Source: Candidatus Gottesmanbacteria bacterium RIFCSPLOWO2_01_FULL_39_12b
GTDB lineage: Bacteria > Patescibacteriota > Microgenomatia > 2-02-FULL-39-11
Assembly: GCA_001780955.1 (NCBI GenBank)
Contig: MFJR01000007.1
Coordinates: 500,320 to 539,412, forward strand
DNA length: 39,093 nucleotides
Direction of reading: 5' to 3'
In this document: positions 1 to 39,093 of the stretch, one piece after another
How the letters are laid out: each line of letters starts with the position of its first letter
Numbering within the stretch: position 1 is the stretch's first letter
Position numbers and translations under genes: made by a program
Notes under the pieces: model-generated
The model's database searches: none
Seen by the model: only the letters and a program-made list of their open reading frames with translations
What the model was told of the DNA's origin: nothing

Positions 1-74
1 TGAATGATTTTAAAAATGGGATTCATGATGAAGCAAAACAGTATTTAGTATACAGTATGTAGTATTATTATGGT

Positions 75-1964
75 ATGAGAAAAATTTATTCAACACTTAT
101 ATTCCCCTTATTGCTTTTTTTTCTATTTCTTAGCTTCCCCGTCCCCTCTTTTGCCAAGTCTTACTCTATAGTTAGCGACAAGTATGTGATTAATATTAAC
201 CCTGATAAATCCGCGGATGTAGTCGAATATCTGACATATAATTTTGACGGCAGTTTCAGTTGGGCGGAGATGTGGATACCCACAAAAGTGACAAGACAAG
301 GTTATATGACAGATGCTAAGATAACTGATTTTAATGTTCAATCGATAAACCAAAAGCCAGTTTACCTAGACCAAACCAAAACAGAGAATAACCGCTTTTA
401 TGCCAAATGGAGTTACACCGCTTATAACGAAAAAAGAACTTTTTTAATCCGCTATAAAATTGAAAATGCGATCAAAAAATATCCTGAAATAGCTGAGTTT
501 TATTGGCAGATAATAGGTAATGAATGGAAAATTCCTCATCAGGACGTGGAAATCTTAGTCAGACTGCCAGAAAGCGCAGCCGCCCCTGAAGATCTGTTGG
601 TTTACGGACACGGACCGCTTAACGGAATTTCAGAAATTGTTGATTTGCAAACAGTCAGATTTAAAGCCTCAAGTGTTTCTGCAGGTCAATTTATGGAGAT
701 AAGAACAATTTTTCCGGCCTCTTTTATTTTTGGAGAAATAGATGGCAATAAAACAGTCCAGGAAATTAAAAAAGAGGAGGAAAACTTTGTCAGAGAAACT
801 ATTTTTGCTGCCGGAAAAGAGCAAATTATCATGCTCGTAACTAAATATTGGCTTGTCATCCAAATCCTTACCTTTATTATCTGGGCAGTTGCCTGGTTTT
901 TTACCTGGAAAAAGTACGGTAAGGAATATGATGTCGGTAATTTACCAAAACACGTTTTTGATCTACCTTCTCTACTTCCTCCGGCTGAGGTTTCGATTCT
1001 GATGGGACAAGATACAGATCCAAATACTAATGCCTTTACGGCGACGATTTTTGATCTGGCCCAAAAAGGATACATTCAAATAAGAGATGAGGTCAGGCTT
1101 AAAAGCGGTTTTTTCCGTCCCAAACAGGAAATAAAAACTTTTCTCATCTATACCCCCGAGTCAAAAAAAGCAACTTCATTTGAATTAAAAAAATACGAGA
1201 ATGATTTATTGCTTCTTCTTTTTGGAAAGATGGCCCATGACGCGCCGGAATTCATGAAAGACTACATTCTCAACATTCCTGAAGCGGAGAAGGAGACATT
1301 TCGGGCAATCACTCTTGAAGAAATTAAAAGTTGGCTGAAAAAATCTGAAAATGGTCTTATTTTTGAAAGGTGGTTTAAGGACTGGTCAAAATCGGTCAAA
1401 AAGGAGTTTAAGTCACAGAATATTTTAGATCCGGTAAGTCTTAAAGCTTACAAAGTATTTATTGTTTTATCAATCGTTCTTGCAATCATCACAGTAAACT
1501 ATTACATCGGAGTTGCAACCGCATTTTTGATCCGTTATCTTAAGCGCTGGGATAAAAAATGGGCCGGACAAGCAAAATTATGGGAAGCGTTCAAAAGATT
1601 CTTGGATGATTTTGACTCTTTCAAAACACTGCCGCCGGAGAGCTATAAATTATGGGAACGTTATTTGGTCTTCGGCATTCTTTTTGGCAATGCTTCCAAA
1701 ATAATCAAAATGTTACCGATTGTCTTTGCCAACCCGGCAACTGTTCCCGCTCTGTGGTATGTCTCAACTTACGATAACGGTAGTGTAACCAATTTCCAAT
1801 CGACAACAGATACTTTCTCTACTATGGTAAATTCTCTAAATACCGTCACTTCAGAACTCAGAACAGCCTCTACCTCTGCGGCCCACTACTCCAGTGGAGG
1901 GGGAGGAGGATTTTCCGGCGGAGGTGGAGGCGGCGGCGGAGGTGGAGGAGGCGGCGCGGGGTAA
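75..1964 (+). CDS. DUF2207-type membrane protein with poly-glycine tail
   Basis: This 629-residue protein has a signal peptide (about residues 1-28, ending SFAKS), an extracytoplasmic beta-rich region (about 30-235) of the DUF2207 type, a membrane segment at about 251-277, a cytoplasmic region that includes the LPPAEVSILMG stretch typical of this family, and a hydrophobic hairpin at about 459-487. The last 24 residues are almost all glycine (about 606-629), as is common in DUF2207 proteins. The function of the family is unknown; a role in the envelope is inferred from topology only. An ATG five bases upstream (70) runs into a stop after two codons, so 75 is the start. A left-end hairpin of the RAYT1 element begins 13 bases after the stop. 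Confidence 0.8.
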   Translation: MRKIYSTLIFPLLLFFLFLSFPVPSFAKSYSIVSDKYVININPDKSADVVEYLTYNFDGSFSWAEMWIPTKVTRQGYMTDAKITDFNVQSINQKPVYLDQTKTENNRFYAKWSYTAYNEKRTFLIRYKIENAIKKYPEIAEFYWQIIGNEWKIPHQDVEILVRLPESAAAPEDLLVYGHGPLNGISEIVDLQTVRFKASSVSAGQFMEIRTIFPASFIFGEIDGNKTVQEIKKEEENFVRETIFAAGKEQIIMLVTKYWLVIQILTFIIWAVAWFFTWKKYGKEYDVGNLPKHVFDLPSLLPPAEVSILMGQDTDPNTNAFTATIFDLAQKGYIQIRDEVRLKSGFFRPKQEIKTFLIYTPESKKATSFELKKYENDLLLLLFGKMAHDAPEFMKDYILNIPEAEKETFRAITLEEIKSWLKKSENGLIFERWFKDWSKSVKKEFKSQNILDPVSLKAYKVFIVLSIVLAIITVNYYIGVATAFLIRYLKRWDKKWAGQAKLWEAFKRFLDDFDSFKTLPPESYKLWERYLVFGILFGNASKIIKMLPIVFANPATVPALWYVSTYDNGSVTNFQSTTDTFSTMVNSLNTVTSELRTASTSAAHYSSGGGGGFSGGGGGGGGGGGGGAG

Positions 1965-1977
1965 ACCAATTTGCAAT

Positions 1978-1996
1978 GTTAAGGTTGGACCTTAAC
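1978..1996. repeat. RAYT1 left-end palindrome (family A)
   Basis: GTTAAGGTTGGACCTTAAC is a perfect inverted repeat with 8-base arms and a TGG loop. It lies eight bases before the start codon of the transposase at 2005. The core AAGGTTGGACCTT recurs at 2694-2706 and 3837-3849. Hairpins at both ends of a Y1 transposase gene are the expected layout for IS200/REP-type elements. Confidence 0.85.
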
Positions 1997-2004
1997 GCGA
2001 TATT

Positions 2005-2691
2005 ATGCCTGCTAGAAATATTATAAAATGCTACGTTGATAACGGCTTCTACCATATCTACAATCGAGGGGTAGAAAAAAGAACTATTTTTCTGGACCTT
2101 CAAGACTGTAAAGTTTTTCTCTATTATCTTAAAATGTACTTATCCCCAGTCGAAGATCTCGTTGAGCTAAATAAGGCTATACCAAGAAAAAGAATCAACA
2201 GGTTTATTCCGCTAAACTTATTCGATGAGGTCGATTTGTTGGCTTTTGCCCTAATGCCTAACCATATCCATATTCTCATAAAACAGGGTTCAAGAAACGG
2301 AATAATAAAATTTATGCGCAGATTATCTACAAGTTACGCATCGTACTTTAATAGAAAGTACAAACGGATTGGAACGTTATTCCAAAGTAATTACAAAGCA
2401 ATCCTGGTACAATCAGATGAATACCTGATACATCTTTCAAGATATATTCATCTAAACCCGCTCAAAAACAAAAATAAAACTTCAATTGATTGGAGGAATT
2501 TCTCCAGTTACCCCTATTATTTAGGAGAAAAAAATGCCAGTTGGTTAAAGCCTTCTTTGATATTAGATAATTTTAAATCTATCAACAATCTAAATCCTCA
2601 AGAGATACTCTCTTATCAAAGCTTTGTAGAAAAGTACTCCGAAGATCAGGCAGACATTCTTGGAGATTTGAGGCTTGAAGACAATCTTTAA
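2005..2691 (+). CDS. REP-associated tyrosine transposase (RAYT1, Y1/IS200-like)
   Basis: This is a 228-residue single-strand DNA transposase of the Y1 (HUH) superfamily. The metal-binding HUH motif is visible as MPNHIHIL (His87 and His89). The nucleophilic tyrosine is expected in the helix SYASYFNRKY, so Tyr111 or Tyr114, followed by the conserved G-LFQ-NYKA and LSRYIHLNPL blocks. The N-terminal YHIYNRGVEKR block is characteristic of REP-associated (TnpA_REP) members. The gene is full length and intact. Hairpins of family A flank it on both sides (1978-1996 and 2694-2706), and the last four codons lie inside the 32-bp right-end repeat. RAYTs act on REP hairpin DNA; whether this copy is still active cannot be seen. 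Confidence 0.93.
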   Translation: MPARNIIKCYVDNGFYHIYNRGVEKRTIFLDLQDCKVFLYYLKMYLSPVEDLVELNKAIPRKRINRFIPLNLFDEVDLLAFALMPNHIHILIKQGSRNGIIKFMRRLSTSYASYFNRKYKRIGTLFQSNYKAILVQSDEYLIHLSRYIHLNPLKNKNKTSIDWRNFSSYPYYLGEKNASWLKPSLILDNFKSINNLNPQEILSYQSFVEKYSEDQADILGDLRLEDNL

Positions 2692-2711
2692 CGAAGGTTG
2701 GACCTTAGCAG
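2680..2711. repeat. RAYT1 right-end repeat (32 bp, family A)
   Basis: This 32-bp block contains the last codons of RAYT1 (Asp-Asn-Leu-stop) and the hairpin AAGGT-TGG-ACCTT at 2694-2706. An identical 32-bp copy lies at 3823-3854. It also sits between two convergent genes, where the hairpin could end transcription, although no U-tract follows it. Confidence 0.85.
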
Positions 2712-2717
2712 ATCCAG

Positions 2718-3752
2718 TTATCTCATTGCAGGTACAGGGGTTGATGTAGGAATGGGCGACGGTACAGTAAAATTACTGACAGCGTATAAGGGATATAGCC
2801 CTGGTCTACCGAATTCTGGTACTTCCACTTTAGCTTGAATAGTATATGAACCCGGCCTTGAGTAATTTGATCCGGGACAGGAGTATTCAAAACTTGTTAA
2901 TCTTGAAAATTCGCGGTTTGGAGTGTAGTCGGCAAATGCGCTGCATTTAACACTGTAAAAATAATTATCGGCAGCAAGATTGGTTTTCACTACAACTTTT
3001 ACCGGTGTATTGATCCTTGGTAAATTACCTTCCATCGTAAGAGACACGTCTATTATAGGTTGATTACTACATGAAAGTTTTTGACCATAAGTTGATGTCA
3101 AATATACGCAATGCAAATTTTTGGAAACGTTACAACTTTTTGTCCTGAATTCATCATTACAACACTCCTCGTATAAATTACCACAGGGTTTAGGGATCGG
3201 AGATACAGATAATTCAATTGGTGTAGGGGTAGGTCCATATTTCCTGATACAAATTCCTAAATTCCATGGATTACGATAGGTCTTTTCCATTGGAACTGTA
3301 GTATTTTGGTTCTGAAAACAAGTGAGCGGGCCCAAAGGATAATTGGTATTATCTGAATTACACCAATAAAGATTAGGCGTTAGGCCTTTATAACAGAACT
3401 GCCCTTCTCCACCTTTGGGAGTAACATCCGCCGACGATCGACAAAACCGAGGTGAGTTGTCATCCCAACTGTAGCATTTAACGTCTTTATCTTTGTCTAC
3501 ACAGTATCCTCCAGTAAACTCATCGGGACAACATTCCTGGCCTCTAAATCCCAGATCTACACCGCAAGTTCTAAGAGTGGAGGCTTCTCCTTTTAAAATT
3601 TTTGGGTTGCGGATAAAGAATACTCCCACAATTACAGCTCCTATAAGAAGTATCAGGTAGAAAATTTTGGGGGTTAGAAACGGATGGGATCTTCTACGGA
3701 TCCTACTGATTGAAGATTGCCTAGCAGTTTTTTTAATTTTTTTCACGGTCAA
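2718..3752 (-). CDS. membrane-anchored Cys-rich surface protein
   Basis: This 344-residue protein has a basic N-terminus, one signal-anchor segment (about 30-47) and an extracellular part. The outer part carries Cys-rich modules (CGVDLGFRGQECC and CGNLYEECCNDEF, each with an ECC-x-DEF core), then a beta-sandwich-like domain and a Pro/Thr/Ser tail. No catalytic motif is seen. The start is not ATG: the reading frame opens with TTG at 3752, with GTG two codons later, and the first internal Met is far downstream. A promoter at 3761-3789 ends eight bases before the TTG, so translation probably begins at or near the transcript 5' end. Related Cys-rich modules occur in the proteins at 29452-31077. 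Function unknown. Confidence 0.75.
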   Translation of the reverse strand: MTVKKIKKTARQSSISRIRRRSHPFLTPKIFYLILLIGAVIVGVFFIRNPKILKGEASTLRTCGVDLGFRGQECCPDEFTGGYCVDKDKDVKCYSWDDNSPRFCRSSADVTPKGGEGQFCYKGLTPNLYWCNSDNTNYPLGPLTCFQNQNTTVPMEKTYRNPWNLGICIRKYGPTPTPIELSVSPIPKPCGNLYEECCNDEFRTKSCNVSKNLHCVYLTSTYGQKLSCSNQPIIDVSLTMEGNLPRINTPVKVVVKTNLAADNYFYSVKCSAFADYTPNREFSRLTSFEYSCPGSNYSRPGSYTIQAKVEVPEFGRPGLYPLYAVSNFTVPSPIPTSTPVPAMR

Positions 3753-3760
3753 CTAATCTT

Positions 3761-3789
3761 AGCATATATTTAAAAAAGTTAGTTGTCAA
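3761..3789 (-). promoter_or_regulatory. promoter of the Cys-rich protein gene
   Basis: On the minus strand, -35 TTGACA (3784-3789) and -10 TATGCT (3761-3766) are separated by 17 bases. The expected transcription start falls at the non-ATG start codon, so the mRNA would be leaderless. Confidence 0.6.
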
Positions 3790-3822
3790 TAGTTTTATTC
3801 CTAGACTATTTCGGAGCTAATT

Positions 3823-3854
3823 GACAATCTTTAACGAAGGTTGGACCTTAGCAG
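3823..3854. repeat. solitary RAYT1 right-end copy inside the 3' end of dcd
   Basis: This 32-bp block is identical to the RAYT1 right end at 2680-2711 and includes the hairpin AAGGTTGGACCTT (3837-3849). No transposase gene accompanies it. Read on the minus strand, it encodes the last residues of dCTP deaminase (LLRSNLR) and its TAA stop. Confidence 0.85.
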
Positions 3855-4418
3855 GTCATGCGCGATTTTGGAAGGGATGGCGGATTTCTGGGCTGCGTAT
3901 TTGGCTGATTTTTTCTTGTTGTACGGGACATCTACCGGTGAGGTCAACTGTTCAAAGGTTAAAGCGCAAACGCGCATACCCGGGTAAAGAGCAACCGGAA
4001 TTCTGCCTAAATTTCCCATCTCCATGACCACTTTCCCCTGCCAACCCGGCTCAAAAATGGAAGCGGTGGAATGGACGACAATTCCTAACCTGCCCAAAGA
4101 CGACCGGCCTTCAAGTCTGGAGAGTAAATCATCGGGAAGTTCGAAGCTTTCGATGGTGGTAGCCAGAACAAAATCTCCCGGCTGCAGGATAAACGGTTCG
4201 TCCTTTTCCACAATGATTTCCCGCGTCACGTCCATGGAATATTTTTTGTTATAAGGATCAAAATATGGAAATCGGCTGTGCTCGAAGATGCGGAAAGACG
4301 AACCTAAACGTAAATCGATAGAGCAGGAACCGAGAGCTTCGGAAAGATTGGGCTTTGGAACAATCTTAATTTTCCCGCTTTTTAGGTATTTTTTGATATC
4401 GCGGTCGGAAAGAATCAT
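3831..4418 (-). CDS. dcd: dCTP deaminase
   Basis: This trimeric nucleotide-metabolism enzyme deaminates dCTP to dUTP on the way to dTMP. At 195 residues it is the usual family length. Visible motifs are GRSSLGR (about 104-110), the HSTA-x-IFEPGWQG block (about 116-128) and the likely catalytic glutamate in VVMEMGN (Glu133). HSTA resembles the bifunctional dCTP deaminase/dUTPase type of Mycobacterium, so dUTPase activity is possible but not shown. The frame is open to a GTG at 4442, but MILSDRDIKKYL at 4418 is the conserved family start. The C-terminal tail, the lid over the active site in this family, is encoded by the solitary RAYT1 right-end repeat. Confidence 0.95.
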   Translation of the reverse strand: MILSDRDIKKYLKSGKIKIVPKPNLSEALGSCSIDLRLGSSFRIFEHSRFPYFDPYNKKYSMDVTREIIVEKDEPFILQPGDFVLATTIESFELPDDLLSRLEGRSSLGRLGIVVHSTASIFEPGWQGKVVMEMGNLGRIPVALYPGMRVCALTFEQLTSPVDVPYNKKKSAKYAAQKSAIPSKIAHDLLRSNLR

Positions 4419-4435
4419 AATGTATTTTACCACAC

Positions 4436-4464
4436 TTGACACTTAAGCCGGAAACGTATTATTG
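4436..4464 (+). promoter_or_regulatory. putative promoter of the 4483 operon
   Basis: A consensus -35 TTGACA lies at 4436-4441, with a weaker -10 candidate (TATTGT, 18-base spacer) around 4460-4465. The dcd start lies on the opposite strand at 4418, so this gap holds divergent promoters. Confidence 0.45.
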
Positions 4465-4482
4465 TAAATTAAGGTCTATCTC

Positions 4483-4632
4483 ATGAAATTTTTCAAGAAA
4501 AAAATCCAGCTTTACCGTAAAGAGCTAAACAAAATCGGCAAAAAAGAAAAAATCATCATTGCCGGGATTTTGCTGGCTTCATTTCTGCTGGGAGTAGCCG
4601 GAACCCTAATTTTTCAAAAATTAATACCTTAA
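4483..4632 (+). CDS. 49-aa single-pass membrane peptide
   Basis: The small reading frame encodes a very basic N-terminal half (Lys-rich, about residues 1-23) followed by one hydrophobic helix (about 24-44, KIIIAGILLASFLLGVAG) and ends FQKLIP. Its TAA stop is immediately followed by the ATG of the 712-aa surface protein gene at 4633, so the two are probably translated from one mRNA. The positive N-terminus predicts a cytoplasmic N-end. Function unknown; a small partner or scaffold for the next gene product is only a guess from coupling. Confidence 0.65.
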   Translation: MKFFKKKIQLYRKELNKIGKKEKIIIAGILLASFLLGVAGTLIFQKLIP

Positions 4633-6771
4633 ATGAATAGACAAAAGGGTGAAATCGCTCTCGTACTAACACTCCTTTCCGGAGGATTGTTGTTGGCCGG
4701 AATACTGACGGGAAAAGCGATCATCGGGGAAAGGGCAAAAGCGACGGGTTTAATCCGTACTCTGGCCGGAGATTTTACCGATAGCCCGACCGGGGTATGT
4801 AAAACTGAAACTATTCCCGGTGACGGAGGATTTTGTCAGAGTACCGGAATAAGATGTTTCAAAAAAGACGGCGCGGTCCATCAACTGCCTGATCCATGGT
4901 GCGATAGCGATAGCCAAGGCGCGGTATCTTACTGTGCCGGTATACACCAAAAAGGAACAAGCGCTGATAAACAATGCGCCTCGGGATCCGTCTGCGGGGA
5001 CGGCAACTGCCAGAGCCCAAATGAAAACTGGGAAACCTGCCGGCTGGATTGCAAACTAAATAGCGCCCATCCGGAATATCCAAACGGCGATGATCCAAAT
5101 TCAAACTCCATTAACAGAGTCCCGGCCAACTCAAACGGCTTTCCCCCAGGACAATTCATTCCACCGATAGGAGGCCTACCGGGAGGAAATTATAACTCGG
5201 GCGAAAGAAAACCCACCGCCGAACCGGTGGTTGACACGACACCTCACAATAATGGTTTTATCGTAATAAAAGGTAGTGTTAAAAAATATGGCGAAGAGTT
5301 TCAGGCAGTACAGAAAATCAAATTAATTGATCTAAAAGATGTATCTGGTCAGTCTTTTAGCACCTTTCTTATTCGTAATCAAGAAAAAGCCTCAATACCA
5401 GTTATAACTAATAAAATACTTCCCAACTATTATTATGAAATGGACAGAGCAATAATAATTGGTTTTGATGGCAAGATAAATCAACAGCTATTCCAAGCAG
5501 ATTTTGCCTTCGCGGCAATAACGGATGCAGATCCTTCAAAAGCCACCCATAGTATTTATAACATACCTATTTGTTTCTTACCCTACACTGATATTACACC
5601 TATACCAACGCAACCTGATAATAAAACTATAGAAGAATATTGCATCAATAACGGCTTAGCTTATACGGGAGATATAGATTACGACAATGATCTTATAAAC
5701 AAACCAACCTCCGAAACCACCACGCCAACAACAGAAAAAGTTTATGGGTATTATACTTTTACAGTTAATATTAACGATGGTTCTGGATATACAAATCCAA
5801 CGTATTCTTATATCCCAAGTAATAATAATAATTTGAATGGATTCTTTTATGCTCAAACAAGCCCTACAAGTGGCAACAATCCTATACCTAGTAATTACGT
5901 AAGCTACTTGGGTACTTCACCTTCTAACTTTACTTTTTCTGGTCCCATTAGTTTAATTAATACTCTTATTTTTAAAACGAATTCTTCTTGGCTTCCGGAT
6001 AAACTACTAATACTAGTACCAGAAATCAAATCAATCCGTGTAAATAGTAGAGACATAATAATTAATCCATTAAATTCATATGATCAACCAAATCAATCTG
6101 GTATCAGTGTTGAACCATGTATCAGTTCCGATGCAAGCCTTGCAGGAGATGATATTAAGCAACTTTGTACCAGCCAAGGTATATCGATAAGAGAACTAAT
6201 TATTAATACGGGACCTCCAACAAATTGGACCGATCTTTCCGCTGCAACACCCGGAGGAGGAACGACTGGTATTACGCCCCCAGTTATAGAAACAAATAGA
6301 CCTATAAAAATAAGCCTTAAGGCAAATCCAGATCCTGTTGGCTGGGCTGGTAATTTTCCAGGCAACGTCGACTATATGATCGCTTATGTATACAACCTGA
6401 AATATGATGGCAAAACCTATAATTGTATACCAGAACGACCTAATAACAGATTTCCAGGAGGAATTGACTTACATGAACTTAGATCCTATCCAACCGCTAC
6501 GGGAAGTTGTCAAACCCCTGAAACATTTGTCGTAAACCCAGGAAGAGTCATGGATTTGTCATTTAATGTTAGAGCAGAAATTTGGAATAATCCAATAATA
6601 GGTATAGATGATGTGGCAAAGGAGTGTCCATCTCAAATTCTTCATAAGGTGTTTGGGAAACAGGAAAAATTGCCATCGGATATATATCTTGAAATTGATG
6701 CAAAATATACAAATAACTTTCTTGTTGATCGATCCTGTAGCATTGATACAACAAAAGCTGCATTTCGGTAA
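4633..6771 (+). CDS. large signal-anchored surface protein, Cys-rich N-terminal part
   Basis: The 712-residue product starts with a signal anchor (about residues 7-30). A Cys-rich region follows with a CGDGNCQSPNENWETC-x3-DC module (about 116-135), a motif type common in secreted proteins. Then comes a Pro/Gly/Asn-rich linker (about 145-200) and a long beta-rich portion (about 205-712) with Thr/Pro-rich stretches. No enzyme motif is recognised. The ATG directly abuts the stop of the 49-aa peptide gene. Base composition changes inside the gene: the first about 620 bases are visibly GC-richer than the rest, suggesting a composite origin. Probably exposed at the cell surface; role unknown. Confidence 0.75.
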   Translation: MNRQKGEIALVLTLLSGGLLLAGILTGKAIIGERAKATGLIRTLAGDFTDSPTGVCKTETIPGDGGFCQSTGIRCFKKDGAVHQLPDPWCDSDSQGAVSYCAGIHQKGTSADKQCASGSVCGDGNCQSPNENWETCRLDCKLNSAHPEYPNGDDPNSNSINRVPANSNGFPPGQFIPPIGGLPGGNYNSGERKPTAEPVVDTTPHNNGFIVIKGSVKKYGEEFQAVQKIKLIDLKDVSGQSFSTFLIRNQEKASIPVITNKILPNYYYEMDRAIIIGFDGKINQQLFQADFAFAAITDADPSKATHSIYNIPICFLPYTDITPIPTQPDNKTIEEYCINNGLAYTGDIDYDNDLINKPTSETTTPTTEKVYGYYTFTVNINDGSGYTNPTYSYIPSNNNNLNGFFYAQTSPTSGNNPIPSNYVSYLGTSPSNFTFSGPISLINTLIFKTNSSWLPDKLLILVPEIKSIRVNSRDIIINPLNSYDQPNQSGISVEPCISSDASLAGDDIKQLCTSQGISIRELIINTGPPTNWTDLSAATPGGGTTGITPPVIETNRPIKISLKANPDPVGWAGNFPGNVDYMIAYVYNLKYDGKTYNCIPERPNNRFPGGIDLHELRSYPTATGSCQTPETFVVNPGRVMDLSFNVRAEIWNNPIIGIDDVAKECPSQILHKVFGKQEKLPSDIYLEIDAKYTNNFLVDRSCSIDTTKAAFR

Positions 6772-6803
6772 CTGGTCACCCCCGGTAACCGCCACTCTAA
6801 CCG

Positions 6804-6818
6804 CCACTCCGGGAGTGG
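6804..6818. repeat. hairpin downstream of the surface protein gene
   Basis: CCACTC-CGG-GAGTGG is a perfect 6-bp stem with a 3-base loop, preceded by a direct repeat of AACCGCCACTC (from 6787 and from 6799). A T6 run begins 12 bases after the stem, too far for a standard intrinsic terminator. It may be a terminator variant or another short mobile palindrome. Confidence 0.5.
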
Positions 6819-6856
6819 AATAAGTCGCCGTTTTTTGCTAGTCTTAAATATAGATA

Positions 6857-6893
6857 AGTCATCTAAGTAGCTTAAGTTACTTAAGGTCGCTTA
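6857..6893 (+). repeat. degenerate 9-bp tandem repeat before the ClpC-like gene
   Basis: Four consecutive units AGTCATCTA, AGTAGCTTA, AGTTACTTA and AGGTCGCTTA lie 10 bases before the ATG at 6904. A similar array (RGTNRCYTA units) occurs in the 3' end of the PAP2 gene at 26522-26553. It could be a regulator-binding array or a simple-sequence repeat. Confidence 0.55.
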
Positions 6894-6903
6894 AAAGAAA
6901 AAA

Positions 6904-9387
6904 ATGATAATAGATTATCTCGACTGGCATTATCTTTCAATCTGGCCCAAGCTTTTTATACTTTGGGGTAACCTCACCCTTTTCCCCGTTTTTTACTTTT
7001 CCATTCCCCTCCATCTTAAAACGCTTTTCGCTCCCTGGAAAAGGCAAAGGATTGCCATGAAGCCCGGGTTTAATATCGGTGATGTCCTCAACGTCTTAGG
7101 TTTCAATCTGATTTCGCGGTCTTTAAGCATCATCATCAAACTGATCACTATTTTGTACGGACTTTTATTTGTACCAGTCGGTTTTATTCTCGGTTTCTTC
7201 CTGGCCATTTCCTGGGGACTACTGCCTCTTTTTACTTTCCCGTTTTTTCGGTCGAGAATACAAACTAATCATGAGAAAGCCTTAAAACTTTTGCAAAAAG
7301 TAAGAAAACAGGGAGGGGATATGAGAGTTTTACTGATGGCTTTTTTAAATGATGACGAAGGAAAATTTATCTCGCAACGACTTGGGTTTGATCTCAAAAA
7401 AATAACTAAACAGGTTAAGGACATCAAAGAAAGCAGCCGGTATTCTCTTTTTGAAGATAAAATTAAACTGGGTGAAAAAACGCTGAATCTATCTGACCTT
7501 TTTATCACTTCTACATCTACCTATCCCGTGATTAAAGACATCTTTGAAAAAAACAATATCAAATGTGACGATATCTACCAGACAGCGTTATGGTTCGAAA
7601 AGTTACAGGAAAAACAGGATCCGCCTGTACTTTTTTCTTTTTCTAAAATCAGGGCTCTTCCCGGAATAGGCATCGACTGGAGTTATGGTTATACAGTTCA
7701 GATGGATAGGTTTGCCTCAGAGTTAACCAAAAAGCCTTCCCCTTTCCCCTTTCTGGTAGGGAGGGAGAAAGAAATTACCGGGATCGAACGGGTACTGGTA
7801 AAGACTGAAGCCAATAACGTACTTTTGATCGGTGATCCCGGAGTCGGCAGGCATATTTTGCTGGAGACTCTGGCCCATAGAATCGCGGTGGGATATGCTC
7901 CTCACTCACTTTCTCATAAAAGAATAATAATGCTCAATATGCACGCACTGGCAAGCGAGAAACCGAGCGTTTTGGAGATTAAAGGACTGGCTTCAGCTAT
8001 CTTTGAAGAAGCAGAAAATGCCGGAAACGTGATTATCGTCATCGACGAAATAGATAAGTATGTTTCTACAGGTGTTGGACGGCTGGATCTGTCTGATGTT
8101 CTTTTGAAATTTGCGCAAAGCTCCATTGGATTTATTGCCATTACCGAACCTGATCTTTATCACAAATTTATCGAGCAAAATAGCAATCTTGCCAAACTTT
8201 TTACTAATATAAATCTTTCTCCGCCCAGCCAGGAAGTGCTCCTCCTTGAACTGGAATTATCAATTGTTCCGGTACTGGAAAGAAAATATAAGGTTCTTTT
8301 TGGACTCCCGGCAATTTATAAAGCCGTTGAAGATGCGCAGCGTTTTATATCGACGACTCCCTTCCCCGGAAAAGCGATCGAATTGCTGGATGGGGTGGCA
8401 GTATTTACCGCTTCTGAAAAGAAATCCAATTTAATCACCCCTGAGTTTGTTGAGGAATTTTTAACTAATAAACTGCATATTCCGATCGGAAAATTGAAAG
8501 GGGAAGAAAAGGAAAAGTTGATCCATTTAGAAGATCTGTTACACAAACGCGTCATCAATCAGGAACCGGCAATCAGAATTCTTGCTTCGTCTATGAGGCG
8601 GTCAAGGCTCGATATAACTTCCAGTAAAAAACCTATCGGCAGCTTCCTTTTTTTAGGTCCTACGGGGGTAGGAAAAACAGAGACGGCCAAAGCCCTGGCT
8701 GAAATTTACTATGGTTCTGAAGACCTGATGCTAAGATTTGATATGAGCCAATACCAGCACGAAGAAGGAATTACCAGGCTTATCGGTTCAATCAAATTAG
8801 GAATCCCCGGAGAGTTGACGTCAAAGATTCGTCAACAACCATTTTCTCTAGTTCTTCTTGATGAATTTGAGAAGGCTGACCCGGAAATATATAATCTTTT
8901 TCTCACCCTTTTTGATGAGGGATATATCAGTGACGCCTTTGGTAAAAAAGCCGACGGAAAAAACGCCATTTTTATCGCCACCTCTAATGCCGGAGCTGAA
9001 TTTTTACGGGAAAAAATTAATCAAGGTGTTGCGGATGAGCAGTTGCAAAAGGAACTTATTGAATACGTGCAAACCGAGCGCATTTTTTCTCCTGAGCTAC
9101 TCAACCGGTTTGACGGTGTTGTAGTTTTTACTCCCCTCTCCGAAGGACATTTAAGGGAGGTGGCCAAAATTATGCTGGCTCAACTGGACAATAAACTCAA
9201 AAAGCAGGAGATACAGGTGGCGGTAACTACTGAACTAATAAAGAAACTGGCCAATATCGGTTTTGATCCCCAGTGGGGGGCCCGGGCCATAAAAAGGGTG
9301 ATTTCGGAAAGAATCGAGGATCAGGTTGCGAAAAGATTATTGGAAGGAAACGTGAAAAAGGGAGAAATGATAGAAATAGAGATTTAA
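6904..9387 (+). CDS. membrane-anchored ClpC-like AAA+ ATPase with degenerate first ATPase site
   Basis: This 827-residue Clp/Hsp100 unfoldase has an N-terminal membrane part (about 15-36 and 68-115), a ClpN-like helical region (about 121-240) and two AAA+ modules. D1 carries GDPGVGRH (310-317) where a functional Walker A would be GxPGVGKT, so the catalytic Lys is replaced by Arg; its Walker B (VIIVIDEIDK) is kept. D2 has an intact Walker A (GPTGVGKT, 585-592), a Walker B with LLDEFEKAD, and a C-terminal D2-small domain. Cytosolic ClpC normally has no membrane segments, so this form probably works on membrane or envelope substrates. No clpP lies in the window, so it could be either a protease subunit or a disaggregase. 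Confidence 0.88.
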   Translation: MIIDYLDWHYLSIWPKLFILWGNLTLFPVFYFSIPLHLKTLFAPWKRQRIAMKPGFNIGDVLNVLGFNLISRSLSIIIKLITILYGLLFVPVGFILGFFLAISWGLLPLFTFPFFRSRIQTNHEKALKLLQKVRKQGGDMRVLLMAFLNDDEGKFISQRLGFDLKKITKQVKDIKESSRYSLFEDKIKLGEKTLNLSDLFITSTSTYPVIKDIFEKNNIKCDDIYQTALWFEKLQEKQDPPVLFSFSKIRALPGIGIDWSYGYTVQMDRFASELTKKPSPFPFLVGREKEITGIERVLVKTEANNVLLIGDPGVGRHILLETLAHRIAVGYAPHSLSHKRIIMLNMHALASEKPSVLEIKGLASAIFEEAENAGNVIIVIDEIDKYVSTGVGRLDLSDVLLKFAQSSIGFIAITEPDLYHKFIEQNSNLAKLFTNINLSPPSQEVLLLELELSIVPVLERKYKVLFGLPAIYKAVEDAQRFISTTPFPGKAIELLDGVAVFTASEKKSNLITPEFVEEFLTNKLHIPIGKLKGEEKEKLIHLEDLLHKRVINQEPAIRILASSMRRSRLDITSSKKPIGSFLFLGPTGVGKTETAKALAEIYYGSEDLMLRFDMSQYQHEEGITRLIGSIKLGIPGELTSKIRQQPFSLVLLDEFEKADPEIYNLFLTLFDEGYISDAFGKKADGKNAIFIATSNAGAEFLREKINQGVADEQLQKELIEYVQTERIFSPELLNRFDGVVVFTPLSEGHLREVAKIMLAQLDNKLKKQEIQVAVTTELIKKLANIGFDPQWGARAIKRVISERIEDQVAKRLLEGNVKKGEMIEIEI

Positions 9388-9413
9388 GCTAAATTCTGAT
9401 AAAATAGTATGGC

Positions 9414-9448
9414 GGCACGTCATACGTGCCAGCCGCGTTTGACGCGGC
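9414..9448 (+). other. double hairpin running into the 5' end of tRNA-Cys
   Basis: Two adjacent inverted repeats follow the ClpC-like gene: GGCACGT-CAT-ACGTGCC (9414-9430) and GCCGCG-TTTGA-CGCGGC (9432-9448). The 3' arm of the second includes the first three bases of tRNA-Cys (9446-9448), so precursor folding could compete with the acceptor stem or mark the RNase P region. Confidence 0.55.
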
Positions 9449-9517
9449 GCGTTGGCGAAGTGGAAACGCGGGTGTCTGCAAAACACTTACGCGCCGGTTC
9501 GATTCCGGCACGCGCCT
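9446..9517 (+). tRNA. tRNA-Cys (GCA)
   Basis: A complete cloverleaf can be drawn: the 7-bp acceptor stem GGCGCGT/ACGCGCC, a D arm GCG...CGC, an anticodon stem GGTGT/ACACT with loop CTGCAAA (anticodon GCA), and a T arm GCCGG-TTCGATT-CCGGC. The discriminator base is U and no CCA is encoded, so the end must be added by a CCA-adding enzyme. Confidence 0.95.
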
Positions 9518-9543
9518 CATAAAGAAAAGTGCGGGATAAAACT

Positions 9544-9690
9544 ATGACTCAGATCGAAAAAAAGAGTATGGTGGGAGAAATTTTTGATACCGTATTTAAA
9601 GCGGCGGTTATTGTTGGAATCATCGGATTTCTAACCAGAATTATAAATTTTGACAAAATAAAAGAGGTTATTTATTCACGAAGAAAATAA
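9544..9690 (+). CDS. 48-aa single-pass membrane peptide between two tRNAs
   Basis: The frame encodes a charged N-terminus (MTQIEKKSMVGE), one hydrophobic helix (about residues 18-33, FKAAVIVGIIGFL), and a basic tail ending YSRRK. It occupies nearly all the space between tRNA-Cys (ends 9517) and tRNA-Ile (starts 9694), and its TAA stop is three bases before the tRNA. The sequence GTGCGGGATAAAACT precedes the ATG, with only a weak GGGA ribosome-binding candidate. No family recognised. The membrane-compatible helix and lack of stops support a real gene, but its size keeps confidence moderate. Confidence 0.55.
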   Translation: MTQIEKKSMVGEIFDTVFKAAVIVGIIGFLTRIINFDKIKEVIYSRRK

Positions 9691-9693
9691 TTT

Positions 9694-9765
9694 GGGCTGC
9701 TGGTTCAGCGGTAGAACGCTTTCCTGATAAGAAAGAGGTGCTAGGTCCGACTCCTAGGCAGCCCA
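9694..9765 (+). tRNA. tRNA-Ile (GAU)
   Basis: The acceptor stem is GGGCTGC/GCAGCCC with discriminator A, the D arm is GTTC-AGCGGTA-GAAC, and the anticodon stem CTTTC/GAAAG holds loop CTGATAA (anticodon GAT). The T stem is CTAGG/CCTAG. The T loop reads TCCGACT, so the nearly universal U55 is C here. No CCA is encoded. Confidence 0.93.
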
Positions 9766-9796
9766 CAGACAAGTAACACATCTCGCACTTAATTGC

Positions 9797-9825
9797 TTGA
9801 CAAAATGTGTAATTTGTTACATACT
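9797..9825 (+). promoter_or_regulatory. promoter and candidate operator of the toxin-antitoxin operon
   Basis: -35 TTGACA (9797-9802) and -10 CATACT (9820-9825) are 17 bases apart. The inverted repeat TGTAA-TTTG-TTACA (9808-9821) covers the spacer and overlaps the -10, which is where an autorepressing antitoxin would bind. Only nine bases separate the -10 from the ATG at 9835, so the mRNA is probably leaderless. Confidence 0.65.
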
Positions 9826-9834
9826 TAATATGTT

Positions 9835-10137
9835 ATGGATACATCTTCAAACATTGACGAACTCACCAAGAGACTTTTACCTTTGACGGTTCTTCGAAGA
9901 AAGGCTGGAGAAGTATTAGCTAAACTTCCGGAGGTTGGAAGTTATTTGGTGACAAAAGACGGAAAGCCTGTGGCGAAATTATCAGCCCTGGTGACGATTG
10001 AACACAAAGAAACAGTAAAAGAAAGATTAACCAGGCTTAAACCGCTGATTGGTGGTATTAAACTGGGAATTGGTATGACTCCAAAACAGTTGAATAAGTT
10101 ACTCGACAAACGATATGAAGAAATGTTACCTCGATAG
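9835..10137 (+). CDS. Phd/YefM-type antitoxin
   Basis: This 100-residue protein resembles type II antitoxins of the Phd/YefM family. An N-terminal fold (about residues 15-55) has the pattern LRRKAGEVLAKLPEVGSYLVTKDGKPVAKL, the DNA-binding and dimer part of that family, and a charged C-terminal helical tail (about 58-100) would wrap the toxin. The reading frame overlaps the downstream PIN toxin by 23 bases, a standard antitoxin-first arrangement. It is expected to bind its own promoter; a palindrome sits across the -10 box. The family assignment rests on pattern and context rather than a search. Confidence 0.78.
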   Translation: MDTSSNIDELTKRLLPLTVLRRKAGEVLAKLPEVGSYLVTKDGKPVAKLSALVTIEHKETVKERLTRLKPLIGGIKLGIGMTPKQLNKLLDKRYEEMLPR

Positions 10138-10549
10138 TAATTTACTTGTTTACCTAAAAAACGAGTCTTCTCCTCACCATGTCAAATCAGCTACTATCAT
10201 TTCTACGTTAGTTAAAAAAGAAACATCTATCTTTATATCTCCTCTAACAATTGATGAATATCTCCACTCATTCCAAAGAGAGATGAGATATTATAAACAT
10301 ACCAATATTTTTCCGACGTTAAAAAGTACTTTAGATGATATACTTCATATTCCTTTATTAACTATCATTAATATACCGGCGGATTATAATGATCAATTAA
10401 AAATCGTGGAATTAATGGAGAAATTCTCACTTCACTCTAGAGATGCTTACCACCTGCAAATTATGCTTAAAAATACTATTGATTTTTTCGCTACTTTTGA
10501 CACTGATTTCAAAAAAGTGTTTGCCGCAAAAATACTCCGGAATCCCTAA
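10115..10549 (+). CDS. PIN-domain toxin (VapC-like ribonuclease)
   Basis: This 144-residue protein shows the acidic residues of a PIN ribonuclease active site: Asp7 in CYLDSNLLVY, Glu48 in TIDEYL, Asp110 in SRDAYHL, and Asp129/Asp131 in ATFDTDF. Enzymes of this family cleave tRNA or rRNA with Mg2+ and are held inactive by the partner antitoxin. Start codon 10115 lies inside the antitoxin gene, which implies translational coupling. The pair seems intact. Whether it stabilises a region or works in defence cannot be told from the sequence. Confidence 0.88.
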   Translation: MKKCYLDSNLLVYLKNESSPHHVKSATIISTLVKKETSIFISPLTIDEYLHSFQREMRYYKHTNIFPTLKSTLDDILHIPLLTIINIPADYNDQLKIVELMEKFSLHSRDAYHLQIMLKNTIDFFATFDTDFKKVFAAKILRNP

Positions 10550-10626
10550 AAACTTGCTTTTTGCCGTAATAATTGCTAGTATATCCTTTACAGACAATCT
10601 AAAGCCGCCCACAATTGAAATAAATA

Positions 10627-11298
10627 ATGATTCCTATCGTTATCGGATTAATCTTATTACCATCAATTATCTTTTTCAGAAATTATCTCGTGTTGCCGTT
10701 TAGACAAAATGTTCCAACACCCCCACAGTATATTTCCATCACGCCAACTGTTGCCAAAAAAATTACAAATGTTCCGTTACCAAAGTCAAATCCGACAAAT
10801 ATTCAACCGACAAAGTTTATTACATCCGTTACTAAAGTCTTAGTCACTACGACGGGAAAACCTGTTTATTTCCCTTTAGTAACTAATACCCCCATACCTA
10901 CCTCGGCAGTAGCAGATACAACGGCACCGGTCTTTGAATGGATGACCGGTCCCAGTGACGGTTTGACGGTGGATTTTAACTCTTTCTGTTTTCCGATGAA
11001 AATTAACGACAATGTTTCGAAATTACCAGAATTACAAGTGCATTTCAGCTTTGATTCATCTGAGTGGGGCGGGTGGACGACAAATGTAGCCCCATGCTAT
11101 CAGAAAGTCGCTAATGGTCCTCATACTTTTTCCGTACAGGCAAAAGACGGAGCAGGAAATCTCTCTTCTACGATTACCAGAAGATTTACGGTGAATACGG
11201 AACTTTACGCGGTCAAACCTGCTTCTCCTGCTCCAACCTCATTACCAATGCCAACTTCCACGCCCCCATCTTTCTCTGTGGTCACGCCAAGTAATTAA
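10627..11298 (+). CDS. anchored protein with Ig-like domain and Pro/Thr-rich linkers
   Basis: The 223-residue product has an N-terminal hydrophobic signal anchor (about 2-24), a Pro/Thr/Lys-rich linker (about 30-95), and one beta-sandwich-like domain (about 97-190). That domain includes the pattern HTFSVQAKDGAGNLSSTITRRFTV, typical of bacterial Ig-like modules. The Pro/Ser/Thr tail is probably unstructured. There is no anchor at the C-terminus and no catalytic motif. It follows the toxin gene by 77 bases on the same strand and converges with the gene at 11313. Probably extracellular; function unknown. Confidence 0.7.
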   Translation: MIPIVIGLILLPSIIFFRNYLVLPFRQNVPTPPQYISITPTVAKKITNVPLPKSNPTNIQPTKFITSVTKVLVTTTGKPVYFPLVTNTPIPTSAVADTTAPVFEWMTGPSDGLTVDFNSFCFPMKINDNVSKLPELQVHFSFDSSEWGGWTTNVAPCYQKVANGPHTFSVQAKDGAGNLSSTITRRFTVNTELYAVKPASPAPTSLPMPTSTPPSFSVVTPSN

Positions 11299-11312
11299 AT
11301 TTCCACCTCTTT

Positions 11313-12026
11313 TTATTTACAAATAATGTCTAAATCATGAGTGGGGCGACTGGCAAGATCAAGGGTGGTTTTTTGACCTAAAAGAGATTTACCGTCGAAT
11401 TCTATATTTATATTGGAACTTTTAAGATCAAAAGCGAATTTGGCGCCAAAACTGGAAAGGGTCAGCGAGTTGGAAATCGTGCCGTCAACTGTAAAAGTGA
11501 GAGGCGGGAGTTTGAAAATCCCCTGCCCTCCGGATGGGATAGGCTCGTGGGGCATGTCTATAATCGGTAAAGAAAGAGGCGGTATGTAAGCAAAAGTTTG
11601 GATCGTATCACACCCGCGATTCTTAAGAATTATTTTAACCGATAAAGTATTAAGATAAGCAACTAAGGCTCCGGTACCCAAAACAATGGTCAGTATCGCC
11701 CCAATCACAAGTGTTAAGCTTGAACCCGGATGAGGTAAATATTTTATGAGTTTATCAATACTTCCCTGCAAAAGGTGACAGGCTGAATTTATTCCCTCTT
11801 TTGAGGTATCGGTAAGATTTTTAACTTTCTTGACTTCTCCTTTAAATGAGTCCGGAAGTACGCTACTATATTCGGAAAGTACCGGATCTAAATTCTGCTT
11901 GAGAAAATCGTACCACTGACTAAGACTTTGAAAACTTCCGCACTGTTGCCGCAGGAGCGCAAGTAATGCCAGAAGAGATTTTCTGGCCTGCTTTTTTTTA
12001 TTTTTTTCTTCTTTTGTGTCAGCCAT
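11313..12026 (-). CDS. single-pass membrane protein of unknown function
   Basis: This 237-residue protein has a Lys-rich cytoplasmic N-terminus with a helical region (about 1-95), one membrane helix (about 103-125), and an extracytoplasmic C-terminal half (about 130-237) that looks like a beta-rich domain ending DLDIICK. The C-terminal part resembles late-embryogenesis-abundant/WHy-like beta sandwiches in general pattern, but that is a weak impression. The gene stands alone between serA and a convergent gene. Function not recognised. Confidence 0.65.
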   Translation of the reverse strand: MADTKEEKNKKKQARKSLLALLALLRQQCGSFQSLSQWYDFLKQNLDPVLSEYSSVLPDSFKGEVKKVKNLTDTSKEGINSACHLLQGSIDKLIKYLPHPGSSLTLVIGAILTIVLGTGALVAYLNTLSVKIILKNRGCDTIQTFAYIPPLSLPIIDMPHEPIPSGGQGIFKLPPLTFTVDGTISNSLTLSSFGAKFAFDLKSSNINIEFDGKSLLGQKTTLDLASRPTHDLDIICK

Positions 12027-12093
12027 ATTTTTAATATTCCAAAAAATTTATCAATCTCGTAGCTACTTGAGAACCGTCCCCAATATCACAATA

Positions 12094-12981
12094 TCACTCT
12101 CCTTTTAGCGCTCTGACAACATCTTCTGCTACTGATTGACTTGCCTTTTTCAGCGCCTCATGGGTTGCTGCCCCGATATGCGGAGTCAGGATAACATTAT
12201 CTAACTTTCTAAATCTTGAATCAGCCGAAAGAGGTTCCTGCCAAAAAACATCCAAAGCGCATCCGGCGATTCGTTTATTGACTAAAGCCTCGTATAAGTT
12301 TTCTTCATCCACTACCTCACCGCGGGAAATATTGATCAAAAATGCACTCGGCTTCATCAGCGACAATAATTTTTTATTTATAAATCCGCGGGTTACTGGA
12401 GTTAAAGCCACATGGATGGTAATCAAGTCCGACCTGGTAAAAAGTTCTTCCAAGCTACAGGTACTATTTTGAAGGTCATAAATCAAAATCTCAACCCCAA
12501 ATACTGATAAAAGTTCGGACACTTTTTTTCCAATTCTTCCAAATCCAATAATTCCGATCGTTTTACCGTTTAATTCACTCCCCTTGAGATCTTTTTTCAA
12601 CCAAAGCCCTTCTTTCATAGAAGTGTAGGCCAGACCCAGCTTTCGAAAAAGGGAGATCATCAGTCCCAAGGTGAGTTCGGCAACCGCCGTAACATTGGCA
12701 CTCGGTGTGTTTATTACCTTAATATTTTTTTGTTCTGCGGCTTTAATGTCTATATTATCCAGACCTGTACCAGCCCGGGCAATCACTTTAAGATTAATTC
12801 CTGATTCAATAACTTCTTTGGTGACGCGGGTTCGACTGCGAAGAATTAGAGCGTCGTATGTAGAAATAGATTTTAGAAGCTCTTCCGGGGTAATTTCAGG
12901 CAGATAATCAACATCAATTTTCTGTTCTTTTAGATAAGATAAAGCGTTTTCGTCGATCTTGTCTGAAATTAGAATTTTCAT
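12094..12981 (-). CDS. serA: D-3-phosphoglycerate dehydrogenase-like (short form)
   Basis: An NAD-dependent 2-hydroxyacid dehydrogenase that would oxidise 3-phosphoglycerate to 3-phosphohydroxypyruvate, the first step of serine synthesis. At 295 residues it lacks the C-terminal ACT domain of the long form, so feedback inhibition by serine through that domain is not expected. Visible features are the dinucleotide-binding GFGRIG (146-151), catalytic Arg220 in NISRGEVVDE, Glu249 in DVFWQEPL, and His268 in TPHIGAAT. The substrate could be another 2-hydroxyacid, but the 16-base gap to the aminotransferase upstream supports serine metabolism. The stop is TGA. Confidence 0.82.
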   Translation of the reverse strand: MKILISDKIDENALSYLKEQKIDVDYLPEITPEELLKSISTYDALILRSRTRVTKEVIESGINLKVIARAGTGLDNIDIKAAEQKNIKVINTPSANVTAVAELTLGLMISLFRKLGLAYTSMKEGLWLKKDLKGSELNGKTIGIIGFGRIGKKVSELLSVFGVEILIYDLQNSTCSLEELFTRSDLITIHVALTPVTRGFINKKLLSLMKPSAFLINISRGEVVDEENLYEALVNKRIAGCALDVFWQEPLSADSRFRKLDNVILTPHIGAATHEALKKASQSVAEDVVRALKGE

Positions 12982-12997
12982 TGAACTTTGTCTTTGC

Positions 12998-14107
12998 TTA
13001 TGTTTTATGACTTAAATCATTAAGAGAATTTTGCAAAGCCTTTAAAACCAGATCCAGATCCTTCTGATTTACCCATCCCATATGGGCCACTCTGATTATT
13101 TTACCCTTGGTCTCACCCATACCTCCTGCTAAAATAACCTGATATTTTTGGGCAATTATCTCTAACCAATTATGAGAATCAATACCCTCTGGAACCTTGA
13201 TAGAAGTCACTGTCGGCGAGGCATTAATATCGGATACAAAAAGTTCTAAACCTAAGTTTCGCACTCCCTTTCGTAAACTCTTCGTCAAATCCAGATGACG
13301 CCTATAAATTTTTTCCCGTCCTTCTTTTTTCATCATCAGAAGTCCTGTGTCTAAACCTAAAATAGTCGAAACGGCGCAAGTTGCCGGTGTCTGATTTTTG
13401 GCTGAGAAATTTTTATACATGGAAAGGTCAAAATAGTATCTTGGCATTTTGGCGGTTTGGTGTTTTTTCCAGGCTAGTTTCGAAACGGCGATCATGGCAA
13501 TGCCGGGAGGAGCCATCCAGGCTTTTTGGGAAGCCGTCACTAAGACATCAATTCCTAATTTATCCATCGGTAACTCAACCGCTCCAAGAGCACTGATACT
13601 ATCAACCAGAAACAACGGTTTACTTTGATGACTTTTTACAAGAGGAGATAAATCTTTGATCGGATTCAAGACTCCTGTAGCTGTTTCGTTGTGGGTAAAA
13701 AGAACGCCGGCAATTTCCTTTTCAAAACTCAGGACCTTCCTCACTTCATTAACCGATACGGCTTGACCGGGGGGGAATTTTACCTGTATTACCTTAGCGC
13801 CAAAACATCTGGCCACATCTGCAAAACGGTTACCGAAATCTCCAACAGTAAAAGATATTATTCTGTCCCCTGGAGAAAAGAAGTTGACAATGGCCGCTTC
13901 CAAACCTCCCATACCAGAGGAAGTCAAAAGGAAAATATCGTTTTTTGTCTGAAAAAAATATTTTAGATTTTCGGTGACTCTGGATTGAACTTTCTCGTAA
14001 CTTTTGCCCCTGTGATTGATCATCTGTTGAGAAATAGTTTTGAGAACTTTTGGAGGAAGAGGTGTCGGTCCCGGTACCCTCAGATTATCAATTAATCGTT
14101 TTCTCAT
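12998..14107 (-). CDS. class V aminotransferase (serine/phosphoserine-type)
   Basis: This PLP-dependent enzyme of 369 residues is of the alanine-glyoxylate/serine-pyruvate aminotransferase type. It starts with the substrate-side PGPTPLPP motif (13-20) and has Asp169 in LVDSISALGA for the PLP ring nitrogen, the Schiff-base Lys195 in TASQKAWM, and Arg339 in GKIIRVAHMG for the substrate carboxylate. Upstream of serA in the same transcript, it is a good candidate for the missing phosphoserine aminotransferase step, as class V enzymes of this type serve that role in some archaea and bacteria. Serine-glyoxylate exchange is the main alternative. No phosphoserine phosphatase is nearby. Confidence 0.82.
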   Translation of the reverse strand: MRKRLIDNLRVPGPTPLPPKVLKTISQQMINHRGKSYEKVQSRVTENLKYFFQTKNDIFLLTSSGMGGLEAAIVNFFSPGDRIISFTVGDFGNRFADVARCFGAKVIQVKFPPGQAVSVNEVRKVLSFEKEIAGVLFTHNETATGVLNPIKDLSPLVKSHQSKPLFLVDSISALGAVELPMDKLGIDVLVTASQKAWMAPPGIAMIAVSKLAWKKHQTAKMPRYYFDLSMYKNFSAKNQTPATCAVSTILGLDTGLLMMKKEGREKIYRRHLDLTKSLRKGVRNLGLELFVSDINASPTVTSIKVPEGIDSHNWLEIIAQKYQVILAGGMGETKGKIIRVAHMGWVNQKDLDLVLKALQNSLNDLSHKT

Positions 14108-14123
14108 TACTCAAACAAAAAAT

Positions 14124-14156
14124 CATTGTTTAAAATAGACAATGGAGTAAGCTTAC
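14124..14156. promoter_or_regulatory. inverted repeats upstream of the aminotransferase-serA operon
   Basis: CATTGT (14124-14129) and ACAATG (14139-14144) form a 6-base inverted repeat, and a perfect GTAAGCTTAC palindrome follows at 14147-14156. Both lie within 50 bases upstream of the aminotransferase start at 14107. They could be operators of the operon. The rest of the gap to 14278 shows nothing I can name. Confidence 0.35.
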
Positions 14157-14278
14157 CATTTAAGTTAAATTTTTGTCAACAAGATTTTTCACTTTGACTT
14201 TTCACTTCAGCCATTTTTTTGGGTTTCGCTTTGTCAATCTCTTTTGAAGCTAAATTGGGGTAAGTTCATCTAGATGTT

Positions 14279-15145
14279 TTATTCTGAAAATAGAGTATAG
14301 TTGAAAACTTGAGGGATTAATTGAAAACTTTTGATTACTTTTATTCTCCGTAATATTCCAGTCGAAGTTAATCCTTGAGAGTTTATTTGTATGCCTTGTT
14401 TATATAAGTTGGTACCTGTTCGAGTATTTATGGCAAATGACGTATCCTGATCTACTGGTTGTAGCCAAAGTGATATTAGTTTTGTATCAGGAGTTAAAGT
14501 TAAACCTTCCCAGAACTGTAACACATCATTAATTGTCTTCTTAAAACGGTAATTACCGTTACAATATCCGCCGATCATATCTTCTGGTAGTAAAGTTAGA
14601 AAGTTATAAATGTCGTGTCCTGGCGCTGCAGGATCAGGATCATAAGCGCTTTTTGCAATTTTATAATTATTATCGATTGTCTTATAGAGTAGCGACATCA
14701 CAACCGCCGCATTATTATTTACAGTTGATCCCCAACATACATCTAAAGGTGATCCAACCGGGTAGGTAGAAGATTCAACAATGTTACCATCAGAATCATG
14801 ATCGGCTAACCAAAGTACTTGTGTTTTACCTGTCTGAGCATTTGGAAACGTATAAACATTCGAATCTCCTACCGTAGAAACTTTATATGTTACTGCCACC
14901 TGAGAAAGATTAAAAGTTACCGTTGGACCGTTTACTACGGCTGATTTTAGAGCTATCTCAACACCAGCTTCGGCTGCGGAAAAAGCTCTATTTGATTGTT
15001 CAATTTGTGATGAAATTCTGACATCGGTAACAGTTCGGGAAATAAGTGATAATCCTACTGTTAGTCCTACTATTGTAATTAATACCAGGATCAGCACTAT
15101 TTGTCCTTCTGTTTTTCTAATTAAGTTTCTACATTTTAGTTTCAT
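14279..15145 (-). CDS. PilX-like type IV pilus accessory protein
   Basis: The protein (288 residues from this start) begins with a short basic leader and a long hydrophobic helix (about 13-38, GQIVLILVLITIVGLTVGL) followed by SNRAFSAAEAGVEIAL. The AAEAG pattern right after the N-terminal helix is typical of PilX-type minor pilins. The remaining 220 residues are a beta-rich outer domain. I chose ATG at 15145 because it overlaps the TGA of the preceding gene as ATGA; the frame also offers a TTG six codons earlier. It is the last gene of a three-gene operon with two large secreted proteins, perhaps a surface fibre. No pilus motor gene is in the window. Confidence 0.72.
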   Translation of the reverse strand: MKLKCRNLIRKTEGQIVLILVLITIVGLTVGLSLISRTVTDVRISSQIEQSNRAFSAAEAGVEIALKSAVVNGPTVTFNLSQVAVTYKVSTVGDSNVYTFPNAQTGKTQVLWLADHDSDGNIVESSTYPVGSPLDVCWGSTVNNNAAVVMSLLYKTIDNNYKIAKSAYDPDPAAPGHDIYNFLTLLPEDMIGGYCNGNYRFKKTINDVLQFWEGLTLTPDTKLISLWLQPVDQDTSFAINTRTGTNLYKQGIQINSQGLTSTGILRRIKVIKSFQLIPQVFNYTLFSE

Positions 15146-17784
15146 TGTATGAGTTCCTGCCAATTAATCTGAGATCTTCCTAAATAAGGTAAGAGAGCGA
15201 TCATATATTGCGGCTGATAGATAAACTGATAGGTAGGAATTGAAATATTTCTAAATTCTCTTCGAAAATCAAGGACGTTTGCATACAACATTCCATCAAG
15301 TATAAATCGGTTATTCCCATTTTCGATGATAAATGAATTATTGGCCACATACATGCCTGAGATACGATCAATATTGTTAAAGTCTTGATCTATGTTACCC
15401 GCGATACTGATATTACCGCTAACTATGAAAATAATACTTTTAGTCGTGCTGAACTCCTTATCCAGAGTTAAATCACCATCTATTAAAAATATAGCCGGAT
15501 TAATATTTTTACTATCCAGGTTTGCTATGAATGCATCATCGGGAATATAATCTCCAAATGCATAAGCCGGATAGGAATAAATATTTTTTCCTGTTTCCAG
15601 ATCAACACTTTGTCCGATAGTTCCGGTTGGATCATTGATTGATTTACTTTGGCTTTTAAGAGAGGTTTCATAATATAAATAATTATATGGATTGGATATC
15701 GTTCCTTTTGCCTGCCATCCTGTTTGTGACGGATTTCCTTGACCATAATTGAAACTTCCGCTGACTGACCAGATTACGCCAACACTTTGCGGCATGTCTG
15801 GATTTGTTATCGGTTGTAAAAGATTCTGTCCCGAAGGTATTTCATAATTGATGACTGACTGGTAAATATCTCCGCCTAATACCTGTATCCAATCGGGTGG
15901 GGTGGGGGTTAGGGTAATGGTCGGAGTTGGGGTAGGAGTCTCGGTTGGAGTAATTGTTGGAGTCAATGTAACGGTTGGAGTAATTGTTGGAGTTAGGGTT
16001 GGAGTAAGAGTGGGCGTAGGACAGACTATTTGTCCTTCGGGTGAAAAAGATGCCCAATCATTGGTAACACGTCCGTAGACAATTCTTCCCGGAGGTATTC
16101 CGGGTATAATACCTGTATTACAATTGTCTTTGTAGACATCCTGTGGAGAAACTGCTGCGCAGTTAAACCACCAGTCTCCGATACTATCCCAGGTTTGCAG
16201 ACCGATTTCTCCGGTTGACCAGGCCCAGGTAACCGGAGTCGTATTTGTGCCCGGATCATAAGTACCGCATGATCCTACCGGAGTCCCCGGAGCCGGAGGA
16301 GGAGTTGGAGATGGAGTCAATGTAACGGTTGGCGTAATTGTTGGAGTTAGAGTTGGGGTATTTGTTGGAGTAGGAGTAGCAGTCGGAGTCAAGGTTGGAG
16401 TAGGAGTCAAAGTAGTTGTTGGAGTGGGGGAAGGAGTAATCACGCACGAAGCCCCAACGGTAACTGTCCGGGTGAAGGATGCTTTTCTCGGGTTGATGTC
16501 AGCTGGGTGGTCGCACCATCCTTCGGGAGCCATTGCATTACTAAGGTGGTTATATTGGGGGGGGTCATATACGGGGCAATCGAGTCTCGGAGGGTGATCT
16601 AGGAAATCACACTTCTGCTCTTTCATGTCACAATGACTTCTAAATCCGAAGTTTATATCATACGATGACCCTGCGGGAGCATCCGGAGATACCGTGAATG
16701 TGTACCGCTTTCCCTCTGCCACCGTCGGATCCGAGCTGGGCAGTATATCAGACCCAGTCAACGTCACAAAGCTGGGCAAATTTGTAATATCAATATCCTG
16801 ATAATTCAGATTATTGCAGGTCAACGATAGGTTGTGAAGAGGCGGTGCTCCACCGCCACCACCACCTAAATCCACCTGAAAGAATGCGTCTTGCCCGCCC
16901 CATGCATAAGGAGGGCTATCCCAGTAACCATGAGCTACATCCCATTCTCCGGTAGCTCTCGCGTCAATTGTATATGAACATCCCGGACCGGTCGATCCGT
17001 TCAAACTGGTGACAACATTTTCATTAAGTGATATATAAAAGCAGGCCTGTTCTCCGTAATCCAGATCATACCACGATGACATAGTTCTGTATCGGTTGTT
17101 TCCGATAGCGAGTTGAAAACGTGTTAATATTTTCTGGTCTCTATAAAACCGGATTTCGTACGCTTCATCCTCTAAAATAGCCCCGGGATTAAAATTATTA
17201 ATGTACACAGGACCAGGATATGGAGTATCCCCATCATCGGAATCAGCAATAGAGCCCCCCATACGTCTTGATTGGATTTTATACAGTCCCATCCTATCGG
17301 TACTTTTAACATATGATACATCTGTTTTATTCCATGTTACTTCAAAAGAAGTAACTACATTTGAGTTTACCTCCGACGGGTTTACGCTGAGTGTCGGAAT
17401 ATCCGCTGATACGGTAATCGGGTCAGAAACGGCAATCGATTCGGCAATCCATGACGTACTATCCGGTCTGCGAAACAGCCGAAGCTCGTATGTGGTCCCC
17501 AATTGAAAATCATATGGCGGGAGAAGCACCGTGCCGTTATCCGTTCCGTCTGTTTGAGAGGATACCAGAAAGGCGCTATCCGGACTGTCTGTTTGGTACA
17601 ACCCTATCCAGTTATCTGCAGAAGGATTGCCAATATTCCAATTCGCACCGACCGAATGGGTGCCCGGCAGTACCGGCGACCAGTCAGACGATACTGATGC
17701 AGCAGCAAGCACATGAGCCGGAGAGAGCAGGGAAAAGAAAATAAACAAGAGTAGGCAGGCTGCTTTTATCGTTATGTGTTTCAT
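15142..17784 (-). CDS. large secreted protein with Pro/Thr repeat linkers
   Basis: About 880 residues from the ATG at 17784. It has a signal peptide (MKHITIK... to HVLAAA) and two tandem beta-domains with the pattern WIGLY...YELRLFRR / MGLYKI...YEIRFYRD, reminiscent of SKICH-like folds. A Cys-bearing middle section and two long Thr-Pro linkers follow (DNA at about 15900-16015 and 16295-16440). The C-terminal segment has parallel-beta character (IFLIDGDLTL, IIFIVSGNISIAGNI, GMLYAN), like the outer domain of pilus-tip or polymer-forming proteins. The open frame extends 16 codons upstream, but 17784 lies one base after the previous gene's stop. The 3' end overlaps the PilX-like gene as ATGA. Function unknown; likely surface adhesion. 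Confidence 0.72.
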   Translation of the reverse strand: MKHITIKAACLLLFIFFSLLSPAHVLAAASVSSDWSPVLPGTHSVGANWNIGNPSADNWIGLYQTDSPDSAFLVSSQTDGTDNGTVLLPPYDFQLGTTYELRLFRRPDSTSWIAESIAVSDPITVSADIPTLSVNPSEVNSNVVTSFEVTWNKTDVSYVKSTDRMGLYKIQSRRMGGSIADSDDGDTPYPGPVYINNFNPGAILEDEAYEIRFYRDQKILTRFQLAIGNNRYRTMSSWYDLDYGEQACFYISLNENVVTSLNGSTGPGCSYTIDARATGEWDVAHGYWDSPPYAWGGQDAFFQVDLGGGGGGAPPLHNLSLTCNNLNYQDIDITNLPSFVTLTGSDILPSSDPTVAEGKRYTFTVSPDAPAGSSYDINFGFRSHCDMKEQKCDFLDHPPRLDCPVYDPPQYNHLSNAMAPEGWCDHPADINPRKASFTRTVTVGASCVITPSPTPTTTLTPTPTLTPTATPTPTNTPTLTPTITPTVTLTPSPTPPPAPGTPVGSCGTYDPGTNTTPVTWAWSTGEIGLQTWDSIGDWWFNCAAVSPQDVYKDNCNTGIIPGIPPGRIVYGRVTNDWASFSPEGQIVCPTPTLTPTLTPTITPTVTLTPTITPTETPTPTPTITLTPTPPDWIQVLGGDIYQSVINYEIPSGQNLLQPITNPDMPQSVGVIWSVSGSFNYGQGNPSQTGWQAKGTISNPYNYLYYETSLKSQSKSINDPTGTIGQSVDLETGKNIYSYPAYAFGDYIPDDAFIANLDSKNINPAIFLIDGDLTLDKEFSTTKSIIFIVSGNISIAGNIDQDFNNIDRISGMYVANNSFIIENGNNRFILDGMLYANVLDFRREFRNISIPTYQFIYQPQYMIALLPYLGRSQINWQELIQ

Positions 17785-17785
17785 G

Positions 17786-19423
17786 TTATACGGGAGGATG
17801 CTGGCGATGGAGTGCTTTGTATCTCCAGACAATTAGTAATATAAGCCCAAGCCCAGTAAGAACGCTTCCGGCGGCAAGCGCAAGCTGCAATCGGTGTGCC
17901 AGGATGTAATCGATAACTCTTGATAATGGGGCCTTTTGTTCTGGAGCGCTCTGTTTTTCTGAAAGAGTAAACTCAAGATTTTTCTCTTTATTTCCTGCGC
18001 GTGCCTGTATGCGGTACTGGCCGGGGAGCGTGTCGGGCAGTGTGTAGCTGTCGGCAATAGGCCGGACGTTGTAAAGTTCCATTATGAGTTTTTCCCCACG
18101 CATTACTTTTAGCTGGCTAAGCGTTGCCTGCGAGTTCATGTTCTTCCCGCAGATATCTGTAACCGTGACATGAAATATACCTTTGTTGTCCTGGTCCTGT
18201 GCCAATGCTAGCTCTGAGAGAGAACGCGAAAACATATCACAGGAGTAGTGCGTGAGGGCTTTTGTGATTTCTTTTTTGCTCTGGGTATCGGTAACTATCG
18301 CCTGGACCCAAAAATCCTTTGGCGTATCAAGTTTTTCAAGCGGCAGGCCAAACGCTTGGACTTTTCCGTCGAATGATCCGTGTACTGACTCCTGTGCAAC
18401 GACTTTTTTACCCGCGTTTAGGACTATGAGGTCAATGGTCGTGTCGGTGGTCTCCTGCGGTGCCGGTGCCTGAAAGCAGACATACGCTTTATCCGTCTTT
18501 GTAGGCGGATAGTTTGTCACCCCAAGGTCTCCTAATCGAAGAGACGGGGCTTGACTACCGGCTACTGCAAAGCGGTAGCGGAATACTGATTTCATCGGAT
18601 CATTGATCCGAGCAACAAGGACATATGCACCGGGGCCCGGAGGAATAAATGTGGCGCGAACCACTGGGTCATTCGGAGGAATACTTACCGATAAATCTCC
18701 GATACTATTTTCATTAAATGTGTCTTCGAATTGGTAATATCGGATCTCAACCTGAACTGGTTTTTTCTCTTTTCGCTCGTCATGGATAGGGATGGCAAAG
18801 CTGAGAGGACCGGGAGCGTATTCATGGATAGGTTCTCGTGTCCTGTGCGGATCATTGTTTACCGTAAATCGCGATGGATCCAGATGCACGACGGGTTTTG
18901 TGTCGCCTTCAATACGCATCGTTGATACACCCGCGGTGTCTTCTTCAAGAAAGGGTCTGCCTCCATAGTGAAAACCGGATTCGGATAACAGGTAGTATTG
19001 CAGTTCATACTCGCCGCTTGGGTAAAGAGGAGAAAGCGGAACTTTGACCGAAACAAATCTTCGTTCATCCGGTAGCATCGACAGATTTGTAAGCAAGCGA
19101 AATGTGTCAGTAATAAAATGTCCGTCTGAAAGAAGTCCCTGCGGTGTATTGCGGCGTTTGAGCTGGGCGTATAGTGTAACATTAGCCAGAGGAAATGTAT
19201 TCTCGTTGAGTAATGTTCCGATAATTGTTGCATTGTCCTGATTTCGGTACGCTGGTTTCTCAAACGCAAGTTGTGCACGGGCTTTCCCGTAATCATAATA
19301 CTGAAAACAGGACTCTATCTTGGGACTCGGATTAGAAGATTGGGCCAAAACAGGCGTGTTGTTTCCCGAGGCGGAAAACTTCATTACGACTATAAAGATA
19401 AATAGTTGAGTCAGTTGCTTCAT
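17786..19423 (-). CDS. secreted protein with C-terminal membrane anchor
   Basis: The 545-residue protein has a signal peptide (about 1-27), an extended beta-rich extracellular region (about 30-490) with Ig-like character, and a C-terminal membrane helix (about 512-532, LALAAGSVLTGLGLILLIVW) followed by a basic tail. This is a type I topology, with the body outside the cell. It heads the operon with the two downstream secreted proteins. The gene is visibly GC-richer than its surroundings, which suggests a recently acquired or separately evolving segment. No catalytic motif is found. Confidence 0.7.
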   Translation of the reverse strand: MKQLTQLFIFIVVMKFSASGNNTPVLAQSSNPSPKIESCFQYYDYGKARAQLAFEKPAYRNQDNATIIGTLLNENTFPLANVTLYAQLKRRNTPQGLLSDGHFITDTFRLLTNLSMLPDERRFVSVKVPLSPLYPSGEYELQYYLLSESGFHYGGRPFLEEDTAGVSTMRIEGDTKPVVHLDPSRFTVNNDPHRTREPIHEYAPGPLSFAIPIHDERKEKKPVQVEIRYYQFEDTFNENSIGDLSVSIPPNDPVVRATFIPPGPGAYVLVARINDPMKSVFRYRFAVAGSQAPSLRLGDLGVTNYPPTKTDKAYVCFQAPAPQETTDTTIDLIVLNAGKKVVAQESVHGSFDGKVQAFGLPLEKLDTPKDFWVQAIVTDTQSKKEITKALTHYSCDMFSRSLSELALAQDQDNKGIFHVTVTDICGKNMNSQATLSQLKVMRGEKLIMELYNVRPIADSYTLPDTLPGQYRIQARAGNKEKNLEFTLSEKQSAPEQKAPLSRVIDYILAHRLQLALAAGSVLTGLGLILLIVWRYKALHRQHPPV

Positions 19424-19598
19424 CTCTTTCTAGGATATATCAAGAACGAAAACAGTGCAATAAAATATCGATAACGGTGACGAAATAGTATCTCCGATTC
19501 AACATATAGATGGTATATGAAACTATCTCGATGTATCTGGAAGTTCTTTCTTGGGGATACCTCTTGAATCTGGGGATTAATAGCTTTGATCTGGTTTT

Positions 19599-19623
19599 TT
19601 TGACAATCAAAACGTGGTAGGAA
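19599..19623 (-). ncRNA. 3' strand of the 16S precursor processing stem
   Basis: This trailer segment pairs with the leader segment at 21154-21178. Of 25 positions, 22 are Watson-Crick pairs, two are G-U and one is a C-A mismatch. A long stem bringing both ends of 16S together is the usual RNase III substrate in bacterial rRNA maturation. Confidence 0.8.
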
Positions 19624-19655
19624 GAGTTTAAAACTGGTTAAAAATAAAAAAATAG

Positions 19656-21151
19656 AAAGGAGGTGATCCATCCCCACCTTCCAGTAGGGATACCTTGTTA
19701 CGACTTAGTCCCCATCGCTGAGTTTGGCTTCATCCGCCAGTTGGCGGACATCGGCCACCATCAACTTTGTTGGCTTGACGGGCGGTGTGTGCAAGACCCG
19801 AGAACGTATTCACCGCGACCTGCTGATCCGCGATTACTACCGATTCCTAGTTCATGAAGTCGAGTTGCAGACTTCAATCCCAACTGAGGCGAAATTTCAG
19901 AGATTTGCTTAAGGTCACCCTCTCGCGGCTCGTTGTTATTCGCCATTGTAGGATGTGTGTGGCCCACGGCATAAGCGCCGTGCTGACTTGACGTCGTCCC
20001 CACCTTCCTTCCCGATATACATCGGGACCGTCCCGTTTGAAAATTTAACAAACGGCAAGGGTTGCGCTCGTTACCCCACTTAAGGGAACACCTCACGGTA
20101 CGAGCTGACGACAGCCATGCAGCAGCTTTGCTACCATTCTTGCGAATTGTCCCGATTTTCATCAGGACTGTACGGTAGCATGTCTAACCGTGGTGAGGTC
20201 TTTCGCTTCGTCTCGAATTAAACCACATGCTCCACCGGTTGTGCGGGTCCCCGCCAATTCCTTTGAGTTTTAACCTTGCGGTCGTACTCCCCAGGCGGGG
20301 TGCTTAACGCGTTAGCTTACGTCACCCATCTTGCGACGGGCAACTAGCACCCATGCGTTTACGGCTAGGACTACGCAGGTCTCTAATCTGCTTCGCTCCC
20401 CTAGCTATCGTGCCTCAGCGTCAGTAACCCCGATTAAATCGGGGTAATCGATTAGTTTCCTGCCTTCGCTCTTGGTGTTCCTTCCGATATCAACGCATTT
20501 CACTGCTACACCGGAAGTTCCAGAAACTCCACCGATACTCTAGTTTACACATCTCTTACCCGTGACCCCGTTAAGCGGAGACATTTAAGATAAGATGTTG
20601 TAAGCCGCCTACGCGACCTTTTACGCCCAGTAAATTCGGATAACGCTTGCGCCCTACGTATTACCGCGACTGCTGGCACGTAGTTAGTAGGCGCTTATTC
20701 TCCCCGACATGTGTCGGGGCAAAAGAGGTTTACACCCCGAAAGGCTTCATCCCTCACGCGGCGTCGCGCGGTCAGACTTTCGTCCATTGCCGACGATTCC
20801 CGGTTGCTGCCACCCGTAGGTGTATGGCCCGTATCTCAGTGCCATTGTGGCTGTACATGCTCTCACACCAGCTACCCGTCATAGCCTTGGTAGGCCATTA
20901 CCCCACCAACTAGCTGATAGGAATAAGGCTCCTCCCAAAGCGAGCAGTTACGCTCTTTGCCGAGCTGAGCTCGGCACATGCAGGATTACCCCGCCTTTCG
21001 GCGAGCTATCCTTCACTTCGGGGTAGATTCCTTACTATTACTCACCCGTCCGCCATTGCACTTCAGCCTTGCGACCAAAGCACCATTCGACTTGCATGCC
21101 TAAGGCACGCCGCCAGCGTTTATCCTGAGCCAGGATCAAACTCTCAAAAAT
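19656..21151 (-). rRNA. rrs: 16S ribosomal RNA
   Basis: A complete small-subunit rRNA gene of about 1,496 bases. The 5' AGAGTTTGATCCTGGCTCAG block is at 21125-21144. The GACGGGCGGTGTGT decoding-region segment and the 3' end GGATCACCTCCTTTC (anti-Shine-Dalgarno) are present. No intron-size insertion is visible. The gene is divergent at normally invariant sites, for example GTGCCAGCAGTCGCGGTAA at 20661-20679 and ATTAGAGACCTGCGTAGTCC at 20368-20387, in line with Microgenomates-type sequences. It has its own promoter and processing stem. There is no 23S, 5S or tRNA on its 3' side; the next gene is a secreted-protein operon 230 bases away. End positions are set by analogy with E. coli. Confidence 0.98.
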
Positions 21152-21153
21152 AT

Positions 21154-21178
21154 TTCCTACCACATTCTGGTTGTCAAA
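21154..21178 (-). ncRNA. 5' strand of the 16S precursor processing stem
   Basis: This leader segment lies just before the mature 16S 5' end and is complementary to 19599-19623. Together they close a 16S-only precursor. Confidence 0.8.
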
Positions 21179-21188
21179 TTATTATTTA

Positions 21189-21202
21189 ATTGTCAAAGAG
21201 CT
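21189..21202 (-). promoter_or_regulatory. boxA antitermination element in the 16S leader
   Basis: On the minus strand the sequence AGCTCTTTGACAAT closely matches the rRNA boxA consensus (TGCTCTTTAACAA), where NusB and S10 bind to stop premature termination. It lies between the leader hairpin and the processing stem. Confidence 0.75.
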
Positions 21203-21212
21203 ATTTAAAGAC

Positions 21213-21236
21213 AAAAACACCGCCAGAAAGCGGTGT
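21213..21236 (-). terminator. terminator-like hairpin in the 16S leader
   Basis: On the minus strand, ACACCGC-TTTCTG-GCGGTGT (7-bp GC-rich stem) is followed directly by TTTTG. It sits about 45 bases after the predicted 16S transcription start and before boxA, so it could act as an attenuator of the rRNA or as the terminator of the upstream cohesin genes. Confidence 0.65.
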
Positions 21237-21287
21237 AGAAGATCCCTTCCTGACTAAAATTAGTTTCTCATTGTTTGCCTGAATCCG

Positions 21288-21316
21288 ACTATACCAAAAG
21301 AACAGTTTACTGTCAA
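21288..21316 (-). promoter_or_regulatory. 16S rRNA promoter
   Basis: On the minus strand, -35 TTGACA (21311-21316) and -10 TATAGT (21288-21293) are exactly 17 bases apart, a near-consensus sigma-70-type promoter. The -35 hexamer includes the TGA stop codon (21313-21315) of the upstream gene. Transcription would start at about 21281. Confidence 0.8.
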
Positions 21317-22026
21317 TAATCAGATTTCAAAACTATGGCCGGCATGACAGAACCGATTATTAAAAATAAACCGGCTAAACCCAAAAGTGAAACCGTAGTT
21401 TCAGTATTTCCTGATCTTGGTAATTCTGTCACGGGTGGCACGGTCGGCTGGGATGTAGCAGTAGGTCCTGGCGGGGCGTTTGTAGGTGAAGGAGTAACAC
21501 CGGATATAACGTACAGACAATTATTGACATCGGTTAAGATGTTAGAAAGATTAGTCCCGTCTTTTTTACTCCAGACTTTTGCTACCCCTGGGGTCGTATC
21601 ATCATATTGTTGAAAAAAAACAAAATTAAATTGTGCCTGCCCGGTTGTCTTTGTCTTGAATGTCACCTGACCTATAGAACTGCTTCCTGTCCAAGACGGT
21701 TGAGTATTACTGTAATCAAGTGTAATCTTGCCTAAAGTAGAATCTATCGTGTTGGTTACAGGGGTACCCCACTGTGTACTGGTAGTAACAGGAGTAGAGC
21801 TTGTACCCACTACTTGCAAAATACTGGGGTCATATGTTGCCACAACATTGGCACCAAATACCGGAAAAGTCCGGGTGTCCAAGTTATAATCCACCGTAAA
21901 AGTATCACCAACTTTATAGGTAGCCGTAGATGGCGTGCATTTTAAAGAGGCTTCTGTTGCGAAAACAGAACTACTAGAAAATATTAAGGCGGAAACTAGA
22001 ACTAGTATAAAAACAATTATTTTCAT
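21313..22026 (-). CDS. cohesin-like surface protein with LPxTG-like C-terminus
   Basis: The 237-residue protein has a signal peptide (about 1-24), a cohesin-type beta-sandwich domain (about 26-170; pattern YKVGDTFTVDYNLDT and GQVTFKTKTTGQAQFNF), a Pro/Thr linker, and a C-terminal sorting-like signal. That signal is LPRSGN followed by a membrane helix of about 20 residues. The tail after the helix is short (VLKSDY), with only one Lys. LPRSG resembles the sortase motif LPxTG with Ser for Thr; no sortase is in the window. The start overlaps the preceding gene as ATGA, and the TGA stop lies in the 16S promoter. Confidence 0.78.
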   Translation of the reverse strand: MKIIVFILVLVSALIFSSSSVFATEASLKCTPSTATYKVGDTFTVDYNLDTRTFPVFGANVVATYDPSILQVVGTSSTPVTTSTQWGTPVTNTIDSTLGKITLDYSNTQPSWTGSSSIGQVTFKTKTTGQAQFNFVFFQQYDDTTPGVAKVWSKKDGTNLSNILTDVNNCLYVISGVTPSPTNAPPGPTATSQPTVPPVTELPRSGNTETTVSLLGLAGLFLIIGSVMPAIVLKSDY

Positions 22027-22553
22027 TGATGTGGAATGTTAATGTTGACTCCGGTCGACTGATTTAAGATATTAATTTTTCCAGTTGGCTCTATTGCTGC
22101 AGTTTGACCTTCTCCAACTTCAAACTGCAAGTCAGAAGTTAAATCCTGGTCAGGATTATTTGGTCGTACGTTAAATTTTGAAATCATACCGGATTTCACA
22201 CCCGAATTATTCGGATTGTAAGCTGAAAAAGAAAAAGTTTCGGAATTTTCGTCAACCACCCCCCCTGAAGCGATAAAAGGGGTAATGCCGTTTAAAGTCG
22301 ATGGTAAAATCGTAACTTTTTCTTTTTCATACCTGACTACAACATCAATACCTACTACCTCTTTATCAGAGGTCATGGAAACCGTAATTAAATCAGGCGG
22401 GGTAAACAGTAAAGAAAGATTTGCTCCGGTATTACTGGCCTTGCTTGGTTTATTAATAGCATTCTGTTGCCCGATCTGGGTTGAGACATATAAAACCGCT
22501 ACTACTAAAACACTAAACCCCATATATAAGGGGAATTTCGCAAATCGTCTCAT
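22023..22553 (-). CDS. signal-anchored cohesin-like protein
   Basis: This 176-residue protein has an N-terminal signal anchor (about 7-25) and a beta-sandwich domain (about 45-170) with the pattern VVGIDVVVRYEKEKVTI, similar to the cohesin-type domain of the next gene but without a C-terminal anchor. It overlaps the downstream gene by four bases (ATGA), so both form one operon. Two related domains made together, one anchored at each end, suggest they interact or share a ligand, which is inference. Confidence 0.65.
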   Translation of the reverse strand: MRRFAKFPLYMGFSVLVVAVLYVSTQIGQQNAINKPSKASNTGANLSLLFTPPDLITVSMTSDKEVVGIDVVVRYEKEKVTILPSTLNGITPFIASGGVVDENSETFSFSAYNPNNSGVKSGMISKFNVRPNNPDQDLTSDLQFEVGEGQTAAIEPTGKINILNQSTGVNINIPHQ

Positions 22554-22559
22554 ATCTCC

Positions 22560-22589
22560 ATTATGAAAGAATTATTGGACTAATGTCAA
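22560..22589 (-). promoter_or_regulatory. promoter of the cohesin-like operon
   Basis: On the minus strand, -35 TTGACA (22584-22589) and -10 CATAAT (22560-22565) have an 18-base spacer. The TGA stop of the preceding membrane-protein gene (22586-22588) lies inside the -35 box. Six bases separate the -10 from the ATG at 22553. Confidence 0.6.
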
Positions 22590-24775
22590 GCCGCTCCCTC
22601 TTTTGGTGTCTCTTTTGGAATATCCATCTTTTCTTCCTTGGTTATTACTGCCTGTTTCTTCTCTTCTTTCTTTTGACTTCCGACTTCAAGTAAAGTTTCC
22701 TCTTCTTCCTTCACTTCGGCCTTCGTTTGGGCTTTAATTTTTTCCGCCATTTCGAGCTCTGTCTGTATTTGTTTTGTGGCTTCAAGTTTGGCTTTAATAT
22801 AGGCGGAAATTTCTGCCTCTGAAAAACCGCCAAGTAACATAAAAGGTAAAATCTCAGCAACCTGATCTAAACCCTTTTGTTTTTGTTTCAGATCAAAACT
22901 GGCCAGTAAATTAAAGATGTTGGTGAGCTTTTTCTCTTCTTCCTCAAGCCAAGTCTGTCTGTTTTTAATGGTTTCCGTCTCGGGTATCGGTGCTTCACGA
23001 TAATGCGTTAACCACATTTTTTTCACTTCCTCATAATCTTCTACCGATACCTGCGCTTGAACCGTTTTGCCTCCCACCGAAACCGGAACAGTGGGAACTC
23101 CTGCTAATGGTTTTTTCCTAGCCGGTAAAGGTGCGCTCGGGGCAAAAATACCGTGTGATTTGGCAGAAACTGCCATGGCCGGACGATCACCGACCATAAC
23201 AGAAACTTGACTCGCGATAACCTGACTGTTTCCTGAACTGGCCGTAAGCAGGGCTTGGGCCATTCGATCCCCTCCGGCGGCTCTTGTTTGCAACTCGCTT
23301 TTCACTTTCGCGTACTGCTCGCGTTCTTGTACTGAGGTAATTCTTTCAGGAGAGGAAATTTTACTTAGCTCCTGATTTAACTGACTCTTCTTAAGCTGAT
23401 TCATCTCCAGATGCGAGATGTCAGTAAGCGAATTGACGGATAAATCCATGGCTTTGGCAATTTCAGTGGTGTTGACTCTGGAGATTTCTTTTATATCCAT
23501 GATGCTCGTTCTCTGTATTTCACTTATCTTTTCCGAAACACTTTGCCTGAATGGTAAAGCGACGGCAATTCCCGCTGATACGGTCGGAGCTACGGGAGAA
23601 ATTGAAGGTGCCGGTGGCGGATACTGCCTGATACGATCGAAAATACCGGATAGAGTGGCATTACTGGCAGCAATTGCCGAACAGCAATAATCACGGAAAA
23701 TACGAAGTAATAACCAGGGTAAAATTATGGCCACCCAAAGCATTACTAAAGTAATTACGTACTCAGCATAGGTGTCAACATAATTGGCACTGTTTCCGGC
23801 GCTGAGTGTCTGAGCCGGTCCTCCGTATAGAATATTGACCGCAGTCCGATATACCTGTCCCGAAGGCTGACCGGTTCTCGTAAAATCAAAAGAGAAAGGA
23901 ATACCGGATATCCAGATCTTGGTAACGGTGGCTAAAAACAAGGCCATCAGGGGTCCATAGAAAAGCCATTGAAGAAAAACTCCTATCCAGATTAATCCGA
24001 TATTTCTAATGAAAATAAAAGGTAAAAGTATGGCTAAAAATGGAGAAATTACCATCAGAAACCAGAGGATAATTATTCTTAAAAGTATCAAAATTGACAT
24101 AATGAAGTAGGTAAAAGAGGTCATTCTGATAAGAAATAATGAGGTATGAACCATTTCCTGATTAGCCGGATTGGTGTCACGGAAACCTAAAAAAGTACTG
24201 TAGTTTGACTCTGAATTCCCGCTTCCTGCAAAGATCACGTTGAAAAGGTCTTTGCCTCCGACGTTTTCGATAAAGAAACGCATGATAATTTCTGAAATCT
24301 GAATCAAAGCGAGTATTAAAAGATATGAAAAAGTCACATATATTAGAATCAGCCCGATTTTAAGCAAAATAGGGGGTATATTGACCGCGGAAGCACGTTT
24401 TCTGAGTAAGATAAATGAGAAGCCAAAAGCGACAATCACCATGATTACGAATATGTAGACGATGTTTCTCGAAATACTCCAAATCTGTAAAATCACCGGA
24501 GCCGTCGATATCCCCGGATGCGAAAATACCCACCAGAGAAGCTGTCTTGCCCGATCCGCATTTTTGCCTACCTCAGTGACCTCGGTATCAAATGCCCAGG
24601 AAGCGGTTGATCCTGTAACTTGCCCCGTTGGGGTTGGAGCAATACTTCCTGTTGGGATTGGAGTGGGAGTTGACTGGGCAAAAACATGGGCAGGCTCAAA
24701 TAATAAGTTAACTAAAATGATGGTAAACAATAAAACACAAATTAAACTCCATCTTCGGGCAGAAAAGAGATGCAT
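22586..24775 (-). CDS. polytopic membrane protein, VirB6/TrbL-like
   Basis: This 729-residue protein has a signal peptide (about 1-34) and at least five membrane helices (about 104-125, 134-160, 218-258, 262-285 and 338-358). A long soluble C-terminal half (about 365-729) follows, with a charged coiled-coil end rich in Glu and Lys. The topology resembles the VirB6/TrbL channel proteins of type IV secretion systems, which are also reported in CPR genomes, but no diagnostic motif is present. It lies next to a VanY-type peptidase and near a lytic enzyme, the kind of wall-opening functions that accompany such channels. No VirB4/VirD4 ATPase is in the window. Confidence 0.55.
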   Translation of the reverse strand: MHLFSARRWSLICVLLFTIILVNLLFEPAHVFAQSTPTPIPTGSIAPTPTGQVTGSTASWAFDTEVTEVGKNADRARQLLWWVFSHPGISTAPVILQIWSISRNIVYIFVIMVIVAFGFSFILLRKRASAVNIPPILLKIGLILIYVTFSYLLILALIQISEIIMRFFIENVGGKDLFNVIFAGSGNSESNYSTFLGFRDTNPANQEMVHTSLFLIRMTSFTYFIMSILILLRIIILWFLMVISPFLAILLPFIFIRNIGLIWIGVFLQWLFYGPLMALFLATVTKIWISGIPFSFDFTRTGQPSGQVYRTAVNILYGGPAQTLSAGNSANYVDTYAEYVITLVMLWVAIILPWLLLRIFRDYCCSAIAASNATLSGIFDRIRQYPPPAPSISPVAPTVSAGIAVALPFRQSVSEKISEIQRTSIMDIKEISRVNTTEIAKAMDLSVNSLTDISHLEMNQLKKSQLNQELSKISSPERITSVQEREQYAKVKSELQTRAAGGDRMAQALLTASSGNSQVIASQVSVMVGDRPAMAVSAKSHGIFAPSAPLPARKKPLAGVPTVPVSVGGKTVQAQVSVEDYEEVKKMWLTHYREAPIPETETIKNRQTWLEEEEKKLTNIFNLLASFDLKQKQKGLDQVAEILPFMLLGGFSEAEISAYIKAKLEATKQIQTELEMAEKIKAQTKAEVKEEEETLLEVGSQKKEEKKQAVITKEEKMDIPKETPKEGAA

Positions 24776-24784
24776 GGTAATTAC

Positions 24785-24814
24785 AGATTAATCGATTGAT
24801 GTGTTTGCTGTCAA
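24785..24814 (-). promoter_or_regulatory. putative promoter of the VirB6/TrbL-like gene
   Basis: On the minus strand, -35 TTGACA (24809-24814) contains the TGA stop of the preceding gene (24811-24813). A weak -10 TAATCT (24785-24790) follows after 18 bases, and nine bases separate it from the ATG at 24775. The -35 is strong, the -10 is not. Confidence 0.4.
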
Positions 24815-25170
24815 TAACCCCGTTTACTTTTGGCATCCTTTAACTGTTTCTGCAGTTCTTCTACCACATTCAAAGGAGGCGGATTGATGCCACCGGGTAA
24901 ATAAATGCTTACTTCTCTTCCATCAGACAAGATAAATGAATATTTGGTTTTTCCCTGAGTTTGATTAAATTCTTCCATAAAACTTTCATCGTGTTCAACT
25001 GTTTCTTGATTAGGAGGAGAAGATATACTTTCAACCGGCAACTCTTTTTGATTTTCACGCCCCGTTTCTTTATTAAAATTATTGTTAAAGAAAAGAAAAT
25101 AAAAAACCGTAATAATAATCAAACCCGCGAGGAAACCGGATAACCAGATCAGAAGTCTTTTTCTATTCAT
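24811..25170 (-). CDS. single-pass membrane protein with extracytoplasmic tail
   Basis: About 119 residues from the ATG at 25170, which overlaps the TGA of the VanY-type gene as ATGA; the frame extends nine codons further up, but coupling favours 25170. It starts MNRKRLLIWL, has one hydrophobic helix (about 5-25) and an outer part rich in Glu, Gln and Asn. It ends in a small domain with the pattern KYSFILSDGREVSIYLP and a basic tail. No family recognised. Its place between the peptidase and the VirB6/TrbL-like gene suggests a shared envelope task. Confidence 0.6.
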   Translation of the reverse strand: MNRKRLLIWLSGFLAGLIIITVFYFLFFNNNFNKETGRENQKELPVESISSPPNQETVEHDESFMEEFNQTQGKTKYSFILSDGREVSIYLPGGINPPPLNVVEELQKQLKDAKSKRGY

Positions 25171-25922
25171 AAGCTTATAAAATGCGGCGTATCCCAATCG
25201 ATGGGATGGATAAACTTATTGGAAACGGCATTATTTATAATTTGATCGGAAACGCGGTCTATACTGATATTCCCGGAACTGTCGGCTGTGGCACAAAACA
25301 GATCGACCGCTACTCCCGACTGATGGGTACTATATCCGGGTAAACCGACGCCGCAACCCGGGTTTATTGCACAATTTCTCGACTCCCAAAGAAGTTTCTG
25401 GTACTCGTAACTTCTATATCCGTAAGCGAGCATGGGAACACAACCTTGAGTTTTTATAAAATCAAGAAAACTTTTCAAATTAGACACCATATCTCGATTA
25501 ATCAAGGTAGTTCTATCTCTTACCCAGTATAAACCGCCCAAGGCATTATGGACGTTGACTAAATTGTTAGGCAGGAACTGCGGTCCGTACTTTGGCTCAA
25601 TAGAACCGTCGCTGCAAAGAAATGTTTGCAGTTTTGAAGGCTGAGGTGTGAAATATCCAAATCCTTTTGCCTCACACGACTGGTTAGTTGTTGAAGTAAT
25701 AATAGGATACAGATTAACTGGAGTAGTGGTAGGATAATTAACAGTAGTGTTATTCGTTATCATATTAGAAGGAATAGGAGGATAAGTTGCAGTAGGGTAT
25801 GGCGTAAAGGAGCGGAATTTAATGGCCGGATAATCGTTGCCTTGGGCAAAAACAGAGATTTTTACGATTAAGGACGTATTCACGATTATGATAAAAACAA
25901 TAAAGACAAACCATTTTTTCAT
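25167..25922 (-). CDS. VanY-type D-alanyl-D-alanine carboxypeptidase
   Basis: A zinc-dependent peptidoglycan peptidase of 251 residues, exported by an N-terminal signal sequence (about 1-27), with a Pro/Thr-rich spacer before the catalytic domain (about 115-251). The metal site is visible as STHQSGVAVDL (His200, Asp207) and the final histidine in WDTPHF (His247). The usual Glu before that last His appears replaced by Asp244. It would trim the peptide stems of cell-wall peptidoglycan. A -10 box TATAAT (25930-25935) ends seven bases before the ATG. Confidence 0.85.
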   Translation of the reverse strand: MKKWFVFIVFIIIVNTSLIVKISVFAQGNDYPAIKFRSFTPYPTATYPPIPSNMITNNTTVNYPTTTPVNLYPIITSTTNQSCEAKGFGYFTPQPSKLQTFLCSDGSIEPKYGPQFLPNNLVNVHNALGGLYWVRDRTTLINRDMVSNLKSFLDFIKTQGCVPMLAYGYRSYEYQKLLWESRNCAINPGCGVGLPGYSTHQSGVAVDLFCATADSSGNISIDRVSDQIINNAVSNKFIHPIDWDTPHFISL

Positions 25923-25929
25923 TAGTTGT

Positions 25930-25935
25930 ATTATA
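25930..25935 (-). promoter_or_regulatory. -10 box before the VanY-type gene
   Basis: A perfect TATAAT on the minus strand, ending seven bases before the ATG at 25922. No good -35 is seen; the palindrome at 25942-25954 occupies part of the spacer. The transcript would be leaderless. Confidence 0.5.
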
Positions 25936-25941
25936 CCTTGC

Positions 25942-25954
25942 AGGGTTCAACCCT
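25942..25954. repeat. palindrome containing the stop codon of the SpoU methyltransferase
   Basis: AGGGTTCAACCCT is a perfect inverted repeat with 6-base arms around one central base. The TGA stop of the methyltransferase (25947-25949, minus strand) is at its centre. It resembles the AAGGTTGAACCTT palindrome in dprA and more loosely the RAYT1 family A core. Confidence 0.7.
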
Positions 25955-26519
25955 TAAAAGTAATAAATTCCGTCAGTTTGTAGAGCACGATTCCGCACGA
26001 TACCATCACATTTAGAGACTTGTTTATCCCAAACATCGGCAGTTCAACGATCCTGTCTGCTATTTCCAGAACGTCTTTTGAAACCCCATAAGTTTCGTTT
26101 CCCACTACCACAACCACCGGTAACTCCACTTTTAATTCTGACAGTGGTATGCTTTTTTCATGCTGTTCCACTGCAACTATTTTGCAAGGGCTGCCCTTGC
26201 CTTGCAAGGGCTGCCCTTGCCCTTGCTCTTTTGAAATCTTTTCAATGGCTTTTTTAGCAGTTTCTGCGTACTCCCACTCCACCCAGTTCCAGGTATTAAT
26301 CGAGGCTTTCTTAATTCTTGGATTTGGCGGCGTCTCGGTCTCCCCGCAAAGGAAAATTTTTTTAGCCGCTACGGCATCCGCTAACCGGAAAATAGAACCA
26401 ATATTATAGGTATCCAACACGTTATCTAAAACGATATAAATTGGATTTTTCTTTATTCTTTCAATAACTTTCGGATCCGGCTCCTGCGTTCTCAACTGCC
26501 TGGCATTAAGATTTTTCAT
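25947..26519 (-). CDS. SpoU/TrmH-family RNA 2'-O-methyltransferase
   Basis: This 190-residue SPOUT enzyme uses S-adenosylmethionine to methylate ribose in tRNA or rRNA. The three family motifs are clear: DNVLDTYNIGSIFRLADA (about 32-49) with the catalytic Arg45, VVVGNETYGVS (137-147), and ELPMFGINKSLNVMVSCG (159-176), which forms the knotted cofactor site. Residues about 99-112 (GQGQPLQGKGSPC) look like an insertion where relatives run directly into KIVAVEQ, and they are encoded by a tandem palindrome. The stop codon lies in another palindrome. The start overlaps the PAP2 gene by 14 bases. The target nucleotide cannot be predicted. Confidence 0.9.
   Translation of the reverse strand: MKNLNARQLRTQEPDPKVIERIKKNPIYIVLDNVLDTYNIGSIFRLADAVAAKKIFLCGETETPPNPRIKKASINTWNWVEWEYAETAKKAIEKISKEQGQGQPLQGKGSPCKIVAVEQHEKSIPLSELKVELPVVVVVGNETYGVSKDVLEIADRIVELPMFGINKSLNVMVSCGIVLYKLTEFITFKG
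26182..26221. repeat. tandem 20-bp palindromic repeat inside the methyltransferase gene
   Basis: TTGCAAGGGCTGCCCTTGCC occurs twice in a row (26182-26201 and 26202-26221). Each unit holds a hairpin GCAAGGG-CTG-CCCTTGC (26184-26200 and 26204-26220). The pair stays in frame with the coding sequence. Confidence 0.85.
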
Positions 26520-27069
26520 ATCTACTTAAGTGACCTAAGCTACTTAGGTAACCTATTAACAAACCTAAAATAGCTCCTGCCACAACATCGCCGGGATAAT
26601 GTTTACCCAGATAAATTCTGGAAAAGGAAATTAGTAGGGCAAGGAGATAGTAAAAAAAGGCAAATTTTCTGTGGGTTTTTCCTAAAATATAAGCTCCGGC
26701 AAAAGCTATAGTGGCGTGTCCTGAAGGAAAAGAAAAAGATTGGGAAAGATCAAAGGGTTTACCCTGAAGCAAGTCGAAGGGTAAAATGGTCCGGGGCAAA
26801 ATAAATTGAGGGCGTAATCTAGCGCTAAGATTCTTAAGCAAGAGTTCAACCAGAAAAAAGTAGAAGATCTCGGCCAGTATCAACTCCTTAAATAAATTTT
26901 TCATTCCCTTTCTGTAATATAAATTTAAAACAAGGGCGATCATTAGCCAAATTAAACCCATAAAACCGATCGCGGTCATAAAACCAAAAAAACTATCCAG
27001 AAAAAAATTATGCGGGAGATGATTAATGAGCAAAAAAAGTGATTGATCTAAATTTATTAATGATTGCAT
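26506..27069 (-). CDS. PAP2-superfamily phosphatase
   Basis: An integral membrane lipid phosphatase of 187 residues with about five membrane helices. The three catalytic motifs are complete: K79-x6-RP in KNLSARLRP, PSGH at 115-118, and SR-x5-H-x3-D in SRIYLGKHYPGD (150-161). Members dephosphorylate undecaprenyl pyrophosphate or phosphatidic or phosphatidylglycerol phosphates; the former would fit wall synthesis. The frame opens with GTG at 27087, but TATAAT (27079-27084) lies within that stretch, so ATG at 27069 is preferred. The C-terminal codons contain a 9-bp degenerate repeat. It overlaps the methyltransferase start by 14 bases. Confidence 0.9.
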   Translation of the reverse strand: MQSLINLDQSLFLLINHLPHNFFLDSFFGFMTAIGFMGLIWLMIALVLNLYYRKGMKNLFKELILAEIFYFFLVELLLKNLSARLRPQFILPRTILPFDLLQGKPFDLSQSFSFPSGHATIAFAGAYILGKTHRKFAFFYYLLALLISFSRIYLGKHYPGDVVAGAILGLLIGYLSSLGHLSRYEKS

Positions 27070-27078
27070 CACAAAATC

Positions 27079-27084
27079 ATTATA
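27079..27084 (-). promoter_or_regulatory. -10 box before the PAP2 gene
   Basis: TATAAT on the minus strand ends nine bases before the ATG at 27069. It supports this start over the upstream GTG and predicts an mRNA without a leader. Confidence 0.5.
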
Positions 27085-27103
27085 CACTTAAAATCATTAC
27101 GGT

Positions 27104-27499
27104 CTATTTCGGAGTAGGAGTTGGGGTAGAACTGGGTTTTGCCGGTGTTGGCGAAATTGTGGGAGAAACCTTATTGGTCGGAGTAACCTCTTTTGTCGGG
27201 GTTACCGATACTTTAATACTTGGGGAAGGTGAGGCAACTTTGACTGAGGTGGGCGCAAGTGTAGGCGATTTCTTTATTTTTGGAGTGGCTGACGGAGTTG
27301 AGGTTGGCGTAGTTTCCCCGGGGGTAGGTGTATAAAAAATTACTTCAAAGTTGGCATTGGGCGGAACAGGTGAAATAATCTTGGCTCTACTTTTAAACCA
27401 AAGGTACCCTCCGCCGCCAAGGATCAATAAGATGACGATTAAAAGTAAAATCCACCAGGGCTTATGATTAGTTCTATCCGTCAAAAATGCTTGGTCCAT
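27104..27499 (-). CDS. single-pass membrane protein with Pro/Thr/Ser-rich tail
   Basis: This 131-residue protein has one membrane helix (about 15-35, WWILLLIVILLILGGGGYLWF) followed by a low-complexity extracellular tail rich in Thr, Pro, Ser and Lys (about 55-131) that ends TPTPTPK. No folded domain is evident. Such tails occur in other proteins of this window (2718, 10627, 15142) and may be glycosylated or span the wall. It lies just before a large palindrome (27525-27562). Function unknown. Confidence 0.6.
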   Translation of the reverse strand: MDQAFLTDRTNHKPWWILLLIVILLILGGGGYLWFKSRAKIISPVPPNANFEVIFYTPTPGETTPTSTPSATPKIKKSPTLAPTSVKVASPSPSIKVSVTPTKEVTPTNKVSPTISPTPAKPSSTPTPTPK

Positions 27500-27524
27500 A
27501 AATTATCTTTATTATATCATAATC

Positions 27525-27562
27525 CGGGGTCAGGCCTTAAAGGCGTTAAAGGCCTGACCCCG
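27525..27562. repeat. long palindrome at the 3' end of the 177-aa gene
   Basis: CGGGGTCAGGCCTT and AAGGCCTGACCCCG form perfect 14-base arms around a 10-base loop. The left half lies in the gap between two genes and the right half inside the end of the 177-aa gene, giving its last codons (SGSGL) and TAA stop. It may also end transcription, though no long U-tract follows. Confidence 0.85.
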
Positions 27563-28079
27563 ACTTCACCCCAACTTCACAAAAACTCAAAGGATAACTC
27601 TTTTTTGCATATTCAGGATTGGCAAAAAATGGCGTTCCCACTCTCACGTTTAATCTACAAGATTCCACACGTGTTATTCCCAGACTTTTAATAAATTCCT
27701 CTTCCGCTTCCGCCCGTACTTTTTCAAATGGTGATGATAAAACATTTACAATAAACAGCTTAAAAGGATTTTGATATATAAGCTTATAATTACTATTTTC
27801 TTTTATTACAACATCATTACCATCTTCAATCTTCCGTCCTGTCTCGTAAAAATTATTTACCCAAGTATCAGAAATTTTTATTTTATTTCCGGAAGTATCG
27901 GGAGTAAATACACTAGGTATAGCTCTTTTGTATAAAGTAGGATATGGTATTAGAGTCGGAGTTAACTCACTAGGTTCTTCGGTCTTTTTAGAAAATAAAC
28001 TAAAAAGAAGCCAAAGAAAAAATAGTAAAAAAATAACTGTCGCTATAATAATAATATTTCTCAGTTTATAAAAATTCAT
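27546..28079 (-). CDS. signal-anchored protein of unknown function
   Basis: A 177-residue protein with one N-terminal membrane helix (about 8-28) and an extracytoplasmic part (about 35-177). That part has a region of mixed helix and strand and two conserved-looking cysteines near the end (SCRLN and SFCEVGV). The C-terminal SGSGL and the stop codon come from the palindrome at 27525-27562, so the original end may have been different. It is followed upstream by the lytic-enzyme gene with six bases between them. No family recognised. Confidence 0.6.
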   Translation of the reverse strand: MNFYKLRNIIIIATVIFLLFFLWLLFSLFSKKTEEPSELTPTLIPYPTLYKRAIPSVFTPDTSGNKIKISDTWVNNFYETGRKIEDGNDVVIKENSNYKLIYQNPFKLFIVNVLSSPFEKVRAEAEEEFIKSLGITRVESCRLNVRVGTPFFANPEYAKKSYPLSFCEVGVKSGSGL

Positions 28080-28085
28080 ATTATA

Positions 28086-29387
28086 CTACCTCCGGCAATT
28101 TCCTCCTTGTGATATATCACAATTATCTGCACTAGCAGTCGACCAATCATGCCAGTCAGTTCCTATTTCACCACAACTGTCTTTTGATAGTCCCACCGCA
28201 AAATTAATATTCGTTTCAGGATTGGAAAAACTAGCTATACAAGAAGAATAATTTGGTCCTTCCTCACACGAAATTGGTGGATTCCAGATCAAATTTTTAC
28301 AACTGGGACATTGACTAACTGGAAGATGTTCTCCATTAACAATGCAGTCTTCTCTGTTACCCCAAACAGTATTTTGTAAAGCACCGGGACAACGAGTATC
28401 AAACCAGAGATTTATTTGAAATAATCCTGCACTTGTCTCTCTATATCTACAGGCAATATTATCTTTAAAACAACCCCTGTTTAAGGCCTCCCTATCCCCA
28501 CGACTTTCTGCCCAACAAATCTGAGACGCTTTCTCGGCCTTAATCTGATCATTGTCAAAAAATGGTTTAAGATACTCCACCGAGCAATACCCGTACCCCA
28601 ATTCACATTTCCCCATTCTACTATATCCGCCTCCACCCGCGGGAGGAGGCGAAATAACCGGATAACCCGCACCTGGTGCAGGTAAGGTATTTGAACCGCT
28701 TCCAGCGCTATTTTTATCGCAAAGTTCCGGCGGCCGGTTGGCGCATTTGACGATATCCAAGGCTTTTTGCATCGCTTTTTCCAGTCCCGTTGACAGGCCC
28801 AGGACCTGATTAGAATCTGCCTGACTAAGTAAATTTGACTGCGCAGGGGTATTAAAATCCCGGCTGAGTTCTTTTTTGACAATGTCACTTGATGAAGGCA
28901 ACTGGCTGCTGGCGTAATCAATGGCTCTCTCATTACCTTTATTAAAAAATCCGAAAAAATCAGTGAATTTGCTGAAAAAATTACTGCCCACCTCTGACGA
29001 TTCTGTAAACGTCTGTTGAGCGGCCGCGGCCGCGTTATATTGGTAAGAAGTGCCTGCCACCGCACTTTCATCCTGACTTGGTTGGCAATCCGGATCGCTG
29101 GCATTATTATCGGTTACCAGCGTTTTTGGCGGAAGTCCGGCGGTGTTTATTTCTTTCAACTCGCTCCCTTTATTAAATAAGCCTTTAATAAAGTCAAGCA
29201 GATTGGAAGGCGCGCTAACCCCTTGACACTTGGGATTTGGGGTGGGAGTCAGAAAGCTTGCGGTAGTGTTGCCGGTCGTAACCGTCTGGGCGTATATCGG
29301 TCTAAACAAAACTCCCGGGCTAATGAACATTAAACAGATAATTATCAGGAGTATTATCCGACTTAAGTTTTTTTTTAGCAGGGACAT
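28086..29387 (-). CDS. secreted lysozyme-fold lytic transglycosylase-like protein
   Basis: The protein (433 residues from this start) has a signal peptide (about 1-34, ending PIYAQ), a low-complexity middle, and a C-terminal lysozyme-like domain (about 260-433). The likely catalytic glutamate is Glu294 in CWAESRGD, followed by TSAGLFQINLWFD (about 318-330) and NPETNINFAVGLSKD (about 389-403), the classic SLT-family order. Six or more cysteines in the domain suggest disulphides outside the cell. It would cleave the glycan strands of peptidoglycan. The frame extends 28 codons upstream, but the promoter at 29395-29422 and the signal peptide favour ATG 29387. Confidence 0.83.
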   Translation of the reverse strand: MSLLKKNLSRIILLIIICLMFISPGVLFRPIYAQTVTTGNTTASFLTPTPNPKCQGVSAPSNLLDFIKGLFNKGSELKEINTAGLPPKTLVTDNNASDPDCQPSQDESAVAGTSYQYNAAAAAQQTFTESSEVGSNFFSKFTDFFGFFNKGNERAIDYASSQLPSSSDIVKKELSRDFNTPAQSNLLSQADSNQVLGLSTGLEKAMQKALDIVKCANRPPELCDKNSAGSGSNTLPAPGAGYPVISPPPAGGGGYSRMGKCELGYGYCSVEYLKPFFDNDQIKAEKASQICWAESRGDREALNRGCFKDNIACRYRETSAGLFQINLWFDTRCPGALQNTVWGNREDCIVNGEHLPVSQCPSCKNLIWNPPISCEEGPNYSSCIASFSNPETNINFAVGLSKDSCGEIGTDWHDWSTASADNCDISQGGNCRR

Positions 29388-29394
29388 TAGAAAT

Positions 29395-29422
29395 AGTATA
29401 CCTCTTACCCTCGAAATCGCAA
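29395..29422 (-). promoter_or_regulatory. promoter of the lytic-enzyme gene
   Basis: On the minus strand, TTGCGA (29417-29422) and TATACT (29395-29400) are 16 bases apart. The -10 ends seven bases before the ATG at 29387, so no leader is expected. Confidence 0.55.
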
Positions 29423-29451
29423 ACGGTACAGGGGGATAGGCGCAAGTGAAA

Positions 29452-30801
29452 TTAGCGCTTATTATAAACAAATTTTATCTTGACAAAGTTATTGGCAACA
29501 TTTGACAGATTGTAATCATAGATAATATCTGCTCCGCCGTTATTAAAAACCAGATGAAGCTGATTCAATTTAATCAGATTATCCTTGTCAAATTTAAACT
29601 GGCATTTATTCCAGGCATCGACTCCCATTTGTTGGCGGGCAGGAAGCGATAAATACCTATCATAACCAATCCCAAAACTGGCAAATGAAGGATATACGCT
29701 ATATGCATTATCTACAACATAAACGGGAAATTTTATATCAATACCGTTACAGGTTGCATCAAGGGTGGAATTTTTATTAGTGTAGATAGCAAATCTAGTC
29801 AAAAAGTCAATATTTTCAGAAAGTTCATCTATTTTGATAGAAAACAGATCAAACAATGAAGACATTGATCTTACAGATTGGGTAAAGAGAGTTCCCGCAA
29901 CTGTTTCCTTTGGTTGATTGCTATAAACGGGTATGGTATACAAACGGTCTTTCACAGAATCCACATCAACATCCGGAATATTAAACATATTTCCATTAAC
30001 TGCGTAAACATCTAGTCCTACAGATTTTTTACCAGATGCCTCAAATCCTGTCCGGTCATATTGGAAAAGTTCTTCACGGGATGGAAGAGGTTTGCAATTA
30101 TCATTAATATCTCTATAAAATTCCGGCTTATTTGCATCAGTCCAGACAAACATATTGGGATCAGTGCATTTGCTGTCAGGTCCATCTGCGTGTGCCGGAC
30201 ATCCTATTTGACCAGGTCCTCCGCAAGGCTGACACCCTTTATATCTAACTATATGAGTCGGGTCGGTACAGGTTTTGACTCCTGAGGCTGATGTGCACGG
30301 CGGTTCATTCAGGAGTCCGCAGTGTTGGCATATATTGTTTATTAACTGAATGGCAGGATCATTACCGGGATTAAAACAGATATCCTTACCTGATTCTTTA
30401 CACGGAGGTTGACCCTGACTGCCACAGTCATTGGTTTGAGTTTGGACCAGAGGAATACATACGCCTTTGGGGGTGACTGTGAATTTATCGTCATCAAAGA
30501 AAGTGGCTTTTTTTGTTGCTGAAATTGCATTAGGTCTATCTACGTATATATCTTCCCAATTTTGACTTTCATTAGGAGGATATATACTACGAAGATAATT
30601 CTTATAAGTTGATGAAAGAATTAAGTTGGTTGCGTCTTTAAAAATAGGAGCGCAGATAAGCCCCGGATCGCAGCGATACTGACTTTTGGTGGGATCATCC
30701 AGTAGGTCGCGACACCGATTTCCCAGGCTACCCACGGGTACATCTGCATGTTGAATGCAACTGGTTTCAGTTAAGCTATGTCTATCTGCCGGAACTTTCA
30801 T
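29452..30801 (-). CDS. Cys-rich secreted protein, downstream part after an in-frame TGA
   Basis: This 449-residue frame continues directly, in the same frame, from the 91-residue frame at 30802-31077; only one TGA separates them, and ATG is the next codon. It has no signal peptide, yet is rich in cysteines (modules such as CGSQGQPPC, CGLLNEPPC and CGGPGQIGC, about 125-205) like the exported proteins of this window. A beta-rich part follows (about 230-449). The likeliest reading is one secreted protein of about 541 codons broken by a nonsense change or a sequencing error. Re-initiation at the ATG is the alternative. Confidence 0.6.
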   Translation of the reverse strand: MKVPADRHSLTETSCIQHADVPVGSLGNRCRDLLDDPTKSQYRCDPGLICAPIFKDATNLILSSTYKNYLRSIYPPNESQNWEDIYVDRPNAISATKKATFFDDDKFTVTPKGVCIPLVQTQTNDCGSQGQPPCKESGKDICFNPGNDPAIQLINNICQHCGLLNEPPCTSASGVKTCTDPTHIVRYKGCQPCGGPGQIGCPAHADGPDSKCTDPNMFVWTDANKPEFYRDINDNCKPLPSREELFQYDRTGFEASGKKSVGLDVYAVNGNMFNIPDVDVDSVKDRLYTIPVYSNQPKETVAGTLFTQSVRSMSSLFDLFSIKIDELSENIDFLTRFAIYTNKNSTLDATCNGIDIKFPVYVVDNAYSVYPSFASFGIGYDRYLSLPARQQMGVDAWNKCQFKFDKDNLIKLNQLHLVFNNGGADIIYDYNLSNVANNFVKIKFVYNKR

Positions 30802-31077
30802 TCAGAAATCAAGCGTTGCTTTGCAAAAAAGACCTACATCTTTATTACAGACAAGATTGTAGTTTGGATCAGAGTTTTCTCCTACTTCTTCGCAAGGATT
30901 ACCCCACCCGCCAACAGGAATCATTAGGGGTGCCTTAACATTTGCTGCTTTTGATAAGGTTAAATTCTGGTTTGAGATAATAAGTGAAGAAAGAAGAAGG
31001 GTAACGGCTATGGCGATGACAGCAAAAGAAAAGATATAAAATGTTCTTTTTGAAATACAAACTTGAGATGCAGGCAT
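30802..31077 (-). CDS. Cys-rich secreted protein, N-terminal part before an in-frame TGA
   Basis: A 91-residue frame with a signal anchor (about 12-32, FYIFSFAVIAIAVTLLL) and a short Cys-containing segment (GWGNPCEEV...LVCNKDVGLFC). The stop TGA is followed directly by ATG of the next part in the same frame. The module NPCEE...LVCNK resembles NRCRD...YRCDPGLIC just after the break (about 31-50 of the second part), which supports one continuous protein. Confidence 0.6.
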   Translation of the reverse strand: MPASQVCISKRTFYIFSFAVIAIAVTLLLSSLIISNQNLTLSKAANVKAPLMIPVGGWGNPCEEVGENSDPNYNLVCNKDVGLFCKATLDF

Positions 31078-31136
31078 ATGGTTATTAATTTAAGATTAGT
31101 ATGTAATCAGGGGCCTGTCAAGGAGTGTTATTAAAA

Positions 31137-33170
31137 TTATTTTATCTCTTCCTTCTTCCAGGCGGCAAAGGTGCATTTGGGGTAATTTCCGCATCCGTAA
31201 AACTGTTTACCTCTTTTAGTTCTTTTCACTATTATATCCCCTTTGCACTTGGGACAGGGAATATCGATTTTCTCTACAATGTTTCTGGTATATTTACACT
31301 GCGGAAAGTTTGAGCAGGCGATAAATTTCCCGAATTTTCCCGTCCGATAAACAAGTGGTTTACTACACTGCGGACAACTCTCTCCAACTTCGGTCACGAC
31401 TTGCTCGACCCTTTCGACATCTTTATAAACTTTATCCAAAGTCGTCTTAAAAGGACCAAAAAACTCAGATAAAACTCCCTGCCACTGCCTTTTACCGTTG
31501 GCGATATCATCCAGTTCTTCCTCCATCATGGCCGTAAAAGGCAGTTTGACGATTTCGGAAAAATATTTTACCAGAAAGTCCGTCACCAGATATCCAAGCT
31601 CAGTCGGATGGAATTTACCCGTCCTCCTCCCGCTCTCATCGGTCATCTTTTCGATATATTGACGATCCTGGATGGTGGAAATAATCGGTGCGTAAGTCGA
31701 AGGCCGGCCTATATCTTTTTCTTCCAGAGTTTTTATCAGACTGCCTTCTGTATATCTGGGCGGAGGCATCGTAAAACACTGTTCTTTTTTAAATTCTCCT
31801 CCTTCAAATTTATCCCCCGCCGAAACATTTGGCAATATTTTATCTTCGCTGTTCCTTCCCGAGATCTTCAAAAATCCGTCAAATTTTATGACCGATCCTT
31901 TGGCTTCAAAAAAATATGAGTTTGAGCTGGTGATTGTTATTGTAGTCGAGTCAAAAACGGCTTCTGCCGCCTGTGATGAGAGTGCCCTTTTCCAAATCAG
32001 ATCGTATAATCTTACGTGATCTTTATTTAACTCTGTTTGGTCTTTTAACTTATGCGTCTTTGCGTCTTCAAGATTGGTTGGCCTGATGGCCTCATGCGCT
32101 TCCTGGGCGACTTTTGACTTAGTGGTATAACGCCGGAAATAACCCGCGTGATAATTTTTCCCGTATTCTTTCCCGATATAATCTTTGGCCGAAGCTAAAA
32201 ATTTTTCGGAAAGGTTTACCGAATCCGTTCGGTGATAAGTGATATACCCTTCCTCATAAAGTTTTTGGGCAAGCATCATGGTTCTTTTTGAGGAAAATCC
32301 CAAAAAGCGACCTGCCTCTTGCTGGAGCTTGCTTGTGGTATATGGAGGTGGAGGCAGCCTTTTAACTTCTTTTTTATCCACCGCTGAAACTACAAAGGGA
32401 GATTTAATATCGGCAATGGTCTCTTGCGCTTCTCTTTCCGTCGATATGCTGGTTTTGGTGACTGTATATTTTCCGTCAAACAGGTCAAAACTGACGACTT
32501 CTTCATATTTTTTGTCACCTTTTTTTATTAGTTCTGCTTCCAATGCCTTAAATTCCCCAAATACCCTCCAAAATTCCTCTTTTTTGAATTTCTCAATCTC
32601 CCTTTCCCGCTCAACGATCAGCCGTACGGTCACAGACTGTACCCGTCCGGCGGATAACCAGCGCTTCCGAAGTTTATTCCAAAGAAGGGGTGACAATTTG
32701 TACCCCACCAGCCGGTCCAGAACCCGTCTGGCCTGCTGGGCATCCACTAAATGCAGGTCTAAACTTTTAGGATTTTTTAACGCCTCGTGAATAGCGGACT
32801 CGGTAATTTCATGAAAAACTATCCGGCTAAAAGTTGCTTTCTGTGAGTTTTGTTTTTCGGGTTTTAATATGTTTAAAATGTGCCAGGCAATCGCTTCTCC
32901 CTCACGGTCCGGGTCTGTAGCCAATACAATAGTTTGCGCAGTTTCAACTAGCTTCTTCAGTTCAACCACTCTCTTTTTCCTGTCGGGGATAATCTGATAT
33001 TTCGGAATAAAATCATATACATCTTTCTGAATTTTAATCTCTACTCCCAACTTGTTCTTCGGTAAATCCCGGATATGACCGTAAGTGGCCTCAATCCGGT
33101 AATCTTTACCCAAAAATTTACTCAAAGTTCGCGCTTTTGTAGGAGATTCAACGATAACTAAATTAAGCAT
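31137..33170 (-). CDS. topA: DNA topoisomerase I (type IA)
   Basis: The enzyme relaxes negative supercoils through a 5'-phosphotyrosine link. From the preferred ATG at 33170 it has 677 residues. The TOPRIM motif is at the N-terminus (VIVESPTKA, 5-13; DPDREGE, 86-92), the nucleophile is Tyr312 in GYITYHRTDS, and two C-terminal four-Cys zinc fingers occur at 599-625 and 639-666. The frame extends 28 codons further upstream, but conserved proteins of the family begin near MLNLVIVESP, and that upstream part contains a promoter and a repeat. It lies next to dprA, a common bacterial neighbour. Confidence 0.97.
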   Translation of the reverse strand: MLNLVIVESPTKARTLSKFLGKDYRIEATYGHIRDLPKNKLGVEIKIQKDVYDFIPKYQIIPDRKKRVVELKKLVETAQTIVLATDPDREGEAIAWHILNILKPEKQNSQKATFSRIVFHEITESAIHEALKNPKSLDLHLVDAQQARRVLDRLVGYKLSPLLWNKLRKRWLSAGRVQSVTVRLIVEREREIEKFKKEEFWRVFGEFKALEAELIKKGDKKYEEVVSFDLFDGKYTVTKTSISTEREAQETIADIKSPFVVSAVDKKEVKRLPPPPYTTSKLQQEAGRFLGFSSKRTMMLAQKLYEEGYITYHRTDSVNLSEKFLASAKDYIGKEYGKNYHAGYFRRYTTKSKVAQEAHEAIRPTNLEDAKTHKLKDQTELNKDHVRLYDLIWKRALSSQAAEAVFDSTTITITSSNSYFFEAKGSVIKFDGFLKISGRNSEDKILPNVSAGDKFEGGEFKKEQCFTMPPPRYTEGSLIKTLEEKDIGRPSTYAPIISTIQDRQYIEKMTDESGRRTGKFHPTELGYLVTDFLVKYFSEIVKLPFTAMMEEELDDIANGKRQWQGVLSEFFGPFKTTLDKVYKDVERVEQVVTEVGESCPQCSKPLVYRTGKFGKFIACSNFPQCKYTRNIVEKIDIPCPKCKGDIIVKRTKRGKQFYGCGNYPKCTFAAWKKEEIK

Positions 33171-33180
33171 ATGATTAATA

Positions 33181-33208
33181 ACGATACATTTTACCAGAAA
33201 AGTGTCAA
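33181..33208 (-). promoter_or_regulatory. putative topA promoter
   Basis: On the minus strand, TTGACA (33203-33208) and TATCGT (33181-33186) have a 16-base spacer. Ten bases lie between the -10 and the ATG at 33170. Confidence 0.5.
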
Positions 33209-33226
33209 GACCATGTACTAGAAGTT

Positions 33227-33265
33227 CACCTGGGAGGTGAATAATATAGGACACCTAGGGATTTT
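33227..33265. repeat. solitary RAYT2-type repeat between topA and dprA
   Basis: Hairpin CACCT-GGG-AGGTG (33227-33239), a 12-base spacer, then CACCTAGGG (33252-33260) and ATTTT. The same composite bounds RAYT2 at 34518-34554 and, inverted, at 35246-35279. By spacer length (12) and spacer bases this copy is closer to the right end than to the left end. Confidence 0.8.
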
Positions 33266-33333
33266 TATCCGCTGATTAAAGTGTTTCCGACTCCGGATCG
33301 TTATTGTTTTAACATTCCAGGAAAATACTACTT

Positions 33334-34446
33334 TTAGGCTATCCCATAATTCCCACCGCCAAGATTTTTGATATATTTTTTCATCTCCATCATCGTCAAA
33401 AGACTGCCCAGCTTCCCTGTCTCCATCTTAGTCTGTCTGGCTATCTCATCAAAATGCAGATTTTCCTTTTGCAACAGCTCGATTATTTTCCTTTCCTCAT
33501 TTGATAATTTTTGCATTTTCTCATTCATTTGGGTACTTGGATACTTATTTATTGGTATATTTTTAATTTTCAATTCTTCCAAAATGTCTTTTGCCTCGGT
33601 CACCAGTTTGGCCCCGCTTTTAAGTAATTTATTGGTCGCCCCGGACATCTCCGAGGTGATCGGACCAGGTACGGCAAAAACCTCCCGACCCTGCTCGGCC
33701 GCGTAGGAGGCGGTAATCAATGCTCCACTGTCGCTGGCTCCTTCCGTCACCACCACTCCTTGCGAAAGACCGCTGATGATCCTGTTTCTGGCCGGAAAAA
33801 GTCCGCGGGTGGCGTACTGACCTAGAGGATACTCAGAAATTACCAGGCCGGCCTTTTTAATAATCTGCCAATAAAGTTTGGAATTGCTGATCGGATGAAT
33901 GATGTCTACCCCGCAACCCAAAACCGCAATCGTTTTGCCACCTAATTCAACTGCGGTTTCGTGAGCGACCGTATCCACTCCGTAAGCCATACCCGAAACG
34001 ACGGTAATTCCGAAGTCAACCAGTCCTTCCGTAATCTTTCTGGTTATCTCCCTTCCGTAATTAGTAATCCTTCTTGTCCCCACCACCGCCACCCTTTTAA
34101 AGGTTGAACCTTTGAAGGTGTCCAAATTACCCCTGGTGTAAAGAAGAAACGGGGCGGCCGGAATTTCTTTTAGAATATCCGGATATTCTTTATCCAAAAG
34201 TGTAATGACAGCAATCTCTTTCTCCAAAAGCCTTTTTTGATACTTCTCAAAAGAAAAATCTTGACGAAAAGCCACAAATTTCCCGGTCAACATCTCTCCC
34301 AAACCGATCTTCACCAGTTCTTTCTCTGATGCCTCCCAGGCCTTTTGGGCATCGCCAAAGTATTGATGTAATAACTTAAATCTTAGCGGCCCGATCCCGG
34401 GGAAAGCGCTAAATCCTAACCAATATTTTTTCTCTTCGTCAATCAT
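33334..34446 (-). CDS. dprA: DNA processing protein DprA
   Basis: DprA binds incoming single-stranded DNA and loads RecA during natural transformation. The 370-residue protein has an N-terminal SAM-like region (about 8-60), the Rossmann core (about 90-290) with AVVGTRRITNYG (120-131), SGMAYGVDTVAHE (151-163), PARNRIISGLSQG (218-230) and AVPGPI (258-263), and a C-terminal winged-helix domain (about 310-370). Residues about 110-117 (TFKGSTFK) are encoded by a palindrome related to the RAYT1 hairpin and sit just before the core. It is convergent in spirit with CPR reports of competence genes; no com genes are in the window. Confidence 0.96.
   Translation of the reverse strand: MIDEEKKYWLGFSAFPGIGPLRFKLLHQYFGDAQKAWEASEKELVKIGLGEMLTGKFVAFRQDFSFEKYQKRLLEKEIAVITLLDKEYPDILKEIPAAPFLLYTRGNLDTFKGSTFKRVAVVGTRRITNYGREITRKITEGLVDFGITVVSGMAYGVDTVAHETAVELGGKTIAVLGCGVDIIHPISNSKLYWQIIKKAGLVISEYPLGQYATRGLFPARNRIISGLSQGVVVTEGASDSGALITASYAAEQGREVFAVPGPITSEMSGATNKLLKSGAKLVTEAKDILEELKIKNIPINKYPSTQMNEKMQKLSNEERKIIELLQKENLHFDEIARQTKMETGKLGSLLTMMEMKKYIKNLGGGNYGIA
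34099..34113. repeat. palindrome inside dprA, related to family A
   Basis: AAAGGTTGAACCTTT is a perfect palindrome with 7-base arms and one central base. Its core AAGGTTGAACCTT differs by one base from the RAYT1 core AAGGTTGGACCTT. It stays in frame in dprA. Confidence 0.65.
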
Positions 34447-34517
34447 ATATATTATTCTCTACTAATTGTTCAAATTAGTCCAATCACTTCTGTAATTTTT
34501 TGATAAATAGGAATATT

Positions 34518-34554
34518 CACCTGGGAGGTGAGTTACGTTGACACCTAGGGATTT
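34518..34554. repeat. RAYT2 left-end repeat (family B)
   Basis: Hairpin CACCTGGGAGGTG (34518-34530), an 11-base spacer, then CACCTAGGG (34542-34550) and ATTT. It lies 18 bases before the RAYT2 start codon and faces the inverted right-end copy at 35246-35279. Confidence 0.88.
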
Positions 34555-34572
34555 ATAGTTTATTATCGAAAT

Positions 34573-35241
34573 ATGCCTGGGAGAATTTTACCTCTTATTA
34601 CAGATCAGATTTATCATATTTTTAATAGAGGAATAGATAGACGTCCGACTTTTACAAACAGACTTGAGTATAAAAGAGCCCGGGAATCTATAAAATTTTA
34701 TAGGGTTAGTAACCCATCGATCCGCTTATCTAAATTCTTACGCTTAGAAGAAAAAAGACAGAGTGAAGTTATTTATTTGCTACAGAAGAGTAAAAAGTTA
34801 GTAGAAATTGCTTGTTATTGCTTTATGCCCAATCATTTTCATCTTATATTGAAGCAAAAAGCACATCACGGTATTTCCAAATTTTTAAGTAATTTTCAAA
34901 ATAGTTATACACGTTATTTCAACACCAGACATAAAAGAGATGGTTCATTGTTTATGGATCAATTTAAAGCAGTGAGAGTAGAAACAGACGAGCAACTTCT
35001 TCATTTATCTCGTTATGTTCATCTAAATCCACACACAGGATATACAGTAAAGTCATTATTTGAACTTAAGAGGTATGAATGGTCATCTTTCCAAACCTAT
35101 CTAAATAAAACTAGTGATTTTGTTGAAACTAATTTAGTGTTAAGCTTTTTTCGAAATATCAATGAATATGAGAAGTTTGTTTTTGGCCGGGCAGATTATC
35201 AAAGAGACTTAAAGAAAATAGAGCATCTACTTATTGAGTAA
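34573..35241 (+). CDS. REP-associated tyrosine transposase (RAYT2, Y1/IS200-like)
   Basis: A 222-residue Y1 HUH transposase of the REP-associated type. It has YHIFNRGIDRR near the N-terminus, the HUH motif FMPNHFHLIL (His88 and His90), the catalytic helix SYTRYFNTRH (Tyr112 or Tyr115), and the HLSRYVHLNPH block. It is related to RAYT1 in all blocks but clearly divergent. It is intact and flanked by inverted composite repeats of family B, distinct from the hairpins around RAYT1, so each transposase has its own cognate DNA. The element sits between dprA and a glycosidase-like gene. Confidence 0.93.
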   Translation: MPGRILPLITDQIYHIFNRGIDRRPTFTNRLEYKRARESIKFYRVSNPSIRLSKFLRLEEKRQSEVIYLLQKSKKLVEIACYCFMPNHFHLILKQKAHHGISKFLSNFQNSYTRYFNTRHKRDGSLFMDQFKAVRVETDEQLLHLSRYVHLNPHTGYTVKSLFELKRYEWSSFQTYLNKTSDFVETNLVLSFFRNINEYEKFVFGRADYQRDLKKIEHLLIE

Positions 35242-35245
35242 TATT

Positions 35246-35279
35246 CCCTAGGTGGCCTATATAAACCACCTCCCAGGTG
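35246..35279. repeat. RAYT2 right-end repeat (family B, inverted)
   Basis: CCCTAGGTG (35246-35254), a 12-base spacer, and CACCTCCCAGGTG (35267-35279) form the inverse of the left-end composite. A further partial copy of AGGTGAATCAT follows at about 35288-35298. Confidence 0.88.
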
Positions 35280-35302
35280 AATCATACAGGTGAATCATAA
35301 AA

Positions 35303-35331
35303 TTGACAAAACCATCTTTCTTTTTTAAACT
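35303..35331 (+). promoter_or_regulatory. putative promoter of the glycosidase-like gene
   Basis: -35 TTGACA (35303-35308), then 17 bases, then a weak TTAAAC (35326-35331). Unlike most starts here, this gene has a strong ribosome-binding site, GGAGG (35339-35343), five bases before ATG 35349. Confidence 0.4.
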
Positions 35332-35348
35332 GGAGCTTGGAGGTTGAT

Positions 35349-36569
35349 ATGGCAAAGAGGAGAAAAAAACGCGTAATTAAAAAACAAAGTCAGAATAAAT
35401 TATTTCCTTTTCTTTTGCTTCTTTTGATACTCCCTATCGTAGTTCTTGCCAGCCTGAAAGCCAATAATCTTTTTTCCCTGGGAGTAAGTAATGCAATACC
35501 CACAACTTTATCCAACAGCAAACTGGGGGTATTTTTTTTGGGGGTACCTAAAATGGTTGATTGGAAAAAAGTTGTTGCCAGCGGACCTAAAATAATCAAC
35601 GTGCTTGATGCTCAACTTTTCTCTGACAGGTTTGCAATAATAACTGAATATAAATCAAAATACCCCAATGGTATTGTTATTCTCCGTATTATGGAAAAAA
35701 CCCAAGGTATTGACTATCGCTCTTGGCCTGATGCGGCCTCTGCTGCTTCCGATTACTTCGTAAAAGTCATCAAACCCGGACTTGATAAAATTCCCGCCGA
35801 TAAAAAAAATCTCATTAATTTCGTCACCGGACCCAACGAATCAGATAACATTCCCAATATCCAGGACTCCGTGGCAAACGTCATCTGGGTGGGAAAATTC
35901 TGGGAAACTCTTGCCCCGCTCATCCGGGGTTATGGTTTTACTCCGCTTATCGGCGATATTTCCGTAGGCAATCTTGAGGTAAATAATTTACAATACCTGG
36001 TACCGGCTTTAACAGCGATACAAAAAGCAAATGGGGCCTGGAGTTATCATGCTTATACCACCTATACAACTTCTCCAAAAGACGATGAATTTTCGCTCTT
36101 TAAATACCGCCGCTTTCACGAGTATCTCCAAAAAAACAATCCCGATCTGTCAAATATCCCGATGGTTCTTACTGAAGTAGGCATAGTCGGATGGCAAGTA
36201 AATGGAACTCCTGAGAAATATCAAGAGTGGTTAAAAGGATTTGACAGTGAAATGCAAAAAGATACTTTTGTCCTGGGTGGAACTATCTACCAGATGGGAG
36301 ATGAAGTAAGCTGGCCGACTTTTAACATTGAACCTATCTGTAACTGGTACGTCAGCTACATTTCAGGAAAATCGCTTGACTGCGGATACGAAGCCGGAAA
36401 TAACGGTACTCCCTCAATCAGCAACTCCCTGAGTCCGACAAGAAGACCAACAATCGCTGTTACTCCCAAACCAACCGCCATCCCCGTCCCCGACAATGTT
36501 TTTTACATGATTATGAAAATTTTCCCTTTCTGGGAAAAAAATCAATATCTGCCCTTGCCGAAACGTTAA
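35349..36569 (+). CDS. signal-anchored glycoside-hydrolase-like TIM-barrel protein
   Basis: 406 residues from ATG 35349, which the GGAGG site selects over the TTG at 35337. A basic N-terminus and signal anchor (about 18-37) are followed by an alpha/beta barrel-like domain (about 55-350). Acid residues occur at the expected strand ends: FVTGPNESD (Glu of strand 4) and MVLTEVGIVGW (Glu of strand 7), the pattern of GH clan A retaining glycosidases. A Pro/Thr linker and a short hydrophobic end (about 380-400) close the protein. The substrate is unknown; surface polysaccharide breakdown or remodelling is likely. Confidence 0.7.
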   Translation: MAKRRKKRVIKKQSQNKLFPFLLLLLILPIVVLASLKANNLFSLGVSNAIPTTLSNSKLGVFFLGVPKMVDWKKVVASGPKIINVLDAQLFSDRFAIITEYKSKYPNGIVILRIMEKTQGIDYRSWPDAASAASDYFVKVIKPGLDKIPADKKNLINFVTGPNESDNIPNIQDSVANVIWVGKFWETLAPLIRGYGFTPLIGDISVGNLEVNNLQYLVPALTAIQKANGAWSYHAYTTYTTSPKDDEFSLFKYRRFHEYLQKNNPDLSNIPMVLTEVGIVGWQVNGTPEKYQEWLKGFDSEMQKDTFVLGGTIYQMGDEVSWPTFNIEPICNWYVSYISGKSLDCGYEAGNNGTPSISNSLSPTRRPTIAVTPKPTAIPVPDNVFYMIMKIFPFWEKNQYLPLPKR

Positions 36570-36579
36570 TCAACTCAAT

Positions 36580-36608
36580 TTGATCCGCCTTCTACTATAG
36601 GTTATAAT
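36580..36608 (+). promoter_or_regulatory. promoter of the ABC-ATPase-like gene
   Basis: -35 TTGATC (36580-36585) and a perfect -10 TATAAT (36603-36608) are 17 bases apart. Eight bases separate the -10 from ATG 36617, so the transcript should start at or next to the start codon. Confidence 0.7.
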
Positions 36609-36616
36609 ATCGCCTT

Positions 36617-38515
36617 ATGGCGGGAGCCCAACACGAAATACAAAATTGGGGGGGTAATATTCCCTTGGGAATGCCTCCCCACCAGGAAGCATTCCGCGCG
36701 ACTCAAAGATGGGCTTATGAACAAGCACGGTCTCTTGTTTTTGGAGTTGAACGTTCAAACCCGGGTGATTCTCACAGGTTGACTTTGGGTGACCTTAATC
36801 AACTTAGAAGATATGGCGATGGCGATCTAATAGAAGCGTTGGAACATACTATAGTTTTACACCGGTTGGGTAACCTTATCGTTAATAATCTTCTTGGATC
36901 AGTATCAGAAGGAGCTGTTGCCTATACTTCCGCGGCCAGACTCGGTGGTTCTCCTCATCCATTAATTCATATAGTAGATAAATTAGCAATCTTAGGCATG
37001 TTTGCCAATGATTTTGCTCGTCAATTAATAAGCAGCGACGTCAAAGAAGAGGTAGGCGATTTATTAACCCAGGTTTTAAGAGACATAGCAAAAAAATACA
37101 CAGCTGATGCAAAATTATTAAGTTTGGGTGACCTGAGTTATTGGGCAGACAATGTGGCTAGCAGAGTAGCGGATGCCGAACAGTTTTCTCCCCTTTCACT
37201 GGAAATGATACCTCCTGCCATCAGTATCAGCACAGGACTGCTCGCTCAAGAACAGATATTACCCACGCTTATCTTTCTGGCATTTAACGTAGCATCTTCT
37301 TTTCCTTTACACTTAGCCTTGAAAAAGACAGACAGCCCTATTTTAGGCAAGCTATACAGAAAAGTCTCTCACCTTATAGCATCTTTGGCAAAATACGGTC
37401 CTGTGCTTGCTTCACTAACCAATAATCAATTATCAGAAGCACATCTAAATACGATAGTTGTCACTCTTGGTTGTAGCCATTTAGCTATCCTGCCTGAACA
37501 TGTTGATGAATTTTCTGGTGGTCGGGAAGCCCTTGCGGAAATGCGAGAAGTTTTAAAGAATTTGGGCTTATCCCTGGCTTCACCAGAGTTACAAGGAGCA
37601 CATCATAATAGAATATTATCAACACGCGATCCAGCTTCATTTTCAGGACATACCGATTATGATCCTACAAAATCAAATATTGTTTGGCGATATAATCTGG
37701 TCGATAAAGCAATACAAGCTGAGCATGGTGATAATATCCCACCGGGAAATTTTGCCTATTTCCATGACTATTCCTTTCGCCTCGGCAACAGAGTTTTTCT
37801 TGATAACGCCAGTCTGCTTCTTGAAGGAGGCCAAGTCCACCAGCTAATCGGTACGGATAGGAGCGGACGGTCAGCGTCTCTGCGTGCTCTATCTGATGAA
37901 TTAAACCACCAAAAAGGTCTATCATTTATCAGGCTTACCGACGGAGACCATGAAGTTCATGAGGTAGGTCTTCCTGCCGTCGCACTGCACCAATGCGGTA
38001 ATATAGAAGACAGCTACATTCCCTTTTTTAATGGAGTTCCGGAAATAGCTAATTTGGAGCAGTCCAAAATGTTTACGCCCAGTGAAATCGCCATATTTTA
38101 TGACCATTATAATTATGGATTTAGAAATCAAGACGTTGAGAATCTCACTCCGATGAGTGCCTCGCTTCGAACTCGCTTAAAAATTGCAGAGGCATTTATG
38201 GTAGCGCACCGTGCTCCAGTACATTTTTTTGACGATCCATTCGCTAAACTTAATCCTGAAGAAGTCAATCGTGTAGCTCTTTTTCTTTCTCGCATGGCAA
38301 AAAAATGGGGTTATGTTATCTTAACCACACAGAGAAGCGCTCATCCAATTGCCGCAGATATTTTTAAACAGGAAGCCGCATTTGGAAAAGTATTACAAAT
38401 AAGAGAGGGTGAATTCGAAAAAATAATTACCTCCCGAACCACTCTTCCAGAATCTTTTTGGCAATGGGGGCAGCCACATTCGACCCTTCTCCACCGCCCT
38501 CCACTAAAACTGTAA
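36617..38515 (+). CDS. degenerate ABC-transporter-like protein
   Basis: The C-terminal half (about 380-600) follows ABC ATPase order. It has FHDYSFRLGNRVFLDNASLLLEGG, then GTDRSGRS (412-419) at the Walker A position with Arg for the catalytic Lys, LTPMSASLRTRLKIAEAF (510-527) in place of the LSGGQ signature, VHFFDDP (535-541) as Walker B with Asp for Glu, and TTQRS (570-574) without the switch His. The N-terminal half (1-370) is helical with a few hydrophobic stretches (about 200-235) but not a clear six-helix domain. ATP hydrolysis is doubtful; a regulatory or structural role is possible. The last 89 bases overlap the PBP2 gene tail to tail. Confidence 0.65.
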   Translation: MAGAQHEIQNWGGNIPLGMPPHQEAFRATQRWAYEQARSLVFGVERSNPGDSHRLTLGDLNQLRRYGDGDLIEALEHTIVLHRLGNLIVNNLLGSVSEGAVAYTSAARLGGSPHPLIHIVDKLAILGMFANDFARQLISSDVKEEVGDLLTQVLRDIAKKYTADAKLLSLGDLSYWADNVASRVADAEQFSPLSLEMIPPAISISTGLLAQEQILPTLIFLAFNVASSFPLHLALKKTDSPILGKLYRKVSHLIASLAKYGPVLASLTNNQLSEAHLNTIVVTLGCSHLAILPEHVDEFSGGREALAEMREVLKNLGLSLASPELQGAHHNRILSTRDPASFSGHTDYDPTKSNIVWRYNLVDKAIQAEHGDNIPPGNFAYFHDYSFRLGNRVFLDNASLLLEGGQVHQLIGTDRSGRSASLRALSDELNHQKGLSFIRLTDGDHEVHEVGLPAVALHQCGNIEDSYIPFFNGVPEIANLEQSKMFTPSEIAIFYDHYNYGFRNQDVENLTPMSASLRTRLKIAEAFMVAHRAPVHFFDDPFAKLNPEEVNRVALFLSRMAKKWGYVILTTQRSAHPIAADIFKQEAAFGKVLQIREGEFEKIITSRTTLPESFWQWGQPHSTLLHRPPLKL

Positions 38516-39092
38516 TTGAAATTTGAGGATTATAGACCGGGGCAAAGACGGTAAACCAGGCATGCGTCCGGTTTTTGGGATCGCCAAATTCCGACGTCCC
38601 GGTCTTACAGGCCACCGGAATCTCTACCATCGGCTTACCCGAAACAGTAGCCTCATATGTCTGTAAAAAATCCAAATTATCAGCTTTGAACTTTGAACTT
38701 TGAACTTTGAACTTAAATAATGGCCACCCCGTCCCCCCGGAACTGCACGCCTCCTTCATACCCTGCCGGATAAGCTCCAGATTCTCTTTTTTTATGCCTA
38801 CGTCTTTACAATTTTCATTTTGTTCTTTGGTTAAATGCGGCCGGCACAGCTTCCCCCCGTTGGCAATCACATTCGTCCAGGCGTTTACCTGCAGTGGGGT
38901 GGTCAGTATATCGCCCTGCCCGATGGCCACATGATAGGTATTACCCAGATACCAGTCTTGCCCCCGCACTTTCTTTTGCCAGGAAGGATCCGGCATGACT
39001 CCTTTTTCCTCCCCTTCAAGATCTATCCTGAGTATATTTTCAACTCCCATCTTTTTTGCCCAAAGGGCAATATTTTCAATTCCGGTGGCTTC
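38427..39092 (-). CDS. PBP2-type peptidoglycan transpeptidase, 5' part outside window
   Basis: Only the C-terminal 221 or so codons are present; the frame is open to the window edge. The KTG active-site motif is visible in VACKTGTSEFG, with WYLGNTYHVAIGQGDILTTPLQ upstream, the typical order of class B penicillin-binding proteins, and AIKKILEEW-type residues at the end. The Ser-x-x-Lys and Ser-x-Asn motifs would lie outside. It cross-links peptidoglycan, probably for elongation. A heptanucleotide tandem repeat (38684-38711) encodes FKFKVQSSKFKAD, an insertion before the KTG motif. The 3' end is overlapped by the gene on the other strand. Confidence 0.92.
   Translation of the reverse strand, partial: EATGIENIALWAKKMGVENILRIDLEGEEKGVMPDPSWQKKVRGQDWYLGNTYHVAIGQGDILTTPLQVNAWTNVIANGGKLCRPHLTKEQNENCKDVGIKKENLELIRQGMKEACSSGGTGWPLFKFKVQSSKFKADNLDFLQTYEATVSGKPMVEIPVACKTGTSEFGDPKNRTHAWFTVFAPVYNPQISITVLVEGGGEGSNVAAPIAKKILEEWFGR
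38684..38711. repeat. four tandem CTTTGAA heptamers inside the PBP2 gene
   Basis: CTTTGAA is repeated four times without interruption, followed by a partial CTT. The unit is not a multiple of three, so gain or loss of one copy would shift the frame upstream of the KTG motif. Confidence 0.9.
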
Positions 39093-39093
39093 T

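Follow-up and report, generated by a model that had tools for sequence, protein, structure and literature searches.

REPINs and their RAYT transposases have been described in Pseudomonas and Stenotrophomonas as pairs of close, mostly inverted palindromic REPs, which match the REPs flanking the RAYT gene; according to the portions of these studies cited here, classical REPINs are extragenic and the REP type is specific to the genome (PMC3116915, PMC3686654). The definition of REPs by Nunvar, as given in the cited portion, comprises a 5'-terminal GTAG or GTGG, a palindrome matching the RAYT flanks, and numerous copies that are almost only intergenic (PMC3686654). Intragenic REP dimers are already known in other phyla according to the relevant part of Di Nocera 2013, in which GTAG/CGTC REPs were found inside genes of Opitutus terrae, Rickettsia conorii, and others; these families are mostly intergenic, and more than 50% of the in-gene REP inserts were reported as dimers or groups (PMC3733652). 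Rickettsia palindromic elements (RPE; Ogata 2000, 2002) are 105-146 bp in length and lie in frame in conserved genes, as stated in the cited part of PMC2229807. Among the papers listed by a literature search, none was relevant to RAYTs in Patescibacteria, and nothing was returned on transposase palindromes of Gottesmanbacteria.

The repeat investigated here is located in a SpoU methyltransferase gene within a stretch of 39,093 nucleotides (the window; C7:500320-539412) of a genome assembled into 15 contigs (1.27 Mb, 84% complete). The repeat is very probably a REP doublet (REPIN) from a family found at the ends of one Patescibacteria RAYT subfamily, presumably placed here by a RAYT in trans, with the reading frame kept. 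The family resembles REPINs in having close, mostly inverted palindrome pairs which match RAYT-flanking REPs, and in its genome-specific type. Unlike REPINs, the Patescibacteria doublets have the tag YTAG instead of GTAG/GTGG, are low in copy number, and lie mostly inside ORFs, with a spacer of 3-6 nt, a range set by our search pattern. Compared with the definition of Nunvar, only one of 26 tags is GTAG, the match to RAYT flanks was found in a relative (G012), but in the own genome the centres differ, and there are at most 13 doublets per genome, with 27 of 33 in ORFs. Like the REPs of Di Nocera, they are found in frame in conserved genes, singly or as dimers; the present family differs in its phylum, its tag, and its tie to RAYTs that share its palindrome, many of them with a REP in their own ORF. 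RPE are likewise palindromic selfish DNA in frame in conserved genes (here SpoU, Fmt, GatA, IDI, FolD, and copper ATPases), whereas the present doublets are 37-40 bp in length and linked to RAYTs, against 105-146 bp and no transposase named in the cited part of the RPE literature. Streamlined Patescibacteria genomes have little extragenic room, and this RAYT-linked REP family is mostly found as translated sequence, which makes it a tractable system for studying how selfish DNA shapes protein loops.

The tandem palindrome in SpoU and its loop

The features of the SpoU locus are as follows:

25947..26519, minus strand: SpoU/TrmH-family RNA 2'-O-methyltransferase, 190 aa, intact, host of the insert (PF00588 SpoU_methylase, E 4.5e-31)
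26182..26226, no strand assigned: probable REP doublet array, 45 nt (15 codons), two 20-bp units and a partial one (repeat search)
26184..26200, no strand assigned: REP palindrome unit 1, GCAAGGGCTGCCCTTGC (from the sequence)
26204..26220, no strand assigned: REP palindrome unit 2, same orientation, with the 3-nt spacer CTT between the units (from the sequence)

The repeat consists of two perfect 20-bp copies of TTGCAAGGGCTGCCCTTGCC (26182-26201 and 26202-26221). No further copy beyond this pair is present in the window with up to three mismatches allowed, and none of 100 dinucleotide-preserving shuffles contained a match. The initial annotation, which had reported a tandem 20-bp repeat inserted in frame in a SpoU methyltransferase, was correct in both respects; the ORF is intact, and the units encode GQGQPLQGKGSPC ahead of KIVAVEQ. 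According to Tandem Repeats Finder, the array reaches 26226, including the partial third unit. Each 20-bp unit contains a perfect 17-bp palindrome, GCAAGGGC-T-GCCCTTGC. It had been proposed that the two units can form two hairpins, and each of them indeed contains a perfect palindrome; however, the best single-stranded DNA fold pairs both units into one long hairpin (-21.1 kcal/mol, z -5.98), which was equalled by none of 200 shuffles. The SpoU doublet is a near-inverted, same-letter pair, which is not exactly inverted and still gives a single hairpin in the fold; this REP copy is without a clear 5' tag.

The solved TrmH/SpoU chains 1zjr, 1v2x, and 7edc have nine residues fewer at the insert in the sequence alignment, and the REP palindrome is present in none of the 12 SpoU orthologues of the family, which agrees with the claimed insertion between a helix and a strand. 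The window protein retains NIGSIFR, VVVGNETYGV, and LPMFGINKSLNVMV, which we take to be motifs of the SpoU family. The segment running from TW up to the strand ahead of EQ has 38 residues in the window protein, 28 in six of the 12 family orthologues, and 32, 34, 36, 38, 38, and 57 in the other six (all 13 SpoU loci including the own one were measured, and 10 were taken for the first alignment). Homologues equally long without the repeat had been named as evidence against an insertion, and the result is divided in this respect, since two orthologues have 38 residues without the repeat and six are shorter by 10. No common peptide was seen in the loop of the aligned orthologues. The orthologue with 57 residues (L069, G001) has a long insert of other sequence in the same loop, with the peptide DSSRSLRMT; on our reading of the peptide, this may be a different dispersed repeat. 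Because the lengths vary among orthologues and another insert is present in G001, the SpoU loop appears to tolerate inserts, and the REP pair would be one of several things there. Single-sequence structure prediction of SpoU gave a mean pLDDT of 37.5 and was not used; the position of the loop was taken from the alignment to the solved chains.

Copies in relatives and at the ends of RAYT genes

The 17-bp palindrome GCAAGGGCNGCCCTTGC has six copies in the own genome, arranged as three pairs, and every pair lies in frame inside an ORF (SpoU, a 672-aa mannosyltransferase-like gene on C6, and a 1211-aa gene on C8). It is therefore not private to SpoU, given these three pairs together with the copies in relatives. 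Variant copies are found in own-genome ORFs at C13:1813 and C13:78595, and two more in one 472-aa ORF on C14; REP doublets inside ORFs of the own genome (L206, L207) were noted at C13:78595, C14:47597, and C14:48164, the latter two both in the 472-aa ORF. The exact 17-mer occurs in four of 15 family genomes and five of 373 class genomes. A scan of named genomes for it returned 10 stretches, half of them from Ca. Gottesmanbacteria MAGs; the other five come from unrelated organisms, each with a single copy, and about two chance matches are expected by our estimate. In viral contigs, an exact search gave no copy of the palindrome.

Among the relatives, G011 and G012 are Candidatus Gottesmanbacteria groundwater MAGs, and G012 is the JACREK MAG. 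The RAYT ORF of G012 (723-1427) has one copy of the palindrome starting 48 bp before the start codon, another 4 bp after the stop codon, and a third inside the ORF. Its product contains the Y1 HUH domain PF01797 (37.3 bits, cut-off 23) and PNHFH. Against NCBIfam NF047646 (REP-associated tyrosine transposase), the tested RAYT scored 31.2 bits, below the cut-off of 80, and may at best be a distant member. G185 likewise has a RAYT with ends of this kind. The palindrome is thus associated with RAYTs in relatives, and the view that the SpoU palindrome is unrelated to RAYT ends is not supported, as the RAYT of a relative is flanked by the identical 17-mer.

The window itself encodes a RAYT with the following features:

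2005..2691, plus strand: RAYT (Y1_Tnp) ORF, best match of the own genome (49% identity) to the relative's RAYT with SpoU palindrome ends
1981..1993, no strand assigned: upstream REP of this RAYT, AAGG-TTGGA-CCTT (stem 1978-1996; flank search)
2694..2706, no strand assigned: downstream REP of this RAYT, AAGG-TTGGA-CCTT (flank search)

In the initial annotation, the SpoU palindrome had been described as unlike the RAYT ends. This is true of the letters, but the plan AAGG-N5-CCTT is common to both, with another centre in the window RAYT. In the own genome (84% complete assembly), we found no RAYT whose ends have the centre GCAGC; the nearest RAYT has the TTGGA ends.

Across the RAYT subfamily, AAGG-N5-CCTT is present upstream at 24 of 31 loci, downstream at 21, and at both ends at 19, against none of 22 RAYTs of other subfamilies and five of 6200 shuffled flanks. 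These counts leave aside four of 35 subfamily loci and one of 23 others with too short a flank, and L033, L041, and L056 were excluded beforehand from the set of other RAYTs for an odd start, Ns, or truncation. The stricter GCAAGG form, with one mismatch allowed, was found upstream of 15 and downstream of 10 of the 35 subfamily RAYTs. The left flank of the RAYT-end REPs reads YTAG-CYTC; TAG lies within 11 nt on the 5' side in 26 of 43 of these REPs (TTAG in 15, CTAG in 10, GTAG in one), and the family unit is YTAG-CYTC-(GC)AAGG-N5-CCTT(GC). Because the subfamily ends carry the plan of the SpoU palindrome in this way, and the same palindrome flanks the RAYT of a relative, the SpoU insert is best interpreted as an intragenic REP doublet.

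The strongest of the alternatives is local slippage or tandem duplication in SpoU with no mobile history, to which we assign quite a small probability. It would suit the identical, directly repeated units followed by a partial third one, as well as the variable loop length of orthologues without any REP, but it does not account for palindrome pairs in two other unrelated genes of the own genome and at the RAYT ends of relatives. Duplication may still have had a part after insertion: since both units read the same way, it is possible that a single REP was inserted and then duplicated locally over 20 bp to give the second unit.

For the REP doublet, we infer mobility, with a RAYT as the mover. 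The RAYT would have copied the doublet into SpoU, probably in trans on single-stranded hairpins, as proposed for REPINs. The insertion site would be a length-tolerant loop between the helix and the strand KIVAVEQ, where the insert was presumably neutral for the enzyme. The doublet may have survived in SpoU because its length kept the frame and its arms are without stop codon in any frame, and only those copies that keep the frame in tolerant loops would survive.

Doublets inside genes and their centres

The pattern AAGG-N5-CCTTGC-(3 to 6)-GCAAGG-N5-CCTT detected 41 doublets in 12 of 373 class genomes, and the 33 doublets with listed places were examined; the reversed doublet pattern was absent among the matches listed. 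The 27 doublets within ORFs refer to ORFs of at least 100 aa, and their hosts, according to solved-structure searches, include methionyl-tRNA formyltransferase (Fmt), GatA, isopentenyl-diphosphate isomerase (IDI), FolD, and two copper ATPases. Exact inversion was seen in 28 of the 33 doublets and near inversion in two, one of which is the SpoU doublet. In this group of tiny bacteria, RAYT-end-type hairpin elements are often within genes with the frame intact, and the palindrome resides in frame in SpoU and many other genes. The ORF share of doublets (82%) is close to that of random positions in the same loci (88.7%), so there is no sign that genes are either targeted or avoided. All six frames are open in 19 of 33 doublets, compared with 5% of random 39-mers.

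The spacer is 3 nt in 14 doublets, 6 nt in 13, 4 nt in five, and 5 nt in one, and thus a multiple of three in 27 of 33 (binomial P 1.6e-4 against one half). Selection for the reading frame was considered as the reason for spacers of 3 or 6 nt and dropped, as all six doublets outside ORFs have such spacers, against 21 of 27 inside. Compared with solved homologues, the net gain is nine residues in SpoU, eight in IDI, four in Fmt, five in FolD, three and zero in the copper ATPases, and about zero to one in GatA. Because these gains of 0-9 residues are smaller than the 11-15 codons of the element, some native residues appear to have been replaced or lost at the insert sites, and the model of clean insertion is weakened.

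It is highly improbable that selection on the protein produced the longer loop, for instance as an RNA-binding or linker peptide, with the DNA palindrome being incidental: SpoU is an intact protein and several orthologues have a long loop, but the aligned orthologues share no loop peptide, and in unrelated proteins the same DNA is read in different frames as different peptides (QGQPL, KGSPC, ARAAL). An uptake signal or chromosome-organisation motif was dropped on account of too few copies and the tie to RAYT genes, and a transcription terminator was dropped as the copies lie inside ORFs.

Five orthologous gene pairs from different genera have a doublet at an identical position and codon phase, with third-position identity of 41-51% in their flanks. 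Identity of the doublet arms between orthologues is imposed by the search pattern and is no proof, whereas the shared position is not imposed. The centres differ in four of the five pairs, and each centre is still palindromic across both units. For instance, the doublet in the C8 gene has the centres GCAGC/GCTGC in the own genome and GGACC/GGTCC in G012, with the spacer GTAC common to both. Such same-site doublets were either inherited with their centres rewritten or result from insertion recurring at one place. One of the five pairs, with compensatory centre differences, is that of L179 (G012:C174) and L008 3279-3316. In the C8 orthologue of another genus (L108, G005), this loop contains another palindrome, TTTAAGGGTCAGACCCTTAAA, near 1875. 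That the repeat is an artefact of assembling or binning a repeat-rich MAG has hardly any probability: the genome is 84% complete and palindromes are hard to assemble, but the frame is kept in all three own-genome pairs, and in G012, an independent genome, an orthologous gene carries its doublet at the identical codon position, as do four other orthologue pairs.

The comparison of centres covered 21 of the 33 doublets, from eight genomes with a known RAYT centre, and in 11 of these 21 the doublet centre is also that of a RAYT end in its own genome (permutation mean 2.6, P 0.005). None of five doublets in the own genome matches the centre of its one examined RAYT with such ends, and the window RAYT is therefore disfavoured as the mover.

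REP copies inside RAYT genes

A total of 49 related RAYTs (35 from the first sets and 14 added) were examined for a REP inside the gene. AAGG-N5-CCTT was found inside the own ORF in 28 of them, in one codon phase in all 28, at residues 162-177 in 26 and at residue 61 in two; the window RAYT (2005-2691) has no inside copy. In codon-shuffled RAYT ORFs, the motif was held by 12 of 1750. The inside centre equals the centre of a flanking copy or its reverse complement in 26 of 28 RAYTs. For the first 35 RAYTs, this match was 19 of 21, compared with a permutation mean of 2.6 and a largest value of 10 in 5000, where relatedness was ignored. There are 13 different inside centres, which differ even between RAYTs of about 70% identity. 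Since so many centres occur among well-diverged proteins, the inside and flanking centres would have changed jointly on many separate occasions. The literature search, in the portions of the publications concerned, found no report of REP copies inside RAYT ORFs, and of the papers listed on RAYTs with internal or intragenic REPs, PMC3733652 was the one of relevance; the inside REP looks new, and it is the part a specialist would not expect. The set of RAYTs with an inside REP includes the loci L040 723-1427, L148-L176, and L209-L217.

We also put forward a speculative reading, which we regard as unlikely. RAYTs of this clade may encode their own REP, with the variable, in-frame 5-nt centre serving both as a DNA label and as part of the code for a short peptide (L-A-S/L-Q-G-x-x-L-Q) behind the RYIH motif. 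Changes of the centre would then be common to the gene and its ends, giving a self-written specificity in which the centre-coded peptide may help to read the centre, and this label would also be borne by REPINs within SpoU and other host genes, with their centres rewritten along. If true, the rewritten centres of host-gene REPINs would explain the same-site doublets with different centres in orthologues. With the RAYTs that have an inside REP, it becomes possible to test how specificity remains common to a RAYT and its REPs while both change.

Finally, other repeats were also observed in the window, including two clusters of GTTGGAGTAATT-type tandem repeats with periods of 6 to 30 (15908-16438), a 17-bp inverted repeat CGGGGTCAGGCCTTAAA / TTAAAGGCCTGACCCCG at the 3' end of an ORF (27525-27562), and a perfect CTTTGAA heptamer array of 4.4 copies (38684-38714).
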